Origin: Motilibacter deserti
GTDB lineage: Bacteria; Actinomycetota; Actinomycetes; Motilibacterales; Motilibacteraceae
Direction of reading: 5' to 3'
NCBI RefSeq assembly: GCF_011250635.1
Contig: NZ_JAANNP010000012.1
Location: 1-64,000 of the forward strand
DNA length: 64,000 bases
The translations under genes were made by a program, and so were the position numbers. This document shows, in pieces, positions 1 through 64,000 of the stretch; position 1 is the stretch's first letter, and each line of letters opens with the position of its first letter. The notes beneath the pieces are model-generated. The model did not search any database. It was given only the letters and a program-made list of their open reading frames with translations, and was not told the DNA's origin.

Positions 1-1
1 C

Positions 2-3000
2 CCCGGCGCGGCCCGGCTGAAGCTCTACCGCGACGCTCCTGTGTCGCTGTCGAAGGTGCTGCCGTTGCTGGCCCGCATGGGCGTGGACGTCGACGACGAG
101 CGCCCCTACGAGATCGAGGCCGCCGACGGCCCGCGGGGCTGGGTCTACGACCTCGGGCTGCGCTACGACGCCGGCCTCCTGCAGCCCGGCCCGGAGGCGC
201 GCGCGTCGGCGGTGCGCCGCTTCCAGGAGGCGTTCGTCGCGGTGTGGCGCGGCCACGCCGACAGCGACGGCTTCAACGCGCTCGTGCTGCGCGCCGGGCT
301 GTCCTGGCGGCAGGTCGTGCTGCTGCGGGCCTACACCCGCTGGCTGCGCCAGGTCGGGCTGCCGTTCAGCCAGGTCTACGTGCAGCAGGCCCTGCTGCGC
401 AACGCGGGCATCGCCGAGCTGCTCGTGCAGCTGTTCACCGCCCGGCACGACCCCGCTGTGGTCGACGGCCGCGAGGACGTGGCCGAGGGGCTGGCGGCGC
501 GGATCCGCCAGGAGATCGACGCGGTGGAGGCGCTCGACGACGACCGCATCCTGCGCGCGTTCCTCGCCGTCGTCCTCGCGACGCTGCGCACCAACTACTT
601 CCGGGTGGGCGCGGACGGCCGGCCCGGCGCCGCCCTGGCGCTCAAGCTCGACCCGCGCCAGGTGCCCGACTGCCCGGAGCCGCGCCCGGCGTTCGAGGTC
701 TGGGTGCACTCACCGGACGTCGAGGGCGTCCACCTGCGCTTCGGCCCGGTCGCTCGCGGCGGGCTCCGCTGGTCCGACCGGCCCGAGGACTTCCGCACCG
801 AGGTGCTCGGCCTGGTCAAGGCGCAGGCGGTCAAGAACGCCGTCATCGTGCCGGTCGGGGCGAAGGGCGGGTTCGTCGTACGCCGCCCGCCGGCGGTCCC
901 GGGCGACCGCGAGGCGGTGTTCGCCGAGGGGGTCCGCTGCTACAAGGCCTTCATCGGCGGGCTGCTGGACATCACCGACAACATCGTCCAGACGTCCGGG
1001 CGCAGCGAGGTCGTGCCCCCGGCCGGGGTCGTGCGGCGCGACGGCGAGGACGCCTACCTCGTCGTGGCCGCCGACAAGGGCACGGCCACCTTCAGCGACA
1101 TAGCCAACGGGGTGGCGGCGGACTACGGCTTCTGGCTCGGCGACGCCTTCGCCTCCGGCGGCTCCGCGGGCTACGACCACAAGGCCATGGGCATCACCGC
1201 GCGCGGCGCCTGGGAGTCGGTGAAGCGCCACTTCCGCGAGCTGGGTGTCGACCCGCAGCGCGAGAGCGTCACCGCCGTGGGCATCGGCGACATGTCCGGT
1301 GACGTGTTCGGCAACGGCATGCTGCTGTCCCGACAGCTGAAGCTCGTTGCTGCCTTCGACCACCGGCACATCTTCCTCGACCCCGACCCGGACCCCGCCG
1401 TCTCGTTCGCCGAACGGGAACGGCTCTTCAGGCTTCCGCGCTCCTCGTGGGCGGACTACGACACCGCCCTCCTGTCGGCCGGTGGCGGGGTCCACCCGCG
1501 CTCGGCCAAGCGCATCGCGATCCCGGCGCAGGTCCGCGAGCGCCTCGGCCTGCCCGAGGGGACGGCGGTGCTCTCCCCGGTCGAGCTCATCCGCGCGATC
1601 CTGCAGGCGCCGGTCGACCTGCTGTGGAACGGCGGGATCGGGACCTACGTGAAGGCCTCGACGGAGACCGCGGGCGACGTCGGCGACAAGGCCAACGACC
1701 CGGTGCGCATCGACGGCGCTCAACTGCGCTGCCGCGTCGTCGGCGAGGGGGGCAACCTCGGCCTCACCCAGCTCGGCCGCATCGAGGCGGCGCAGGGGGG
1801 TGTGCGCATCAACACCGATGCCATCGACAACTCCGCGGGGGTGGACACCTCCGACCACGAGGTCAACATCAAGGTGCTGATCGACGCCGCCATCCGCGAC
1901 GGGGCCCTTCCGGCGGGCGAGCGTGGTGACGTGCTCGCGGCGATGGAGGACGACGTCGCACGCCTCGTGCTGCGCGAGAACTACGCGCAGAACGCGCTGC
2001 TCGGGATGGGGCGCATGCAGGCGGCCGCGATGCTCCCGGTTCACGAGCGGCTCGTCCGAAGGCTCGAGGAGCGAGGCGTCCTCGACCGCCGGCTCGAGCG
2101 GCTGCCGTCGGGCAAGGAGATCGCGACGCGGCGGGCCGAGGGCAAGGGGCTGACCAGCCCGGAGTACGCCGTGCTCATCGCCTACGTGAAGAACACGCTC
2201 AACGCCGAGCTGCTCGCCACCTCGCTTCCCGACGAGGCCTGGACGGCGCAGCTGCTGGCGTCGTACTTCCCGCCGCTGCTCGTGGAGCGCCTGGGCGACC
2301 GGCTCGAGACGCACCCGTTGCGGCGCGAGATCGTGACCACCGTGCTGGTCAACGGGCTGGTGGACCGGACCGGCGTCAGCGCGGTCTTCCGCGCGCAGGA
2401 GGAGACCGGGGCGCCCGCGGAGGACGTCGTGCGGGCGTACGTCCTGGCCGGCGAGACGTTCGCGCTCGGCAGCTTCTGGCGCGAGATCGAGGCGTTGGAC
2501 GAGATCGTCACGCCCGCGGCGCAGGGGGCGTTGCTGCTGGAGGGGCGCCGGCTGCTGGACCGGGCCGCGCGCTGGTTCCTGCAGTCGCGGCCGCCGGCCT
2601 TCGACGTCGAGCAGGAGTGGGGGCGCTACGCGCCGGTCGTGTCGCAGATGCTGCCGCGTGTCCCGGAGCTGCTGCGCGGTCGCGAGCTGCAGCGGCTCGA
2701 GGAGGCCACCGACCGGCTCGCCCAGCCGGGGGTGCCCCGGCCGCTCGCACAGCGCGCGGCCGTGCTGCTGCACGCCTTCCCGCTGCTCGACGCCACCGAC
2801 GTGGCCCGGGACGCAGACCACGGCGTCGAGGAGACGGCCGAAGTCTGCTTCACACTCGCGAACCGGCTCGAGGTGGACGAGCTGCTGACGGCGGTGAGCG
2901 GGTTGGGGCGCGCCGACCGTTGGCAGGCGATGGCGCGGTCCTCGCTGCGCTACGACCTCTACGGCACGCTCGCCGCGCTCACGGCGGACGTGCTGGCGCG

Positions 3001-3169
3001 GACCGAGGAGGCCGACGCGGACACCCGGGTGGAGGCCTGGGCGGCGAGCCGGCAGGCGCTGCTCGACCGGGCCCTCGGCACCACCCGGCAGGCGCTCGCG
3101 CTGGCCACGCCGGACCTCGCCAGCCTCTCGGTGGCGCTCCGCTCGCTCCGGACGCTGCTGCGGTCTTGA
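2..3169 (+). CDS. gdh: NAD-specific glutamate dehydrogenase, large type (5' end outside the window)
   Basis: Catalyses reversible NAD-dependent oxidative deamination of glutamate to 2-oxoglutarate. The reading frame is open from base 2, and the residues before the first in-window start (PGAARLKLYRDAPVSL) fit the family, so the true start lies upstream. About 1,055 residues are present, whereas this large class is usually around 1,600. The catalytic domain is visible as GGLRWSDRPEDFRTEV and KNAVIVPVGAKGGF, holding the glutamate-binding and catalytic lysines. The NAD-binding part contains WNGGIGTYVK and GEGGNLGLTQ. The helical C-terminal region typical of the large enzymes follows. It stands alone in its direction before the ABC genes, with a 31-base gap and no clear terminator. 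Identification is secure; only the N-terminus is missing. Confidence 0.95.
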   Translation, partial: PGAARLKLYRDAPVSLSKVLPLLARMGVDVDDERPYEIEAADGPRGWVYDLGLRYDAGLLQPGPEARASAVRRFQEAFVAVWRGHADSDGFNALVLRAGLSWRQVVLLRAYTRWLRQVGLPFSQVYVQQALLRNAGIAELLVQLFTARHDPAVVDGREDVAEGLAARIRQEIDAVEALDDDRILRAFLAVVLATLRTNYFRVGADGRPGAALALKLDPRQVPDCPEPRPAFEVWVHSPDVEGVHLRFGPVARGGLRWSDRPEDFRTEVLGLVKAQAVKNAVIVPVGAKGGFVVRRPPAVPGDREAVFAEGVRCYKAFIGGLLDITDNIVQTSGRSEVVPPAGVVRRDGEDAYLVVAADKGTATFSDIANGVAADYGFWLGDAFASGGSAGYDHKAMGITARGAWESVKRHFRELGVDPQRESVTAVGIGDMSGDVFGNGMLLSRQLKLVAAFDHRHIFLDPDPDPAVSFAERERLFRLPRSSWADYDTALLSAGGGVHPRSAKRIAIPAQVRERLGLPEGTAVLSPVELIRAILQAPVDLLWNGGIGTYVKASTETAGDVGDKANDPVRIDGAQLRCRVVGEGGNLGLTQLGRIEAAQGGVRINTDAIDNSAGVDTSDHEVNIKVLIDAAIRDGALPAGERGDVLAAMEDDVARLVLRENYAQNALLGMGRMQAAAMLPVHERLVRRLEERGVLDRRLERLPSGKEIATRRAEGKGLTSPEYAVLIAYVKNTLNAELLATSLPDEAWTAQLLASYFPPLLVERLGDRLETHPLRREIVTTVLVNGLVDRTGVSAVFRAQEETGAPAEDVVRAYVLAGETFALGSFWREIEALDEIVTPAAQGALLLEGRRLLDRAARWFLQSRPPAFDVEQEWGRYAPVVSQMLPRVPELLRGRELQRLEEATDRLAQPGVPRPLAQRAAVLLHAFPLLDATDVARDADHGVEETAEVCFTLANRLEVDELLTAVSGLGRADRWQAMARSSLRYDLYGTLAALTADVLARTEEADADTRVEAWAASRQALLDRALGTTRQALALATPDLASLSVALRSLRTLLRS

Positions 3170-3191
3170 CGGACCGGTGCGGCGGGCGCAT

Positions 3192-3209
3192 ATTCATCAC
3201 ATGGTGAAT
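3192..3209. promoter_or_regulatory. Palindrome over the start codon of the ABC exporter operon
   Basis: ATTCATCACATGGTGAAT is an 18-base inverted repeat in which seven of nine positions pair. It overlaps a possible -10 element (TATTCA, 3191-3196) and contains the ATG at 3201, so a bound repressor would block both transcription and translation. This is inferred from symmetry and position; no regulator gene is adjacent. Confidence 0.4.
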
Positions 3210-3929
3210 TCCGCGAACGCCGTCGAGGTGCGAGACCTCGTCGTACGCCGTGGCGGCCGCACCGTGCTGCCGGGCGTCTCCTGCCGGGTCGCCCGCGGCT
3301 CGGTCACCGGCCTGCTCGGCCCCAGCGGCTGCGGCAAGTCGACACTGCTGCGCGCCGTCGTCGGCGTGCAGGTCGTCGCGTCCGGGCAGGTCGAGGTGCT
3401 CGGACTGCCCGCGGGTGCGAAGGCGCTGCGCTCACGCGTCGGCTACGTCACGCAGGCGCCGAGCGTCTACGGCGACCTCACCGTCCGCGAGGACCTGCGC
3501 TACTTCGCCGCGGTGCTCGGCGCCCCCGCGCGCGACGTCGACCGCGTGCTGCGCGAGGTCGGGCTGCAGGACCACGCCACGTCCGTCGTGGCCCGGCTGT
3601 CCGGCGGTGAGCGGGCGCGCGTGTCGCTCGCCACCGCCCTGCTCGGCACGCCGGAGCTGCTCGTGCTGGACGAGCCGACCGTCGGGCTGGACCCCGTGCT
3701 CCGGCGCGACCTCTGGTCGCTGTTCGCCGAGCTCGCCGGCCGCGGCGTCACGCTGATCGTCTCGAGCCACGTGATGGACGAGGCCGAGCGCTGCGAGCGG
3801 CTGCTCCTGATGAGGGAAGGCCGATTCCTGGCTGACGCTTCGCCCTCTGAACTGCGGGAGCGGACCGGGGAGCACGACGTCGAGGCCGCGTTCCTCGCCC
3901 TCGTCGACCGCGAGGAGGCGTTCGCATGA
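3201..3929 (+). CDS. ABC transporter ATP-binding protein (drug/lipid exporter type)
   Basis: ATPase subunit (242 aa) of an ABC-2 type exporter. Walker A is GPSGCGKSTLL, the signature is LSGGERARVS, and Walker B is LLVLDEP followed by a switch histidine in SSHVMDEAER. ATG 3201 is preferred over an in-frame ATG at 3177 because the extra residues (RRAHIHH) are unlike the family, and 3201 lies right after a -10-like TATTCA, suggesting a leaderless or very short leader. Its stop overlaps the permease start by four bases (ATGA), so the two are translationally coupled. The substrate cannot be told from sequence. DrrA-like and NodI-like proteins are the closest types. Confidence 0.9.
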   Translation: MVNSANAVEVRDLVVRRGGRTVLPGVSCRVARGSVTGLLGPSGCGKSTLLRAVVGVQVVASGQVEVLGLPAGAKALRSRVGYVTQAPSVYGDLTVREDLRYFAAVLGAPARDVDRVLREVGLQDHATSVVARLSGGERARVSLATALLGTPELLVLDEPTVGLDPVLRRDLWSLFAELAGRGVTLIVSSHVMDEAERCERLLLMREGRFLADASPSELRERTGEHDVEAAFLALVDREEAFA

Positions 3930-4663
3930 GCACGCGCCCGGCGCTCGCCACCACGGCGCGGGTCCTCGCCCAGCTGCGGCGCGACCCCCGTACCCTCGCC
4001 CTGCTCCTGCTGGTGCCGTGCGTCCTGCTGTCGCTGCTGGCCTGGATCTACGACGGGCAGCCGCAGCTGTTCGACCGTGTCGGCGCCTCGCTGCTCGGGA
4101 TCTTCCCGTTCGTGTCGATGTTCCTCGTGACGTCGGTGGCGACGCTGCGCGAGCGCACGTCGGGCACCCTGGAGCGGCTGCTGACGATGCCGCTGTCGAA
4201 GCTCGACCTGATCCTCGGCTACGCGCTCGCCTTCGGCCTCGTCGCGGTCGTGCAGGCCGTGCTCGCGACGGCGCTGGCGCTGGGGCCGCTCGGGCTGGAC
4301 GTTCTCGGCCCCTGGTGGGCGCTGCTGATCGTCGCCGTCCTCGACGCCCTGCTCGGCGTTGCGCTCGGGCTCCTCGTCAGCGCGTTCGCCGCGAGCGAGT
4401 TCCAGGCCGTGCAGTTCCTGCCCGCGGTGGTCCTGCCCCAGGTCCTGCTGTGCGGCCTGCTCGCCCCGCGCGAGTCGATGGCGGCCGCGCTGGAGGCGCT
4501 CTCGGACGTGCTGCCGCTGACCTACGCCGTGGACGCCATGCAGCGGGTCACGGCCAGCGGGGACGTCACCGGGGGCCTCGTGCGCGACCTCGCCGTGGTG
4601 GCCGCCTGCGTCGTCGCCGCGCTCGGGCTGGGCGCCGCGACCCTGCGGCGGCGTACCTCCTGA
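3926..4663 (+). CDS. ABC-2 type transporter permease
   Basis: Membrane partner (245 aa) of the preceding ATPase, starting within its stop codon. There are about six hydrophobic segments, the first at roughly residues 23-42 (LALLLLVPCVLLSLLAWIY). The ABC-2 permease core TSVATLRERTSGTLERLLTM occurs near residue 70. The family pumps drugs, lipids or polyketides outward as a dimer with two ATPase subunits. No substrate clue is given by neighbours: GDH lies upstream and proC downstream. Confidence 0.88.
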   Translation: MSTRPALATTARVLAQLRRDPRTLALLLLVPCVLLSLLAWIYDGQPQLFDRVGASLLGIFPFVSMFLVTSVATLRERTSGTLERLLTMPLSKLDLILGYALAFGLVAVVQAVLATALALGPLGLDVLGPWWALLIVAVLDALLGVALGLLVSAFAASEFQAVQFLPAVVLPQVLLCGLLAPRESMAAALEALSDVLPLTYAVDAMQRVTASGDVTGGLVRDLAVVAACVVAALGLGAATLRRRTS

Positions 4664-4710
4664 GCCGGTGCGCGACCGGGCGGGCGGCGCCCTTTGGCAG
4701 CATGCTCCCC

Positions 4711-5523
4711 ATGACACGTGGACGCATCGCGGTGCTCGGTGCCGGCAAGATGGGTGGGGCCCTGATCGCGGGCCTGCTGCGCTCGGGCCACACGGCCGAC
4801 GACCTGCTCGCGACGACGCAGGAGCCGGAGCGGGCCGAGGAGCTGCGCAGCCGGCACGGCGTCGAGGTCGTCTCCAACCTCGAGGCGGCCCGCGCCGCGG
4901 CGACCGTCGTGCTCGCGGTCAAGCCGCAGGACATGGGCACGCTGCTCGAGGAGGTCGGCACGGCGCTCGCGCCGGGGGCGCTCGTCGTGTCCGTCGCCGC
5001 CGGGCTGCCCACGAGCTGGCTCGAGGGCCGGCTGCCCGCCGGGACGCCGGTCGTCCGGGTCATGCCGAACACCCCGGTGCTCGTCGACGAGGGCATGAGC
5101 GCCGTCAGCGCGGGGTCGCACGCGACGAGCGAGCACCTGGCGTACGTCGAGGAGCTGCTCGCGCCGGTGGGCCGCGTGCTGCGGGTGCCGGAGTACCAGC
5201 TCGATGCGGTCACCGCGCTGTCCGGCAGCGGGCCGGCGTACTTCTTCTACATGTGCGAGGCGATGATCGAGGCCGGGCTGCTGCTCGGCCTGCCGCGCTC
5301 GGTCGCGCACGAGCTCGTCGTGCAGACCGCGGTCGGCTCGGCGCGGATGCTGCGCGAGGCGGGGGAGAGCCCGGTCGCGCTGCGCGAGGCGGTCACCTCG
5401 CCCGCGGGCACCACGATCGCGGCGATCCGTGAGCTGGAGAACCACCGGGTGCGCGCCGCCCTGCTGAGCGCGCTCGAGGCCGCGCGCGACCGGAGCAAGG
5501 AGCTGGCCGCCGGGACCGCCTGA
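4711..5523 (+). CDS. proC: Pyrroline-5-carboxylate reductase
   Basis: Last step of proline synthesis: NAD(P)H-dependent reduction of pyrroline-5-carboxylate. The 270 aa length is standard. The N-terminal Rossmann motif is VLGAGKMGGALIAGLL, followed by VRVMPNTPVLV. The C-terminal family signature runs from ALSGSGPAYFF to the substrate region SPAGTTIAAI. ATG 4711 is chosen because it starts six residues before the Rossmann strand; an ATG three codons upstream (4702) is also possible. It stands 48 bases downstream of the ABC permease and converges on the ACT-domain gene. Confidence 0.96.
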   Translation: MTRGRIAVLGAGKMGGALIAGLLRSGHTADDLLATTQEPERAEELRSRHGVEVVSNLEAARAAATVVLAVKPQDMGTLLEEVGTALAPGALVVSVAAGLPTSWLEGRLPAGTPVVRVMPNTPVLVDEGMSAVSAGSHATSEHLAYVEELLAPVGRVLRVPEYQLDAVTALSGSGPAYFFYMCEAMIEAGLLLGLPRSVAHELVVQTAVGSARMLREAGESPVALREAVTSPAGTTIAAIRELENHRVRAALLSALEAARDRSKELAAGTA

Positions 5524-5535
5524 GCCGGCGCGGGG

Positions 5536-6006
5536 TCAGAGCGCGAGCACCGTCAGCGTCGCCGTCCCGCCACTGCGCCGCGCCTCGTCGACGACCCGCT
5601 CGACGGCACGCAGCGACCCCTGCACGAGCAGCGGCCGCTCGGCGCTGCCGTCCCCGGTCCACGTCGTCGCCGTGGCGGCGGAGGGCGCGAACGTCCCGGA
5701 CTCCGGCATCCGCACCACGGCCGCGGCCCGGACCGACGGGTCCTCCGCCGGGCGCAGCGTCACCCGGTGCACGGCCTCGAGCCGGCGCAGCGTCCGCGCG
5801 AGCTGCTGGCAGCGCCGCTCGGAGGCGCGGAAGAGCCCGACGACCGTGCCGATGCCGGGGGTGCTCGTGCTCGTCGCCACGCTGTCGAAGTTCACGCCCC
5901 GCGTCGAGAACACGCCGGTGATGCTCGTCAGCGCCCCCGGCTGGTCGTCGCTGTCGGCGAGGAACACCCAGCGCCGTTCGGTGAAGACGGATTCGTGCGT
6001 CGTCAT
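5536..6006 (-). CDS. ACT-domain protein coupled to a dehydrogenase
   Basis: 156 aa. The first half is an ACT fold: RRWVFLADSDDQPGALTSIT followed by GVFSTRGVNFDSV resembles the regulatory ACT domain of acetolactate synthase small subunits and other amino-acid sensing proteins. The second half holds a proline- and alanine-rich linker and a short second segment (RPLLVQGSLRAVERVVDEAR) that could be a degenerate second ACT unit. There is no catalytic domain. It overlaps the upstream dehydrogenase gene by four bases, so the two are made together. I infer an allosteric partner that binds an amino acid, but the ligand is unknown. Confidence 0.75.
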   Translation of the reverse strand: MTTHESVFTERRWVFLADSDDQPGALTSITGVFSTRGVNFDSVATSTSTPGIGTVVGLFRASERRCQQLARTLRRLEAVHRVTLRPAEDPSVRAAAVVRMPESGTFAPSAATATTWTGDGSAERPLLVQGSLRAVERVVDEARRSGGTATLTVLAL

Positions 6007-7052
6007 GCGGACGTCCACGGGCGCAGCCCCTCGTCGATCCGTTCGGCCGCCTCGGTGAGCCGGGCCTCCTCGTCCTCCGCGAGCTCGTCGAGGATCACCT
6101 TCGTCCAGCCCGAGGGCGTCAGCACGACCGGGACGCCGACGACCGTCGAGAGCTTGTGCTCGCCGTCGAGCCGGACCTGCCCCGCGACGACGATGTCGCG
6201 GCCGTCCAGCACGGTGTCCACCAGGTCGACCGTGGCGCTCGCCGTCGCGGTGGCCGTCTTGGCCCCGGACATCTGCGTCAGCCAGGGGCGCATCGCCGCG
6301 CGCACGTCCGGCGGGCAGCCGTCGATCAGTCGGAACGCCGCGTGCGTGTCCGTCTCCGCGGTCGCCAGGAGCCGGCCCTTCACGTCCTGCAGCTCGGCCG
6401 GGAACGTCGCCATCGTCCGCGGGCCGCGCAGCTGCGCCAGCCGGGTGGCGAGCTCGTCCGCGTCCATCCCGTGCACGCGGACCGTCGACCACAGCGGGAC
6501 GATCTCGGTGCCGTGCTGGCCGGTGACGAACCCGGTGACCTGCTGGCGGCGTACGCCCAGCGAGAGCGCGATCTCGCGGCGGAAGCGCAGCGTGTCGAGC
6601 CAGGCCCCCATGCCGATGACGCGGTGCCGGCCGAGCCGCTCGGCGAACACCGCGACCCCCAGCTCGACCGGGTTCGACACCACGATGACGACCTCGTGGC
6701 CGCTGCCGTTGCGGGCCAACGCGTCGGCGTAGGCCCGGAAGACCTCGACGTTGTGCGCTGCCAGCTCGTTGCGGTCCGCGCTGCGCCGCGGGACGAGCGT
6801 GCGCCCGGCGGCGACCACGACGACGTCCGCGACGAGCTCGTCGGGGTGCAGCGCGACGTCGATGAGCGGGGCGACCTCGTCGTAGGCGTCCACAAGGTCG
6901 GTGCGCAGGCCGTGCGCGGCGCGGGCGCTGGGGCCGTCCTCCCGGCCGACGAGCTGCAGGCGGGACGTCGACGGGACGACCTGGCGCTCCACCAGCTGCG
7001 TGCACAGCTGCCGGCCGATGTCCCCGGTCGCGCCCACGATCGCGACGTCCAC
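6003..7052 (-). CDS. Divergent lactate/malate dehydrogenase family protein
   Basis: 349 aa with the fold order of NAD-dependent 2-hydroxyacid (LDH/MDH) enzymes. It has an N-terminal Rossmann motif VAIVGATGDIGRQL, the strand VVVVAAGRTLVPRRSADR where the substrate loop lies, and VVSNPVEL where NPVD is normal. GAWLDTLRFR corresponds to LDxxRFR, and the catalytic histidine sits in GQHGTEIVPLW. The substrate loop and the NPVE variant differ from ordinary malate or lactate dehydrogenases, so the substrate is uncertain. ATG 7052 is the only reasonable start. Its 3' end overlaps an ACT-domain gene, a partner ordinary MDH genes lack. Confidence 0.8.
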   Translation of the reverse strand: MDVAIVGATGDIGRQLCTQLVERQVVPSTSRLQLVGREDGPSARAAHGLRTDLVDAYDEVAPLIDVALHPDELVADVVVVAAGRTLVPRRSADRNELAAHNVEVFRAYADALARNGSGHEVVIVVSNPVELGVAVFAERLGRHRVIGMGAWLDTLRFRREIALSLGVRRQQVTGFVTGQHGTEIVPLWSTVRVHGMDADELATRLAQLRGPRTMATFPAELQDVKGRLLATAETDTHAAFRLIDGCPPDVRAAMRPWLTQMSGAKTATATASATVDLVDTVLDGRDIVVAGQVRLDGEHKLSTVVGVPVVLTPSGWTKVILDELAEDEEARLTEAAERIDEGLRPWTSA

Positions 7053-7119
7053 GAAGGCTCCCCGGGTGAGGCGGTCAGGGACCGCAGGCTATCGCTGGCC
7101 GGCACGGGCCGCTCCGGCC

Positions 7120-8655
7120 TCAGGAGCCGGCGCACCACGGCCGCGGCTCGAGCCCGAGGCGCCACGGGACGGGGGCCGTCCCGTCGACCACGAACGCCTC
7201 CAGGGTGGCGGTGGAGTGCCGCGCCGCCACGGGCACGCGCCGCTGCGTCAACGCCCGTTCCAGCGCCTCGCGCTTGGCCGGGCTGGAGACGTACGCCACC
7301 CGCCCCGCTGCGGCGACGGCTCGGTCCAGCTCGGGGAAGCGGCACGGCACCCCCTCGAACGGCACCACCGGGGGAGCGTCGGCCCGGTCGACGAAGTCGA
7401 GGGTGTGCGCGGACCGGTAGTCGGCGTAGACGCCCTCGACGCCCTGACCGCGCAGCCACGACATGGTCTCCCGCAGGTCGCTCGTCCAGCTCGCCGGCCG
7501 CCCCTGCTGGGCGGAGGCGAGCGTCGCCCACGAGACCGCGGCGACGGCCGCCACGGCGACCGCGGGCACCCCTCGTCTCGCCGGCAGGGCCGCGGCGAGC
7601 GCCCATACCAGCCAGGGCGTCGCGGGGAAGAGGTAGCGCGGGGAGGCGGCGTACCAGGTGAACGGGGACGCGACGTAGAGCAGCGTCCCGAGGACGAGCG
7701 CGACGAGGAGCAGGTCGCGCGGGTCCCGGCCCTCCGAGCGCAGCAGCACGGTCTGCAGGAGAGAGGTGCGGCGGCGCCAGGCCAGGACGGCGCCCGCCAG
7801 GAGCACCGCCGCCGAGAAGGCCACGAGGACGGGGCGCGGCAGGACCGACGACGGGCCGATCCAGGCCAGGCCCGCCGCCTCCGGCAGGGTGCTGTCCACC
7901 AGGCCGGCGAAGCGGTCGAGCAGCGACGCGTGCACGGGGGGCTCGCTGCCGAGCAGCGGGACCCGTCGTTCGGCCGCCGCCCAGAGCCACATCGGCAGCG
8001 ATCCCAGCACGGCTGCGGCCGCGGCGACCGACACGAGGAGCGCCGAGCGCCGCCGGCCGAGCCCGCGCAGCGCACCAACGAACCAGACACCCGCAGGCAG
8101 CAACAGGAACGCTGCTACCGGAGTCAGCCACAGCCCCGCCCCGCAGCACAGGCCGAGCGCCGCGCTCCGGCGGGCCGTCGGAGCGCCCGGCCGCAGCGCG
8201 GCCCACAGCCCGATCAGCCCGACCACCAGCGCGTCGGCGTACGCCCCCAGGGTCGTGACGCCGTCGAGGACGTTGAACGCGGGCCCGACGGCGTAGACGG
8301 CCGCGGCGGTGACGGCGCGGCGCTCGCTGCGCAGGAGGAGCCGGCCGACGACGAGGACGAGGCCCGCCGCGGCGCTCGACAGCAGCGCCGTCGTCAGCCG
8401 CAGCGCGAACGGGTCGCCCGGGCGCACCGCCACGACGGCGGCCTGTGCGTACTGCTCCAGGGCGCCCATGTAGCCCTGCCCGGCGAAGAAGGCGTAGAGG
8501 TGCCCGTCCCCGATCCGCTCGGCCATGAGGCCCACGACGGCCTCGTCGCCGTTGAGGGCGGCGAGCGGCGTGCGCAGCACGACGAGCCGGACGACGAGGG
8601 CCACGAGCACCACGGCGGCCACGGGCCCGCCGCGCCGCACCAGTGCCCCGTCCAC
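7120..8655 (-). CDS. Membrane glycosyltransferase, GT-C (family 39-like)
   Basis: 511 aa with around ten hydrophobic helices separated by short loops. The first helix (VAAVVLVALVVRLVVL) is followed by LNGDEAVVGL, the acidic DE motif in the first external loop that marks polyprenyl-phosphate-sugar dependent GT-C transferases. The C-terminal 130 residues are soluble and probably extracytoplasmic. Such enzymes add sugars to proteins or envelope glycans outside the membrane. The start is GTG 8655. It is transcribed away from the efflux operon that starts 53 bases further on. Donor and acceptor are unknown. Confidence 0.72.
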   Translation of the reverse strand: MDGALVRRGGPVAAVVLVALVVRLVVLRTPLAALNGDEAVVGLMAERIGDGHLYAFFAGQGYMGALEQYAQAAVVAVRPGDPFALRLTTALLSSAAAGLVLVVGRLLLRSERRAVTAAAVYAVGPAFNVLDGVTTLGAYADALVVGLIGLWAALRPGAPTARRSAALGLCCGAGLWLTPVAAFLLLPAGVWFVGALRGLGRRRSALLVSVAAAAAVLGSLPMWLWAAAERRVPLLGSEPPVHASLLDRFAGLVDSTLPEAAGLAWIGPSSVLPRPVLVAFSAAVLLAGAVLAWRRRTSLLQTVLLRSEGRDPRDLLLVALVLGTLLYVASPFTWYAASPRYLFPATPWLVWALAAALPARRGVPAVAVAAVAAVSWATLASAQQGRPASWTSDLRETMSWLRGQGVEGVYADYRSAHTLDFVDRADAPPVVPFEGVPCRFPELDRAVAAAGRVAYVSSPAKREALERALTQRRVPVAARHSTATLEAFVVDGTAPVPWRLGLEPRPWCAGS

Positions 8656-8708
8656 GGCCGGGAGACTAACGACGGGCCGACCCGGCAGCCGGCACGTAGC
8701 CTGGCAGC

Positions 8709-10091
8709 GTGCCTCGCCGCCTCCGCCGGGCCGCCGTCGTCGCCGGCCCGCTCGCCGTCGTCCTCGTGGCGGCCGGGGCCTACGCCGTGACGAGGGACGA
8801 GGGCAGCCCGGACGTCACCACCGGGGTCGTGGGCCGCGCCGACGTCCGCGAGGTGGTCGAGGCGCCGGGGTCGGTGGTCGCGAAGGCGACCGCGACCGTC
8901 TCCAGCCCCGCCGACGGGACGGTCCTGCGCCTGCGGGTGCGCGACGGGCAGCAGGTGACGGCCGGGCAGGTCCTGCTCCGGATCGACTCCCCGGAGGCCG
9001 AGGCCCGGCTTGACCAGGCCCGCCGCGCCGACGCCGAGGCGGCCGACGCCGCGGTGGTGGACGTCCCCTCCGGCGGCCTCGGGGAGCAGCAGCGCCAGGC
9101 CGACGCCGCCGCCGAGCGCGGCTTCGCGCAGGCCCGGGCCGCGGCCAACGCGATCCCGGACGTCACGGCGCGGGCGCGCGCGCTCGCGGCCGTCGCCACC
9201 GCGGAGGGCCAGTACGCCGCCGCCAGCAACGCGGCCGCCGACGCCGCCCGGCGCGTGGACGCGGGCCTGGGCGGCCTGGCCCGCGCGCTGTCGTCACTGG
9301 CGAGCGCGCAGCGGGTGCAGACCCGGGCCGCGGTCGAGGTAGCCGAGCAGACGGTCGAGGCGCTCGTCGTCCGGGCGCCGATCGGCGGGACCGTGACGCT
9401 CGCCCCGGCCGGCGGGGGTGGCGGCGGCGACCAGCTCGCCGGGGCGCTCGACTCGCTCCCGGCCCAGCTGCAGGGGCAGGCGTCCGAGCTGCTCGGAGGG
9501 GCGGCCGGGGCGTCGTCGGGCGGCGGCTCCGCTGCGGGCGCGGGGGCGATCACCGAGGGCGCGCCGGTCTCCGCCGGGACCAGCCTGCTCACGGTCACCG
9601 ACGCGTCGACCGTGTCCCTCGTGGCCGAGGTCGACGAGACCGACATCCTGCTCGTGCGAAGGGGAGTTCGGGCGTCGGTCGAGCTCGACGCCGTCCAGGA
9701 CGCGACCTACTCGGCCGCCGTGTCGTCCGTCGAGTCGGCGCCGGCCGCGTCGACCGGCGGCGGCGTGACCTACCGCGTACGCCTCCGGCTGCTCGAGGGC
9801 AAGCTGGCCGACGGGTCGGACGCCCCGCAGCCGCGCCCCGGCATGAGCGCCGTGGTCGACCTGGCCGTCCGCACCGTCCGCGACGCGCTCGCGGTGCCGG
9901 TCGCCGCGGTGTTCCGCGACGGCGACCAGGACACCGTGTGGGTGGAGCGGACCGGCCGCGCCGAGAAGCGCCGGGTCACGCTCGGGGCGCAGGCCGAGGA
10001 CATGGTGCAGGTGACGGCCGGGCTGAAGGGCGGGGAGACCGTGGTCGTCCGCGGCGCCGACCGCGTACGGGACGGGCAGGGCCTCGGGTGA
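8709..10091 (+). CDS. HlyD/MacA-family efflux adaptor
   Basis: 460 aa membrane-fusion adaptor. An N-terminal membrane anchor (VVAGPLAVVLVAAGAYAV) is followed by a biotinyl-lipoyl half (VSSPADGTVLRLRVRDGQ), an alanine-rich coiled-coil hairpin at about residues 100-220, then the second lipoyl half (VVRAPIGGTVTLAPAG) and beta-barrel domains. A glycine-rich insert lies at about residues 235-285. In actinobacteria such adaptors work with MacB-like ABC exporters, and both other parts follow here, the ATPase starting inside this stop codon. The start is GTG 8709. Confidence 0.88.
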   Translation: MPRRLRRAAVVAGPLAVVLVAAGAYAVTRDEGSPDVTTGVVGRADVREVVEAPGSVVAKATATVSSPADGTVLRLRVRDGQQVTAGQVLLRIDSPEAEARLDQARRADAEAADAAVVDVPSGGLGEQQRQADAAAERGFAQARAAANAIPDVTARARALAAVATAEGQYAAASNAAADAARRVDAGLGGLARALSSLASAQRVQTRAAVEVAEQTVEALVVRAPIGGTVTLAPAGGGGGGDQLAGALDSLPAQLQGQASELLGGAAGASSGGGSAAGAGAITEGAPVSAGTSLLTVTDASTVSLVAEVDETDILLVRRGVRASVELDAVQDATYSAAVSSVESAPAASTGGGVTYRVRLRLLEGKLADGSDAPQPRPGMSAVVDLAVRTVRDALAVPVAAVFRDGDQDTVWVERTGRAEKRRVTLGAQAEDMVQVTAGLKGGETVVVRGADRVRDGQGLG

Positions 10092-10801
10092 CCGGCGCCG
10101 GCGGCGCGCCGGCGATCGAGGCTGTCGACGTCACCCGCTCCTACGCGCTCGAGGGGGTCACGGTCGACGCGCTGCGCGGGGTGTCGCTGCGCATCGACGC
10201 CGGTGAGTACGCCGCGATCGTCGGGCCTTCGGGGTCCGGCAAGTCGACCCTCATGCACCTGCTCGGCTGCCTGGACCGGCCGACGACGGGCCAGTTGCGC
10301 GTCGGTGGCCAGGACGTCGCCGGCCTCGACGACGCGGCCCTCGCCGAGCTGCGCAACGCGACGATCGGCTTCGTCTTCCAGAGCTTCCAGCTGCTGGCGC
10401 GCACGACCGCGGTCGACAACGTCGGCCTGCCCCTGGTCTACCGGGGCGTGCCGCGCCGGGAGCGGAAGGAGCGTGCGGAGGCGGCGCTGCAGCGCGTCGG
10501 GCTCGGCCACCGCATGACGCACCGGCCCAACCAGATGTCCGGTGGCGAGCAGCAGCGCGTCGCCATCGCGCGGGCCCTCGTCGGGGAGCCGGCGGTGCTG
10601 CTCGCCGACGAGCCGACGGGCAACCTCGACACGCGGACCGGCGAGGAGGTGATGGCCGTGCTCGAGAAGCTCAATTCAGAGAACGGCGTTGCCGTCGTGC
10701 TCGTCACCCACGATCTTGCGGTCGCCGCGCGCGCCCGCCGGCAGGTGCACGTGCGCGACGGGCTGGTCGAGCGCGACACCGCGCTGGAGCCGGCCCCGTG
10801 A
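10088..10801 (+). CDS. ABC transporter ATPase, MacB/LolD type
   Basis: 237 aa with Walker A GPSGSGKSTLMHLLG, the MacB/LolD-specific stretch TIGFVFQSFQLL, the signature MSGGEQQRVAIARAL and Walker B VLLADEPTGNLD. It starts at GTG 10088, overlapping the adaptor by four bases, and its TGA overlaps the permease GTG at 10798. The three genes therefore form a tightly coupled MacAB-like export operon. The family powers mechanotransmission export of peptides, macrolides or lipoproteins; the cargo here is unknown. Confidence 0.93.
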   Translation: MTGAGGAPAIEAVDVTRSYALEGVTVDALRGVSLRIDAGEYAAIVGPSGSGKSTLMHLLGCLDRPTTGQLRVGGQDVAGLDDAALAELRNATIGFVFQSFQLLARTTAVDNVGLPLVYRGVPRRERKERAEAALQRVGLGHRMTHRPNQMSGGEQQRVAIARALVGEPAVLLADEPTGNLDTRTGEEVMAVLEKLNSENGVAVVLVTHDLAVAARARRQVHVRDGLVERDTALEPAP

Positions 10802-11982
10802 GGACGGCCGAGGCCTTCCGCGTCGCGCTCGACGCGCTGCAGGCCAACCGGCTGCGCTCCGCGCTCACCATGGTCGGCGTCGTCATCGGCGTGGCCGCCG
10901 TCGTGCTGCTCGTCGCCATCGGCAGCGGCGCGAAGCGCGAGGTCGAGACCCAGGTCGAGGGGCTGGGGGCGAACCTGCTGCTCGTCGTGCCCGGGAAGTT
11001 CGAGCTCGGTGCCGCGCCGTCGATCAGCCGGCTGACGCTGGACGACGTCGACGTGCTCGGGCGGGTGGTGGGGGACCGGCGCGCGGTCGCCGTGACGGTC
11101 GCCTCCGGCGAGCAGGTGCGGGTCGGCGCCCGGTCCCTCTTCGTGACGGTCAGCGGCACCAACGAGAACGTGCCGTACGTCCTCGACCAGCCGCTCGCGC
11201 GCGGCAGCTACTTCACCGAGACCGACGTCGAGACGCGGCGCCGCGTCGCGGTCCTCGGCTCGGTCGTGGCCGAGACGCTCTTCGGCGACCGCGAGCCGCT
11301 CGGGCGCTTCGTCACAATCGGCGGCGTGCGGTTCCGCGTGACCGGCGTCCTCGCCGAGCGGGGGACGGCGTTCGGCGTCAGCCGCGACCAGGAGGTCCAG
11401 GTCCCGGTCACCTCGGCGCAGCGGCTCTTCGGCGTCGACCGCATCGACGGGCTGGCGGTGAAGGCGCCGACGAGCGACGACGTCGACCGGCTCGCCCCGC
11501 TGCTCGTCGAGGCGTTGCAGGAGAAGTACCCCGACGACGAGTTCTCCGCCGTCTCCCAGTCGCAGATCCTCGGCACCATCGGGACCATCCTCGGCCTGCT
11601 CACCCTCGTGCTCGCCGCCATCGCGGCCATCTCGCTCGTCGTCGGGGGCGTCGGCGTCTCGAACATCATGCTCGTGAGCGTCCGCGAGCGGACCCGGGAG
11701 ATCGGCCTGCGCAAGGCGCTCGGCGCCCGCCAGCGCGACATCCTGCTGCAGTTCCTCGTCGAGGCGGTGCTGCTGACGACGGTCGGCGGCGTCATCGGGA
11801 TCGTCCTCGGCGTCGGCGGCGCCCTGCTCATCGGCTCGGTCTCGCCGCTGCCGGCCGTCGTGTCTTGGTGGTCGCCGGCGCTGGCCTTCGCGGTGTCGGT
11901 GGGGGTGGGGGTGTTCTTCGGCGTCGCGCCGGCGCGGCGGGCGGGGCGGCTCGACCCCGTCGTGGCGCTCCGGCAGGAGTAA
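10798..11982 (+). CDS. MacB-like ABC transporter permease
   Basis: 394 aa. It has the MacB_PCD plus FtsX architecture. One N-terminal helix (SALTMVGVVIGVAAVVLLVA) is followed by a large extracytoplasmic domain at about residues 45-240. Three C-terminal helices follow, with the conserved MLVSVRERTREIGLRKALGA between the first and second. The GTG start overlaps the ATPase stop. The operon ends about 80 bases before a convergent MFS gene. There is no cytoplasmic ATPase fusion as in Escherichia coli MacB; the ATPase is encoded separately. Confidence 0.92.
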   Translation: MRTAEAFRVALDALQANRLRSALTMVGVVIGVAAVVLLVAIGSGAKREVETQVEGLGANLLLVVPGKFELGAAPSISRLTLDDVDVLGRVVGDRRAVAVTVASGEQVRVGARSLFVTVSGTNENVPYVLDQPLARGSYFTETDVETRRRVAVLGSVVAETLFGDREPLGRFVTIGGVRFRVTGVLAERGTAFGVSRDQEVQVPVTSAQRLFGVDRIDGLAVKAPTSDDVDRLAPLLVEALQEKYPDDEFSAVSQSQILGTIGTILGLLTLVLAAIAAISLVVGGVGVSNIMLVSVRERTREIGLRKALGARQRDILLQFLVEAVLLTTVGGVIGIVLGVGGALLIGSVSPLPAVVSWWSPALAFAVSVGVGVFFGVAPARRAGRLDPVVALRQE

Positions 11983-12063
11983 GCCTGCCCGCGGGCCTCC
12001 TCATCTTCGGGTCACGCAGACCCGCTTCCGACCTCCTGCACGAGGGCCGAGGTGGGGCCACGA

Positions 12064-13251
12064 TCAAGAAGCTGCCGGCGTACGCGGCCGTCGCGCCGCC
12101 CACGCCACCGCGGGCGTGAGCGCGCAGAGCACCGCCGCGAGCACCGCGACCCCGACGAGCGCGGCGCGCAGCGAGAGCGCGCCCGCGAGCAGGCCCACGA
12201 GCGCCGGCCCGACCAGGAACCCGAGGTACGCCATCGCCGCCACCGACGACGTGGCGCCGGCCTGCCGGTCCCGCCCGGCCCACGCCCCCGCGACGCTCAC
12301 CAGCGTCGGCATGCACACCGACGTGCCGGCTCCCGCCAGCGCGATGCCGGCCAGCGCGACGGGTGCGGACGGGGCGACGGCGGCCAGCAGGGACCCGGCG
12401 GCCGCGACGGCGGAGGCCACGGCGAGCAGCCCCGCCGGGGCGTACGAGGAGAGCAGCCGGTTGCCGAGGACCCGGCCGAGCGCGGCGCAGGCGGCGAACG
12501 TGGCCGGGGCGGCGGCGGACAGCCCGGCCGGGGCGTCGAGCGTCGTCTCCAGGTGCACCGCGCCCCAGCTCTGCCAGGCGTTCTCCACCAGGTAGGCGAG
12601 CGCGCCGAGCCCGCCGAGCACGAGCAGGGTCGGCGCCGGGAGCAGCTGTCGTCCCCGCCTCCTGCCGGGGCGCTCCCGGACGACGGTGGGACGTGACGTC
12701 CCGGGCCGGGGACGCAGCACGGCGGCGGCGAGGACGACGAGAACGGCGGCGACGCCGGCGAACACCGCCGCCGGCCCGACCCCGGCCGCCCGCAGCGCAC
12801 CCGCGCCGAGGCTGGCGACGACGACCGAGCCGGAGAAGGCGGCGTTGGCCAGGTTGAGCAGCGGCCGGCCCTCGGCGGTCTCCTGGGCGACGCCGGCCGC
12901 CGTCACGGCAACGTCGTACGCCCCGGAGGCCGCGCCGAGCACGAGCAGCGCCACGGCAAGCGCGAGCGGGCCCGACGCCAGTGCCGGGCCGACGGCCGCC
13001 GCCGCGAACGCCACGGCCGTCAGCGGGAGGACCACCCCGCCGTACCGATCGACCAGGGCGCCGGTCAGCCGCATCGTCAGCAGCGCGCCGAGCCCGACCA
13101 TGAGCAGCGCCAGCCCCAGCTCGCGGTCGTCGACTCCCGCGGAGCGCTGGACGGCGGGCAGCATCGCCCCCCAGGAGCCCCAGAAGAGCGCGAAGCCGGC
13201 GAAGCCGAGGAAGACCCGCGCGCGGCCACGGGGGGCCTCCGGCGCGCTCAC
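12064..13251 (-). CDS. MFS transporter
   Basis: 395 aa, about twelve hydrophobic segments in two six-helix halves, with the loop-2/3 motif LTMRLTGALVDRYGG typical of the major facilitator superfamily. The central loop is short and basic (RPRPGTSRPTVVRERPGRR). The GTG 13251 start lies 29 bases from the divergent acuC start, so the two promoters overlap. Probable proton-coupled exporter; substrate unknown. Confidence 0.82.
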   Translation of the reverse strand: MSAPEAPRGRARVFLGFAGFALFWGSWGAMLPAVQRSAGVDDRELGLALLMVGLGALLTMRLTGALVDRYGGVVLPLTAVAFAAAAVGPALASGPLALAVALLVLGAASGAYDVAVTAAGVAQETAEGRPLLNLANAAFSGSVVVASLGAGALRAAGVGPAAVFAGVAAVLVVLAAAVLRPRPGTSRPTVVRERPGRRRGRQLLPAPTLLVLGGLGALAYLVENAWQSWGAVHLETTLDAPAGLSAAAPATFAACAALGRVLGNRLLSSYAPAGLLAVASAVAAAGSLLAAVAPSAPVALAGIALAGAGTSVCMPTLVSVAGAWAGRDRQAGATSSVAAMAYLGFLVGPALVGLLAGALSLRAALVGVAVLAAVLCALTPAVAWAARRPRTPAAS

Positions 13252-13280
13252 GCTGGGATCCTGTCACCGTCGGGCGTACG

Positions 13281-14465
13281 GTGACCGCCGTGACGAGTCC
13301 GGTCGAGGTCGCGTGGGACGCCTCGTTCCTGTCCTACGACTTCGGCCCCTGCCACCCGATGACGCCGCTCCGGCTCGACCTGACCATGCGGCTGGCCGAC
13401 GAGCTCGGCCTGCTCGCCGGCGTCAAGGTCACCGACGCGCCGCTGGCGGATGAGCGGCTGCTGGAGCTGGTCCACGACGCGGGCTACGTCGACGCGGTCA
13501 AGGCGGCGGGCGCCGCGCCCGAGGACGCCGACCTCGCCCACGGGCTCGGGACGGACGACACCCCCGCCTTCCGCGGGATGCACGAGGCGAGCGCGCACTA
13601 CGTCGGGGCGACCGTGCAGGCGGCGGAGCACGTGTGGTCGGGGGAGGCCTCGCACGCGGTCAACATCAGCGGCGGCCTGCACCACGCGCTGCGCGGTGCC
13701 GCGGCGGGCTTCTGCGTCTACAACGACTGCGGCGTCGCGATCGCGCGGCTGCTCGAGCTCGGGGCGGAGCGCGTCGCCTACGTCGACGTCGACGTGCACC
13801 ACGGGGACGGGGTGGAGGAGGCGTTCTACACCGACCCGCGCGTCCTCACGATCAGCCTGCACGAGACCGGGCTCGCGCTCTTCCCCGGCACCGGGTGGCC
13901 GGGGTCGAGCGGGGCGGCCGGTGCCGAGGGCACGGCGGTCAACGTCGCGCTGCCGCCCGGCACCGGTGACGCGGGGTGGCTGCGCGCCTTCGACGCCGTG
14001 GTCCCGCCGCTGCTCGCGGAGTTCCGCCCGCAGGTGCTCGTCAGCCAGCACGGGGCCGACAGCCACGCGGCCGACCCGCTCGCCCACCTGGCCCTCTCCG
14101 TCGACGCGCAGCAGGCGTCCTACGCCGCCCTCCACCGGCTGGCCCACGACCACTGCGAGGGCCGTTGGGTCGCGACGGGGGGCGGCGGATACGAGGCCGT
14201 CGAGGTGGTGCCGCGGGCGTGGGCGCACCTCATCGCGATCGCCGCGCACCGCCCGCTCGACCCCGCCACCCCCTGCCCGGAGGCCTGGCGGGCGTACGTC
14301 GGCGAGCTGGTCGGGCGCCCGGCGCCGGCCCGGATGACCGACGGCGCGAGCGCGTCGTTCGCCCCGTGGACCGGGGGCTACGACCCCGCCGACCCGCTGG
14401 ACCAGGCGATCCTCGCCACCCGCGCGGCCGTCTTCCCCTGCTACGGGCTGGACCCGCAGCCGTAG
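13281..14465 (+). CDS. acuC: AcuC-type deacetylase (histone deacetylase superfamily)
   Basis: 394 aa zinc-dependent deacetylase. It shows the class I-like pattern: SGGLHHALRGAAAGFCVYND, then the zinc site DVDVHHGDGVEEAF, and the later SQHGADSHAADPLA and GGGGYE motifs. AcuC proteins remove acetyl groups from lysines, notably acetyl-CoA synthetase in Bacillus. GTG 13281 is used; a second in-frame GTG at 13290 is possible. It is single-gene and divergent from the MFS transporter. No acs gene is nearby. Confidence 0.9.
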   Translation: MTAVTSPVEVAWDASFLSYDFGPCHPMTPLRLDLTMRLADELGLLAGVKVTDAPLADERLLELVHDAGYVDAVKAAGAAPEDADLAHGLGTDDTPAFRGMHEASAHYVGATVQAAEHVWSGEASHAVNISGGLHHALRGAAAGFCVYNDCGVAIARLLELGAERVAYVDVDVHHGDGVEEAFYTDPRVLTISLHETGLALFPGTGWPGSSGAAGAEGTAVNVALPPGTGDAGWLRAFDAVVPPLLAEFRPQVLVSQHGADSHAADPLAHLALSVDAQQASYAALHRLAHDHCEGRWVATGGGGYEAVEVVPRAWAHLIAIAAHRPLDPATPCPEAWRAYVGELVGRPAPARMTDGASASFAPWTGGYDPADPLDQAILATRAAVFPCYGLDPQP

Positions 14466-14494
14466 CCCATGGCGGGCCGATGACCTAGCACAGG

Positions 14495-14603
14495 TAGGCC
14501 ACCCGGGCCTAACCGACACACCGGCTTCCCCACGAGTACCTCACGCCCCTACGCTTACGGGCGGGCGTCCGGGTGACGCGAGTGCCGGAGGGGAAGCCGG
14601 CAC
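14495..14603 (+). promoter_or_regulatory. Inverted repeats in the leader of the small HTH gene
   Basis: Three inverted repeats lie between acuC and the HTH gene. The first is TAGGCC/GGCCTA (14495-14511), which could end acuC transcription. The second is a perfect 11-base pair of arms, CCGGCTTCCCC at 14521-14531 and GGGGAAGCCGG at 14590-14600, spaced 58 bases apart. The third is a local hairpin GTGCCGG/CCGGCAC at 14582-14603 that uses part of the same right arm. The last two cannot form together. The bases are seen directly; switching is inference. Confidence 0.4.
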
Positions 14604-14631
14604 CCGCCCGGTCGCAGGGAGCCGGTGGGCG

Positions 14632-14847
14632 ATGGCAGGCAAGGACCGGGCCGCGGGAGCGGCCCTCGGCGAGGTGCGTTTCCTCACCGTCGCCGAGGTC
14701 GCGTCGATCATGCGCGTCTCGAAGATGACGGTCTACCGGCTGGTCCACAACGGCGACCTGCCCGCGGTCCGCGTGGGGCGGTCCTTCCGCGTGCCGGAGC
14801 AGGCCGTGCACGACTACCTGCGCGACTCCTTCGTCGAGACCGCCTGA
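14632..14847 (+). CDS. Small helix-turn-helix (excisionase-family) DNA-binding protein
   Basis: 71 aa, nearly all one MerR/excisionase-type winged helix-turn-helix: LTVAEVASIMRVSKMTVYRL then VHNGDLPAVRVGRSFRVPEQ. This family (Xis/BldC fold) includes small regulators such as BldC. This version is a conserved companion of proC and bS22 in many actinobacteria rather than a phage excisionase. ATG 14632 follows CAGGGA at 14616-14621. Its last 34 bases overlap the end of the convergent EAL gene. Target genes are unknown. Confidence 0.85.
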   Translation: MAGKDRAAGAALGEVRFLTVAEVASIMRVSKMTVYRLVHNGDLPAVRVGRSFRVPEQAVHDYLRDSFVETA

Positions 14848-16016
14848 GCCAGCGGCCCCGGCCGCCCCAGCAGGAACCCCTGCACCAGGTCGACCCCCAG
14901 CTCCTCGAGAGCGTGCAGGTCCTCGACCGTCTCCACGCCCTCGGCCAGCAGCTCGGCGCCCAGCGAGGCGGCGAACCCCACGAGCGAGCGGGCGAGCGCC
15001 TGCCGGACCGGGTCGGCGGCGATGCCGCGGGTGATGTCGATGTCGAGCTTGATCGAGTCCGGGCGCAGCTGGAGGATGTGCCGGAGGCTGGAGAAGCCGG
15101 CGCCGGCGTCGTCCACCGCGACGTACGCCCCTCCGGCCCGCAGCTCGTCCAGGGACCGGAGCAGGGCCGGGTAGTCCACCACCGGCGCGTGCTCGGTGAC
15201 CTCGACGACCAGCCGGTGCCCGGGCTCGGCCAGCAGCCGGGCGAGGACCCGTGGGTCGAGGAGCGCCTCCGGTGACGCGTTGACGCCCAGGCGCATGCCC
15301 TCGGGCAGCTCGGGCAGGTGCTCGAGCGCGCGGTCCAGGGCGACCAGCTCGAGGTCGGGGCCGAGCCCGAGCTGGCCGGCGTCGGAGAAGACCTGCGCCG
15401 GGTTCGGCCCCAGGGCCAGGTCGAAGCGGGACAGCGCCTCGGCGCCGACCACCTGCATGTCCGCCAGGCGCACGACGGGTTGGAAGACCGGCTCGACGGC
15501 GCGGGCGGCGAGCGCGCGCAGCATGCGGGTGCGGGACCGGTCGCGGGCCTGCTCCTCCGCGGCTGCCGCGGCGTCCAGCGCCCCGTCCTCGCTCTCATCG
15601 AGGAGCCCGGCCAGCAGTTGCAGGAACCGCGCGTCCCGGTCGTCGAGCCGGGGCTGGGCGCTCCGGCTGACGCAGCACAGCATGCCCTTGGCCGAGCCGT
15701 CCGGGCGCGTGACCGGGACCCCGACGTACGCGCCGATGCTCAGCTGGTCGGTGATCGGCAGGTCGCGCGTGCGGGGGTCGTGGCGGGCCTGCGGGATCAC
15801 CGAGGGGAGGTCGCCGGCCAGCACGCGGGCGCAGTACGAGTCCGAGTAGCTGGTGCCGCAGTTGATCTCCAGCCCGATGCCCGCGATGTCGCCGTCGGCC
15901 GCCAGGATCACCTGCTCACCTCGGGTGAACTGCGAGAGCCAGGCGACATCCATGCCGAGATGGGTGCGCGCGAGGTGCAGCACCCGCTGGGTGCGTTCCG
16001 CGACGACGGTGGACAC
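14814..16016 (-). CDS. GAF-EAL cyclic-di-GMP phosphodiesterase
   Basis: 400 aa. Residues about 1-140 form a GAF-like sensor (SYCARVLAGDLPSVIPQARH; SIGAYVGVPVTRPDGS), then a short helical linker, then an EAL domain at about 165-390. Catalytic signatures are intact: GAEALSRF, LGVNASPE, EVTEHAP, VDDAGAGFSSL, IKLDIDITRG, LAEGVETVEDL and VQGFLLGRPGP. No GGDEF domain is fused, so this should be a dedicated c-di-GMP hydrolase controlled by a small ligand or redox signal. It starts at GTG 16016 after GGGGAGAGAGG. The 3' end runs 34 bases into the convergent HTH gene. Confidence 0.92.
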   Translation of the reverse strand: MSTVVAERTQRVLHLARTHLGMDVAWLSQFTRGEQVILAADGDIAGIGLEINCGTSYSDSYCARVLAGDLPSVIPQARHDPRTRDLPITDQLSIGAYVGVPVTRPDGSAKGMLCCVSRSAQPRLDDRDARFLQLLAGLLDESEDGALDAAAAAEEQARDRSRTRMLRALAARAVEPVFQPVVRLADMQVVGAEALSRFDLALGPNPAQVFSDAGQLGLGPDLELVALDRALEHLPELPEGMRLGVNASPEALLDPRVLARLLAEPGHRLVVEVTEHAPVVDYPALLRSLDELRAGGAYVAVDDAGAGFSSLRHILQLRPDSIKLDIDITRGIAADPVRQALARSLVGFAASLGAELLAEGVETVEDLHALEELGVDLVQGFLLGRPGPLAQAVSTKESRR

Positions 16017-16227
16017 GCTGCCTCTCTCCCCGTTACTACCAGACGTGAACAGCCAACTACAGGTACCTCACGCTCGCCGTCCCGGGGCCCACTGAGACCC
16101 GATCGAGACGGTAGGATTGGCCTCCACGGTCCAGTCGTGTGCCCTTGTGCCCCCTCCGGGGCGCGATTCCCACGGCCGGGCGGCACGTGCGAAGTTGATC
16201 TCTCTCGGATCTGGGCTAGGAGCTCGC

Positions 16228-16323
16228 GTGGGTTCTGTCATCAAGAAGCGCCGCAAGCGGATGGCGAAGAAGAAGCACCGCAAGCTGCTCCGTCGCACTC
16301 GCGTGCAGCGCCGCAAGAAGTAG
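16228..16323 (+). CDS. Ribosomal protein bS22 (AURKAIP1/COX24 domain)
   Basis: 31-residue, extremely basic protein starting [20 protein letters not shown] and ending RVQRRKK. It matches the actinobacterial small-subunit protein first seen in mycobacterial ribosome structures and formerly annotated as a hypothetical AURKAIP1/COX24 protein. The GTG start at 16228 gives the standard length. A -10-like TAGGAT sits at 16112-16117, so the leader would be about 100 bases. Very small, but the match is nearly exact to the family. Confidence 0.93.
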
Positions 16324-16412
16324 GCCTGCGTCGGTCCGGGACGCATCGAGCGCCGCGGAGCTGGTCAGGGGTACGCCCGGCCGGCCCCGCGGCGCAGTCG
16401 TACCCGCCTCCG

Positions 16413-17291
16413 GTGGCTGAGGCCCACGGGGGCGGCCCGGCTGGTGGCGGCGAGCTGATCCCGCCCTGGCTGGTGCGCGGGCTGGAACTGGCCCGCTCGC
16501 GGCTGCGCGGCGACGCCCCGGTCGACGAGTTCGGCTTCGACCGCGAGCTGACCGAGACGGTGCTCGCGGCCCCGCTGCGCCCGCTCGTAGAGCACTGGTT
16601 CCGCGTCGACGTACGCGGCCTGGAGCACGTCCCCGGCACCGGGGGCGCGCTCGTGGCAGCCAACCACTCCGGCACCCTGCCGGTCGACGCGCTCGTCACG
16701 CAGGTCGTGCTGCTCGACCGTCACCCCGCCCACCGGCCGCTGCGGCTGCTCGCCGGCGACCTGGTCTTCGAGCTGCCGCTCCTCGGCAGCCTCGCCCGCC
16801 GCAGCGGCGCCACCCTCGCCCGCCGCGAGGATGCTGAGCGGCTGCTGGCCCACGGGGAGCTCGTGGGCGTCTTCCCCGAGGGCTACAAGGGGCTGGGCAA
16901 GCCCTGGGCCGAGCGCTACCAGCTGCGGCGCTTCGGCCGCGGTGGCTTTGTCGCCTCCGCCCTGCGCACCGGCCGCCCGATCGTGCCGTGCGCCATCGTC
17001 GGCGCCGAGGAGATCTACCCGATGATCGCCGACGCCGCGCCGCTCGCCCGCCTGCTCGGGCTGCCGTACTTCCCCGTCACGCCCACGTTCCCGTGGCTCG
17101 GGCCGCTCGGCCTGGTGCCCTTGCCGTCCAAGTGGCTGATCGAGTTCCTGCCGGCGGTGCAGACCGCCGGCTACGGGCCCGAGGCGGCCGACGACCCCGG
17201 CCTCGTGGCCGAGCTGACCGCTCGGGTGCGGGACGCCGTCGCGGAGTCGCTCGCCCGGCTGCTCGACGAGCGCGGCCCGGCCTTCGGCTGA
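16413..17291 (+). CDS. Lysophospholipid/1-acylglycerol-3-phosphate acyltransferase family protein
   Basis: 292 aa, PlsC superfamily. The acyltransferase motif I (NHSGTLPVD, a variant of NHxxxxD) is at about residue 85. Motif III appears as GVFPEGYKGLGK, and a later block reads GRPIVPCAIVGAEEIYP. It probably moves acyl groups onto a lysophospholipid or related acceptor at the membrane. GTG 16413 is the most likely start; the frame stays open upstream through bS22. It lies in the conserved actinobacterial block between bS22 and rex. Confidence 0.82.
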   Translation: MAEAHGGGPAGGGELIPPWLVRGLELARSRLRGDAPVDEFGFDRELTETVLAAPLRPLVEHWFRVDVRGLEHVPGTGGALVAANHSGTLPVDALVTQVVLLDRHPAHRPLRLLAGDLVFELPLLGSLARRSGATLARREDAERLLAHGELVGVFPEGYKGLGKPWAERYQLRRFGRGGFVASALRTGRPIVPCAIVGAEEIYPMIADAAPLARLLGLPYFPVTPTFPWLGPLGLVPLPSKWLIEFLPAVQTAGYGPEAADDPGLVAELTARVRDAVAESLARLLDERGPAFG

Positions 17292-17392
17292 CGGCGGGCG
17301 CCGGCACGGGGATCGGGACGCGGACAGGGGCCACGCCGCGGGCCGACCGGGCCTTCGTCGGCGCGGACCCCGCGTAGTGCGAGGATCGGCCC

Positions 17393-17647
17393 GTGCCCGA
17401 GAAGCAGCCGCGGATCGTCCTGGTCGCGAAGCCGGGGTGCCACCTCTGCGAGGCCGCCCGCGCGACGGTGGCCAGGGTCGCCGCCGACACCGGCGAGGCG
17501 TGGGTCGAGCGCGACATCCTCGAGGACGCTGCCATGCACGAGCGCTACTGGGAGCGCATCCCCGTCCTGCTCGTCGACGACGTGCAGGTCGACTACTGGC
17601 ACGTCGACGAGCAGCGCATGCGCGCCGCCCTCGCCCGCCGGGCCTGA
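17393..17647 (+). CDS. Glutaredoxin-like thiol protein
   Basis: 84 aa thioredoxin fold with the redox pair CHLC in AKPGCHLCEAAR and the cis-proline site in ERIPVLLVDD. It resembles the DUF836 glutaredoxin-like proteins commonly found just upstream of rex and hemA in actinobacteria. Here the amine oxidase/RidA pair separates it from rex. GTG 17393 is the start. It may act in thiol-disulfide exchange in the cytoplasm; its partner is unknown. Confidence 0.85.
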   Translation: MPEKQPRIVLVAKPGCHLCEAARATVARVAADTGEAWVERDILEDAAMHERYWERIPVLLVDDVQVDYWHVDEQRMRAALARRA

Positions 17648-17747
17648 GCCTCGTCGCGGCCGAGTCGCCGGCATCGGACCGGAACCGCCTGCCGCCCCGC
17701 TGACAGGCGAACTCCTCTTCCTACTCGTTTGTCTGAGCAACCGTCCG

Positions 17748-17824
17748 TTGCCACACCCTTACATGTCGTTGATACGCCCGTAACACCTCGCCGAAAGAGT
17801 CACGGCGCGCCTCCTGTGGCGCGC
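17748..17824 (+). promoter_or_regulatory. Putative promoter and leader hairpin of the amine oxidase operon
   Basis: The 205-base gap before the amine oxidase is less GC-rich than its surroundings. TTGCCA (17748-17753) and TGATAC (17770-17775), 16 bases apart, could be -35 and -10 elements. A hairpin GCGCGCC/GGCGCGC (17805-17824, six-base loop) lies 28 bases before the start codon. The hairpin is clear in the sequence; the promoter is a guess. Confidence 0.35.
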
Positions 17825-17852
17825 TTCCCATGCTCTGTACGAGAGGCATTTC

Positions 17853-19451
17853 ATGGCGGTCACGCGACGGCAGTTCCTCCAGCAGGTAGGCATCACCGGT
17901 GGCGCTGGAGTGATGTTCTCCACGATGGGGGCCATGGGCATGATGCCCGCGGCGGAGGCCAAGACGCTTCCGTTCCGTGCCCCGAAGAAGTCCGACTTCA
18001 CGCTCACCGGCAAGGCGCACAAGAACATCCTCATCCTGGGCGGCGGCATCGCCGGCCTGACGTCCGCGTACCACCTGCAGAAGGCCGGCTACGACGTCAC
18101 GATCCTCGAGGCCAACAACCGCCCGGGCGGGCGCAACTGGACGGTCCGCAAGGGCGACACCATCACGGACCTGCGTGGTGAGACGCAGGAAGCCACGTTC
18201 ACCCGTGACCAGTACATGAACGCCGGTCCCGCCCGGCTGCCGCAGAACATGGTCACGCTCGACTACTGCCGTGAGCTCGGCGTCCCGATCGAGCCGTTCA
18301 TCAACCAGAACGCGGACGCCTACCAGTACCGCGAGGGCACGACGCCCATCTCCAACCGCCCCATCCGGCACCGCGAGGCGAAGGCCGACGTTTACGGCTA
18401 CGTCTCCGAGCTGCTCGCGAAGGCCACGGACCAGGGCTCTCTCGACACCTACCTCACCCAGACGGACAAGGACGCGCTCATCGCGTTCCTGCGCAACTTC
18501 GGCGCGCTCGGCAACCGCGTGGCCGGCGACCCGGCGGGGAGCTTCAAGTACACGGGGACCGACCGGCGTGGCTTCATCACGACGCCCGGCGCGGGCTTCG
18601 AGGACGGCGAGCCCGTCCCGCCGTTCGCCATGCAGGACGTGCTGGCCGCCGGCCTCGGCAACTACTTCTCGTTCGAGTTCGGCTGGGACCAGGCGATGAT
18701 GATGTTCCAGCCCGTCGGGGGCATGGACCGCATCGCCTACGCCTTCGAGGAGGCCGTCGGCAAGGAGAACATCCGCTACGAGGCCGAGGTCACGAACATC
18801 GAGAACACCTCGACGGGCGTGAAGGTGCAGTACATGTCGCGCGGCCGCCACATGCGCGAGATCTCCGCCGACTACGCGATCTGCACGATGCCTCCCCAGA
18901 TCGTCGCCAAGACCCCGTCGAACCTCCCCGCGGACATCATCGCCGCGAACGCGTACGCCACGAAGTCGCGCAGCGGCAAGCTCGGCATCGAGTACAACCG
19001 CCGCTGGTGGGAGGAGGACGAGCGCATCTACGGCGGCATCACCAACACCAACATGGACATCTCCAACATGTGGTACCCCTCGTCGGGCTTCCACGGCGAG
19101 CGCGGTGTCGTCATCGGCTACTACTCCTCGTCCGCGAACTACGGCAACCTCAACCACGCCGGCCGCGTCGAGCGGGCGCTCATGCAGGGCGCCAAGATCC
19201 ACGGCGAGAAGTACAAGCAGGACATCAAGTCGACGTTCTCGATCTCCTGGGACCTGGTGAAGTACCAGGAGGCGGCGTGGAACTCCTGGCCGTCGCGCAC
19301 GAACGGCCACTACGGCCGGCTGCTCGAGCCCGCGGGCAACATCTACTTCGCCGGCGACCACCTGAGCCACACGATCGCCTGGCAGCACGGCGCCATCGAG
19401 TCGGCCCGCCTCGCCATCACCAAGCTGCACGAGCGCGTCCTCAGCCGCTGA
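17853..19451 (+). CDS. Tat-exported flavin monoamine/L-amino-acid oxidase
   Basis: 532 aa FAD enzyme. A twin-arginine signal (TRRQFLQQVG, then a hydrophobic stretch ending near AEA) occupies residues 1-35, implying folded export with FAD bound. The dinucleotide motif is ILGGGIAGLTSAYHL followed by EANNRPGGRNWT. The C-terminal FAD motif is NIYFAGDHLSHTIAWQHGAI. The family oxidises amines or L-amino acids to imines with release of hydrogen peroxide; the aromatic tail WQHGAIESARLA is like tryptophan monooxygenase and L-amino-acid oxidases. Lysine AAG and TTC codons are frequent, suggesting strong expression. It is followed 29 bases later by an exported RidA. Confidence 0.9.
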   Translation: MAVTRRQFLQQVGITGGAGVMFSTMGAMGMMPAAEAKTLPFRAPKKSDFTLTGKAHKNILILGGGIAGLTSAYHLQKAGYDVTILEANNRPGGRNWTVRKGDTITDLRGETQEATFTRDQYMNAGPARLPQNMVTLDYCRELGVPIEPFINQNADAYQYREGTTPISNRPIRHREAKADVYGYVSELLAKATDQGSLDTYLTQTDKDALIAFLRNFGALGNRVAGDPAGSFKYTGTDRRGFITTPGAGFEDGEPVPPFAMQDVLAAGLGNYFSFEFGWDQAMMMFQPVGGMDRIAYAFEEAVGKENIRYEAEVTNIENTSTGVKVQYMSRGRHMREISADYAICTMPPQIVAKTPSNLPADIIAANAYATKSRSGKLGIEYNRRWWEEDERIYGGITNTNMDISNMWYPSSGFHGERGVVIGYYSSSANYGNLNHAGRVERALMQGAKIHGEKYKQDIKSTFSISWDLVKYQEAAWNSWPSRTNGHYGRLLEPAGNIYFAGDHLSHTIAWQHGAIESARLAITKLHERVLSR

Positions 19452-19480
19452 CCTCTGCCAACTCCATGAAGGGTGCTTCC

Positions 19481-20170
19481 ATGAATTTCGCATCTGCGAA
19501 GGTGCGCGCGGCTCTACCTTCGCGTCGTGCGCGCGTCGCCGTGCTCGCGGCCGCGGGCATGCTGGTCGCGGGCGGCGGCTTCACCGCCGGCGCGGTGGCC
19601 GACGGGCCGTCGATCCCGAAGTCGCGCACCGCAGTCACGATCCTGCCGGCCGGCCAGGCCAACCCCTCGATCGCGAACGGTGTCGCCTTCGCCAAGAACG
19701 TCGCGCTCTACAACTCGAGCGGCATCGGCCCGTCGGGGCTCAACACGGCCGCGCCCGCGGGCACGCCGGAGCGCTACATCGACACGGCGATCTTCCCGGG
19801 CGGCGTGCTGCCGCAGGGCGTCACCGTCACCGAGGCCCAGGCCATCAACAACCTGCGCCGTATCGGCGAGAACCTGTCAGCCATGGGGCTGACGTTCAAG
19901 GACGTCGTCACGATGCGCGTCTTCCTCGACGCGCCTCCCGGGGCGGCCCGCGCGGACTACGCCGGCTGGAACCGCGCGTACCGGCAGTACTTCGCCAACA
20001 CCAACGTGCTCACCGGCGCGACGATCAACGTCCCGCTGGGTACCGCCCCCGCGGCGCCGCCGTTCTTCGTCAACCCGACCCGCGTCTCGCGGTCCACGCT
20101 CGAGGTGGCCAGCCTGGCCGTCGAGGGCTGGCTGATCGAGATCGAGGTGGACGCGGTCTACCCGCGCTGA
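19481..20170 (+). CDS. Exported RidA-family (imine/enamine deaminase) protein
   Basis: 229 aa: an N-terminal signal segment (ARVAVLAAAGMLVAGGGFTA) followed by a RidA/YjgF fold. Visible features are the middle block NLRRIGENLSAMGLTFKDVV and the C-terminal SRSTLEVASL and WLIEIEVDAV. The arginine of SRS aligns with the catalytic arginine of deaminating RidA proteins (ARSxVEVA). Ordinary RidA is about 130 aa and cytoplasmic, so the signal and an extra N-terminal part are unusual. ATG 19481 is favoured over ATG 19466 because GAAGGG lies seven bases before it. Probably co-transcribed with the oxidase, whose imine product it could hydrolyse. Confidence 0.85.
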   Translation: MNFASAKVRAALPSRRARVAVLAAAGMLVAGGGFTAGAVADGPSIPKSRTAVTILPAGQANPSIANGVAFAKNVALYNSSGIGPSGLNTAAPAGTPERYIDTAIFPGGVLPQGVTVTEAQAINNLRRIGENLSAMGLTFKDVVTMRVFLDAPPGAARADYAGWNRAYRQYFANTNVLTGATINVPLGTAPAAPPFFVNPTRVSRSTLEVASLAVEGWLIEIEVDAVYPR

Positions 20171-20196
20171 CGACCGGTCTGCGCAAGCAGGCTCCC

Positions 20197-20230
20197 GGCC
20201 CCGTCCCCGCCGACCGGCGGGGACGGGGCC
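20197..20230 (+). terminator. Strong hairpin terminator after ridA-like gene
   Basis: A perfect 15-base stem (GGCCCCGTCCCCGCC with its complement) closes on a four-base loop, 27 bases after the stop codon, with no T-run, as is common in GC-rich actinobacteria. It separates the oxidase operon from the rex operon. Confidence 0.85.
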
Positions 20231-20431
20231 TTCGCGCATCCGCCTCCGGCGCGCAGGGCGGAGCGGCCCGCGCCGGGGGTGTGGCGTACGAGACATCGCT
20301 GGTCGCAGCACCGGTTCGCCGCGCGTGTGCGCGCCGCTCCGTTTCGATCACCGGCAATCGCCGGAGTGCCGGCAGAACCCTTGTCGTTCCGGGCATTCCG
20401 GGCGGAGAAGCGGATGTGCGCAGCCACCTGC

Positions 20432-20450
20432 TTAGGGTCGCCTAACTTCC
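20432..20450. promoter_or_regulatory. Possible DtxR/IdeR-like iron box
   Basis: TTAGGGTCGCCTAACTTCC matches 13 of 19 positions of the IdeR/DtxR consensus and contains the dyad TTAGG-N4-CCTAA. It lies about 40 bases upstream of the rex promoter. Iron control of heme synthesis would make sense, but the site is incomplete. TAGGGT alone could also be a -10 element. Confidence 0.3.
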
Positions 20451-20491
20451 CGTGTCGGCCGTCGGGAGCGCTCCGGCCGATGATCACTGAC

Positions 20492-20521
20492 TTTGTTCCA
20501 ACGTTCACAAACACGTAGCCT
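20492..20521 (+). promoter_or_regulatory. rex promoter with overlapping Rex operator
   Basis: TTGTTC (20493-20498) and TAGCCT (20516-20521) are separated by exactly 17 bases. The sequence TTTGTTCCAACGTTCACAAA (20492-20511) is an imperfect dyad with TTTGT/ACAAA ends. Its right half, read in reverse as TTTGTGAACG, agrees with the actinobacterial Rex operator. Rex bound here would cover the -35 element, giving autorepression and redox control of the heme operon. A purine-rich GGGAG precedes the GTG start of rex. Confidence 0.65.
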
Positions 20522-20565
20522 GTGCGGCGCCCCACCAGGACTTTTCAGGGAGTGCGAGCCCCCGA

Positions 20566-21348
20566 GTGACCGACCGCCGGACCGACCTACCCGTCGACGT
20601 CGACGACGCGGTTCTCGGCACCCACCGGACGGAGCCGGGAGACGGGGTGGACGACATGACCGGGCCGACGTCCCGCGGGATCCCCGAGGCGACGGTCGCC
20701 CGCCTTCCGATCTATCTGCGCGTGCTCGGCGCCCTCGCCGACGCCGGCACCCGGACCGTGAGCTCGGACGAGCTCGCGGCCCTCGCCGGGGTCGGCTCGG
20801 CCAAGCTGCGGCGCGACCTCTCCCACCTGGGCTCCTACGGCACGCGCGGTGTCGGCTACGACGTCGAACACCTCGCCTACCAGGTCAGCCGGGAGCTCGG
20901 TCTCACACAGGACTGGCCGGTGCTCATCGTGGGTGTGGGAAACCTCGGCTCCGCCCTGGCCGGCTACGCCGGCTTCGCCTCGCGCGGGTTCCGCGTCTGC
21001 GCCCTCGTCGACGCCGACCCCGACGTGATCGGGACGACGGTGCGCGGGCTGCGGGTGCAGCCGGCCGCCGAGCTCGAGGACGTCGTACGCCACACCGGCG
21101 CGTGCATCGGGGTGCTCGCCACGCCCGCCCCGGTCGCGCAGCGCATGTGCGACCGGCTCGTCTCTGCCGGAGTGCGGAGCATCCTCAACTTCGCGCCCGT
21201 CGTGCTCACCGTCCCCGCGGACGTCGACGTGCGCAAGGTCGACCTCTCCATGGAGCTGCAGATCTTGGCCTTCAAGGAACAACGCAAGACGTCGAAGGCC
21301 ATCGCCGCGAGCCCCGTTCTGGGCTCGGCCGCCGGGGGTGTCCGATGA
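20566..21348 (+). CDS. rex: Redox-sensing transcriptional repressor Rex
   Basis: 260 aa from GTG 20566, or 230 aa from the in-frame ATG 20656. The N-terminal winged helix is SSDELAALAGVGSAKLRRDL and SHLGSYGTRGVGYDV. The C-terminal Rossmann domain begins VLIVGVGNLGSALAGYAGF. Rex senses the NADH/NAD ratio and releases DNA when NADH is high, derepressing respiratory genes. It heads the operon rex-hemA-hemC-hemD-hemB, overlapping hemA by four bases, and has a likely operator in its own promoter. The extra 30 residues from the GTG start are acidic and may not all be translated. Confidence 0.95.
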   Translation: MTDRRTDLPVDVDDAVLGTHRTEPGDGVDDMTGPTSRGIPEATVARLPIYLRVLGALADAGTRTVSSDELAALAGVGSAKLRRDLSHLGSYGTRGVGYDVEHLAYQVSRELGLTQDWPVLIVGVGNLGSALAGYAGFASRGFRVCALVDADPDVIGTTVRGLRVQPAAELEDVVRHTGACIGVLATPAPVAQRMCDRLVSAGVRSILNFAPVVLTVPADVDVRKVDLSMELQILAFKEQRKTSKAIAASPVLGSAAGGVR

Positions 21349-22772
21349 CCCTCCTCGCCGTCGGCCTGTCCCACCGCACCGCGCCGGTGCCCGTCCTGGA
21401 GCGCGCGGCCGTCCCCGCCTCCGACGTGCCCGAGGTCCTGCTCACCGCGGTCGCCGCCGACCACATCGCCGAGGCGGTCCTGGTCTCCACGTGCAACCGC
21501 GTCGAGGTCTACGCCGAGGTCGACAAGTTCCACGGCGGCGTGGCCGCCCTCGGGGAGCTGCTGTCGAAGCGCTCCGGCCTGACGATCGACGAGCTCACCC
21601 CGCACATCTACGTGCACTACGAGGAGCGCGCGGTCGCGCACCTGTTCTCCGTCGCGGCCGGGCTCGACTCGATGGTCGTCGGTGAGGGCCAGATCCTCGG
21701 GCAGGTCAAGCAGGCGCTGCGCACGGCGCAGGAGACCGGCACCGCCGGCCGCGTCACCAACGAGCTGCTGCAGGCCGCCCTGCGCGTCGGCAAGCGGGCC
21801 CGCCACGAGACCGGCATCGACCGCGCCGGCCAGAGCGTCGTCGGGGTCGGGCTGGGCTTCGCGGCGGCCGCCTTCGGCGGCGAGGGCGTCGACGTCCTGG
21901 CGGGCGGCAGCCTCACCACGCTGGCCGGGCTGGCCGGCCGCTCCGCCCTCGTCGTGGGCGCGGGGTCGCTCAGCGCGCTCGCCGCGACCACCCTGGCGCG
22001 CGCCGGGGCGGTCGACATCGTCGTCGCGAACCGCACGCCCGAGCACGGGCGGCGCGTCGCCGCCGCCGTCGGGGGCCGGCACGTGCCCCTCGAGGAGCTC
22101 GAGGACGTCCTCGCCGCCGCCGACGTCGTCGTGTCCTGCACCGGGGCGCTCGGCACCGTCATCGCCGCGGACGTCGTCGAGCGCGCGGTTGCGCGGCGCA
22201 CCACCGCCGGGCGGCCGGGACAGCTGGCGATCGTGGACCTCGCCCTCCCGCGGGACGTCGACCCCGACGTGGCGCGGCTGCCCGGCGTCACGCTCATGGA
22301 CCTGGAGAAGGTCGGCGCCCTCGTCGCCGCCCAGGAGGGTGGCCCGGACGTCGGCGCGGCACGCCAGATCGTGGCCGGCGAGGTCGAGGCGTTCCTGTCC
22401 TGGCAGCGTGCCGCCAGCGTCGCCCCCACCGTGGTGGCGCTGCGCGCCCGCGCCGAGACGGTGGTGCAGAGCGAGCTCGAGCGGCTGGCCGGCCGGCTGC
22501 CCCAGCTCGACGACCGCGTCCGCCGCGAGGTCGACCAGGCCGTGCGCCGCGTCGTCGACAAGCTGCTCCATGCGCCCACGGTGCGGGTGAAGCAGCTCGC
22601 CGACGAGCCCGTCCCGGTGTCCTACGCCGAGGTGCTGCGCGAGCTCTTCGACCTCGGCCCCGGACCGGCCGAGGCGCTGTCGCGGCCGGTCGTGGAAGAG
22701 CCGGGCACGCCGGGCGTCGACCCGCTGGCGCAGGCAGACCTGCTCGCCCCGCCCGAACGGCGGCGTCCGTGA
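21345..22772 (+). CDS. hemA: Glutamyl-tRNA reductase
   Basis: 475 aa. Reduces glutamyl-tRNA(Glu) to glutamate-1-semialdehyde, the first committed step of C5-pathway tetrapyrrole synthesis. The catalytic Cys50 lies in [27 protein letters not shown] and the NADPH-binding stretch [19 protein letters not shown] follow, and the C-terminal dimerisation helix begins near [14 protein letters not shown]. The ATG start lies inside the rex stop and the stop inside hemC. Its product is used by hemL, which is encoded about 15 kb away in this window. Confidence 0.96.
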
Positions 22773-23764
22773 CCGCCCCGCTGCGGCTGGGCACCCGCCG
22801 CAGCGCTCTGGCCCTCGCGCAGTCCGGGCACGTCGCCGACGCCGTCCGGGCCGCCACCGGCCGCGACGTCGAGCTGGTCGAGGTGACCACTCTCGGCGAC
22901 GTCTCCCGAGAGGCGCTGACCGCGTTGGGCGGGACCGGTGTCTTCGTCAGCGCGCTGCGCGAGTCCCTGCTCGCCGGCGAGGTCGACTTCGCCGTCCACT
23001 CGCTCAAGGACCTGCCCACGGCGGCGCCCGACGGCATCGCCCTCGCGGCCGTGCCGGTCCGCGAGGACCCGCGCGACGCGCTCGTGGCGCGCGACGGCCT
23101 GACGCTCGGCGAGCTCCCGGCCGGCTCCCGGGTGGGCACGGGGTCGCCGCGGCGCGCCGCTCAGCTGGCCGCGCTCGGGCTCGGGCTGGAGACGGTGCCG
23201 ATCCGCGGCAACGTCGACACCCGGCTGCGCCTGGTGACCGACGCGCAGGTCGACGCGGTCGTCCTCGCCCGGGCCGGGCTGTCGCGGCTCGGCCGGCTCG
23301 ACGCGGTGACCGAGACGCTCGACCCGCTGCAGATGCTGCCGGCGCCCGGGCAGGGCGCGCTCGCCGTCGAGTGCCGCGCCGACGACGCGGCCACCGCCGC
23401 GCTGCTCGCCGTGCTGGACGACCCGGTCACGCGGGCCGCGGTGCTCGCCGAGCGCGCCCTGCTCGCCGCGCTCGAGGCCGGCTGCGCCGCTCCCGTCGGC
23501 GCGCTCGGCGAGGTGGCGGAGGGCGACGACGGCCCCGAGGTCTATCTGCGCGGGGTCGTCGCGGCGCCCGACGGAGCCGCCGTCCGGCTGTCCGCCACCG
23601 GCTCGCTCGCCGACGCGGAGGCCCTGGGCAGGCGGCTCGCCGCCGACCTCTTCGAGGCCGGCGCGGCCGAGCTCATGCCCGAACGACCGTCCGGAAGCGG
23701 GGCCGACCCCATGCCATCCGGTCCCATCCCACCCACAACACAACCAGGGGAGCGTGTGCCGTGA
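22769..23764 (+). CDS. hemC: Porphobilinogen deaminase (hydroxymethylbilane synthase)
   Basis: 331 aa. Condenses four porphobilinogen units into hydroxymethylbilane. It has the N-terminal [20 protein letters not shown], the substrate block [12 protein letters not shown], the arginine region [15 protein letters not shown], and the dipyrromethane cofactor cysteine (about residue 239) in [12 protein letters not shown]. The GTG start overlaps hemA by four bases and the end overlaps the fused hemD gene by four. The last 25 residues are a non-conserved proline-rich tail. Confidence 0.96.
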
Positions 23765-25401
23765 CCCGGCCCGTCACGCAGAAGAAGCCGAGCGGCGAGA
23801 AGGCCTCGTCCGCCGCGCCCTCCGGCAACGTCGCCCTCGTCGGCGCCGGTCCCGGCGACCCTGCCCTGCTCACGGTCCGTGCCGTCGAGCTCCTCGGCAC
23901 TGCCGACGTCGTGGTGGGGGACCTCACCCGCCACGCCGACGTCCTCGCCCGGCACGTCCGGGACGACGTCGAGCGGGTGGACACCAAGGACGGCGCGCTC
24001 ACCGACACCGAGCTCGCCCGCATCCTCGTCCGGCACGCCCGCGACGGGCGCAGCGTCGTCCGGCTCTTCGCCGGCGACCCGTTCGTCGAGAGCCACGGCG
24101 CGGACGCGGCCGCGGCGCTCGCGAAGGCGAAGGTGGCCTTCGAGGTCGTCCCCGGGCTCTCGAGCGCCACGGCCGTCCCGGCGTACGCCGGCGTGCCGCT
24201 GACCTCGACCAAGTCGCCCGAGGTGCGCGTCGTGGACGTCACCGCGAAGAACGTCGCGTGGGACGCCCTGGCCGCCACCGGCGGGACCGTGGTGCTGCTC
24301 AACGCCGCGCCCGAGCTCGCCGACGTCGCCGCCAAGCTCGTCGCGGCGGGGCGCTCGGCCTCGACGCCGGTGGCCGTGACCTGCGAGGGCACGACCACCC
24401 GCCAGCAGACCGTCGTGTCGACGCTCGCCGCCGTGGCCGCCGACGCCGCGCCGGCGATCGCGTCGTGCTCGTCGGGCCAGGCGGTCGTGGTCGTCGGGGA
24501 CGTCGTCACCCAGCGCGACAAGCTCTCGTGGTTCGAGACCAAGCCGCTGTTCGGCTGGCGTGTCCTCGTGCCGCGCACCCGCGAGCAGGCCGGCGCGCTC
24601 TCGGAGCAGCTGCGCTCCTACGGCGCCGTGCCCGAGGAGGTCCCGACGATCGCCGTCGAGCCGCCGCGCACGCCGCAGCAGGTCGAGCGCGCGGTCAAGG
24701 GCCTCGTCACCGGCCGCTTCGAGTGGATCGCGTTCACCTCGCGCAACGCGGTCAAGGCGATCCGTGAGAAGTTCGAGGAGTACGGCCTCGACGCCCGCGC
24801 CTTCTCCGGCATCAAGGTCGCGGCCGTCGGCGAGCAGACCGCCGCCGACCTGCGCGCGTGGGGCATCGTGCCGGACCTCGTCCCCAAGGGCGAGCAGTCC
24901 AGTGCCGGCCTGCTCGCCGAGTGGCCGGAGTACGACTCGGTGCTCGACCCGATCGACCGGGTCTTCCTGCCCCGCGCCGACATCGCGACCGAGACGCTCG
25001 TCGAGGGCCTGACCAACCTCGGCTGGCAGGTCGAGGACGTCACGGCCTACCGCACCGTCCGGGCCGCCCCGCCGCCCGCCCCGGTCCGCGACGCCATCAA
25101 GTCCGGCGGCTTCGACGCGGTGCTCTTCACCTCGTCCTCGACGGTGCGCAACCTCGTCGGCATCGCGGGCAAGCCGCACGCGACGACCGTCGTGGCCTGC
25201 ATCGGCCCCGCGACGGCGAAGACGGCCGAGGAGCACGGGCTGCGGGTGGACGTCATGGCCGCCGAGCCCTCGGTCTCGGCGCTGGCCGCCGCACTCGCGG
25301 AGTACGGCTCGTCGCTGCGCCTCGCGGCCGCCGAGGCGGGCGAGCCCGTGCTGCGCCCGTCGGAGAAGCGGCCGTCCGCGCGGAGGAAGGCCAGCAAGTG
25401 A
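23761..25401 (+). CDS. hemD: Fused uroporphyrinogen-III methyltransferase/uroporphyrinogen-III synthase
   Basis: 546 aa bifunctional protein. Residues about 20-260 are a tetrapyrrole methylase fold starting [20 protein letters not shown] and containing [15 protein letters not shown] and [19 protein letters not shown]. Residues about 270-520 are Hem[35 protein letters not shown] and [14 protein letters not shown]. HemD closes hydroxymethylbilane with ring inversion; the methylase half would feed siroheme or cobalamin. The methylase motifs are looser than in CobA, so that half may be weak or specialised. The fusion is common in actinobacteria. The GTG start overlaps hemC and the stop overlaps hemB. 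Confidence 0.93.
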
Positions 25402-26399
25402 CCCGCCCCGCCCCCGTGGGCTTCCCGGCGGCCCGCCCGCGTCGGCTCCGGTCGACGCCGGCGGTCCGCCGGCTGGTCGCCGAGACGACGCTCGAGCCGC
25501 GCCAGCTCGTGCTGCCGGTGTTCGTGCGCGAGGGCATCGACGCCCCCGTCCCGATCGCCTCGATGCCCGGCGTCGTCCAGCACCCGCTCGACGGGCTGCG
25601 CAAGGCGGCGGCCGAGGCGGCGGCCGCGGGCCTCGGCGGGATCATGCTGTTCGGCATCCCGGCTCACAAGGACGCGGTCGGCTCGGCCGGCACCGACCCC
25701 GACGGGATCCTGCAGCAGGGCCTGCGCGCGGTCGTCGAGGAGGCCGGGGACTCGCTCGTCGTCATGAGCGACCTCTGCCTCGACGAGTTCACCGACCACG
25801 GCCACTGCGGCGTGCTCGCCGCGGACGGCTCGGTCGACAACGACGCCACGCTCGTGCGCTACGCGGAGATGGCGATCGTGCAGGCCGAGGCGGGGGCGCA
25901 CGTCGTCGCCCCCAGCGGGATGATGGACGGCCAGGTCGGCGTCATCCGAAGTGCGTTGGACGAATCCGGCTTCAGCAACGTATCCGTGCTCGCCTATTCG
26001 GCGAAGTACGCTTCGGCGTTCTACGGCCCGTTCCGCGAAGCGGTCGACTCCTCGCTCAAGGGCGACCGGCGGGCCTACCAGCAGGACGGCGCCAACGCCC
26101 GCGAGGCGCTGCGCGAGGTGCGGCTCGACCTCGCCGAGGGCGCGGACATGGTCATGGTGAAGCCGGCTTCGGCCTACCTCGACATCCTGCGCGCCGTCGC
26201 CGACGAGTCCGACGTCCCCGTCGCGGCCTATCAGGTCTCGGGGGAGTACGCCATGATCGAGGCGGCCGCCGCCAACGGCTGGATCGACCGCGACCGCGCG
26301 GTCCTGGAGTCGCTGACCGCCATCCGGCGGGCGGGGGCGGACTTCGTGCTCACCTACTGGGCCGGCGAGGCGGCCGGCTGGCTGCGCGCCGCCCGCTGA
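25398..26399 (+). CDS. hemB: Delta-aminolevulinic acid dehydratase
   Basis: 333 aa. Joins two aminolevulinates into porphobilinogen. It shows [20 protein letters not shown], a metal-binding segment [16 protein letters not shown], one active-site lysine in [15 protein letters not shown] and the Schiff-base lysine in [12 protein letters not shown]. The metal segment keeps two of the three cysteines of zinc enzymes, with Asp replacing the middle one, so metal use may be mixed or magnesium-biased. It is last in the rex operon; GTG 25398 overlaps hemD by four bases and a hairpin follows the stop. Confidence 0.96.
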
Positions 26400-26433
26400 C
26401 CCCCACCCCTCGCTGACCCCCACCCCTAGCTGA
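26395..26433. repeat. 17-bp direct repeat at the end of hemB
   Basis: GCTGACCCCCACCCCT plus one base occurs twice in tandem (26395-26411 and 26412-26428), followed by a third GCTGA. The first copy contains the hemB stop codon. It looks like slippage duplication and has no evident function. Confidence 0.7.
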
Positions 26434-26451
26434 TCAAGCACATCTGGCGAG

Positions 26452-26460
26452 TTGTCCACA
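26452..26460 (+). promoter_or_regulatory. Single consensus DnaA box
   Basis: TTGTCCACA is the preferred actinobacterial DnaA-binding 9-mer. Only one copy is seen here and there is no dnaA, dnaN or AT-rich tract nearby, so this is not an origin. It sits immediately before the hemB terminator hairpin. Confidence 0.35.
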
Positions 26461-26493
26461 GGCCGGCACGCTCCTCCGGGGCGTGCCGGCCTG
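26459..26493. terminator. Bidirectional hairpin terminator between hemB and the GNAT gene
   Basis: A 13-base perfect stem (CAGGCCGGCACGC and its complement) has a nine-base loop. It lies between the convergent hemB and acetyltransferase genes and can serve both. Confidence 0.8.
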
Positions 26494-26553
26494 CGCGTCC
26501 TGCTCCCGAAGCGCGGGCATCGCGCCGCCGCTGACCGGGCCGGCTCCTCGCCG

Positions 26554-27069
26554 TCAGGACAGGTCGAGCCGGGCGTCGACGCGCGCGGCCGGCTCCGGGA
26601 CGGGCGTGCCGGGGGCGTGCGCGGGGGACAGGCTCGCTCCGACCTGGCGCAGCGCTCCGAGCGCCCCGGCGTTGCCCGCCGTCGTCACCGCGACGAGGCC
26701 CACGGCCCCGGCCCCCCGCGCCTGCGCGGCCAGCAGTTGCAGGGCTCTCCCGCCCACCCCGCGCCCGCGGCAGGAGCGGCCGAGCCAGATGCCGGCCTCG
26801 ACGGTCGCGCCCGGCCCGGGCGGGGGCTCCAGCCGGGCGGCGCCGCAGACCCGGCCGTCGACCACCACGGCGTACACCGTCTCGACCGGCGGTGTGGCCA
26901 GCGCCCGTGCGCGGTGGAAGGTGAGGAAGGCGTCGCGGCGCTGCGGCGTCCAGCCCGGCGGCCCCTCGACGGAAGGCATCACCTCGGCCGGGTCCGCGTC
27001 GTCCACCGCCGTCAGCAGCAGCTCGTCGAGGAGCCGTTCGTCGAGCCGCTCCAACCGGGTCTCGGGCAA
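26554..27069 (-). CDS. GNAT-family N-acetyltransferase
   Basis: 171 aa. The acetyl-CoA binding motif is GIWLGRSCRGRGVGGRALQL (a QxxGxG/A-type loop with RGRGVG), followed by the family ending GALGALRQVGASL. The substrate is unknown; the pattern resembles RimJ/RimL-like or small-molecule acetylases. The TTG at 27069 is chosen because AGGAAG precedes it by eight bases in the coding direction. A GTG at 27123 would add 18 residues of weak composition. It follows mobA in the same direction, separated by a hairpin, so it may be independent. Confidence 0.75.
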   Translation of the reverse strand: MPETRLERLDERLLDELLLTAVDDADPAEVMPSVEGPPGWTPQRRDAFLTFHRARALATPPVETVYAVVVDGRVCGAARLEPPPGPGATVEAGIWLGRSCRGRGVGGRALQLLAAQARGAGAVGLVAVTTAGNAGALGALRQVGASLSPAHAPGTPVPEPAARVDARLDLS

Positions 27070-27145
27070 CGGGGCCTTCCTGAAAGATCGTGAAGAATCA
27101 GCTGGGGACAAGGCTCCGGGCACTGCAGCGGGCGTAGCGTTGGCC

Positions 27146-27844
27146 TCAGCCCGGCTCGAGCATCCCCCGTCTCGAGCCGGGCTCTGGGGTTCTCGGGGCC
27201 TTTTCGCGGGCTTCCGCGCGGGCGTCCTCCGAAGGCCTTCCGGACGCTCTGGCGCCGGCCGCAAGCTCCTCCGCCCGGGCCACCTGCTCAGGGGTGTCGC
27301 AGTCCAGCCAGGGCGGCACTCCTGCGCCCACAGCCCTGACCGAACTGCGGGACAAGGGCGACAGCAGACGGCGCAGCGCCAGGCCTTCGACCGCGCCCAC
27401 GCGCTCGACGGCGTCGTGCAGGGCCGCGGTGCGCCAGACCCCGCAGAGCAGCTGCTCGGCGCCACCGTCGTCGACGTAGAGCGCGCCGGCCGTGCCGCCT
27501 GCCGCCAGCTCCTCGCGCAGCCGTTCGACCGCAGCGCGAGTCAGGAACGGCAGGTCTGCCGACAGCAACGCGGTCACCGGCGACGCCACCGACGCCAGCC
27601 CCGCCGCGACCGCGGCCGCCGGCCCGCCCCCGGCCGGCTCCTCGCGCGCCCAGCGCACCGGCCGCGCGACCGGCCGCTCCGGCCCGACGACGACCACCTC
27701 GGCCGCGTCCGGGACGGCGTCCAGCACGCGGTCCAGCAGCATCCGCCCGCCGACGGGCAGCGAGGTCTTGTCCACGCCGCCCATCCGACGCGCCGCGCCC
27801 CCCGCGAGCACGACCGCGGCGTAGGCCGGGAGCAGCGGGCTCAC
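27146..27844 (-). CDS. MobA-like molybdenum cofactor guanylyltransferase
   Basis: 232 aa nucleotidyltransferase. The N-terminal nucleotide-binding signature is VVLAGGAARRMGGVDKTSLP, then VVVVGPERPV and the metal-binding acidic site LLSADLPFLT. The family attaches GMP to molybdopterin to form the dinucleotide cofactor. The C-terminal 30 residues are charged and non-conserved. GTG 27844 overlaps the stop of the upstream DUF6457 gene by four bases. No molybdoenzyme is seen in this window. Confidence 0.85.
   Translation of the reverse strand: MSPLLPAYAAVVLAGGAARRMGGVDKTSLPVGGRMLLDRVLDAVPDAAEVVVVGPERPVARPVRWAREEPAGGGPAAAVAAGLASVASPVTALLSADLPFLTRAAVERLREELAAGGTAGALYVDDGGAEQLLCGVWRTAALHDAVERVGAVEGLALRRLLSPLSRSSVRAVGAGVPPWLDCDTPEQVARAEELAAGARASGRPSEDARAEAREKAPRTPEPGSRRGMLEPG
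27148..27183 (-). terminator. Hairpin at the 3' end of mobA-like gene
   Basis: AGCCCGGCTCGAG and its exact complement form a 13-base stem around a ten-base loop. The arms lie inside the last codons of the mobA-like gene, so the hairpin ends that transcript or separates it from the acetyltransferase gene. No T-tract follows. Confidence 0.6.
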
Positions 27845-28119
27845 TCGGGGGCGCCCTCGACTTCGGGATCGGGAGCGGCGGGCGGGATCAGCGCGACCGC
27901 CCGGTCCGCCAGCTCGCGCAACGCAGCGGGGCCCGCCCCCGACCGTCCCGCGGCCACCCCGACGAGGAACGTCGTCAGCGGCGCCGCCGGCCGGGCCACC
28001 CCGTGCGCGGCGTCGCGGGCCAGGTCGAGCACCAGGTCGCGTACGTCGGTGCCGGCGAGCTGCTCGGGCAGCCCCAGCTCCCGGACGAGCCGGTCGGTCC
28101 AGTCGTCGAGTCGGTTCAC
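27841..28119 (-). CDS. DUF6457-like protein, MobA partner
   Basis: 92 aa, acidic and helical: LDDWTDRLVRELGLPEQL then VRDLVLDLARDAAHGVARPA. It matches the small DUF6457-type proteins often encoded with mobA in actinobacteria. Its function is not established; a role in molybdenum cofactor handling is inferred from coupling to mobA (four-base overlap). It starts at GTG 28119. Confidence 0.75.
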   Translation of the reverse strand: MNRLDDWTDRLVRELGLPEQLAGTDVRDLVLDLARDAAHGVARPAAPLTTFLVGVAAGRSGAGPAALRELADRAVALIPPAAPDPEVEGAPE

Positions 28120-28173
28120 GGGGCCATCCTGCCCGCGCCGGCAGCCCTGGCGGGACGCACCGGGACCCGCGGG

Positions 28174-29481
28174 TCAGTCGCGGGGAGCGGAGGAGCCGTC
28201 GGGCGAGGCGCTTGCGGCAGCGGGCGACGCCGCCGTCCCGCTCGTCCGCGGGCTCGTGGCGGGCGAGGCGGAGGCCTTCGGCGTGCTCGGCCTCGACCCG
28301 GTCGGTGTCGCAGCCGGCGCCGTGGGCTCGGTGGGGGCGCTGGGCTTGGCCGTGGCACTGGGCTTGGCGGTGGCGCTGGGCTCGGCGGGGGCGCTGGGCT
28401 TGGGCGTGGCGCTGGGCTTGGCGGGGGCGCGGGGCTTGGGCGGGGCGCTGGGCTTGGGCGTGGCGCTGGGCTTGGGCTTCGCCGTGTGCTCCGGCGACGC
28501 CGCCTGGGTCGGCGCCACCGAGGGCGTCGGCTTGGGCTTGTCGGCGACGGCCGGCGTGGGCAGCGTGACGGTCAGGCCGGTCGCGTACGCGTGCGACAGC
28601 ATGAGCACGTCGTAGACGTAGCTGTCGCTGTGGTTGTAGCTGAAGACCGCGGCCTGCCGGCCCTCGAGCGTCGACACGTCGCGGCCGCCGGAGCAGAGGT
28701 AGAGCCCGGCGGCGACGGCGGCGTCGTCGAGGTCCTGCGGGTCCTGCACGCCGTCGTCGTCCCCGTCGGCGGCGACCATCGCCCAGGTCGTGGGGATGAA
28801 CTGCATGGGCCCGACTGCGCGGTCGTACTCGGTGTCGCCGTCGAGCCGGCCGTCGTCGCTGTCGGCGATGTTCGCGAAGGCGACGCCGTCCAGGCGCGGG
28901 CCGAGGATGGGCGGGCTGGGCTTGGCGTCGGTGCCGAGGACGCTGCCGCCGAACCGGCCGTGGTTGGACTCGACCCGCCCGATCGCGGCGAGCAGCGACC
29001 AGTCGAGCTTGCAGGACGGCTCCCACCGCCCGAGCAGGATCTGCGCCCGGCGGTACGCGGTGAGCGCGGCGAGCGGGATGCCGCTGCGGGTGAGCTCGGA
29101 CGGCACGACGCGCGCGGAGGTGGCCTCCCCGGAGCCGGAGCCGGAGCCGGGCGCGCCGGAGGAGGGAGGCGACGTCGGTCCGGTCAGCCCGCCGGCGCGC
29201 AGCTCCTCGCCGAGGGAGGACACGACGGGGTCGGTCGGGACGACGATCGCGACCACGGGGGAGGCGGGGGCGGCCGGCGCGGGGGCGGCGAGGGTGGCCG
29301 GGGCGGCCGAGGCGCCGAGCGCGACGAGCGGGACGGCCACCAGGGCGGTCGAGGCGACGGCGCGCTGCCGGCGCGACGCCACGGCGGGCGCGAAGTCGCG
29401 TGACGTAGCCGAAGCGGCACTGCGCGTAGCGAAGACTCCGAGCGCCCGGACGCGGTCCGGTGTCCAGCGCGACAGGCGCAT
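28174..29481 (-). CDS. Secreted lytic transglycosylase with repeat tail
   Basis: 435 aa. A basic N-terminus leads to a signal/anchor segment (AVASTALVAVPLVALGASAA), then an alanine/proline/serine-rich stretch. The catalytic SLT domain at about residues 150-320 has the acid glutamate in LLAAIGRVESNHGRFGGSVL and the downstream GPMQFIPTTWAMVAADG, typical of the MltB-like SLT_2 family. It cleaves peptidoglycan glycan strands with 1,6-anhydro product. The C-terminal 110 residues are a low-complexity tail of hexapeptides such as KPSATP and KPSAPA, encoded by an 18-bp minisatellite. ATG 29481 gives the shortest sensible N-terminus before the signal. Confidence 0.87.
   Translation of the reverse strand: MRLSRWTPDRVRALGVFATRSAASATSRDFAPAVASRRQRAVASTALVAVPLVALGASAAPATLAAPAPAAPASPVVAIVVPTDPVVSSLGEELRAGGLTGPTSPPSSGAPGSGSGSGEATSARVVPSELTRSGIPLAALTAYRRAQILLGRWEPSCKLDWSLLAAIGRVESNHGRFGGSVLGTDAKPSPPILGPRLDGVAFANIADSDDGRLDGDTEYDRAVGPMQFIPTTWAMVAADGDDDGVQDPQDLDDAAVAAGLYLCSGGRDVSTLEGRQAAVFSYNHSDSYVYDVLMLSHAYATGLTVTLPTPAVADKPKPTPSVAPTQAASPEHTAKPKPSATPKPSAPPKPRAPAKPSATPKPSAPAEPSATAKPSATAKPSAPTEPTAPAATPTGSRPSTPKASASPATSPRTSGTAASPAAASASPDGSSAPRD
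28337..28480. repeat. 18-bp in-frame minisatellite in the transglycosylase tail
   Basis: Eight tandem copies of an 18-base unit close to GCGCTGGGCTTGGCGGTG run without interruption. Because 18 is a multiple of three the reading frame is kept, encoding KPSA(T/P)(P/A)-type hexapeptides on the minus strand. Copy number is likely to vary between strains. Confidence 0.9.
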
Positions 29482-29862
29482 GCGGCGGCGGCTCCTCGAC
29501 CTCGGTGACGTGCCTCTCCAGCCGAGCGGGCCCGGCCGGACGTGCGGACGCACCTGACAACGCCGGAGGCCCGGCGACGGTGCCGGCCTTCGCCGCGCCG
29601 TCGTCGGCTCCCCGCGGTGCCCTCGGGGCTGCCGAGGTCGGAGAAAACGCCCGAACCCACTCTGCCGCATCGTCGCCAGAACCTGAAGGGGACCTGAGCG
29701 TCGGGCATTTCACACGGGCGGAACCTGCCCGACACACAGGTTGGCGAGCCTGAGGCGTCTCCGCAGCTCAGACAGGGCAAGGAACGAAAAAAACGGGACG
29801 GCGTCCCGGTCGGCACCGCCGCACGCGGCTGGACCGCAGAGTCACGGAACGGAGACTGCGCC
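29482..29862. other. 381-base divergent intergenic region without a gene
   Basis: No convincing ORF lies between the transglycosylase and the ligase/ATP-grasp gene. Two overlapping stems are visible: TCGGGCA (29701-29707) with TGCCCGA, and AACCTG with CAGGTT, where the right arm of the first lies inside the span of the second, so they compete. Nearer the ligase start is a stem followed, on the minus strand, by a T-run. I see no match to the c-di-AMP riboswitch often found before cell-wall hydrolase genes. Confidence 0.5.
29787..29808 (-). terminator. Minus-strand intrinsic terminator in the divergent region
   Basis: On the minus strand CGGGAC-GCC-GTCCCG is followed directly by seven T residues (AAAAAAA at 29787-29793 on the plus strand). 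This is the only classic stem-plus-T-run terminator I see in the window. It lies about 300 bases upstream of the transglycosylase start, so it would end antisense RNA from the ligase gene or attenuate a long leader. Confidence 0.65.
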
Positions 29863-32520
29863 TTGAGCGAGGACCTCGACCTGCGCGGCCCCGAAGGCCT
29901 CGCCATGAGCGGGCTTCCGGACGGGCTTCCGGACGGGCTTCGGGCGGCCGGCCCGCTGCCGGTGGAGAGGACGGGCGACCTGCTGGACACCTCGACCCTC
30001 GGCGTGGAGGAGGAGTTCCACGTCGTCGACCTCGGAACCCGCGAGCTCGTGCCGCGGGCCCAGGACCTGCTCGACCGGCTGCCGGCCGGCAGGTTCATCG
30101 GCGAGCTGCACCGCAGCGTCGTGGAGACCAACAGCGAGGTCACCACGAGCCTGGACGACCTGCGCACCGACCTCGTCCGCTCGCGCCGGCTGCTCGTCGG
30201 GGTCGCCGAGGCGGCCGGGCTGGGCGTAGCCGCGACCGGGACGGTGCCGCTGGTCGACGTGCACGCCCTCGAGATCACGCCCACGAGCCGCTACCGGCAC
30301 ATGCACGACGAGTATCAGCTGCTCGCCCGCGAGCAGCTGATCTGCGGCGCGCAGGTGCACGTCGGGATGGCGGACCGGGACATGGCGGTCGCTGTGGCGC
30401 AGCGCCTCGGCCCTGAGCTGCCCGTGCTGCTCGCGCTGACCGCGAGCTCGCCGTACTGGATGGGCGCCGACAGCGGGTACGCCAGCATGCGCTCGCTGGT
30501 CTGGCAGCGCTGGCCCACGGCGGGGTCGAGCGGCTCGATCTCCACCGCCGCCGAGCACGACGCGCTCGTGGCCGACCTGGTCGCGTCGGGGACGATCAGC
30601 GACCCCAAGATGGTCTACTTCGACGTCCGGCCGTCGGCCCACCTGCCCACGTTGGAGCTGCGCGTCGGCGACTCCTGCCCGGACATCGACACCGTCGTGC
30701 TGCTGGCCGGCCTGTTCCGGGCGCTGGTGCGCCGCGAGCGCGACGCGGTGCTCGCCGGGCGCCCGGCGGTGCTGCCGCCGGCGCCGCTGCTGCGGGCGGC
30801 GATGTGGCGGGCGGCGCGCTCGGGGCTGGAGGAGGGGCTGCTCGCCCTCGCGTACTCCCCGCGGCCGGTGCCCGCCGAGGCGGCCGTGTCCGGGCTGCTC
30901 GAGCGCGTGCAGCCGTACCTCGAGGCGGCAGGCGACTGGGAGCAGGTCTCCGAGCTGGTCCGGCGCGCCCTCGCGAACGGCAGCTCCGCGTCGCAGCAGC
31001 GGCGGGCGTACGAGCGTCGCGGCCGGCTCACCGACGTCGTCGACCTGGTCCTCGACCAGACCCGCGCGGCGCCCGGCGCCAGTGTCGTCCCGGCGACGCC
31101 GGGCGGGATGCGCCTGCACGCCGGCTACTTCGCGGAGGGCGACGAGTTCCTGCCGCCGGCCGGCCCGAGCCCGGACTACGCGCCGGTGCTCGACGCGCTC
31201 GAGCGGCTCGGCCCGGCGGGGCTCCGCCAGCGCGAGGCTGCGCGCGACGAGGAGCAGCGCTCGCACGGCGTCACGTTCATGGTCGCGGGTGAGGGCAGCA
31301 CGCGGCTCTTCCCCGTTGACCTCGTGCCCCGCATCGTCCCCGCGCAGGACTGGCGGCAGCTGCAGGCCGGGCTCGTCCAGCGGGTGCGGGCCCTCGACGC
31401 GTTCCTGCACGACGTCTACGGAGAGCGGGCCGCGGTGGCCGACGGGGTGATCCCCGGGTGGGTGATCGACGCGGCTCCCGGGCTGCGCTCGTCCGGCGCG
31501 CTGATGCGGCGCCAGAAGGTGCGCGCCCACATCAGCGGGATGGACCTGGTGCGCAACGGCGCCGGCGAGTGGTTCGTGCTCGAGGACAACCTCCGGGTGC
31601 CCTCGGGGATCGGGTACGCCGTGCAGAACCGGCGCCTGACGCGGGCTGTGATGGGCGACCTGCCGACCCCGCCGGGGCTGCTCGACGTCGACGCGGCGCC
31701 GGCGCTGCTGCGCCGGACGCTGCAGGACGCAGCCCTGCCGTCCGCGGCCGACGACCCCTCCATCGTGCTGCTGAGCGAGGGCCCGGCCGGCTCGGCCTGG
31801 TTCGAGCACCGCATGCTCGGCGAGGAGATGGGGGTGCCCGTGATCGGCCCCGCCGACCTCGCCGTCGAGGACGGCACCGTGCTGCTCATGCAGGGCGGCA
31901 CCCGCAGGCGCGTCGACGTGATCTACCTGCGCATCGGCGAGAGCGAGCTGCTGCACTCGGCGGGGGCCGACGGCCGCCCGCTCGGCCCGCCGCTCATGGC
32001 CGCGGTGGACGCGGGCCGGGTGGCGCTCGCCAACGCCCCGGGCAACGGGGTCGGCGACGACAAGGCGGTCTACGCGTTCGTCCCGGCGATGGTCGAGTAC
32101 TACCTCGGCGAGAAGCCGCTGCTGAGCTCGGTGCCGACCTTCCTGTGCGGCCTGCCCGAGCACCGCGAGACCGTCCTGGCGCGGCTGCCGGAGCTGGTGC
32201 TCAAGCCCGTCGACGGCTACGGCGGCGAGGGCGTCCTCATCGGCCCCAAGGCGACCGAGGAGGAGCTGGAGGCGGGGCGGCGGCAGATGCTGGCGGCCCC
32301 GCACCGCTGGATCGCGCAGGAGACCGTGCAGCTGTCCACGCACCCGGCCTTCGACGGCGCCCGCCTCGACCCCCGCCACGTGGACCTGCGGGCCTTCGTG
32401 TTCCTCGGCGAGGACGTGGTCGTGGCACCCGCCGCGCTGAGCCGGGTCGCGCCCCAGGGCAGCATGATCGTCAACTCCTCCCGCGGCGGCGGGTCGAAGG
32501 ACACGTGGCTGCTCGGGTGA
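29863..32520 (+). CDS. Carboxylate-amine ligase fused to circularly permuted type 2 ATP-grasp protein
   Basis: 885 aa two-domain protein. Residues about 45-400 are a YbdK-type glutamate-cysteine ligase (GCS2) domain: LGVEEEFHVVD, VVETNSEVTTSLDDL, CGAQVHVGMADRDMAV and HLPTLELRVGDSCPDID. Residues about 410-885 are a circularly permuted ATP-grasp unit (DUF404/DUF407): DAFLHDVYGERAAV, FVLEDNLRVPSGIGYAVQNR, VLKPVDGYGGEGVLIGP and SSRGGGSKDTW. Each part can form a peptide-like bond with ATP; the joint product is not known. TTG 29863 has GGAG eight bases upstream; ATG 29905 is an alternative. An S9 peptidase gene follows after 67 bases. Confidence 0.88.
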   Translation: MSEDLDLRGPEGLAMSGLPDGLPDGLRAAGPLPVERTGDLLDTSTLGVEEEFHVVDLGTRELVPRAQDLLDRLPAGRFIGELHRSVVETNSEVTTSLDDLRTDLVRSRRLLVGVAEAAGLGVAATGTVPLVDVHALEITPTSRYRHMHDEYQLLAREQLICGAQVHVGMADRDMAVAVAQRLGPELPVLLALTASSPYWMGADSGYASMRSLVWQRWPTAGSSGSISTAAEHDALVADLVASGTISDPKMVYFDVRPSAHLPTLELRVGDSCPDIDTVVLLAGLFRALVRRERDAVLAGRPAVLPPAPLLRAAMWRAARSGLEEGLLALAYSPRPVPAEAAVSGLLERVQPYLEAAGDWEQVSELVRRALANGSSASQQRRAYERRGRLTDVVDLVLDQTRAAPGASVVPATPGGMRLHAGYFAEGDEFLPPAGPSPDYAPVLDALERLGPAGLRQREAARDEEQRSHGVTFMVAGEGSTRLFPVDLVPRIVPAQDWRQLQAGLVQRVRALDAFLHDVYGERAAVADGVIPGWVIDAAPGLRSSGALMRRQKVRAHISGMDLVRNGAGEWFVLEDNLRVPSGIGYAVQNRRLTRAVMGDLPTPPGLLDVDAAPALLRRTLQDAALPSAADDPSIVLLSEGPAGSAWFEHRMLGEEMGVPVIGPADLAVEDGTVLLMQGGTRRRVDVIYLRIGESELLHSAGADGRPLGPPLMAAVDAGRVALANAPGNGVGDDKAVYAFVPAMVEYYLGEKPLLSSVPTFLCGLPEHRETVLARLPELVLKPVDGYGGEGVLIGPKATEEELEAGRRQMLAAPHRWIAQETVQLSTHPAFDGARLDPRHVDLRAFVFLGEDVVVAPAALSRVAPQGSMIVNSSRGGGSKDTWLLG

Positions 32521-32587
32521 GGATTTGCCTCTCCCGGTGTCGATCACGCAGGGTTGCGCCGGTGGGCGGAAGAGAGGTCGGGGGCGC

Positions 32588-34471
32588 ATGACGGGGCTGC
32601 AGCATCGCGGACCGCACCCGTCGGGTGCGGCGCACCCGGCAGCGGCGCTGCCCGTGCCCGAGGACGTCTACAGCAGCTGGTCGCCGACCGCGTCCCCGGA
32701 CGGGTCGCAAGTGGCGTTCGTGTCCGACCGCAGCGGCGAGCCGCGGGTGTGGCTCGCCGAGCTCCTCGACGGCCGGCTCGGGCGCTGGGCCCCGCTCGGC
32801 GCGGACTTCGGCCGGGTCGACATGGTCAGCTGGTCCCCGGACGGCAAGTGGCTGGCCTGCTCGGTGGCGGCGCACGGCCGGTCGCGCAGCGAGGCGTGGA
32901 TCGTGCGCCCGGACGGATCCGGACTGCGCATGGTGGGCGGGCGCGACGCGACGAACGCCACCGTCGGCACCGGGCGCGGGCACGCGTGGGTGGAGGACGG
33001 GCGCCTGCTCGTCACCGAGACCGGGCGGACGTCCCGCGCGATGCTGGTCGACCCGTTCACCGGCGAGCAGGAGGTCGTGGCCGAGGGGCCGCTGCTCACG
33101 CTGCTCGACGTGGACCGCTCGGGCCGGCGGGCGCTGCTGCGGCGCGGCCCGCGCGGGGCGCGCAGCCTCTTCGTCGTCGACCGCCGCGACGGCGTCGAGC
33201 TGCCCGTCGTTCCCGGCGAGAGGGAGGGGTCCACGGACGCCGGCGTGCTGTCCGCTGACGGGTCGGTCGTCTACGCCCGGACCGACGCCGGCCGGGAGCT
33301 GGTGGCGCTCGTCGCCGTCCCGCTCGACGGTGGAGCCCCTCGCCTCGTGGCGGGCCGGCACGACGCCGACCTCGCCGACATCGCGCTCTCTCCGGACGGC
33401 CGGTCCATCGCGCTGGTCTGGAACGTCCTTGGCGGCCGGAGCGCCCTCAGCACGCTGGACCTCGAGACCGGTGTGCAGCGCCAGCTCGACCCGCTGCCGC
33501 GCGAGGTGATCGACGACGTGCGCTTCACCCCGGACGGCAGCCGCCTGCTGCTCACCGCGGAGGGCTGGGCGGACCCGCGCGGGGTGTGGGCGCTGGACCC
33601 CTCGACCCGGGAGGCGGTGCCGCTCAGCTCCGACGGAGGCCGGGTGCTGCTCAGCTCCCCGGCTGCGACCACGCACTCGGTCGACGTCGGCACCCTCGCC
33701 GCGCCGCAGCTGCGCTGGCTGCTGTCGGGGGACGGCACCCCGGTCACCGGCTGGCTCTACCGGCCGGCGCACGCGGGGCCGTGGCCGACGATGATCCACC
33801 TGCACGGCGGCCCGGAGGCGCAGGAGCGCCCGGTCTACAACTCGCTGTTCCAGTCGCTCGTCGCGGCCGGGGTCGCGGTCTTCGCCCCCAACGTGCGCGG
33901 CTCGTCGGGGTTCGGCCGCACCTTCGTCCACGCCGACGACCTCGACCGGCGCTACGGGGCGATCGAGGACGTCGCGGCGTGCGCGGCCTACCTCACCGAG
34001 GCCGGGATCGCGCCAGCCGGCAAGGTCGGGGTCATGGGCCGGTCGTACGGCGGCTACCTCACGCTGGCGGCGCTCGTGTCCGACCCCGAGCTCTACGCGG
34101 TCGGCGTCGACGTCTGCGGGATGAGCGACTTCGCGACGTTCTACGAGCACACCGAGCCCTACATCGCGGCCGCCGCCGTGAGCAAGTACGGCCATCCCGA
34201 GCGCGACCGCGAGCTGCTGCGCGACCTGTCGCCGATGACCCGGATCGACCGGCTGCGCGCCCCGCTCCTCGTCGTGCACGGCGCCGAGGACACGAACGTC
34301 CCCGTGGTCGAGGCCGACCAGGTCGTCGCGGCCCTGCAGGAGCGCGGCGTCGAGGTGCGCTACTGGCGGGTGGAGGGCGAGGGGCACGTGCTGCTGGCCA
34401 CGCCCAACCGTGTCCGCTTCGTGCAGGAGACGGTGGAATGGGTGTGCCGCCACCTCGGGGTGGCGCGCTAG
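32588..34471 (+). CDS. S9-family prolyl oligopeptidase/acylaminoacyl peptidase
   Basis: 627 aa. The N-terminal part is a beta-propeller with repeated WSPDG/LSPDG blades (SPTASPDGSQVAFVSDRSGE; VSWSPDGKWLA; IALSPDGRSIALVW). The C-terminal alpha/beta-hydrolase carries the nucleophile in GRSYGGYLTLA, an aspartate in GAEDTNVPV and the histidine in EGEGHVLL. It cleaves short peptides in the cytoplasm; there is no signal peptide. ATG 32588 is preferred over the longer frame from 32525. It lies in the same direction just after the ligase gene and nine bases before the kinase gene, so these may be one operon. Confidence 0.9.
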   Translation: MTGLQHRGPHPSGAAHPAAALPVPEDVYSSWSPTASPDGSQVAFVSDRSGEPRVWLAELLDGRLGRWAPLGADFGRVDMVSWSPDGKWLACSVAAHGRSRSEAWIVRPDGSGLRMVGGRDATNATVGTGRGHAWVEDGRLLVTETGRTSRAMLVDPFTGEQEVVAEGPLLTLLDVDRSGRRALLRRGPRGARSLFVVDRRDGVELPVVPGEREGSTDAGVLSADGSVVYARTDAGRELVALVAVPLDGGAPRLVAGRHDADLADIALSPDGRSIALVWNVLGGRSALSTLDLETGVQRQLDPLPREVIDDVRFTPDGSRLLLTAEGWADPRGVWALDPSTREAVPLSSDGGRVLLSSPAATTHSVDVGTLAAPQLRWLLSGDGTPVTGWLYRPAHAGPWPTMIHLHGGPEAQERPVYNSLFQSLVAAGVAVFAPNVRGSSGFGRTFVHADDLDRRYGAIEDVAACAAYLTEAGIAPAGKVGVMGRSYGGYLTLAALVSDPELYAVGVDVCGMSDFATFYEHTEPYIAAAAVSKYGHPERDRELLRDLSPMTRIDRLRAPLLVVHGAEDTNVPVVEADQVVAALQERGVEVRYWRVEGEGHVLLATPNRVRFVQETVEWVCRHLGVAR

Positions 34472-34480
34472 ACGGGACGC

Positions 34481-35167
34481 TTGACGACAGTGGATTTCTC
34501 CGACCTCGTCGAGCGCGCCCGGTCCCTCGTCACTTCCGGCGGGCCGCGCGTCGTCCTCGGCATCACCGGCAGCCCGGGCGCGGGCAAGTCGACGTTGGCC
34601 GAGGAGCTGCTCGCCGCGGTGCGCGACGAGCCGCCTTCCGGGCTGCCGGCGGGGGAGTGGGTCGCGCACCTGCCGATGGACGGCTACCACCTGGCCGACG
34701 TCGAGCTGGACCGGCTCGGGCGGCGCGGGCGCAAGGGGGCGCCCGACACGTTCGACGCGCACGGCTACGCGAGCCTGCTGGAGCGGGTGCTGCGGGAGAC
34801 CGCCGACGTCGTCTACGCCCCGGCGTTCGAGCGCACGATCGAGCAGCCGATCGCCGGCAGCGTCCCCGTCCTGCCGGCGGCACGCCTTGTGATCACCGAA
34901 GGCAACTACCTGCTTCATGACGCCGCCGGGTGGAGGCGGGCGCGGGCTGCCATCCGCGAGGTCTGGTACGTCGACCTCGACGAGGACGTGCGCCTGGACC
35001 GGCTGGTGGCCCGGCACGAGCGCTTCGGCAAGGCGCCGGAGGCCGCCCGGGCCTGGGTGCGGGAGGTGGACCAGGTCAACGCGGACCTCATCGCCGCCAC
35101 CCGCGGCCAGGCTGACCTCGTCGTTCCGAGCTCCCTGGTCGAGTCACTGGGCACGCCGCCGGCCTGA
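34481..35167 (+). CDS. P-loop nucleoside/nucleotide kinase family protein
   Basis: 228 aa, phosphoribulokinase/uridine-kinase fold. Walker A is GITGSPGAGKSTLAEELL. HLPMDGYHLADVELDRLGRR resembles pantothenate kinase and uridine kinase. Later come VITEGNYLLHDAAGW and a lid-like RLVARHERFGK. The family phosphorylates nucleosides, fructose or pantothenate-like substrates; the exact substrate cannot be assigned. TTG 34481 is taken as start, nine bases after the peptidase stop. Confidence 0.8.
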   Translation: MTTVDFSDLVERARSLVTSGGPRVVLGITGSPGAGKSTLAEELLAAVRDEPPSGLPAGEWVAHLPMDGYHLADVELDRLGRRGRKGAPDTFDAHGYASLLERVLRETADVVYAPAFERTIEQPIAGSVPVLPAARLVITEGNYLLHDAAGWRRARAAIREVWYVDLDEDVRLDRLVARHERFGKAPEAARAWVREVDQVNADLIAATRGQADLVVPSSLVESLGTPPA

Positions 35168-35177
35168 CGAGCCGGCG

Positions 35178-36449
35178 CTACGGCACCGGGTGCCGCGCGT
35201 CGTAGCGCGCGAACCCGGGCTGCGCGGCCGCGAGCAGCACGACGGCGGTGACGCACGCGGCCCCGCCGATCACCGCGGCGGCCGAGTCGGTCGTCCACGA
35301 GGCGAGCGAGCCGAGGACCATGTCCCCGAGCCGCGGGCCACCGGCGACGACGACGAGGAACACGCCCTGCAGCCGGCCGCGCAGCACGTCCGGCGTCGCG
35401 GCCTGCAGGATCGTCGAGCGGAACACGGCGCTCACCGCGTCGCACGCCCCGGCCACGGCGAGGCAGGCAGCGGCCGGCCAGAGCAGCCAGTGGGCCGAGC
35501 CCTCGCCCGAGCCGGGCGCGGCCATGACGACGAGGCCGAACGCCGCGACCGCGCAGCCCCACCCCGCGACCGAGGCCAGCACAGCGAGGCCCTGCCGGCG
35601 TACGCCGCCGAGCGGCCCGGAGAGCAGGCCGGCCGCCATCGTCCCGACCGCGATCGCGGCCGTGAGCACGCCGACCGTGCCGGGGCCGCCGCCGAGCACG
35701 GCCGCCGCGATCGCGGGGAACAGCACGCGCGGCAGCGCCAGGACCATGGCCGAGAGGTCCACGAGGAACGTCATGCGCAGGTTGGGCCGGCCGCGCAGGA
35801 AGCGCAGCCCGTCCAGCACGGACGACAGCCCGGCGCGGACGACGTCGCCCTCGGGGCGCAGCGGCGGCAGCGCAGCCACGCCGACGAGCGCCACGGCGAG
35901 CAGCGCGACCTCGACGGCGTACGTCGTGGCGTAGCCCGCGGCACCCACGAGCACGCCCGCGAGCAGCGGCCCGACGGTGAGCGCGAAGCCCATCGACAGC
36001 GAGCTCAGCGCGTTCGCGGCGGGCAAGGAGGTGGCCGGCAGCAGCCGGGGGACGATCGAGGCGCGCGCCGCCGAGCTCACCGCGTAGCAGCCCTGCTGCA
36101 CCGCCACCAGGGCGTAGAGCAGCCAGACGCTGCCGACCGAGAGCGCGGCCTGCAGCGCGAAGGCCGCCGCGACGGCGAGCATGCCGAGGCCGGTGACGAG
36201 GACCACGCGGCGGCGGTCGTGGGTGTCGGCGATGGCGCCGCCGTACAGCCCCATCGTGACGAGCGGGACGAGGGCGAAGGCGCCGACGAGGCCGACCGAG
36301 AACGTCGAGCCGGTCTCGTCGTAGACCTGCAGGCCGACGGCGACCGCGGTCAGCTGGGCGCCGGCTCCCGAGAGCGAGTTGCCGACCCAGAGCCGGCGGA
36401 AGGCGGGGCTCTCGCGCAGTGGGGTCAGGTCGAGGAGCAGGCGCGGCAC
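35178..36449 (-). CDS. MFS transporter (EntS-like exporter type)
   Basis: 423 aa with about twelve transmembrane helices. The N-terminus FRRLWVGNSLSGAGAQLTAV and the loop GLYGGAIADTHDRRRVVLVT fit MFS_3/enterobactin-exporter type proteins, which often carry drugs or siderophores outward. It starts at GTG 36449, converges on the kinase gene with a 10-base gap, and lies 37 bases downstream of the stop of the RsbW-like gene in the same direction. Confidence 0.84.
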   Translation of the reverse strand: MPRLLLDLTPLRESPAFRRLWVGNSLSGAGAQLTAVAVGLQVYDETGSTFSVGLVGAFALVPLVTMGLYGGAIADTHDRRRVVLVTGLGMLAVAAAFALQAALSVGSVWLLYALVAVQQGCYAVSSAARASIVPRLLPATSLPAANALSSLSMGFALTVGPLLAGVLVGAAGYATTYAVEVALLAVALVGVAALPPLRPEGDVVRAGLSSVLDGLRFLRGRPNLRMTFLVDLSAMVLALPRVLFPAIAAAVLGGGPGTVGVLTAAIAVGTMAAGLLSGPLGGVRRQGLAVLASVAGWGCAVAAFGLVVMAAPGSGEGSAHWLLWPAAACLAVAGACDAVSAVFRSTILQAATPDVLRGRLQGVFLVVVAGGPRLGDMVLGSLASWTTDSAAAVIGGAACVTAVVLLAAAQPGFARYDARHPVP

Positions 36450-36486
36450 CCGCTCGATCCTGCCGCACGGTCGCCCGGGGCAACGG

Positions 36487-36957
36487 CTACCCCCGGCGGG
36501 CGCTCACCTCGAACCACACGGCCTTGCCGTCGTCCAGCCCGCGCGTCCCCCAGCGCTCGGCCAGGGCGTCGACGAGCCACATGCCGCGCCCGCCCTCGGC
36601 GTCCGGGTGGGTCTCGGAGTCGACGAAGCGCGGCATCGCCCGCTCGGAGTCGTGCACCTCGATGTGGACGGTCTCGGCCGACTTGCTCACCTCGACCGCG
36701 ACGTCGCCGCGCCCGTGCCGGACCGCGTTGCCGGCGACCTCGCTGACGAGCAGCTCGACGTCCTCGACCGATTCCGTCGCCACCTTCCAGCTGCGCAGCA
36801 GGCTGGTCAGGAACGCCCGCGCGGTCGGCACCGACTCGGCGACGCCGGGGAGCTGGAGCCGCGCGACCGGCGTGCCCGGGTCGAGCGCGGGAGCTCCGCC
36901 GGGTGAGCCGTAGATCGGCCCGCCGAGCCTGAGGTCCCCGGGACGCGGGAGAGTCAT
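36487..36957 (-). CDS. RsbW-like ATP-binding protein (HATPase, anti-sigma factor type)
   Basis: 156 aa. A GHKL ATPase domain is visible with the N-box [20 protein letters not shown], then [14 protein letters not shown] and the G-box [17 protein letters not shown]. Stand-alone proteins of this type are serine kinases that hold sigma factors or their antagonists, and they are abundant in actinobacteria. ATG 36957 follows a GTG at 36960 and an AAGGGG. No partner sigma factor or anti-anti-sigma gene is adjacent. It is divergent from hemL across a 201-base gap that should hold both promoters. Confidence 0.85.
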
Positions 36958-37158
36958 CACCGTCGGACAGCCCCTTCTCGACAGTCGACGCGGTCGGCCG
37001 GGGCACACCGACCCCACAGGATGGGATGCGTCGGGACGCGCGTCCGGTTGGCTCCGATTGTGCGTCACCGTCCGGGATGCTCGCGAACCAGTTGCGGCCC
37101 CGGCGGGCGTGGCGGACGCCACGCGCGCGGGGCGTCCGGCAGCAGGGAGAATGGCTTC

Positions 37159-38478
37159 GTGCCACTACGCGACGACGCGCCGACCTCGTCCGCTCTCTTC
37201 GACCGGGCGCTGGCCGTGAGCCCGGGCGGGGTCAACTCGCCGGTGCGCGCCTTCCGCGCCGTGGGCGGCGTCCCCCGCTTCTTCGTCAGCGGCAAGGGGG
37301 CCTACCTCACCGACGCCGACGGCCGCGACTACGTCGACCTCGTGTGCTCCTGGGGCCCGCTGCTGCTCGGCCACGCGCACCCGGCCGTCGTCGAGGCGGT
37401 GACCCGGCAGGCGGCGCTCGGCACCTCGTACGGCGCCCCCAACGTCAACGAGCTCGAGCTCGCCGAGGAGATCGTCGCCCGGATCGCGCCGGTCGAGCAG
37501 GTGCGCCTGGTCAGCTCGGGCACCGAGGCGACGATGTCAGCGGTCCGGCTGGCGCGCGCCGCGACCGGCCGCGACAAGGTGATCAAGTTCGCCGGCCACT
37601 ACCACGGCCACTCCGACAGCCTGCTCGTCGACGCCGGCAGCGGGGTGGCGACGCTGGGCATCCCCGGCACCCCGGGCGTGACCGCGGGCGCGGCGGCCGA
37701 CACGATCGTCGTGCCCTACAACGACCTCGATGCCGTACGCGTCGCGTTCGCCGCGGCGGAGGGCGGCGTCGCGTGCGTCATCACCGAGGCCGCCGCGGGC
37801 AACATGGGTGTCGTGCCGCCGCGGCCCGGCTTCACCCAGGGGCTGCGCGACCTGTGCGACGAGCAGGGCGCGCTGCTGGTCAGCGACGAGGTGATGACCG
37901 GGTTCCGCGTCTCGCCCGCCGGGTGGTTCGGCCTGGAGGGCGTCACACCGGACCTCATGACGTTCGGCAAGGTCATGGGCGGCGGCTTCCCGGCCGCTGC
38001 CTTCGGCGGCCGCGCAGACCTCATGGCCCAGCTGGCCCCGTCCGGGCCGGTCTACCAGGCCGGCACGCTGTCGGGGAACCCGGTGGCGACGGCCGCGGGC
38101 CTGGCCACCCTGCGTGCGGCCGACGCCGACGCGTACGCCCACGTCGACCGCACCGCGGCCGAGATCTCCTCGCTCGCGTCCGCGGCGCTGGCCGCCGAGG
38201 GCGTCGCCCACCGGGTGCAGTACGCCGGCAACATGTTCAGCATCTTCTTCACCGCCGACGAGGTCTTCGACTACGACGGGGCGAAGGCCCAGCAGGCCTG
38301 GCGCTACGGCCCGTTCTTCCACGCGATGCTCGACGCGGGGGTCTACCTGCCGCCCTCGGCGTTCGAGGCGTGGTTCCTCTCCGCGGCCCACGACTCCGCC
38401 GCCGTCGCGCGCGTCGCCGAGGCGCTGCCCACCGCCGCCAAGGCCGCCGCCGCGGCGAAGGAGCCCTCCCGTGGCTGA
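37159..38478 (+). CDS. hemL: Glutamate-1-semialdehyde 2,1-aminomutase
   Basis: 439 aa PLP enzyme. Converts the hemA product into aminolevulinate. It shows [20 protein letters not shown], the substrate block [17 protein letters not shown], the PLP region [13 protein letters not shown] and the Schiff-base lysine (about residue 271) in [19 protein letters not shown] 37159 is chosen because CAGGGAGA lies nine bases upstream. The stop lies eight bases past the start of the phosphatase gene, so hemL leads the operon that runs on into cytochrome c assembly. Confidence 0.96.
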
Positions 38479-39115
38479 GCAGGAGACGACCCGCGTCCAC
38501 CTCGTCCGCCACGGCGAGGTGTTCAACCCGCGCGGCGTGCTCTACGGCCGGCTGCCCGGCTACTCGCTGTCCGACCTCGGCCGGGCGATGGCCGAGCGGG
38601 TCGGCGAGGCGCTCGGCGACCGAGACATCGTCGACGTCGCCGCGTCGCCGCTCGAGCGCGCGCAGGAGACCGCCCGGCCGCTGGCGGACCGGCTCGGCCT
38701 CGGCATCGGCACCGACCCGCGCGTCATCGAGGCCGGCAACCGCTTCGAGGGCAAGACGTTCGGCGTCGGCGACGGCTCGCTCAAGCGGCCCGAGGTCTGG
38801 CCCCTGCTCGTGGACCCCTTCCGGCCCTCGTGGGGGGAGGCGTACGTAGAGATCGCCGCGCGCATGCGGGCCGCGGTGGCGGACGCCCGGGCGCGCGCTC
38901 GCGGGCACGAGGCGGTGCTCGTCTCGCACCAGTTGCCGGTGTGGACCGCGCGCTCGTCCTACGAGGGGCGCAAGCTCTACCACGACCCGCGCCGGCGGCA
39001 GTGCTCGCTGGCGTCGGTGACCACGCTCGTGTGGAAGGGCGACCGGCTCGTCGCGGTCGAATACGCCGAGCCGGCCGCCGACCTCGTCCCGGCGAAGGCG
39101 GGGTTCGGCGCATGA
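38471..39115 (+). CDS. Histidine phosphatase family protein
   Basis: 214 aa, phosphoglycerate-mutase-like fold. The phosphohistidine loop is [20 protein letters not shown]. The conserved arginine is in [15 protein letters not shown], and the second histidine is in [13 protein letters not shown]. Specificity is unknown. It is translationally coupled to hemL (8-base overlap) and to the TlpA-like gene (4-base overlap), a place it commonly holds in actinobacterial heme/cytochrome c clusters. GTG 38471 is the start. Confidence 0.9.
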
Positions 39116-39732
39116 GGCTGCTGCCGGCCGGCGCCGCCGTCGCCCTGCTCGTCGCCCTCGCGGGGTGCTCGGGCGGCGAGGACGACGGCGTCGCGATCGG
39201 GGTCGACCGCGTCCAGAGCTGGCAGGACGTGTCCGACCGGCGCGAGCTGCCCCCGCTGGCCGGCAGGACCCGCGACGGCGAGCCCCTGGACCTCGCGAGC
39301 CTGAAGGGCTCGGTCGTCGTGCTCAACGTCTGGGGCTCCTGGTGCGGCCCGTGCAAGGTCGAGGCCCCGGCGTTGGCGAACGTGTCCGCCGACCTCATGC
39401 CGCAGGGCGTGCAGTTCGTCGGGCTCGACCTCGAGGGGTCCTACGGCGGCGGAGCCAAGGCCGCAGAGGCGTTCGAGAAGCAGTACGGCCTGACCTACCC
39501 GAGCATCTACGACACCGACGGCTCGGTCCTGGTCAAGCTGCGCGGGCTCGTCCCGCAGTCGCCGCCCTCGACGCTGGTGATCGACGCCGAGGGGCGCATC
39601 GCCGGCCGGGTCAGCGGCACGCTCGAGGACGAGTCGATCCTGCGCGGGCTGATCGCGGACGCAGGGGGGCCGTCGGACGTCTCGGGCAGCTACGCCCCCC
39701 AGCCCCCCGCCGCCACGGGGGCGCCGAAGTGA
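39112..39732 (+). CDS. TlpA/ResA-like thiol-disulfide lipoprotein
   Basis: 206 aa. A lipoprotein signal (VALLVALAGCSGG; lipobox LAGC) is followed by a thioredoxin-like AhpC/TSA domain with the redox pair in WGSWCGPCKVEAP and the later SPPSTLVIDAEGR, whose cis-proline lies near PST. The family reduces the apocytochrome c CXXCH cysteines outside the membrane before heme attachment (ResA/CcsX role). Electrons should come from CcdA, the next gene, which overlaps by four bases. The tail of the protein is proline/alanine-rich. Confidence 0.92.
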   Translation: MRLLPAGAAVALLVALAGCSGGEDDGVAIGVDRVQSWQDVSDRRELPPLAGRTRDGEPLDLASLKGSVVVLNVWGSWCGPCKVEAPALANVSADLMPQGVQFVGLDLEGSYGGGAKAAEAFEKQYGLTYPSIYDTDGSVLVKLRGLVPQSPPSTLVIDAEGRIAGRVSGTLEDESILRGLIADAGGPSDVSGSYAPQPPAATGAPK

Positions 39733-40499
39733 CCGACGTCGCCGCGGTGCTCGCGGGGCCGGCCAGCACGGTCTCGTCGGGCTCGCTGCTGCTCGCGGTG
39801 CCGATCGCGGCCGCCGCCGGGCTGGTGTCGTTCCTTTCGCCGTGCGTGCTGCCGCTGGTGCCGGGCTACCTGTCCTACGTCACCGGCCTGTCCGGCGAGG
39901 AGCTGGCCGAGCGCCGGCAGGGCCGCGTCGCCGCCGGCACCGTGCTCTTCGTCGCGGGCTTCTCCACGGTGTTCGTCCTGGAGTTCGTGCTCGTGCAGGC
40001 CGCGGCGGGCGCGTTCCTCCTCGAGCACTCCAGCGCCCTGCAGCGGGTCATGGGCGTGTTCACGATCCTGCTCGGCCTCGCCTTCGCCGGCGCCCTGCCG
40101 GGCATGTCGCGCGAGTGGCGGCTGCACAAGCGACCCGCCGTCGGCCTCGCCGGCGCCCCGCTGCTCGGTGGGCTCTTCGCCCTCGGCTGGTCCCCGTGCA
40201 TCGGCCCGACGCTGGGCGCCGTCCTCAGCCTCTCGCTCGCCGACGGCGGCGGCACCGGGCGCGGCCTCGGACTGGCCATCGCCTACTGCGCGGGCCTCGG
40301 CATCCCGTTCCTCGTCGCCGGCCTGGCCTACCGGCGCGCGCTGGGGGCGATGAAGGTCGTCCGCACGCACTCCCAGTGGGTCCTGCGGATCGGCGGCGCG
40401 ATGCTGGTCGCCGTCGGCGTGCTGCTGGTGACGGGCACCTGGGCCGACATCGTGTCCGAGCTCCGTGCGGGCTACTCCGACTTCGTCCCGACGCTGTGA
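39729..40499 (+). CDS. ccdA: Cytochrome c biogenesis protein CcdA
   Basis: 256 aa with six helices. The two transmembrane redox cysteines are in the paired motifs SFLSPCVLPLVPGYLSYV and LGWSPCIGPTLGA. CcdA carries reducing equivalents from cytoplasmic thioredoxin across the membrane to the ResA-like lipoprotein. It starts at GTG 39729, overlapping the lipoprotein gene by four bases, and its stop overlaps resB. Confidence 0.94.
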   Translation: MTDVAAVLAGPASTVSSGSLLLAVPIAAAAGLVSFLSPCVLPLVPGYLSYVTGLSGEELAERRQGRVAAGTVLFVAGFSTVFVLEFVLVQAAAGAFLLEHSSALQRVMGVFTILLGLAFAGALPGMSREWRLHKRPAVGLAGAPLLGGLFALGWSPCIGPTLGAVLSLSLADGGGTGRGLGLAIAYCAGLGIPFLVAGLAYRRALGAMKVVRTHSQWVLRIGGAMLVAVGVLLVTGTWADIVSELRAGYSDFVPTL

Positions 40500-42106
40500 C
40501 CGCCACCCTCGGGGCCGCGACGGACAGCGCCGGCGCCCCCACCCCGCCCTCCTCGGCACCGTCGGGGCCTGTCCTCGGCGTCGGCGGCTGGCTGCGCTGG
40601 GGCTGGCGCACGCTCACCTCGATGCGCACCGCGCTGCTGCTCCTGCTGCTGCTCGCCGTCGTCGCGGTGCCGGGCTCGGTGCTGCCGCAGCGCTCCTCCG
40701 CCCCGGACGAGGTGGCCACCTGGATCGAGGACCACGGCCGGCTCGGGGAGCTGGTCGACCGGCTGGGCGGGTTCAACGTCTACTCCTCGCCGTGGTTCGC
40801 GGCGGTCTACCTGCTGCTGTTCACCTCGCTCATCGGCTGCGTGGTGCCGCGGACGCGGGTGCACTGGAACGCGCTGCGCTCGCAGCCGCCCGCGACCCCG
40901 CGGCGGCTGGAGCGCTTGCCGGTGCACCGCTCCTTCACGGTGGAGCAGCCGCCGGAGCAGGTGCTGCAGTCCGCCCGGGGCGTGCTGCGCGGCTTCCGGG
41001 TGCAGGCGTACGACCGGTCGCTGTCGGCGGAGAAGGGCTACGCGAAGGAGAGCGCCAACCTGCTCTTCCACGTGGCGCTGCTCCTCCTGCTCGTCACCGT
41101 GGCGGTCGGCCAGCTCGTGGGCTACACGGCCAACAAGGTCGTCGTCGAGGGCGGGTCCTTCGTCAACGCCGACGGACAGTACGACTCGATCCGCCACGGC
41201 GCCCGCTTCGACGGCGCGGACCTCGACCCCTTCAAGGTCACGCTCGACCGCCTGGGCGTCCGCTACCAGGAGGACGGGCCGCGCCTCGGCGAGCCGCGCA
41301 GCTTCGACGCGCGCGTCACCTGGAACGACGAGGACGCCACCGGCACGGCGTCGGTCGCGCCGAACCACCCCCTCGAGGTCGACGGCACCAAGGTCTTCCT
41401 CACCGGCAACGGCTACGCCCCGGTGTTCCGCGTCACCGACTCCACCGGCGCGGTCGTCTACGAGGGCCCGCAGCCCTTCCTGCCGCGCGACTCCAACATG
41501 ACCTCGCTCGGCGCGGTCAAGGCGCCGTCGGCGGCCGGGGGAGGGCTGGCGTTCTCCGGCTTCTTCCTGCCGACCGCGGCCGTCGACGACGTGGTCGGGC
41601 CGCACTCGACCTATCCCGACCTGGTCGAGCCGAAGGTCTTCCTCAACGCCTACCGGGGCTCGGAGGACGGGCGCAAGGCCGGCTCGGTCTTCACCCTCGA
41701 CACCGACGGGCTCGAGCGGATCGAGGACGGCGACCAGCCCTGGCTGGCCCAGCTGGGGGTCGGCGAGTCCGCCGAGCTCCCCGACGGGCTGGGCACGATC
41801 GAGCTCGTCGACGTCATCCGCTTCGCCAACTTCCAGGTCTCGGACACCACGGGCAACGGCCCGACGCTCGCGGCCGCGGTCCTCGCCCTCGTCGGGCTGA
41901 TGGGGTCGCTGCTGCTGCGCCGCCGCCGGGTCTGGGTCCGCGCGACGGCGGGTGAGGACGGGCGTACCGTCGTGGAGGTCGCGGGCCTGGGCAAGGGCGA
42001 CGCCGACGGCCTCGTCACCGAGGTCGACCGCATCGCCGACGAACTCCGTACCCCTGCCGCCAGCCCGCCCGACACCGACCGACCGACCGGCCAGGAGCGC
42101 ACGTGA
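40496..42106 (+). CDS. resB: Cytochrome c biogenesis protein ResB/Ccs1
   Basis: 536 aa system II cytochrome c synthase subunit. It has an N-terminal helix (TALLLLLLLAVVAVPGSVLP), a second and third helix around residues 100 and 200, a large extracytoplasmic domain and a last C-terminal helix (LAAAVLALVGLMGSLLLRRR). ResB with the ResC/CcsA-type partner delivers heme across the membrane and joins it to apocytochrome. It is coupled to ccdA and to the following gene by four-base overlaps at both ends. Confidence 0.93.
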   Translation: MTATLGAATDSAGAPTPPSSAPSGPVLGVGGWLRWGWRTLTSMRTALLLLLLLAVVAVPGSVLPQRSSAPDEVATWIEDHGRLGELVDRLGGFNVYSSPWFAAVYLLLFTSLIGCVVPRTRVHWNALRSQPPATPRRLERLPVHRSFTVEQPPEQVLQSARGVLRGFRVQAYDRSLSAEKGYAKESANLLFHVALLLLLVTVAVGQLVGYTANKVVVEGGSFVNADGQYDSIRHGARFDGADLDPFKVTLDRLGVRYQEDGPRLGEPRSFDARVTWNDEDATGTASVAPNHPLEVDGTKVFLTGNGYAPVFRVTDSTGAVVYEGPQPFLPRDSNMTSLGAVKAPSAAGGGLAFSGFFLPTAAVDDVVGPHSTYPDLVEPKVFLNAYRGSEDGRKAGSVFTLDTDGLERIEDGDQPWLAQLGVGESAELPDGLGTIELVDVIRFANFQVSDTTGNGPTLAAAVLALVGLMGSLLLRRRRVWVRATAGEDGRTVVEVAGLGKGDADGLVTEVDRIADELRTPAASPPDTDRPTGQERT

Positions 42107-43080
42107 GCGTCGCCGAACTCAGCCTCGACCTCGTCTACGCCGCGATGGCGGTGTACGCCCTGGCGATGCTCTGCTCGTTCGTCGAGCTGGCGCTCGGGCG
42201 GCCCGTGCCGACGGAGGCTGCGGTCCGGGAGCCGGCCCGGGCCGCCTCCCGGCGCGCGGTCGCCGCAGAAGGCTCGGTCCTGACCGAGGAGCGCCCGCCC
42301 GCGCCGCCGGCCGCCCCCGCGCCCGCGTCCGGCCCGGACGCCGGGCGCTGGGGCCGCATCGCCGTCTCCTTCACGATCGTCGCCGCGCTGCTGCACCTGG
42401 CCGCCGTCGTCTGCCGCGGCATCGCCGCCGGCCGCGCCCCCTGGGGCAACATGTACGAGTTCGCGATCGCGGGCTCGTTCGCCGCCGTCGCGGTCTTCCT
42501 GGTCGCCCTGCGGCGGTGGCCGATCCGGCTCGCCGGCGTGGTCGTCGTGCCGTTCGCCCTGCTCGTGCTCGGCCTCGCGGTGACCGTGCTCTACACCGAG
42601 CCCGAGGAGCTCGTCCCCTCCCTGCAGTCCTACTGGCTGGTCATCCACGTGGCCGCCGCCATCATCTCGACCGGCGCCTTCACCCTCGGCGCCGTCCTCT
42701 CGGCCGCCCATTGGTGGCGCTTGCGCACGGGGGACGAGAAGCGGCTCGCCGGCATCGCGCTGCCGCCGGCGCAGCGGCTGGACACCTGGGCGTACCGCGT
42801 GCACGTCTTCACGTTCCCGGTGTGGACCTTCGCCGTCATGGCCGGCGCGATCTGGGCCGAGAACGCGTGGGGCCGCTACTGGGGCTGGGACCCGAAGGAG
42901 ACCTGGGCGCTCATCACCTGGATCGTCTACGCCGGCTACCTGCACGCGCGCGCGACGACCGGCTGGCGCGGGTGGAAGTCCGACGCGATCGCGCTCGCCG
43001 GCTACGCGGCGCTGCTGTTCAACTTCATCGGCGTGAACGTCTGGCTCGGCGGCATCCACGCGCCGTACTCCGGAGTCTGA
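42103..43080 (+). CDS. ccsB: Heme-handling cytochrome c assembly protein CcsB (ResC/CcsA type)
   Basis: 325 aa multi-pass protein with the tryptophan-rich WWD heme motif in WGRYWGWDPKETWALITW and flanking histidines (HLAAVVCRG, HVHVFTFPV, VIHVAAAI). The second half of the system II heme lyase. A linker rich in proline and alanine (residues about 35-80) separates the first helix from the core. GTG 42103 overlaps the resB stop. The operon ends with a strong terminator 23 bases after its stop. Confidence 0.94.
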   Translation: MSVAELSLDLVYAAMAVYALAMLCSFVELALGRPVPTEAAVREPARAASRRAVAAEGSVLTEERPPAPPAAPAPASGPDAGRWGRIAVSFTIVAALLHLAAVVCRGIAAGRAPWGNMYEFAIAGSFAAVAVFLVALRRWPIRLAGVVVVPFALLVLGLAVTVLYTEPEELVPSLQSYWLVIHVAAAIISTGAFTLGAVLSAAHWWRLRTGDEKRLAGIALPPAQRLDTWAYRVHVFTFPVWTFAVMAGAIWAENAWGRYWGWDPKETWALITWIVYAGYLHARATTGWRGWKSDAIALAGYAALLFNFIGVNVWLGGIHAPYSGV

Positions 43081-43103
43081 CCCTGCACAAAGCTGGTCAC
43101 GAC

Positions 43104-43139
43104 CGCGCCCCGGGCCTCGGCCCGGGGCGCGCGGTTTTT
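43104..43139 (+). terminator. Strong terminator after ccsB
   Basis: A 13-base GC stem with a tiny loop (CGCGCCCCGGGCC-TC-GGCCCGGGGCGCG) is followed by CGGTTTTT. It is a clear intrinsic terminator closing the hemL-ccs operon, before a minus-strand gene that ends at 43148. Confidence 0.92.
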
Positions 43140-43147
43140 CGCCTCTG

Positions 43148-43438
43148 CTACCGCTCCGCGCGCTCCTTGCGGCGCACCGGCCAGGGAAGCTGCCCGTACC
43201 GGAAGTACTGGTAGAGGTCCAGGCCGGCGAACCCGGCCGCCAGGACCAGGCCGAAGGGCAGCGCGCCGACGAACGCGGACCAGAAGCCCTCGCCGTCGTC
43301 CCGGGAGAAGAAGGCCCACCCCAGCGCGACGACGAGCGCCACGTCGACGTGGAGCACGCCCCAGAGCAGCCAGCGCAACGCCCGCTGGTGCCCGTCCGTC
43401 GCCGTGCCCTGCGGGCCCGCTCCCCGCTGGGCCGGCAT
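43148..43438 (-). CDS. Small two-helix membrane protein, unknown function
   Basis: 96 aa, not assigned to a characterised family. Two hydrophobic helices (WLLWGVLHVDVALVVALGWA and VGALPFGLVLAAGFAGLDLY) are followed by a basic tail ending RRKERAER. The ATG shares its A with the TGA of the upstream PLDc_N gene, so the two are coupled. I infer a small integral membrane protein made with its neighbour. Confidence 0.65.
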   Translation of the reverse strand: MPAQRGAGPQGTATDGHQRALRWLLWGVLHVDVALVVALGWAFFSRDDGEGFWSAFVGALPFGLVLAAGFAGLDLYQYFRYGQLPWPVRRKERAER

Positions 43439-43815
43439 CAGGGCCGGGGCCGCTCGTCGCCGTCCTCGTCGCGGCGCAGCTTCTCCTCACGCGCCTTGAG
43501 GTCCTGCTCGAGCTTGTGCAGCCGCAGCCGCTCCAGAAAGTTCGGGTCGTCGTCCGGCGCGACCGGGGCGGAGCCGTACGGGCCGGCCGGGCCGGCGGGG
43601 AAGGCCCCCTGCCCCCAGCCGGTCGCCCGCCCGCGGCGGCGGTCCTTGCCCGCGAAGATCCACACCAGCGACCCGACGAGCGGGATCAGCAGCATGAAGA
43701 GGACCCAGAGCACCTTGGGCATGCCCTTGATCTCCTCCTCCGGGGTCTGGAGGCAGTCGACCAGCGCCCAGACGAGCAGGGCCAGCGGGATCAGGACCGT
43801 GAGAACCCTCAGCAC
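43438..43815 (-). CDS. PLDc_N domain membrane protein
   Basis: 125 aa. The N-terminus has two helices, VLTVLIPLALLVWALVDCLQ and MPKVLWVLFMLLIPLVGSLV, then WIFAGKDRR, the hallmark of the phospholipase D N-terminal membrane anchor domain (PLDc_N). No phospholipase domain follows. The second half is a charged, proline-rich cytoplasmic tail with a short coiled coil (ERLRLHKLEQDLKAREEKLR). GTG 43815 starts it. It is divergent from the DUF4229 gene. Confidence 0.8.
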   Translation of the reverse strand: MLRVLTVLIPLALLVWALVDCLQTPEEEIKGMPKVLWVLFMLLIPLVGSLVWIFAGKDRRRGRATGWGQGAFPAGPAGPYGSAPVAPDDDPNFLERLRLHKLEQDLKAREEKLRRDEDGDERPRP

Positions 43816-43883
43816 ACGCCCAGCGTAGGCCCGCGTGGCCGCGCGCGGGAGATGAGCGCTGCCCGGCGGCGTACGCTCGTCCC

Positions 43884-44129
43884 GTGCAGCGCCATCCCGT
43901 CCTCGCGTTCTTCGCCCTGCGCACCGCGCTGCTCGTCGCGGTCGCGCTCGTCCTGTGGGTGATCGGCGTGAACGGTGCGCTGGCCCTGCTGATCGCGCTG
44001 GTCGTCTCGAGCCTGCTCAGCCTCAAGCTGCTGTCGAAGCAGCGCGACGCCGTGTCCGAGGCGATCGCCGCGCGCGTGGACCGCACCCGCGGGCGCCTCG
44101 ACGCCGCCGCCGCGGCCGAGGACGAGTAG
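43884..44129 (+). CDS. DUF4229-like small membrane protein
   Basis: 81 aa with two helices (FFALRTALLVAVALVLWVIG and ALALLIALVVSSLLSLKLLS) followed by a charged helix RDAVSEAIAARVDRTRGRLD. The pattern is that of DUF4229 proteins in actinobacteria. Function unknown. GTG 43884 start; single gene, divergent from the PLDc_N protein. Confidence 0.75.
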   Translation: MQRHPVLAFFALRTALLVAVALVLWVIGVNGALALLIALVVSSLLSLKLLSKQRDAVSEAIAARVDRTRGRLDAAAAAEDE

Positions 44130-44230
44130 CCTCGCGAACGTCTTCGCGCGGCCCGGAGCGTGACGTCCTCCTGATCGCCGCCCCGTACGGCCTGCAGCCG
44201 GGCCGCTTGACGTAGCCGCGCCCGCGGTCG

Positions 44231-45820
44231 TCACACCTGCCGCGCCCCCGGCACGCCGTCGTCGACGACGAAGGACGCGTACGTGTAGAGGCGGGCGTCG
44301 CGCCGGCTCACGGTGTCGACCATCTGCAGGTCGGTGCGCCACTGGTCGCGGCCGACGATGCAGCGGACGTGGCCGCGGCGGTCCCCGTCGAAGAACTTGA
44401 TGTGCGGGTTGAAGCCGATCATCGGGCCGTAGTAGGGGCCGTAGACCGCCCCGTCGCCGTTGGTCGAGACCGAGGTCCCGACGAACTCGGTGGCGACGAC
44501 GGGCGAGCCCGGCGTGTCGAAGTCGCGCTTGATGTCGTTGACGAACGTCGAGTGCCAGTCGCCGGTCACGAAGACGGCGTTGCGCACCCCGGCGTCCTGG
44601 ATGTGGCTCGTCAGCCGGTTGCGGGCGGCGGGGAAGCCGTCACAGGCGTCGTGCCAGAGCAGCTCGCCCGCGTTGCCGTCGTGGTCGAGCCGGGCGGCCA
44701 TCACGTTGTTGCCGAGGATGTTCCACCGCGCGGTGGAGGCGGCGAGGCCGTCGAGGAGCCACTTCTCCTGCGGCTGCCCGAGCATGGTGATCTTCGGGTC
44801 GTACGCCGCGGCGCAGGCCTGCGCCTCGCCCCAGCCGCACGGCGGGACGTCGCGGTACTGCCGCCCGTCGAGCATGTCCAGCTGGGCGAGGTCGCCGTAC
44901 TGGATCCGGCGGTAGAGCGTCAGACCGCGGTCGACCGGGATGGAGCGGCGCCGCAGCGGCTGGTGCTCGTAGTACGCCTGGTACGCGGCGGCGCGCAGCG
45001 CGGAGATGTCCGGCTGGCGGTTGGCCTTCGTGTTGGCGTAGTCGTTCACGACCTCGTGGTCGTCCCACGTGACCATGAAGGGGTGCGCGGCGTGAGCCGC
45101 CTGCAGGTCCGGGTCGCTCTTGTAGAGCGCGTAGCGCATGCGCCACTGGTCCAGGCTCCGGGGCGCCGGCCGCGCGGCGGCGGGGACGGGCGTACGCCGG
45201 TTGCCGCCGTTGGCCCCGATGGTGCCCTCGTAGACGTAGTCGCCGAGGTGGACGACGAGGTCGAGGTCGTCCTCGGCGATGAAGCGGTAGGACGGGTAGT
45301 AGCCGCTGCTGTAGTCCTGGCAGGAGACGAACGCGAACTTGAGGTCGTTGACCGCCGTGCCCGGCGCGGGGAGGGTCCGGGTGCGCGCGACCGGGGTGTA
45401 GTGGCCGTGGTAGCGGAACTGGTAGTAGTACTCGCGGTCCGGCTGCAGGCCGTCGACCTCGACGTGGACCGAGTGGCCGAGCGCGGGGCTGACCCGCGCC
45501 GTCCCGTGCCGGACGCTGCGCGTCATCCCCGGGTCGGCCGCCACCCGCCAGTGCACGTTCGTCGTCTTCCCCCGCATCCCGTAGCCCGGCTCGAAGGGCC
45601 GCGGCGCGAGCCGGGTCCAGAGCACCACGCCGTCGTGCGTGGGGTCTCCGGAGGCCACGCCGAGGGTGAACGGGTATTCGTCCTTCTCGCGGACCGCGGC
45701 GAAGGCGGTCAGCTCGCCGGGCACCTGGGCGGCGATGGCCAGCCCGGCGACGCCGCCGACGGCGGTGAGGAAGCGCCGGCGGTCGAGCGAGGCGGCGGAT
45801 CGGGGGGTCGGGATCGACAT
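44231..45820 (-). CDS. phoD: Tat-exported PhoD-family alkaline phosphatase
   Basis: 529 aa. The twin-arginine signal (DRRRFLTAVGGVAGLAIAAQ) is followed by an N-terminal fibronectin-like PhoD domain (FTLGVASGDPTHDGVVLWTR) and the metallophosphatase core. Metal-site motifs include FVSCQDYSSGYYPSYR, VHLGDYVYEG, TWDDHEVVNDYAN and FVTGDWHSTFV. PhoD enzymes release phosphate from phosphodiesters and monoesters outside the cell using calcium and iron, usually under phosphate starvation control. ATG 45820. No obvious PHO box was recognised in the 150-base divergent gap. Confidence 0.93.
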   Translation of the reverse strand: MSIPTPRSAASLDRRRFLTAVGGVAGLAIAAQVPGELTAFAAVREKDEYPFTLGVASGDPTHDGVVLWTRLAPRPFEPGYGMRGKTTNVHWRVAADPGMTRSVRHGTARVSPALGHSVHVEVDGLQPDREYYYQFRYHGHYTPVARTRTLPAPGTAVNDLKFAFVSCQDYSSGYYPSYRFIAEDDLDLVVHLGDYVYEGTIGANGGNRRTPVPAAARPAPRSLDQWRMRYALYKSDPDLQAAHAAHPFMVTWDDHEVVNDYANTKANRQPDISALRAAAYQAYYEHQPLRRRSIPVDRGLTLYRRIQYGDLAQLDMLDGRQYRDVPPCGWGEAQACAAAYDPKITMLGQPQEKWLLDGLAASTARWNILGNNVMAARLDHDGNAGELLWHDACDGFPAARNRLTSHIQDAGVRNAVFVTGDWHSTFVNDIKRDFDTPGSPVVATEFVGTSVSTNGDGAVYGPYYGPMIGFNPHIKFFDGDRRGHVRCIVGRDQWRTDLQMVDTVSRRDARLYTYASFVVDDGVPGARQV

Positions 45821-45970
45821 GCCGACGGGTCTAGCGCCTGAGGCTGCTGTCCGGGTGGCCGGAGTCTTACGCCGGGAAGAACCGGACACGTCCACTCGGC
45901 GCCGAGCCGTCCCGGCCCCGCGCCCGGGGCGACGGGTTCTGGGCCTGCGCCGCCCGGGGAAGCTGGTCCC

Positions 45971-46945
45971 ATGTCGGTCACGGAGCGCCTGGACCAGTTC
46001 CAGCGCCGCCACCCCGCGGCGGGGTTCCCGCTCGCGGTCGTCTACAAGTTCTTCGACGACCACGGCAACTACCTCGCTGCGCTGATCACGTACTACGTCA
46101 TCGTCGCGGTGCTGCCGGTGCTCCTGCTCCTGTCCACCTTGCTCGGCGTGCTGCTGGACAACAACGAGGAGCTGCGCGACCAGGTGCGCGACTCCGCGCT
46201 GGCGCAGTTCCCCGTCGTCGGGAGCCAGCTGCAGACGCCCGACCGGCTCAGCGGTGGGACCGCGGGCGTCGTGATCGCCGTCCTCGTCGGCCTGTACGGC
46301 GGGACGGGCGCCGCGCAGGCCGTGCAGCACGCGATGAACACCGCCTGGCGGGTGCCGCGCAACAGCCGGCCCAACCCGATCGTGGGCCGGCTGCGCGGCC
46401 TGCTGCTGCTGGCGACGCTCGGCATCGCGATCATCGGCACGACGGTGCTGTCCGCGCTCGGCGCGACGGCCGGCTCGTACGGCGCCGACGTGGACGAGCT
46501 GATCCGCGTGCTCGTCCTGGTCGCGTCCGTCGTGGTCAACACCGGCATCTTCCTGCTGGCGTTCCTCGTCGCCACCGCGCGTCGGCTCCGCGTACGCGAC
46601 ATCGCGCCGGGCGCGGTGGCCGCCGCGGTCGTGTGGCAGCTGCTGCAGACGTTCGGAGCCTTCTACGTCGGCTCGGTGGTGAAGGCGGCCAGCGACACCA
46701 ACGGCGTGTTCGCCCTCATGCTCGGGCTGATCGCCTTCATCTACCTTGCCTCCATGGCCCTCGTCCTCTGCGTGGAGCTCAACGTCGTCCGCGTCGACAA
46801 GCTCCATCCGCGCGCCCTGCTGACGCCGTTCACCGACGCCGTCGACCTCACGCCCGGGGACGTCGCGGCCTATACGACCCAGGCGCAGGCGCAGCGCGCA
46901 AAGGGGTTCGAGGACGTCGACGTCACCTTCCGGCCGAAGCGCTGA
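45971..46945 (+). CDS. YihY/BrkB-family membrane protein
   Basis: 324 aa with six helices. The N-terminal FPLAVVYKFFDDHGNYLAAL and LITYYVIVAVLPVLLLLSTL and the middle block GLYGGTGAAQAVQHAMNTAW are characteristic of the YihY/BrkB family (once misnamed ribonuclease BN). The biochemical role is unsettled. It ends one base before the pentapeptide gene, so the two are probably co-transcribed. Confidence 0.88.
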   Translation: MSVTERLDQFQRRHPAAGFPLAVVYKFFDDHGNYLAALITYYVIVAVLPVLLLLSTLLGVLLDNNEELRDQVRDSALAQFPVVGSQLQTPDRLSGGTAGVVIAVLVGLYGGTGAAQAVQHAMNTAWRVPRNSRPNPIVGRLRGLLLLATLGIAIIGTTVLSALGATAGSYGADVDELIRVLVLVASVVVNTGIFLLAFLVATARRLRVRDIAPGAVAAAVVWQLLQTFGAFYVGSVVKAASDTNGVFALMLGLIAFIYLASMALVLCVELNVVRVDKLHPRALLTPFTDAVDLTPGDVAAYTTQAQAQRAKGFEDVDVTFRPKR

Positions 46946-46946
46946 C

Positions 46947-47585
46947 GTGACCGGCGTGCGCGAGGTCCCCGCCGGCGGCGAGGTGCGCGGCGAAGACTGG
47001 GACGGGGCGGACCTGTCCGGCCTCTCGTTCTCGGGCGTCACCTTCCTCGACGTCGACCTCACCGACGCCTCGAGCAAGGGCGCGGCCTTCGAGGGCTGCA
47101 GCTTCCGCGCCTGCCAGTTCAACGGCTCGACGCATGCCGACTCCGCGTTCCTGAACTGCACGTTCACGAACTGCTCGTTCTTCGACGCGCGCATGACCGG
47201 CTGCAAGGCCACCGGGAGCCTGTTCTCCCGGTGCACCTTCGACCTGCTGCGCGTCGAGCGCGGCGACTGGTCCTTCGTCGGGCTCGCGGGGGCCGACCTG
47301 CGGCGCGCGGCTCTCGAGGGCGTACGCATGCGTGAAGCCGATCTCACCGGTGCCCGCTGCGCCGGGGCGGTGCTGCGCGGGCTGGACCTGTCCGGGGCGG
47401 CCCTGCACCGCGCGGACCTGTCCCGGTGCGACCTGCGCGGGTCCGAGCTGTCCGGGGTCGACCCGCTGGGCGTGGAGCTGCGCGGCGCGGTGGTGGACGT
47501 GCACCAGGCGGTCGTGCTCGTGACGGCGCTCGGCCTCGAGGTGCGGCCGGACGACGACGGCGAGGACGGGCCGGCGCGGCGCTGA
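46947..47585 (+). CDS. Qnr/MfpA-like pentapeptide repeat protein
   Basis: 212 aa right-handed beta-helix protein built of A(D/N)LXX-type pentapeptides. Two repeat blocks are visible: FEGCSFRACQFNGSTHADSA with FLNCTFTNCSFFDARMTGC, then ADLRRAALEGVRMREADLTG through LSRCDLRGSELSGVD. The ending GVDPLGVELRGAVVDVHQAV then a short helix LVTALGLEV closely follows the layout of Qnr proteins (about 215-220 aa), which mimic DNA and shield gyrase. Whether it protects gyrase is inference. GTG 46947 lies one base after the YihY stop. Confidence 0.82.
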   Translation: MTGVREVPAGGEVRGEDWDGADLSGLSFSGVTFLDVDLTDASSKGAAFEGCSFRACQFNGSTHADSAFLNCTFTNCSFFDARMTGCKATGSLFSRCTFDLLRVERGDWSFVGLAGADLRRAALEGVRMREADLTGARCAGAVLRGLDLSGAALHRADLSRCDLRGSELSGVDPLGVELRGAVVDVHQAVVLVTALGLEVRPDDDGEDGPARR

Positions 47586-47857
47586 GCGCGAGCGAGCGCT
47601 CGGGCTCTGCATGCACTTCTCCGGTGGTGTGTCCGGTAAAGTTCGAGAAGTCTTCACCTGTTTGAGTGACCTACTAGTCAACTAGTGCAACTCGCGAAGA
47701 AGGCGAAAGACTTGCGTAAGAACTTGCCGACGGGTGCCGGGCGAGATCTGGGCTAGCGTTCGAGACCCGGTGGCGCAGCCGGGGCCAGGAAGCAGGGATC
47801 AACCTGTTGGCCACGAGATGTCCCGACTCCTGCGCCCCTTTCACTCGAGAAGAAAGC

Positions 47858-48247
47858 ATGGGAACCGTCATGGCGAGAAGCATGTCGCGAGCCGCCGCGC
47901 TCGTATCCGCGTCTGTGGCCGCGGCCGCCCTGGGTGTCACCTCGGCGACGCCGGCGCACGCCGCGCCGGCCGTGTCCGGGGTGACGCTCTCGGTCAAGTC
48001 CGGAGTGATGTTCGGAGGCGCGCTGGCCACGATCTCCTCCTTCAGCGGCCCCCGCGACGGGGTCACGGCGTACGTCTCGTGGGGCGACGTCTCGGACATC
48101 ACGCCGGGCTTCGTCGCGGGTCCGCTGAACCAGCCTGCGGTCTTCGCCACCCACCGCTACACCACTCCCGGCACCTACACGGTGTCCGTCGTCGTCTTCG
48201 ACGACTCCGGGGTGGAGGTCGCGACCTCGACCGTCAAGGTCAGCTGA
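47858..48247 (+). CDS. Small secreted PKD-like protein
   Basis: 129 aa. A signal peptide (SMSRAAALVSASVAAAALGV; probable cleavage after AHA) is followed by one immunoglobulin-like PKD domain: YVSWGDVSDITPG, then FATHRYTTPGTYTVSVVVFD. This fold mediates binding in secreted proteins; there is no catalytic domain or sorting motif. ATG 47858 is preceded by GAGAAGAAAG. The 272-base leader region is AT-richer than average and has TAGCGT at 47753-47758 as a possible -10 element. The ligand is unknown. Confidence 0.8.
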   Translation: MGTVMARSMSRAAALVSASVAAAALGVTSATPAHAAPAVSGVTLSVKSGVMFGGALATISSFSGPRDGVTAYVSWGDVSDITPGFVAGPLNQPAVFATHRYTTPGTYTVSVVVFDDSGVEVATSTVKVS

Positions 48248-48456
48248 GGCGCGCGACGTCATCGCTTGTGGGATGAGGATTCGGCCGGTTCCTCGTGAAC
48301 GGCCATTTCCTCAGGGCTTCCCGTGGTGCGGGGCGAAGCGCGCTCTCGGTTGATCGGGCCGGGATCAGTCGCTCGTCAGTCCCGTTGCGAGCCGCCCTGC
48401 CGTCGCCGGCCCGACGCTTTCTCGGCTGACGGCAGCAAGGCCACCAGGCTGCGAAG

Positions 48457-48487
48457 GCCCCGCTGGTTCCCCCCCTTCCAGCGGGGC
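48457..48487. terminator. Bidirectional terminator between secreted protein and sortase
   Basis: GCCCCGCTGG and CCAGCGGGGC form a perfect 10-base stem with an 11-base pyrimidine loop, flanked by AAG on the left and TTT on the right. It lies between convergent genes and suits both strands. Confidence 0.75.
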
Positions 48488-48535
48488 TTTCGCGCAGGCG
48501 CTTGTGCCTGCGGACGGTATTCAGCGCGGCGGCGG

Positions 48536-49342
48536 TCAGAGCACGCGGCTGGACCGCAGCACGCCGATCTTGTCGATGCGGTGCTCGGGGTTGTCGAACT
48601 CGTCGGACCAGTAGTTGCCCGCGGCGTGATCCTCGAGCGTGGCGCAGGTCGAAATGGTGATCATGGCCTTGGTGGCCCGCCGCCCCGGGTAGCCCGGGAC
48701 CGCCGCCCGCTGCCGCGCGAGGGAGGACGTCGAGCGGAACGACGTTTCCCGCGTGCCCGAGATGACGTACGTGTAGACGACGCCGTCCGACGTCACCGTC
48801 ACGGTGTCGCCGTTGCGCAGCCGCGGCAGCTCACGGAAGACCCCGCCCGCCGAGAGCCGGTGGCCGGTGACGAGGTAGTTGCCGACCTCGCCCGGCCCGA
48901 CGCCGCCGGTAGATCCGCGGGGGCTGGCGGCGACGCCGCGGTTCTGGATGCGGGTGCCGGCCGCGTCGTCGGTGGTGCCCCGGTAGGGGACGACCTTCAG
49001 CCCGCGTACGCCGAGGGCCGGGATGCTCATCATGCCGGTGACCGCGGGGCGGCGGGTGGGCGTGGCGGTCGGCGTGGGGGTCTCGCCCGGCGCGGGCGTC
49101 GTGGTCGCGCTCGGGATGGGCGACGGTGCGGCGCTCTGCTCGGGGGACGGGGCACTCGGGCTGGGCGACGGGGTCACGTCCCGCGTGGGCGGTTCGGACC
49201 CGGCGCTCGAGGTCTGGGCGACGGCCTCGGGGCGCAGGGAGCCGGGCTCGTCCTCGAAGGAGCACCCTTCCAGCCCCAGCGTCAGTGCCACCGCGAGCAG
49301 GCTGGCGCGGCGCAGGTCGCGGGACGTCCGGTGCGGGGCCAT
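48536..49342 (-). CDS. Sortase (class E/F-like) with lipoprotein-type signal
   Basis: 268 aa. The N-terminus has a short hydrophobic signal with a lipobox-like cysteine (ALTLGLEGCS). A proline/threonine/serine-rich linker (residues about 45-100) follows. The sortase barrel contains SIPALGVRGLKVVPYRG, the catalytic histidine in YLVTGHRLSAGG, the catalytic cysteine in MITISTCATLEDH and the arginine in EHRIDKIGVL. Sortases join LPXTG-type proteins to the wall or to each other. No sorting-signal substrate is seen nearby. The class is uncertain. Confidence 0.85.
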   Translation of the reverse strand: MAPHRTSRDLRRASLLAVALTLGLEGCSFEDEPGSLRPEAVAQTSSAGSEPPTRDVTPSPSPSAPSPEQSAAPSPIPSATTTPAPGETPTPTATPTRRPAVTGMMSIPALGVRGLKVVPYRGTTDDAAGTRIQNRGVAASPRGSTGGVGPGEVGNYLVTGHRLSAGGVFRELPRLRNGDTVTVTSDGVVYTYVISGTRETSFRSTSSLARQRAAVPGYPGRRATKAMITISTCATLEDHAAGNYWSDEFDNPEHRIDKIGVLRSSRVL

Positions 49343-49633
49343 GGTTCACGGTACGCGGTGGAGCGCGTCCATGCCTGTCCGCGCGGGAGTGGTCGCCGGG
49401 GCTCCGGCGAGCACGCTGGCAGGCGGCGACCGGCCTCGCTCAGGGCCTCGAGGGGCGACCGGCGGCCTGCTGTTGAACACGAGGGCCGAGAGCCGACACG
49501 GCGACGCTGGGTTCCAGGGTGCTTCAGCCGCCGCCCCAGCCGTGCCCGCGGAACCACCCTCAGGACGCGGCTGATCCTCAGCCCTGTGGAAGCTCGGAGC
49601 GGATTGTCAGTGGTGCCGTCTAGCGTGCGCGAC

Positions 49634-51733
49634 ATGGGGCTCTCGGAAGCGGCGGCCAGCGCGGCCAGGCTGAGGAGGCTCCGCCTGCGCCCGCCGTCGG
49701 CTTCCCATGGGGCCGGGCAGGAGACTCCGGCGGCGGCCACGTGGACCCTGCGCCCGCTGTGCGTGCGCCGGGACCCGGCAGCCCGGTCCACGTCAGTTCC
49801 GAGGCTGGGGCACGATGCGCCTGCGCAGTCCCTCGAGAGCGCGACGTGGGGCGCCCACGGAGAAGGCGAGCGAGCCCTCACGGAACCGGCTCCACCTTCC
49901 TCCCGGCCCGAGGCTGCGGCCGGTCACCGAGTCGACATCGTGCACGCAGGCGCCAACGCCACCTCAGGCACCTCCGCGCGACACGACGCTCCTCCGGAGA
50001 CTGGGTGTGACGCGTCGGAGGTTGCTGCTGACGACGTCTTGTCGGCAGCTGCTGTTGACGTCTCGCCGGGGGCTGCTGACGCGTCGCCGGGGGCTGGGTC
50101 GGACGCGTTGGCGGCTGTTGCTGCGGAGGTCTCGCCTGCTGTTGCTGCCGACCCCGCGCTGGCGGCCAGGTGCGAGGCGACGCCGGCTGTTGCTGCCGAG
50201 GTCTCGCCGGCGGCCGGTACCGACGTCTCGCCGGCGGCCGGTGCCGAGGTCTCGCCGGCGGCCGGTGCCGAGGTCTCGCCGGCGGCTCGGTCCGACGCTT
50301 CGCCGGCCGCGCCTGATGACCCCTCACCGACCGCTTCGCCGACCGCGCCTGATGACCCCTCACCGACGGCCTCGCACTTCGCCCTGAACCAGACCTTGCC
50401 GCCGGTGCCCGGACGCGAACCGTCGGTTCATCTACTGCCGATCGAGGCGCCGGTGGCGGAGCTGGTCGCGGCGGCTCCTCCAGGGCCTGCCCTCGTCGAC
50501 CTCCTGCTGCTCCTCGCGGCGCGCGAGCTCCCTGCGGACGACCGGGTGGAGGTCGTCCGCGGCTGGGAGCGGGTCGGCGCGTGGGTGTCTGCGCAGCAAG
50601 CGCGTGCCCTCGCCGCCGCCGGCGCGGCGATAGCGACCGAATGCGCCCCGGAGCCCGGGAGCCTGGCTGCTGAGCACTGGTCCGGGGAGCAGGCGGCGGA
50701 GGCCGAGATCGGCGCCGCTCTGCGGTGGTCGTGGCCCACGGTGTCCGCGCGCCTGCGCCAGGCCGCGGAGCTGACCGGGCGCTGTACTCCAACGCTGACG
50801 GAGCTGGAGGCGGGCCGTATCGAGCTTCGCCAAGCGGCCGCGGTGGTCGAGCTGTGCGCCCCGCTCGACGACGCCGCGACCGAGCTCGTGCAGCAGCGGG
50901 TGCTGGCCCGGGCAGGACGGCAGACCGTGGCGCAGACACGGCGGGCTCTGCGGCGGGCCGTGGCCGCGGTCGACCCAGCGGGAGCGGCGGAGCGACAGGC
51001 CGCGGCTCGGGCGGCCCGCTGCGCGGAGAAGTCGGACCTGCCCGACGGGATGGCGCAGGTCGCCGTCACCACCGACGCGGCGGGCGTGGCGACCATCTGG
51101 GCGGCACTCGGCGCGGTGGCCTCGGCGATGCCGGCGGTCGATCCCGAGGACGGGAAGCCGGTGCCGGTCGCCGCACGGCGCGCGGACGGCCTGGTCGCGC
51201 TGTGCGCCGCAGTCCTCGCCGACCCCGACGTGCTGCCCGGGCTCCCACGGGCGACGCTGGCCCGCCCGGCGGTGCGTGTGACCGTCGGGCTGGACACCCT
51301 GCTCGGGCTGTCGGAGCGACCGGGCGAGCTCGAGGGTTACGGGCCGATCCCGGCGCCGGTCGCGCGAGAGCTGGCTGCGGACGGCTCGTGGCGGCGATGG
51401 GTGACCGAGCCACAGAGCGGCGAGCTGCTGGACGTCGGGTCACAGGCCTACCGGCCGAGCCCGCGGCTGGCGGCCTTCGTCAGCGCGCGCGACCGCACAT
51501 GTCGAGGGCCGGGCAGCGGCTACCCCGCGAGCCGCGCGGACCTCGACCACGTCGTGCCGTTCGACGGGAGCAACACCACGCGGGCCAACCTGCAGCCGCT
51601 GCGACGGCGATGGCACAACGCGAAGACCCACGGCGGCTGGGAGCCGACACGCTCACCTGACGGCGTCGTCACCTGGCGGAGCCCGCTCGGCCGGCGCTAC
51701 GTGGTCCCGCCGGAGGACCTGGACCCGGAGTAG
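49634..51733 (+). CDS. DUF222/HNH endonuclease-like protein with repetitive N-terminal extension
   Basis: 699 aa if started at ATG 49634, which follows a -10-like TAGCGT by seven bases (possible leaderless start). The first 260 residues are low complexity with tandem VSPAAGAE and APDDPSPTASPT units. Residues about 275-560 are DUF222 (LVQQRVLARAGRQTVAQTRR). The C-terminus is an HNH domain, DLDHVVPFDGSNTTRANLQ then WHNAKTHGGW. The usual CRFPGC zinc ligands appear as CRGPGSG, so the second cysteine is missing. Proteins of this family are numerous in actinobacteria and possibly mobile. A start nearer the DUF222 domain cannot be excluded. Confidence 0.75.
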   Translation: MGLSEAAASAARLRRLRLRPPSASHGAGQETPAAATWTLRPLCVRRDPAARSTSVPRLGHDAPAQSLESATWGAHGEGERALTEPAPPSSRPEAAAGHRVDIVHAGANATSGTSARHDAPPETGCDASEVAADDVLSAAAVDVSPGAADASPGAGSDALAAVAAEVSPAVAADPALAARCEATPAVAAEVSPAAGTDVSPAAGAEVSPAAGAEVSPAARSDASPAAPDDPSPTASPTAPDDPSPTASHFALNQTLPPVPGREPSVHLLPIEAPVAELVAAAPPGPALVDLLLLLAARELPADDRVEVVRGWERVGAWVSAQQARALAAAGAAIATECAPEPGSLAAEHWSGEQAAEAEIGAALRWSWPTVSARLRQAAELTGRCTPTLTELEAGRIELRQAAAVVELCAPLDDAATELVQQRVLARAGRQTVAQTRRALRRAVAAVDPAGAAERQAAARAARCAEKSDLPDGMAQVAVTTDAAGVATIWAALGAVASAMPAVDPEDGKPVPVAARRADGLVALCAAVLADPDVLPGLPRATLARPAVRVTVGLDTLLGLSERPGELEGYGPIPAPVARELAADGSWRRWVTEPQSGELLDVGSQAYRPSPRLAAFVSARDRTCRGPGSGYPASRADLDHVVPFDGSNTTRANLQPLRRRWHNAKTHGGWEPTRSPDGVVTWRSPLGRRYVVPPEDLDPE
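50201..50377 (+). repeat. In-frame 24-bp and 36-bp tandem repeats
   Basis: Four copies of a 24-base unit near GTCTCGCCGGCGGCCGGTGC plus CGAG run from 50201 to 50296 and encode VSPAAG(A/T)(E/D). A 36-base unit encoding APDDPSPTASPT starts at 50309 and repeats from 50345. Both lengths preserve the reading frame of the HNH gene. Confidence 0.85.
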
Positions 51734-51774
51734 GCCGAGTCGCGGGGCATTGGCGTCAAGACCCCGGGCTTCGG

Positions 51775-51959
51775 CGTGCCCGGGTGTGGCCGGCGTGCTC
51801 CGGCGTGCCCGGGTGTGGCCGGCGTGCGACGGCGTGCCCCGGTGGGCCGGCGTGCTCCGGCGTGCCCGGGTGTAACCGGCGTGCGACGGCGTGCTCGGCT
51901 ATGGCCGGCGTGCGATGGCGTGCTCGGCTATGGCCGGCGTGCTCGGGCGTGTGGGCGCG
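51775..51959. repeat. 29-bp non-coding minisatellite
   Basis: Six head-to-tail copies of a unit beginning CGTGCCCGGGTGTGGCCGGC run from 51775 to 51947: five are 29 bases, the third is 28, and a broken seventh follows. The tail alternates between a CTCCGG-type and a CGACGG-type ending in the first four copies. The unit is not a multiple of three, so it is not coding. It fills the gap between the convergent HNH and chemoreceptor genes. There are no unique spacers, so it is not a CRISPR. Confidence 0.9.
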
Positions 51960-51968
51960 AGCCGTTAC

Positions 51969-53909
51969 TCACCCCACTGTGAAGCGCCCGACGACCGACC
52001 GCAGTTGCTCGGCGTTGCCGCTGAGCCCCTCGGCGACCGTGCGGGTGGTCGCCGCGCTCGCCTCGACGGCCCGTGCCGAGCGGGCAGCCGCCTCGACGCT
52101 GCCGGCAATGCGAGCGCTGGCGCCGGCGACGTCACCGACGTTGCGCGCCATCTGTGCTGCGGCGGCGTCCTGCTCCTCGACGGCGGCCGCGATCGACTGC
52201 TGGATGTCGGCGATCTGCACGACGACGTCGGCCGAAGCGTCGATCGACGTGACCGCGACGCGCGCGTCGGACTGGATGCCGCTGATGCGCGCGACGATGT
52301 CCTCGGCCGCCTGCGCGGTCTGCTGCGCCAGCTGCTTGACCTCCTCCGCGACCACCGCGAAGCCCCGACCGGACTCGCCGGCCCGGGCTGCTTCGATCGT
52401 CGCGTTCAACGCCAGCAGGTGGGTCTGCTCCGCGACGGTGGTGATGAGCTTGACCACGGCACCGATCTCCTCGCTGCTGCGCCCGAGCTGCGCGACCAGC
52501 TCGCTGCTGCCGCGCGTCGCCTCGACCGCGGACGCCGCGACCGAGGTCGCCGACGCCGAGCCCTGCGCGATCTCGCGGATGGCGCTGCCGATCTCGTCGG
52601 TGCCGTGCGCGACGGTGTCGGCAGACGCCGTGACCGTGCGCACCTCCTCCGCAGCGGACGCGGTCTCGCCGGCAGCGGTCCGCGACGCGTCGAACAGGTC
52701 GCCCGATGCGGCGCTCAGGGTCAGGGCCGCGCCCGCGACCGACTCGGCATTGTCGGTGATGGCGCGCATCGTCTCCGACAGGGACTCGGCGGCCTCGTTG
52801 AGGGCGCTGCCCATGGCGCCCACCTCGTCCGCGGTGTCGACGGGTACTCGTACGGTCAGGTCGCCCCCGCGGATGCGGTCGAGCGCGGCACGGGTACGCC
52901 GCAGCGGAGGCACGGTCGACAGGTAGCACCCGGCGAGCAGGTAGGCGACGAGCAGCAGCGCGGCGCCGGTGGCCGACTGGACGACGCGCTTGGCCGACAC
53001 GAAGCCGTCGATGCGGGTCTCGAGGAGCCGGTCGAGGTCGTCCACGAGATGGGAGGACAGTGCGGCGACAGCTGCGGTCGCGGGCTCGGCGGCGTCGACA
53101 GGGACGGTGTCCACTCGCCCGTTGCCCACCGATGCCGTCACGGTGTCGAGAACGCCCTGCGCTGCGCCGGTGGCGGTGCCGACCTGCGGCTCGATCTCGC
53201 GGAGCCCGGCGTCGGCCGTCTGCCGTACCGAGGTCTGCAGCCCGGTGGAAACCGCCTGCAGCGTGGTGGTCAGCGTGCCGCTCGACACGGCGAGGGCCAC
53301 CCGGGCGCTGTCGAGCTCGCTCGCCGACCCGTCCAGCCGGGCCACGGCCGCCCGGTCGACGGCGCCGCCCGCGGTGTCCAGCAGGAGCGGCAGCCGGAAC
53401 ATCACCGCGTCCATCACGTAGTACGAGTCGAGGTCGGGGTCCAGGGTGAGGTTGGAGCCGTCGGACGTGGCCACGACCAGGGCGAGCAGTGCCTGCGTCG
53501 CCGCGGTCCAGTCCGCGTACGCCGATCCCGCCCCCTCCTGGCTGGCCTGCGCCGCGGTGATCGCGTCCCGCGCGGCCTGCCACTCGTCGCTGACTCCGAG
53601 CCGGCTTCCCAGCCGGTCGGTGGCGTCGTCGACCGTGGCCACCTGCGCCGCCAAGGCCGGGACCGGCTGCCCCGAGACGGCCGCGTGACGCGCCGACACG
53701 GCCCCGGCGAGCAGCTCCAACGCGGGCCGGACGTATGCGACGCCCTCGCGTTCCTTCTGGCTGAACGCGATCTGAGAGTTCTGCGCGGAGAGGTACTGCG
53801 CCGCGACGAAGCCCAGCGGCAGCAGCAGGACGACCGTCAGCGCTCCCAGCTTGCCGGCGTAGGGCAGACGCGCCATCAGCGCGCGGCCGGGACCGAGGAA
53901 CGTTCTCAC
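51969..53909 (-). CDS. Methyl-accepting chemotaxis protein
   Basis: 646 aa transmembrane chemoreceptor. Helix 1 is at residues about 19-40 ([20 protein letters not shown]). A helical extracytoplasmic sensor of about 260 residues follows, then helix 2 ([19 protein letters not shown]) and a HAMP domain ([20 protein letters not shown]). The cytoplasmic signalling hairpin has its conserved tip near [19 protein letters not shown] and [19 protein letters not shown]. There are no che or fla genes nearby, so it is an orphan receptor. GTG 53909 has GAAAGG seven bases upstream. The sensor is mostly helical and its ligand is unknown. Confidence 0.94.
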
Positions 53910-54040
53910 CCTCGTACCTTTCGTGGCGGCCGCCGCCCGGCCGGGTTCGGCGTCCTCATCGGGAGGGCACTTGCGCAGCTGAGGCGCTGCGCGAGGCGGA
54001 CCGCCAGCTCACCCGTCCGGCGCAGCGCCGCAGGCGCGCC

Positions 54041-54112
54041 GTCGCGGGCGAGCGCAGCGCCTGCGGCGCAGGGGGGCACGGTCGCGGGCGAGCGCAGCGG
54101 CTCGGGCGCAAG
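54041..54112. repeat. Two 40-bp imperfect direct repeats
   Basis: GTCGCGGGCGAGCGCAGCG occurs at 54041-54059 and again at 54081-54099, each followed after five bases by GGCGCA. They lie in the 264-base gap upstream of the chemoreceptor gene, where I find no gene. Their role is unknown. Confidence 0.6.
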
Positions 54113-54173
54113 CGCACCCTCGCGGGCGGGCGAGCACGAGCCGTCGCTGAAGCGCGCTGCCGCGAAGCCCAGT

Positions 54174-54443
54174 TCAGGTACGCAGGCGCGCCAGCGTCAC
54201 CTCGGGGAACCCCGGCACGCGCGCGCCCAGCTCGCGCAAGTCGATCGTCTCGGGCAGCTCGGCGAGCTCCGCGGAGGGCAGGCCTTCGACCGCACGGCGC
54301 AGGAGCAGCGGCTCCTGGACGGCGGTGAGCCCGAGCTCCTCGAGGAGGCCCGGGTCGACACTGACGTGCAGCGTCCGGGAGGCGAGGGTCACGGCGTACT
54401 CGTGCTCGCCGGCGGCGGTCACGTCGATGTCGTCGGCATGCAT
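54174..54443 (-). CDS. Small conserved-looking hypothetical protein
   Basis: 89 aa, unrecognised. It begins HADDIDVTAAGEHEYAVTLA and continues with strands and a helix (VSVDPGLLEELGLTAVQEPL). Codon use fits the genome and there is no signal or membrane segment, so it should be a small soluble acidic protein. It lies between the chemoreceptor and menA on the same strand, 107 bases downstream of the menA stop. Function unknown. Confidence 0.6.
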   Translation of the reverse strand: MHADDIDVTAAGEHEYAVTLASRTLHVSVDPGLLEELGLTAVQEPLLLRRAVEGLPSAELAELPETIDLRELGARVPGFPEVTLARLRT

Positions 54444-54550
54444 GGGGCGTTCCTATCCCATCGCCCCGCCCGGCGCGAGCCAGGCGAGCCGCGGGTGCCC
54501 CGGTGGACAGGCCCCGCCCGGCGCGAGCGGACGACCCCGCGCGGCGCGAG

Positions 54551-55426
54551 CTAGGAGAGCGCCAGCCCCAGCCCCAGCAGCGCGCCGTACGCGAGCTGCA
54601 GCTTGCCGGTGCCGGCGATCGCGGGGACGAGCGCGCGGCCGAGCGACCCACCGAGCACGACGCGCAGCGGCCCGACGGCGAGCGGGGCGGCGAGCAGCCC
54701 GAGCAGCGCCCACGGCCCGGTCAGGAAGGCCAGGACGACCGGGGCCACCCCCGCGACGGCGACGAGCGCGGCGTACAGCAGCCGGCTGCGCCGGTCGCCG
54801 ATCTTGACGGCCAGCGTGCGCTTGCCGGACACGGCGTCGGTCGGGATGTCGCGCAGGTTGTTGGCGACGAGCAGCGCGCAGGCCAGCGCGCCGACCGGGA
54901 CCGCGGCGACGACCGCCTCGGCCGGCACCCGCTCGGCCTGCGCGAACGTCGTCCCGATGACCGCGACGAGGCCGAAGAACACGAAGACCGCGACCTCGCC
55001 CAGGCCGCGGTAGCCGTACGGCCTCGAGGTGCCGGTGTAGCCCCACGCCGCGGCGATGCACACGGCCCCGACCGCGATCAGCCACCACGCGCCGGTCGCG
55101 ACGACGAGCGCGAGGCCGGCGAGCGCGCCGACGCCGAACGCCGCGAACGCCGCCGCCTTGACCGCTGAGGGGCGGGCGGCGCCGGAGCCGACGAGCCGGA
55201 AGGGCCCGACGCGGTTCTCGTCGGTGCCGCGTACGCCGTCGCTGTAGTCGTTGGCGTAGTTCACGCCGACCTGCAGCGCGAGGGCGACGACCCCGGCCAC
55301 GACCGCGCGCCAGGCGACGGCGCCGTCGACGGCGGTTGCGGCACCGGTCCCGGCCAGCACCGGTGCGACGGCGGCCGGCAGCGTGCGCGGGCGCGCGCCG
55401 GAGACCCACTGGGCGGTCGTCCTCAC
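54551..55426 (-). CDS. menA: 1,4-dihydroxy-2-naphthoate polyprenyltransferase
   Basis: 291 aa UbiA-superfamily prenyltransferase. The first aspartate-rich motif is [14 protein letters not shown] and the second is [19 protein letters not shown], with about eight membrane helices. Attaches the isoprenoid chain to dihydroxynaphthoate, the committing step of menaquinone assembly at the membrane. The start is GTG 55426, within the menE stop (4-base overlap). Confidence 0.94.
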
Positions 55427-56616
55427 GAGCCGGCCGTCCGCAGCGCGAGCCGGTCGACCTTGCCGGAGGCGAGCATCGGCAGTGCGGGCAGCAGCACCAG
55501 CTCGCGCGGGGCGGCCGCGCGTCCGGCGGCGGCGCGCACGACGGCGCGCAGGTCCGCGAGCGCCGGCGGGTCGGCCGGGTCGGCGGGTACGACGGCCAGC
55601 GCCACGCGCTCCCCCCATTCCGGGTCGGGCCGGGCAAAAGCGGCGGCGGCGCGGACGCCGGGGTGGCCGGACGCAGCGACCTCGACCGCCGCGAGCGCGA
55701 CCTTCTCCCCGCCGCTGATGACGACGTCGTCGACGCGGCCGAGCACGCGCAGCCGGCCGTCGGTGGCCCGCTCGCCGAGGTCGTCGGTGCGGAACCCGCG
55801 CTCGCCGAACCGCTCGGCGGTCAGGTCGGGCCGCAGCCGGTAGCCGGCGGCGAGGACCGGGCCGGAGAGCACCACGCGCCCGTCGGGCTCGAGCTCGAAC
55901 CCGACGCCGTCGAGCGGCACGCCGTCGTAGACGCAGCCCCCACACGTCTCGGACATCCCGTAGGTCGTCACGACCCGGGCGCCGGCCGAGCGGGCGCGCT
56001 CGAGCAGCGCTGCCGGGGCCGCCGCCCCGCCCACGAGGACGGCGTCGTACGCGGCCAGTGCCTCGAGCGCGGCGCCCCCCGCCTCCAGCAGGCGGGCCAG
56101 CTGCGTCGGGACCAGCGAGGTGTACGCCCGCCCGCCCCGCCGGTGCAGCCGGCCGGTCGCGGCCACGAACGCACCCGGCGTGAACCCTGCGTCGAGGTCC
56201 AGCACCTCGGGCTCGGTGCCCGCCAGCAGCGAGCGGGCGACGACCTGCAGGCCGGCGACGTGCCCGACGCCCAGGGCAAGGAGCCAGTGACCGGGCCCGC
56301 CGAGCCGCTGCTCGGTCGCGATGCCCGAAGCCTGCAGCGCACTTCGCCGAAGCAGGGCTCCCTTGGGTGCGCCGGTGGAGCCGCTGGTGGTCACGACCAC
56401 GGCGACGTCGTCGTGCTCGAGGGGAGCGGACTGGTCGTCGGGGCGCAGCGCGGACTCGACCCGGGCCCGGGTCGCCGCGGGCATCGGGGGGAGCGGCAGC
56501 AGGGCCGGCCCGGCGCCGTCGAGCGCGGCCGCGAGCGCCGGGAGGAAGGTGCGCAGCACGTCTGCGCCGGTCGGTGCGGGCAGGGCGGTCAGCGGCGGTA
56601 CGGAAGGCTGCGGCAT
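55423..56616 (-). CDS. menE: o-succinylbenzoate-CoA ligase
   Basis: 397 aa AMP-forming acyl-CoA synthetase. The ATP-binding motif is [56 protein letters not shown] and the C-terminal catalytic lysine in [11 protein letters not shown] follow. Activates succinylbenzoate in menaquinone synthesis; assignment to menE rests on the short length and the coupling to menA. It starts at ATG 56616, divergent from the ROK gene across 60 bases. Confidence 0.92.
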
Positions 56617-56676
56617 GTCCCTTCCAGCGTACTGAGCGCGCCCGGCCGTCATTGACGCGTCGGGCACCCTGTACGC

Positions 56677-57861
56677 GTGAAAGATGCACGGGGGTCCATC
56701 GAAGCGCTGCGGGCGGCGAACCGCGACCGGGTGCTGAGCGCGCTGGGAGCCGTCCGGGTCGCCAGCCGGAGCGATCTCGCCCGGGCGACCAGCCTGTCCC
56801 GGACGACGGTCGCGAGCATCGTCGCCGAGCTCACGTCCTCGGGCCTGGTGCAGGAGTCCGAGCCGGACCGCGGCTCCAAGCAGGGGCGCGGCCGGCCCGG
56901 GACGCTGCTCTCCCTTACCCGGTCCGCGGGCATGGTCGCGGGCATCGACCTCGGCCACCGGCACGTCCGCGTCGCCGTGGCCGACCTGGCGGGCTCCGTC
57001 GTCGCCGAGCGGGCGGCCGAGCTGGACGTGGACTCCTCGCCGGCCGGAGCGCTCGAGGGCGTCGAGGAGCTCCTGCGGAGCGCGCTGCTCGAGGCCCGGA
57101 CCGAGCTGGAGGCGCTGCGGGCCGTCGTGTCGTCCGTCCCCGGGCCGCTGGTGGCCTCCGACGGCACGATCGGCTCGCGCTCGCTGATGCCGCGGTGGAA
57201 CGGGGTCGTGCTCGCCGACGAGCTGGCCGGCCGGCTCGGGCGGGCCGTGGCGGTGCACAACGACGCGAACCTCGGAGCATTGGGCGAGCTGGCCTTCGGC
57301 GCCGCGGCCGGCCTCGAGCACTTCGTCTACGTCAAGCTCGGGTTCGGCATGGGCGCCGGGATCGTGCTGGACGGGCGGCTCTACACCGGCGCGCGCGGGA
57401 TGGCCGGCGAGCTCGGACACGTGATCGTGCAGGAGAACGGCCCGGTCTGCGCCTGCGGCAACCGCGGGTGCCTCGCCGCGACCGTCAGCCTGCGGCGCGT
57501 CCTGGAGCTGCTGCAACCGGCGCACGCCGAGCCGCTCGGCCTCGCAGACCTGCTCGACCTGCTCGCGGACGGGGACGCCGGCGCTCGTCGCATCGTCTAC
57601 GACACCGGCCGCTCGGTCGGCGCCGCGCTCGGGGACCTCGCCAACTGCATCGACCCCGAGGGCGTCATCCTCGGCGGGACGCTGGGCGAGCTGGGCCAGC
57701 CGATCATCGACGGCGTGCGCGCCGGGCTCGACGCGCACGCGCAGCCCGCGATCGCGGGCGGGATCGACGTGCGGCAGGCGGCGCTGGGCGCCCGGTCCGA
57801 GGTCATGGGCGCGGTCGCGCTCGGCATGTCCCAGCTGACGCCGCGGGCCCCGGCCCCCTGA
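56677..57861 (+). CDS. ROK-family transcriptional regulator
   Basis: 394 aa. The N-terminal winged helix is [20 protein letters not shown]. The ROK sugar-kinase-like domain starts [20 protein letters not shown]. It contains [20 protein letters not shown] and the ROK zinc signature [20 protein letters not shown] then GCLAA. These proteins repress sugar-use genes and bind sugars or sugar phosphates. GTG 56677; a hairpin covers its stop. No sugar transport or catabolic operon adjoins it, so the target is unknown. Confidence 0.92.
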
Positions 57862-57879
57862 GTCGGGAGCCGGGGCCCG
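57844..57879. terminator. Bidirectional terminator between ROK gene and amidase
   Basis: CGGGCCCCGGC and GCCGGGGCCCG form an 11-base perfect stem with an inner CCC/GGG pairing in the loop. The left arm lies in the last codons of the ROK gene. The amidase gene converges from the other side. Confidence 0.7.
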
Positions 57880-57895
57880 GAGGGGCTGTGCGTGC

Positions 57896-59533
57896 TCAGC
57901 GCCTGAGCGCGGGCGTGCTCGCCGGGACCGCGTGGTGGTGCGTGAGCTGCTCGTAGCTGTAGCCCATCCCGAGCAGGCTCGGCTCGCTGAACGGCAGCCC
58001 GAGCAGCTCGACGCCGACCGGCATGCCCGCGGGCGTGAGGCCGGCCGGCACGGTTAGCGCCGGGAAGCCGGTCTGGGCGGACAGCCCGCAGTTGCTGCCC
58101 GGCTGCGCCTCGCCGATCGTGCGCGCGACCTGCTTGATCGTCGGATAGACCAGGGCGTCGAGGTCGTACGCCTCCATCAGCTCGCGCGTGAGCTGCTGCA
58201 GCTGCTGGCGCGCGAGCAGGCGGCCGGTGTAGACGTCGTCCGGCCCGGAGGTGCCGACGAGCGAGCGCAGGAAGGTCAGGACGCTCGGCGTGACCTCGCC
58301 GGAGTCGACGATGTCGGCGATGGTGAGCTTGTTGGCGGGTGCGACCCGGGCGGCGAGCGCCTTGTCGAACTTCGCACCCGGCTGGGCGAGGTAGCGGTTG
58401 AGGTCGCGCTCCATCTCGTCAGCGATGACACCTGAAGCCGAGATCGCCTTCACCAGCTCCGGCTGGTTGGGGACCTCGACGACGTAGGCGCCGGCGCGGG
58501 ACATGTCCGTCGTCGCCTGCCGGACGAGCGTCGTGGTCGGCAGCTCGTCGGGCGTCGTGCCGAGCAGGTCGGTCAGCAGGCCGACGCGCTTGCCCTTGAG
58601 CGCCCTGCCCTGCAGCGACGAGGTGTAGCTCTTCGGGACCTGGCCGAGCGACGCGGCGGTCACCGGGTCCTTCGGGTCGTAGCCCGCGGTCGCGTCCATG
58701 ACCAGCGCGACGTCGCGGACGGACTTGCCGATCGGCCCGCCCACGTCCTGCGTCGCGGACATCGGCGCGATGCCGTCCCGGCTCGACAGCCCGAGGGTGG
58801 GCCGCAGGCCGACGAGGCTGTTCTGCGCGGCGGGGATGCGGATCGAGCCGCAGCTGTCCGAGCCCAGGCCGATCGCGGCGAAGCTGGCGGCGATGCCGGC
58901 GCCGGTGCCGCCACTCGACCCGCCCGGGTTCCGGGTCTGGTCGAAGGGGTTGCGGGTCTGGCCGCCGAGCGAGCTGATCGACGTGATGCCGGCGGCGTAC
59001 TCGTGCAGGTTGGTCTTCGCCACGACGATCGCGCCCGCCGCCCGCAGCTTCGCCACCTGGGTCGCGTCGTCCGCGGGGCGGAAGTCCTTCAGCGCCACCG
59101 AGCCGCTGGTCGTCGGCATGTCACCGGTGTCGTAGTTGTCCTTGACCAGGACGGGAATGCCGTGCAGGGCGCCGCGCACCTTGCCGGCCTTGCGCTCGGC
59201 GTCGAGCTTGCGTGCCTCGGCGAGGGCGGTCCGGCTGGTCGTGATGACGGCGTTGACGCCGGGCTGGCCGGCGTACGCGTCCTCGTAGGCCTTGATGCGG
59301 TTGGTGTAGGCCTGCACGAGCTGGACCGAGGTGACGCGCCCCTGCTGCAGCAGGGCCTGCAGCTCGGAGACCCCCATCGTCACGACGTCACGGGCGACGA
59401 CGGCGGGGGCGAGCGGGGTGGGGGCCGGGGCGGGGGCGGCGGTTGCGCTCGCCGGCGCGGCGAGCGACGCGGCGAGCGCGAGTGCCGCGAGGCCGGGCAC
59501 GGCCTTGCGGCGGAGGAACGAAGTGTGCTGCAC
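57896..59533 (-). CDS. Secreted amidase-signature enzyme
   Basis: 545 aa. A signal peptide (VPGLAALALAASLAAPASATA) leads to an amidase-signature domain. The catalytic lysine is in GIPVLVKDNYDTGD. The Ser-cisSer-Lys triad serines lie in RNPGGSSGGTGAGIAASFAA and GSDSCGSIRIPAA, and the family ending FPALTVPAGLTPAGMPVGVE is present. It hydrolyses amides outside the cell; the substrate is not defined. GTG 59533 is chosen because AAAGGG precedes it at the right distance and the signal then begins at once. A nested dyad lies about 75 bases upstream. Confidence 0.88.
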   Translation of the reverse strand: MQHTSFLRRKAVPGLAALALAASLAAPASATAAPAPAPTPLAPAVVARDVVTMGVSELQALLQQGRVTSVQLVQAYTNRIKAYEDAYAGQPGVNAVITTSRTALAEARKLDAERKAGKVRGALHGIPVLVKDNYDTGDMPTTSGSVALKDFRPADDATQVAKLRAAGAIVVAKTNLHEYAAGITSISSLGGQTRNPFDQTRNPGGSSGGTGAGIAASFAAIGLGSDSCGSIRIPAAQNSLVGLRPTLGLSSRDGIAPMSATQDVGGPIGKSVRDVALVMDATAGYDPKDPVTAASLGQVPKSYTSSLQGRALKGKRVGLLTDLLGTTPDELPTTTLVRQATTDMSRAGAYVVEVPNQPELVKAISASGVIADEMERDLNRYLAQPGAKFDKALAARVAPANKLTIADIVDSGEVTPSVLTFLRSLVGTSGPDDVYTGRLLARQQLQQLTRELMEAYDLDALVYPTIKQVARTIGEAQPGSNCGLSAQTGFPALTVPAGLTPAGMPVGVELLGLPFSEPSLLGMGYSYEQLTHHHAVPASTPALRR

Positions 59534-59605
59534 GTCTGCCCTTTCGGGGGGACGGGTCACGCGACCGGGTGGGAAGGACGCGGCACACCTCAGCAGTGCA
59601 TTGTT

Positions 59606-59633
59606 CCCGGCAGACATCCACGGATTTGCCGGG
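59606..59633. promoter_or_regulatory. Nested dyad upstream of the amidase gene
   Basis: CCCGGCA (59606-59612) and TGCCGGG (59627-59633) enclose the inner palindrome ATCCACGGAT. The outer arms are 21 bases apart centre to centre, two helical turns, as in repressor operators. The regulator is unknown. Confidence 0.35.
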
Positions 59634-59761
59634 ATGTTAAGGCGCGGTACGCGGTGCTCGGGCCTGCCGCGACGCTCGGCTCCGCGAGTGCTGGGCGGGG
59701 TGTGCGGGCCCGTCCGCTGAGGCGCAGGCCGGGCACGGGGCTCGTCGTGCGCGCCGCGCGC

Positions 59762-60631
59762 TCAGGCGCGTGCTGCGCGGAGCGTGCCGGCGGCGGCTCG
59801 ACCGACGAGCGGCACGAGCGGCATGAGCGCCGCGGCGCCGCCGAGCATCGCGACGGCGACGAGCCCGTCGGTCCAGTAGTGGTTCGCCGTCGCCACGACG
59901 ACGAGCACGGTGACGGCCGGGTGCAGCATCCAGAGCCAGCGCCACCGGCTGCGCCCCGCGCGGATGAGCGCGACGGCGACGAGGACGGCCCACCCGACGT
60001 GCAGGGAGGGCATCGCGGCGAGCTGGTTCGTGGCGCCGGACGTCGAGTGCGCATAGACCGACGGCCCGAGCGCCGCCGCCACATCGGTGAAGCCGAGTTC
60101 GGGCATCAGGCGCGGTGGGGCGAGCGGGACGGTGAAGGTCAGGATCAGCGCGCTCGCCGTCACCGCGACGAGGACGGTGCGCGTCCAGGCGAAGTGCACC
60201 CGGTGGCGCACGAAGAGCCAGGCCAGGACGAGGCCCGTCAGCGGGAAGTGCACGCTGGCGTAGTAGGTGTTGGCGGCGCGGGCGAGCCCGGGCCGCGCGA
60301 GGAGCCACTGCTGCAGTGCGAGCTCGTCGGGGAGCCCCATCGCGCGCTCCCAGGCGTAGAGCGAGTGCGCGTTCGCGACCGCCGTCGAGGCCTCGCCCGC
60401 CGCCTGCAGGCGGGCCCAGAGGTAGAGCGCCAGCAGCGCCCCCAGCAGCACGGCCTGCCCCGCCAGCGCGGGCAGGAGCGAGGCCCACTGCGGGTGCGAC
60501 GACCGGCCGGTTGGCTCGCGGGACGCGCTGCCGGCGGGCACGAGGGACGCGTTGTCGGTGGTCGACGGGGCCGCCGGCTGTTGCCGTGGCGGAACGCGTC
60601 CTACCGGCCGCGCGGGGCTGGCGATGCTCAC
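59762..60631 (-). CDS. PAP2-family phosphatase/IPC synthase-like membrane protein
   Basis: 289 aa, about six helices. PAP2 motifs 2 and 3 are visible as MPSLHVGWAVLVAVAL and ANHYWTDGLVAVAML, holding the catalytic histidines. The layout of helices and the WxxxMGLPDE block (WERAMGLPDELALQQWLL) resembles the inositol-phosphorylceramide-synthase-like branch of actinobacteria rather than plain phosphatidate phosphatases. It acts on lipid phosphates at the outer membrane face. GTG 60631 follows GGGAG. Confidence 0.82.
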   Translation of the reverse strand: MSIASPARPVGRVPPRQQPAAPSTTDNASLVPAGSASREPTGRSSHPQWASLLPALAGQAVLLGALLALYLWARLQAAGEASTAVANAHSLYAWERAMGLPDELALQQWLLARPGLARAANTYYASVHFPLTGLVLAWLFVRHRVHFAWTRTVLVAVTASALILTFTVPLAPPRLMPELGFTDVAAALGPSVYAHSTSGATNQLAAMPSLHVGWAVLVAVALIRAGRSRWRWLWMLHPAVTVLVVVATANHYWTDGLVAVAMLGGAAALMPLVPLVGRAAAGTLRAARA

Positions 60632-60702
60632 GAGGGCTCCCGGAGGTGGTGCTCCGCTGCCGCCCGACCGGCGGGCCGGGCGGCAGCGGTACGTGCGGAC
60701 GG

Positions 60703-62211
60703 TCAGACCGCGACGGCAGCCTCGGCCGGCATGTCGTGGCGGGCGGCCCGGATGGCCACGGCGGCCGTGATCAGGCCGGCGACCAGCAGGACCGCGCCCC
60801 AGACGAAGGCCACGTGGTAGCCGTGGACCAGCGCGTCGGGCTGCACCCGCGCGATGTCCGCCGGCGAGGCGGCGTTGTCGGTGATGTAGGCCGTCACGGC
60901 CGACGCGTAGAGCGTGTTGAGCAGGGCCGTGCCGAGCGCGCCGCCGATCTGCTGGGACGTGTTGAGCACCGCCGACGCGATGCCCGCGTCGTGGCCGCCC
61001 ACGCCGACCAGCGCGGTGCTGGAGGTCGGGATGAAGACCAGCGCCATGCCGACGCTCATGACGAGCTCGGAGGGCAGGACGTGCGTCCAGTACGACGTGT
61101 CGGGCGTGATCTGCGTCAGCCACAGCATGCCGATGGTGCCCATGACCAGACCGGTCAGCATCAGCGGGCGCGGGCCGACCTTGGGCAGCAGCTGGGCGGC
61201 GACGCCGGCCGTGACGATGATGCCGAGGCTGAACGGCAGGAAGGCGAAGCCGGACTTCAGCGGGCTGTAGCCCAGCGTCTGCTGCAGGTAGAACGTCAGG
61301 AACAGGAACATCGCGAACATCGCGGCGCCGACGAGCAGGAAGATCACGTACGACCCGCCGCGGTTGCGGTCGAGCACGATGCGCAGCGGCAGCAGCGGGT
61401 GCGACGTCCGCGCCTCGTACGCGACGAACCCGGCGAGCAGGGCGACCGACGCGACCAGGAGAGCGATCGTGGAGGGCGCGGACCAGCCGACGCCCGGCTC
61501 CGCGGCGCGGGTGAAGCCGTAGACGAGGGCCACGAGGCCGGCGGTCGCGAGCACGGTGCCGGGGATGTCGTAGCGGCGGTCACCGGGAGCCCGGCTCTCG
61601 CGCACGAGCGGGATGGCGGCCAGCGCGGTCGCGATCGCGATCGGGACGTTCACCCCGAGGCACCAGCGCCAGGAGGCGTACTCGGTGAGCACGCCGCCGA
61701 GGATCAGGCCGATCGCCGCGCCACCACCGGCGATCGCACCGAACACGCCGAACGCGCGGGCGCGCTCCTTGGGCTCGGTGAACGTCACGGTGATGATCGA
61801 CAGCGCCGCCGGGGCGAGCAGTGCGCCGAACGCACCCTGCAGCGCGCGAGCTGCGAAGAGGAGTTCCTGGTTCGGAGCGAAGCCGCCGAGCGCCGACGCG
61901 CCGGCGAAGCCGAGCAGGCCGATGACGAAGGCGCGCTTGCGGCCGGTGAAGTCGGCGATGCGGCCACCCAGCAGGAGCAGGCCGCCGAAGGCCAGCGTGT
62001 AGGCCGTGATGACCCACTGGACGTTGGCGTCGCTGATGCCGAGGTCGTCACGCGCCGAGGGGAGCGCGATGTTCACGATCGACGCGTCGAGGACCACCAT
62101 GAGCTGGGCGATGGCGACGACCGCGAGGGCCAGCCACCGCTTGGGATCGGGCGGCGCCTCGGCTTCGCTGTGCTGGCCTGGGACCGCGGCCATGTCAGAA
62201 GTCGTAGTCAT
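60703..62211 (-). CDS. DHA2-family MFS multidrug transporter (EmrB/QacA type)
   Basis: 502 aa with fourteen helices. The DHA2 signatures include VVLDASIVNIALPSARDDLG in helix 1, LLLGGRIADFTGRKRAFVIG in the loop after helix 2, and the proline/glycine motif C in helix 5 (GAIAGGGAAIGLILGGVLTE). Proton-driven export of drugs or cationic compounds. ATG 62211 has AGGAG seven bases upstream. A TetR regulator lies 497 bases further on, in the same direction, and is the likely controller. Confidence 0.92.
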   Translation of the reverse strand: MTTTSDMAAVPGQHSEAEAPPDPKRWLALAVVAIAQLMVVLDASIVNIALPSARDDLGISDANVQWVITAYTLAFGGLLLLGGRIADFTGRKRAFVIGLLGFAGASALGGFAPNQELLFAARALQGAFGALLAPAALSIITVTFTEPKERARAFGVFGAIAGGGAAIGLILGGVLTEYASWRWCLGVNVPIAIATALAAIPLVRESRAPGDRRYDIPGTVLATAGLVALVYGFTRAAEPGVGWSAPSTIALLVASVALLAGFVAYEARTSHPLLPLRIVLDRNRGGSYVIFLLVGAAMFAMFLFLTFYLQQTLGYSPLKSGFAFLPFSLGIIVTAGVAAQLLPKVGPRPLMLTGLVMGTIGMLWLTQITPDTSYWTHVLPSELVMSVGMALVFIPTSSTALVGVGGHDAGIASAVLNTSQQIGGALGTALLNTLYASAVTAYITDNAASPADIARVQPDALVHGYHVAFVWGAVLLVAGLITAAVAIRAARHDMPAEAAVAV

Positions 62212-62226
62212 GTGTGTCTCCTGTCG

Positions 62227-62257
62227 CTGCGCAACACCAGATCTGTGATGTGCGCAG
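62227..62257. promoter_or_regulatory. Inverted repeat in the MFS leader
   Basis: CTGCGCA (62227-62233) and TGCGCAG (62251-62257) form perfect seven-base arms 17 bases apart. They lie directly upstream of the MFS ribosome-binding site. This could be an operator or an RNA stem. Confidence 0.35.
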
Positions 62258-62404
62258 TGCGTTTCGTGTGTCAGGTGAAGGTGCGCGGCGTGCGCGTTGT
62301 CGTGCGTGCGCCGGCTGTCCGTCCGGGTGGGGGCGGGCTCTCCAGTGTCCTGGCCCGGCCCGTGCCGTCGCGAGGTGTTTTTCGTCGGTGGGGTACGCCG
62401 TGGC

Positions 62405-62584
62405 TCAGCTGCGTGGCGCGCAGCCGCTCCGCGTCGCCGCCGCGCGGTCCGGGCGGGACGAGGGGCGGGCCGGGCCGGCCGGCTGCGGCGGGCGCCGGGT
62501 CCCGAGGCGCAGCACGAGGCCGCGGCCCGGGCCGGCGACGGAGGTGGTGGGCAGGGTGGTCGCGGAAGCACGGCGAACGGTCAT
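62405..62584 (-). CDS. Possible 59-residue small ORF
   Basis: ATG 62584 has GAGAGGA about ten bases upstream, and the frame has strongly GC third positions up to TGA at 62405. The peptide is basic, proline- and arginine-rich (TVRRASATTLPTTSVAGPGR), with no recognised domain. It may be a leader peptide of the MFS transcript or chance; in a GC-rich genome such frames arise easily. Confidence 0.25.
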   Translation of the reverse strand: MTVRRASATTLPTTSVAGPGRGLVLRLGTRRPPQPAGPARPSSRPDRAAATRSGCAPRS

Positions 62585-62707
62585 GAGGGGCCGTCCTCTC
62601 TGCGCCGGATGGCGCGCAGGAGAAGGAAGGGAGCTGTCGTCGGGGCAGGCGTCACAGACCGGACGGCACAGCCGTGCGGAATGTGACGTGCCCGAAGGGC
62701 GGAAGGG

Positions 62708-63343
62708 TCAGACAGGCAGGGCGGCGAGCCCGGAGCCCGCCTTGTGCAGACACGTGCGGGCGAGGTCGAGGAAGTCCTCGAAGGGCTCGGTGGGCTTCCA
62801 CAACGTCAGCGCTGTCCCGATCGCTGCCGTCGCGGTGTTGAGCATGAGCTGGGCGTCGAGCTCGCTCCCCGCAGGGGTGCGCGCCGTCACCCAGGCCCGC
62901 AGCTCGGCCTGGAAGTGGTCGCCGGCGCCACGCGCCGACGCCGCCACCGCAGGTGACTCGGTCTTGAGCCGCTTGTGGATCGCCAGCCGGTCTCCGAACT
63001 GGGTGACGTAGCCGAGCAGGATGCCGGTCAGGGCGTCCCAGAGCGGCTCGTCGTCCGGACGAGAGGCGAGCAGGTCCTGCCAGAACTGCGTCTCGAGCGG
63101 GTCCGGGTCGAAGACGACCGCTTCCTTGCAGGAAAAGTAGTTGAAGAAGGTCGTGCGGGAGACGTTCGCCTCCTCGGCGATCTCCTCCACGCTGACCGCG
63201 TCGAAGCCGCGCTCGCTGATCAGGCGGAGCGCGCACTCCCGGATGGACCGCCATGCCTCGAGCTTCTTGCGCTCGCGGAGCCCCATGGCCTTGCCCATCG
63301 CGCACACCCCTGCCGTGGAGTCGGCAGGAGGCGTCGGGCTCAT
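62708..63343 (-). CDS. TetR-family transcriptional regulator
   Basis: 211 aa from ATG 63343. The DNA-binding domain is CALRLISERGFDAVSVEEIA then EEANVSRTTFFNYFSCKEAV, with the typical TTFFNYF recognition helix. The C-terminal ligand domain (DHFQAELRAWVTARTPAGSE) is of the common actinobacterial type. A start at ATG 63298 (GKAMGLRERKK), preceded by AGGGG, is equally possible. It probably represses the DHA2 pump and itself, as a 17-base palindrome overlaps its own promoter. Confidence 0.88.
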   Translation of the reverse strand: MSPTPPADSTAGVCAMGKAMGLRERKKLEAWRSIRECALRLISERGFDAVSVEEIAEEANVSRTTFFNYFSCKEAVVFDPDPLETQFWQDLLASRPDDEPLWDALTGILLGYVTQFGDRLAIHKRLKTESPAVAASARGAGDHFQAELRAWVTARTPAGSELDAQLMLNTATAAIGTALTLWKPTEPFEDFLDLARTCLHKAGSGLAALPV

Positions 63344-63350
63344 GGGGAAG

Positions 63351-63381
63351 ACCTTAGCAGGGATCTTGGACCGAGTACAAG
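63351..63381 (-). promoter_or_regulatory. tetR promoter with palindromic operator
   Basis: On the minus strand TTGTAC (63375-63380) and TAAGGT (63351-63356) are 18 bases apart and end eight bases before ATG 63343. The sequence CTTGTACTCGGTCCAAG (63365-63381) is an inverted repeat with arms matching at six of seven positions and a three-base centre, overlapping the -35 element. This is the classic arrangement for TetR autorepression. Confidence 0.6.
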
Positions 63382-63503
63382 CTTTGGCGCGGTGCATCTT
63401 CGGACGGAGTGCGCTGCCCCGGGACGGGGGCTTCGGACGCGGCAGCGCGGCGCGCGGCCCGGGCAGGTTCTGCCCACCGTCGTCCGCGGGAACACTCGCG
63501 ACG

Positions 63504-63875
63504 ATGAGCGACAGCCAACGCCGCGCCGGTGGCCGGCCCGGTGCCCGACCCGGTGGCGAGCCCGATGCCCGGCCCGCCGCTCGTGCCCAGCCCGCCGCTC
63601 GTGCCCCGACCGCCGCGCCGGGCGCGGCCGGCCGGAGCGCGCTTCCGGTCGTGGAGTCGCTCGCGGAGCGCCGGATCCGCGAGGCGATGGAGCGCGGCGA
63701 GTTCGACGGCCTGCCGGGCGCGGGCAAGCCGATCGAAGGGATCGACGGCCCGCACGACGACCTCTGGTGGGTCAAGCAGAAGGTGCGGCGGGAGCGGCTG
63801 TCCGAGTTGGAGGCAGAAGCGGCCGAGCGTTCTGGGGACGCTCCTCGCGGGGCGGAAGGCATGGGGCGACCGTAG
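63504..63875 (+). CDS. DUF1992 protein (DnaJ homologue C28-like domain)
   Basis: 123 aa. The N-terminal 50 residues are proline/alanine/arginine-rich and disordered. The conserved DUF1992 core is VVESLAERRIREAMERGEFD then GLPGAGKPIEGIDGPHDDLW. The domain is shared with DNAJC28, but no J-domain is present. The biochemical role is unknown. It starts at ATG 63504 and is divergent from tetR. Confidence 0.85.
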   Translation: MSDSQRRAGGRPGARPGGEPDARPAARAQPAARAPTAAPGAAGRSALPVVESLAERRIREAMERGEFDGLPGAGKPIEGIDGPHDDLWWVKQKVRRERLSELEAEAAERSGDAPRGAEGMGRP

Positions 63876-63894
63876 GGAGCGCTCCGGTCAGATC

Positions 63895-64000
63895 ATGACC
63901 GCTACGACCGCCGGAGCCGGGACGGTCTGCGCGGCATCCGGGGCCGCCGACCCCTTCCGCTCGGCGCTGCACGGCGCAACCATGGGCCATGCCCACTCCG
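63895..64000 (+). CDS. Possible 5' end of a gene cut by the window edge
   Basis: ATG 63895 opens a frame with no stop to the window end (TATTAGAGTVCAASGAADPF). No family is recognisable from 35 residues; ribosome-binding sequence is weak (GCTCCGGTCAGATC). It may be a real start or chance. Confidence 0.3.
   Translation, partial: MTATTAGAGTVCAASGAADPFRSALHGATMGHAHS

Follow-up and report, generated by a model that had tools for sequence, protein, structure and literature searches.

A Tat-type L-amino acid oxidase and a Rid3-like protein with its own signal peptide: a probable extracytoplasmic amino-acid deamination module in Motilibacter deserti

The window analysed here, a stretch of 64,000 nucleotides from Motilibacter deserti (contig NZ_JAANNP010000012.1), carries an oxidase gene and a Rid gene on the same strand, separated by 29 bp (Table 1). 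The original prediction, made from the letters of the sequence, had described an amine or amino-acid oxidase with a Tat signal, followed 29 bases later by a RidA with a signal of its own and a retained catalytic arginine. Both open reading frames were confirmed at the positions of Table 1, and the features announced for each product were found, as detailed below. Near the pair, on the opposite strand, lies a gene for a GAF-EAL protein, a probable cyclic-di-GMP phosphodiesterase (14814-16016, minus strand).

Table 1. Features of the oxidase-Rid locus, in window coordinates
Feature	Position	Strand	Basis
Candidate weak GlnR-like box (GTAAG-n6-GCAAC, 7 of 9)	17747..17762	-	Not significant alone; shuffles often reach 7
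roLAAO-type L-amino acid oxidase (FAD), 532 aa, predicted Tat-exported	17853..19451	+	PF01593, 2jae homology, invariant residues
Tat signal peptide of the oxidase (TRRQFLQ ... PAAEA)	17853..17960	+	Twin-arginine motif, 108/108 homologues
Predicted Rid3-like imine deaminase, 229 aa, predicted exported	19481..20170	+	PF01042, profile, predicted structure
Rid signal peptide (basic n-region, hydrophobic core, AVA/DG)	19481..19600	+	Hydropathy peak; homologue signals
Codon of catalytic Arg204 (RidA Arg105 equivalent)	20090..20092	+	102/102 conserved; aligns with PAR of RidA/Rid3
15-bp GC-rich hairpin 3' of the pair, probable terminator without U-tract	20197..20230	+	-41.9 kcal/mol

The product of the upstream gene matches the flavin amine oxidase family PF01593 (4.5e-41). 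Its best solved relative is 2jae (E 1e-162, residues 54-530 covered), with 54% identity over 467 aligned residues. Four residues, R128, Y424, W476 and W510, are invariant in 106/106 homologues; allowing for a one-residue offset in the mapping, we take them to be the substrate-binding residues R84, Y371, W426 and W467 of roLAAO. Judged by sequence, the window oxidase is an orthologue of the L-amino acid oxidase of Rhodococcus opacus, all four active-site residues checked being kept. Its N-terminus (MAVTRRQFLQ / MAVTRRQFLQQVGITGG...PAAEA/KT) is a canonical Tat signal, and the twin-arginine motif is found in the N-termini of all 108 homologues. The genome encodes both TatC and TatA, with no TatA beside the pair; the motif and this translocase make the oxidase a predicted Tat substrate.

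The downstream gene product matches PF01042 (2.5e-9, 37.6 bits for a cut-off of 27.3). The catalytic-type arginine R204, equivalent to RidA Arg105 and common to RidA and Rid1-3, is invariant in 102/102 homologues, as are E220, E222 and other core residues. With a profile built from 44 orthologues, the Rid3 structures PSPTO3006 and PFL1385 rank as the top two (E about 1e-13), all others having E values of at least 5e-6. The AlphaFold model (mean pLDDT 82) is closest to 9bka (Z 16.1, rmsd 1.9 over 131 residues), then to 9bkc (Z 13.7), the remainder giving Z values of 11.5 or less. By profile and by predicted fold, Rid3 thus appears the closest of the subfamilies, rather than the archetypal RidA. 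The protein is also longer than RidA, with extra segments. A search for viral relatives of this Rid returned none.

Its N-terminus has the form of a 40-residue signal peptide ending at AVA/DG, with a hydropathy peak of 1.97; at plausible starts, the genome's three other Rid proteins do not exceed 1.2 and show no signal of this kind.

The original prediction closed the pair with a strong terminator. A GC-rich hairpin does stand there, in surroundings (101 nt) with a z of -3.75, and a similar one follows the pair in the sister species, but it lacks a U-tract and a terminator scan scores none. A search for a consensus sigma-70 promoter was negative. The pair is preceded by a glutaredoxin gene and followed by rex. 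It had been said to split a conserved neighbourhood, and glutaredoxin and rex are indeed direct neighbours in five related genomes: two family relatives without the pair, and three genomes (G002, G311 and G319) that have it elsewhere. Only in the window's genome and in the sister species does the pair lie between them. The "different codon texture" also announced for the pair holds for overall GC, which drops from about 75% around it to 67% in the oxidase gene, but not for codon usage, since the GC3 of the two genes (0.96 and 0.94) is like that of their neighbours (0.92-0.98). The lower GC thus reflects amino-acid composition (low GC1), and foreign DNA, as judged by codon usage, was ruled out.

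To what extent the two genes travel together was examined in two samples. Among 394 genomes of the class, searched for a strong Rid orthologue and for the oxidase, the oxidase adjoins Rid in all 23 Rid-carrying genomes. The converse does not hold: 16 of the 38 genomes with an oxidase above a stricter cut-off are without Rid, so that Rid is not obligatory for roLAAO homologues, and a profile search for Rid beside oxidases lacking an obvious one found none at eight loci. The second sample, with one genome per species and many actinobacterial genera, consists of the best-scoring 80 of 327 Rid loci and is therefore biased toward close relatives. Within these best 80, the oxidase is present in 78/78 usable loci, the other two lying at contig ends with the upstream DNA missing. 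It stands just upstream on the same strand in 69, is divergent in 8 and reversed in 1. The eight divergent loci are those of Cellulosimicrobium (L117, L118, L119, L124, L127, L131, L136 and L138), with about 380 bp between the genes in L117.

In R. opacus ATCC 51881 (L088) the oxidase adjoining Rid matches 2jae with 100% identity across 478 aa, and the row reads oxidase, lipoprotein-type Rid, TatA. No gene beyond the pair is generally conserved: DnaG, IMPDH, thiolase, permeases and others vary by locus, the exceptions being TatA and a permease at Rhodococcus/Nocardia loci, where at several loci of this type an amino-acid permease is divergent. As the flanking genes mostly differ between loci, the oxidase-Rid pair is the unit, and it is kept across soil actinobacteria. 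The distance matrices of the two proteins correlate (r 0.78), which fits co-inheritance; this value lacks a species control and we do not count it as evidence. A search of other genomes for the pair with signal peptides, suggested along with the original prediction, thus finds the genes linked in both samples with signals on both products, and contradicts the possibility, raised there, that they rarely occur together.

A signal-like N-terminus is found in essentially all Rid orthologues and is of two kinds. Secreted-type signals occur in Kribbella, Arthrobacter, Nocardioides, Micromonospora, Cellulosimicrobium and the window; lipoprotein-type signals, in which SS usually comes after the lipobox, occur in Rhodococcus, Prescottella, Nocardia and Pseudonocardia, at about 27 loci. 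In this typing a few of the chosen start codons are doubtful, as are two Kribbella "lipoboxes" (L068 and L072). That the type of signal switches while export stays argues that export itself is selected. A TatA gene directly follows Rid in 19 Rhodococcus/Nocardia loci. That of R. opacus (L088:4549-4713) matches PF02416 with 58.6 bits, and its start overlaps the Rid stop (TAGTG). On a plasmid of Metabacillus (pBY2G20, L158:1566-4829), in the Bacillota, the oxidase gene is followed in one row by genes for a signal-bearing Rid, for TatA and for TatC. Export, called here from sequence motifs, is supported for both predicted partners by the Tat motif, the switching Rid signals and the TatA/TatC neighbours.

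GlnR, the actinobacterial nitrogen regulator, binds gTnAc-n6-GaAAc, the Tiffert consensus as given in passages of PMC3087709 and PMC3662644. Among 73 non-redundant regions upstream of the oxidase, 30 score 8-9 of 9 for this box at spacing 6. The other spacings between 0 and 15 give 2 to 10 such regions each, and 40 permuted motifs no more than 8. The sequence GTNAC-n6-GAAAC lies upstream of 30/75 Rid-linked oxidases versus 6/125 control promoters taken from other genes at those loci (Fisher 6e-10), a P value that is optimistic even after redundancy removal because the loci are related, a weakness from which the spacing control is free. Loci L033 and L139 provide examples of such boxes. Upstream of oxidases without Rid no box was found (0/8). 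The best match in the window's own oxidase promoter reaches 7 of 9, which is not above chance; perfect boxes are found in the same genome at amt and at one glnA.

Related arrangements exist outside the Actinomycetota. An oxidase, a cytochrome c and a signal-bearing Rid, which in Comamonas is lipoprotein-like, are encoded on plasmids from Ketogulonicigenium, Sulfitobacter, Microvirga and Comamonas; this is the arrangement described for Gluconacetobacter in passages of PMC5053998. In Proteus mirabilis (L162:1823-3782), a gene for a signal-bearing Rid lies 40 bp downstream of the gene for the well-known Tat-type membrane L-amino acid deaminase (5fjm, E 1.6e-288). On Komagataeibacter plasmids L154 and L165, Rid (with a cytochrome c in L154) lies beside IS genes in stretches without an oxidase, probably a disrupted cluster.

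We propose that the pair is, with good probability, an extracytoplasmic module for oxidative deamination of amino acids, serving nitrogen scavenging. The Tat system would export the oxidase already folded with its FAD; beyond the membrane, the enzyme would use O2 to convert free L-amino acids into 2-imino acids, with formation of H2O2. The Rid3-like protein, exported separately and presumably co-transcribed, would hydrolyse the imino acid to a 2-oxo acid and ammonia; this step would clear a reactive product and free ammonia for uptake more quickly. In water, imino acids also break down by spontaneous hydrolysis. For this reason, and because the site is away from PLP enzymes, the benefit of an extracellular Rid is not obvious; it may possibly lie in a faster local release of ammonia, in protection of the oxidase or the envelope, or in the control of particular imines. 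The module also raises a puzzle: the accepted role of Rid proteins is to shield PLP enzymes within the cell, and yet the imine would be hydrolysed outside.

The steps differ in what they draw on. Oxidation follows from homology to a characterised enzyme, and imine hydrolysis from homology to characterised Rid3 proteins together with the conserved catalytic arginine. RidA and Rid3 genes are known to cluster with amine oxidases, and Rid to act on the imines that oxidases make (PMC4433059, PMC5619798). Nitrogen scavenging is proposed from what surrounds the orthologues, GlnR boxes and permease genes, and from the likeness to Chlamydomonas (PMC10805672). We infer co-transcription, actual export, activity, substrate range and, for this organism, the nitrogen-scavenging purpose. 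A dedicated extracytoplasmic deamination with an imine-hydrolysing Rid, as originally predicted, appears well supported by the adjacency of the genes, the signals on both predicted products, the TatA/TatC neighbours and the invariant catalytic residues.

Other readings of the pair have to be weighed. Rid could serve chiefly to stabilise or anchor the oxidase, as its subunit, instead of hydrolysing imines. Such a role is proposed for the "non-catalytic" beta (RidA) subunit in the periplasmic oxidase-RidA complex of Chlamydomonas (cited in a passage of PMC5053998); the extra segments that make this Rid longer than RidA also fit, as do the lipoprotein-type homologues, which could anchor the oxidase. 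A pure scaffold would not need R204, E220, E222 and the core residues that are invariant in 102 homologues, and we hold this role to be unlikely. That Rid stays in the cytoplasm, its N-terminus being a chance hydrophobic tail, would agree with the normal location of RidA proteins and with the three signal-less Rid proteins of the genome. It is hard to reconcile with signal-like N-termini kept in nearly all orthologues whatever their sequence, with lipoboxes in Rhodococcus, Nocardia and Pseudonocardia, and with signals on the proteobacterial and Bacillota partners as well, so that we consider it extremely improbable.

The purpose of the module could also be another one. Marine bacterial amino acid oxidases are antimicrobial proteins, according to passages of PMC4699246, and the pair might chiefly be a weapon, its H2O2 directed against competitors while Rid shields the producer's envelope from imines. 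The association with GlnR boxes and amino-acid permeases speaks against this, as do the lipoprotein Rid partners, which imply cell-bound action; we judge it quite improbable. There is likewise little chance that the module is dedicated to making a special product (indole-3-acetic acid) from one amino acid, tryptophan for example, with Rid directing the imine toward the keto acid. A link of this kind is reported for Gluconacetobacter lao-cccA-ridA in passages of PMC5053998, and Chlamydomonas LAO1 points the same way (PMC10805672), but the substrate range of roLAAO is broad (passages of PMC4699246) and the neighbours of the pair vary, with no shared biosynthetic genes.

Beyond the window, the preferred reading, an exported module for nitrogen scavenging, may extend to a general class. 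We give about even chances to the view that exported Rid3-like deaminases cross phyla beside varied exported amino-acid oxidases, in some cases with TatA or TatA-TatC genes of their own and, in actinobacteria, under the control of GlnR, their partners being of the roLAAO type in Actinomycetota and Bacillota, an oxidase with cytochrome c in Proteobacteria, and the membrane L-amino acid deaminase in Proteus. If true, this class would be an extracytoplasmic branch of reactive-imine clearance, a process mostly described as cytoplasmic. The export of RidA had been called unusual in the original prediction; RidA is normally cytoplasmic, but exported Rid recurs in several phyla beside exported amino-acid oxidases. 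For the oxidase, the link to an exported Rid, Tat genes and GlnR boxes offers a testable role, the scavenging of nitrogen from amino acids outside the cell. What appears to be new is that roLAAO has an exported Rid3 partner, and that this partner has Tat and GlnR associations: neither is described among open-licence papers, which is weak evidence of novelty; the extracytoplasmic principle is already known from Chlamydomonas and Gluconacetobacter.

Likenesses and differences appear between the window pair and the known systems. roLAAO (2jae) is an orthologue by sequence and active-site residues, and its gene in R. opacus is adjoined by the same Rid, while the window enzyme is 54% identical to it. 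The characterised Rid3 proteins (PSPTO_3006, PFL_1385; 9bka, 9bkc) are nearest to the window Rid by profile and fold and share its catalytic arginine; both deaminate imines from an L-amino acid oxidase, and also iminoarginine from DauA (PMC5619798). The window Rid shares only 30-33% identity with them in the structural alignment, and differs by an added signal peptide, longer segments and a fixed oxidase partner. In Gluconacetobacter diazotrophicus, the lao-cccA-ridA cluster, which is linked to indole acetic acid, has a gene for cytochrome c between the other two, whereas the actinobacterial form is oxidase-Rid, in some cases with TatA; the passages of PMC5053998 on this cluster describe no export of its RidA. 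The periplasmic LAO1 of Chlamydomonas, with LAO2/RidA, is eukaryotic and is likened here by arrangement, not by sequence comparison (the complex is cited in a passage of PMC5053998). The window pair has the gene linkage and the predicted export signals by which an extracytoplasmic oxidase-Rid pair of the Chlamydomonas/Gluconacetobacter type is recognised.
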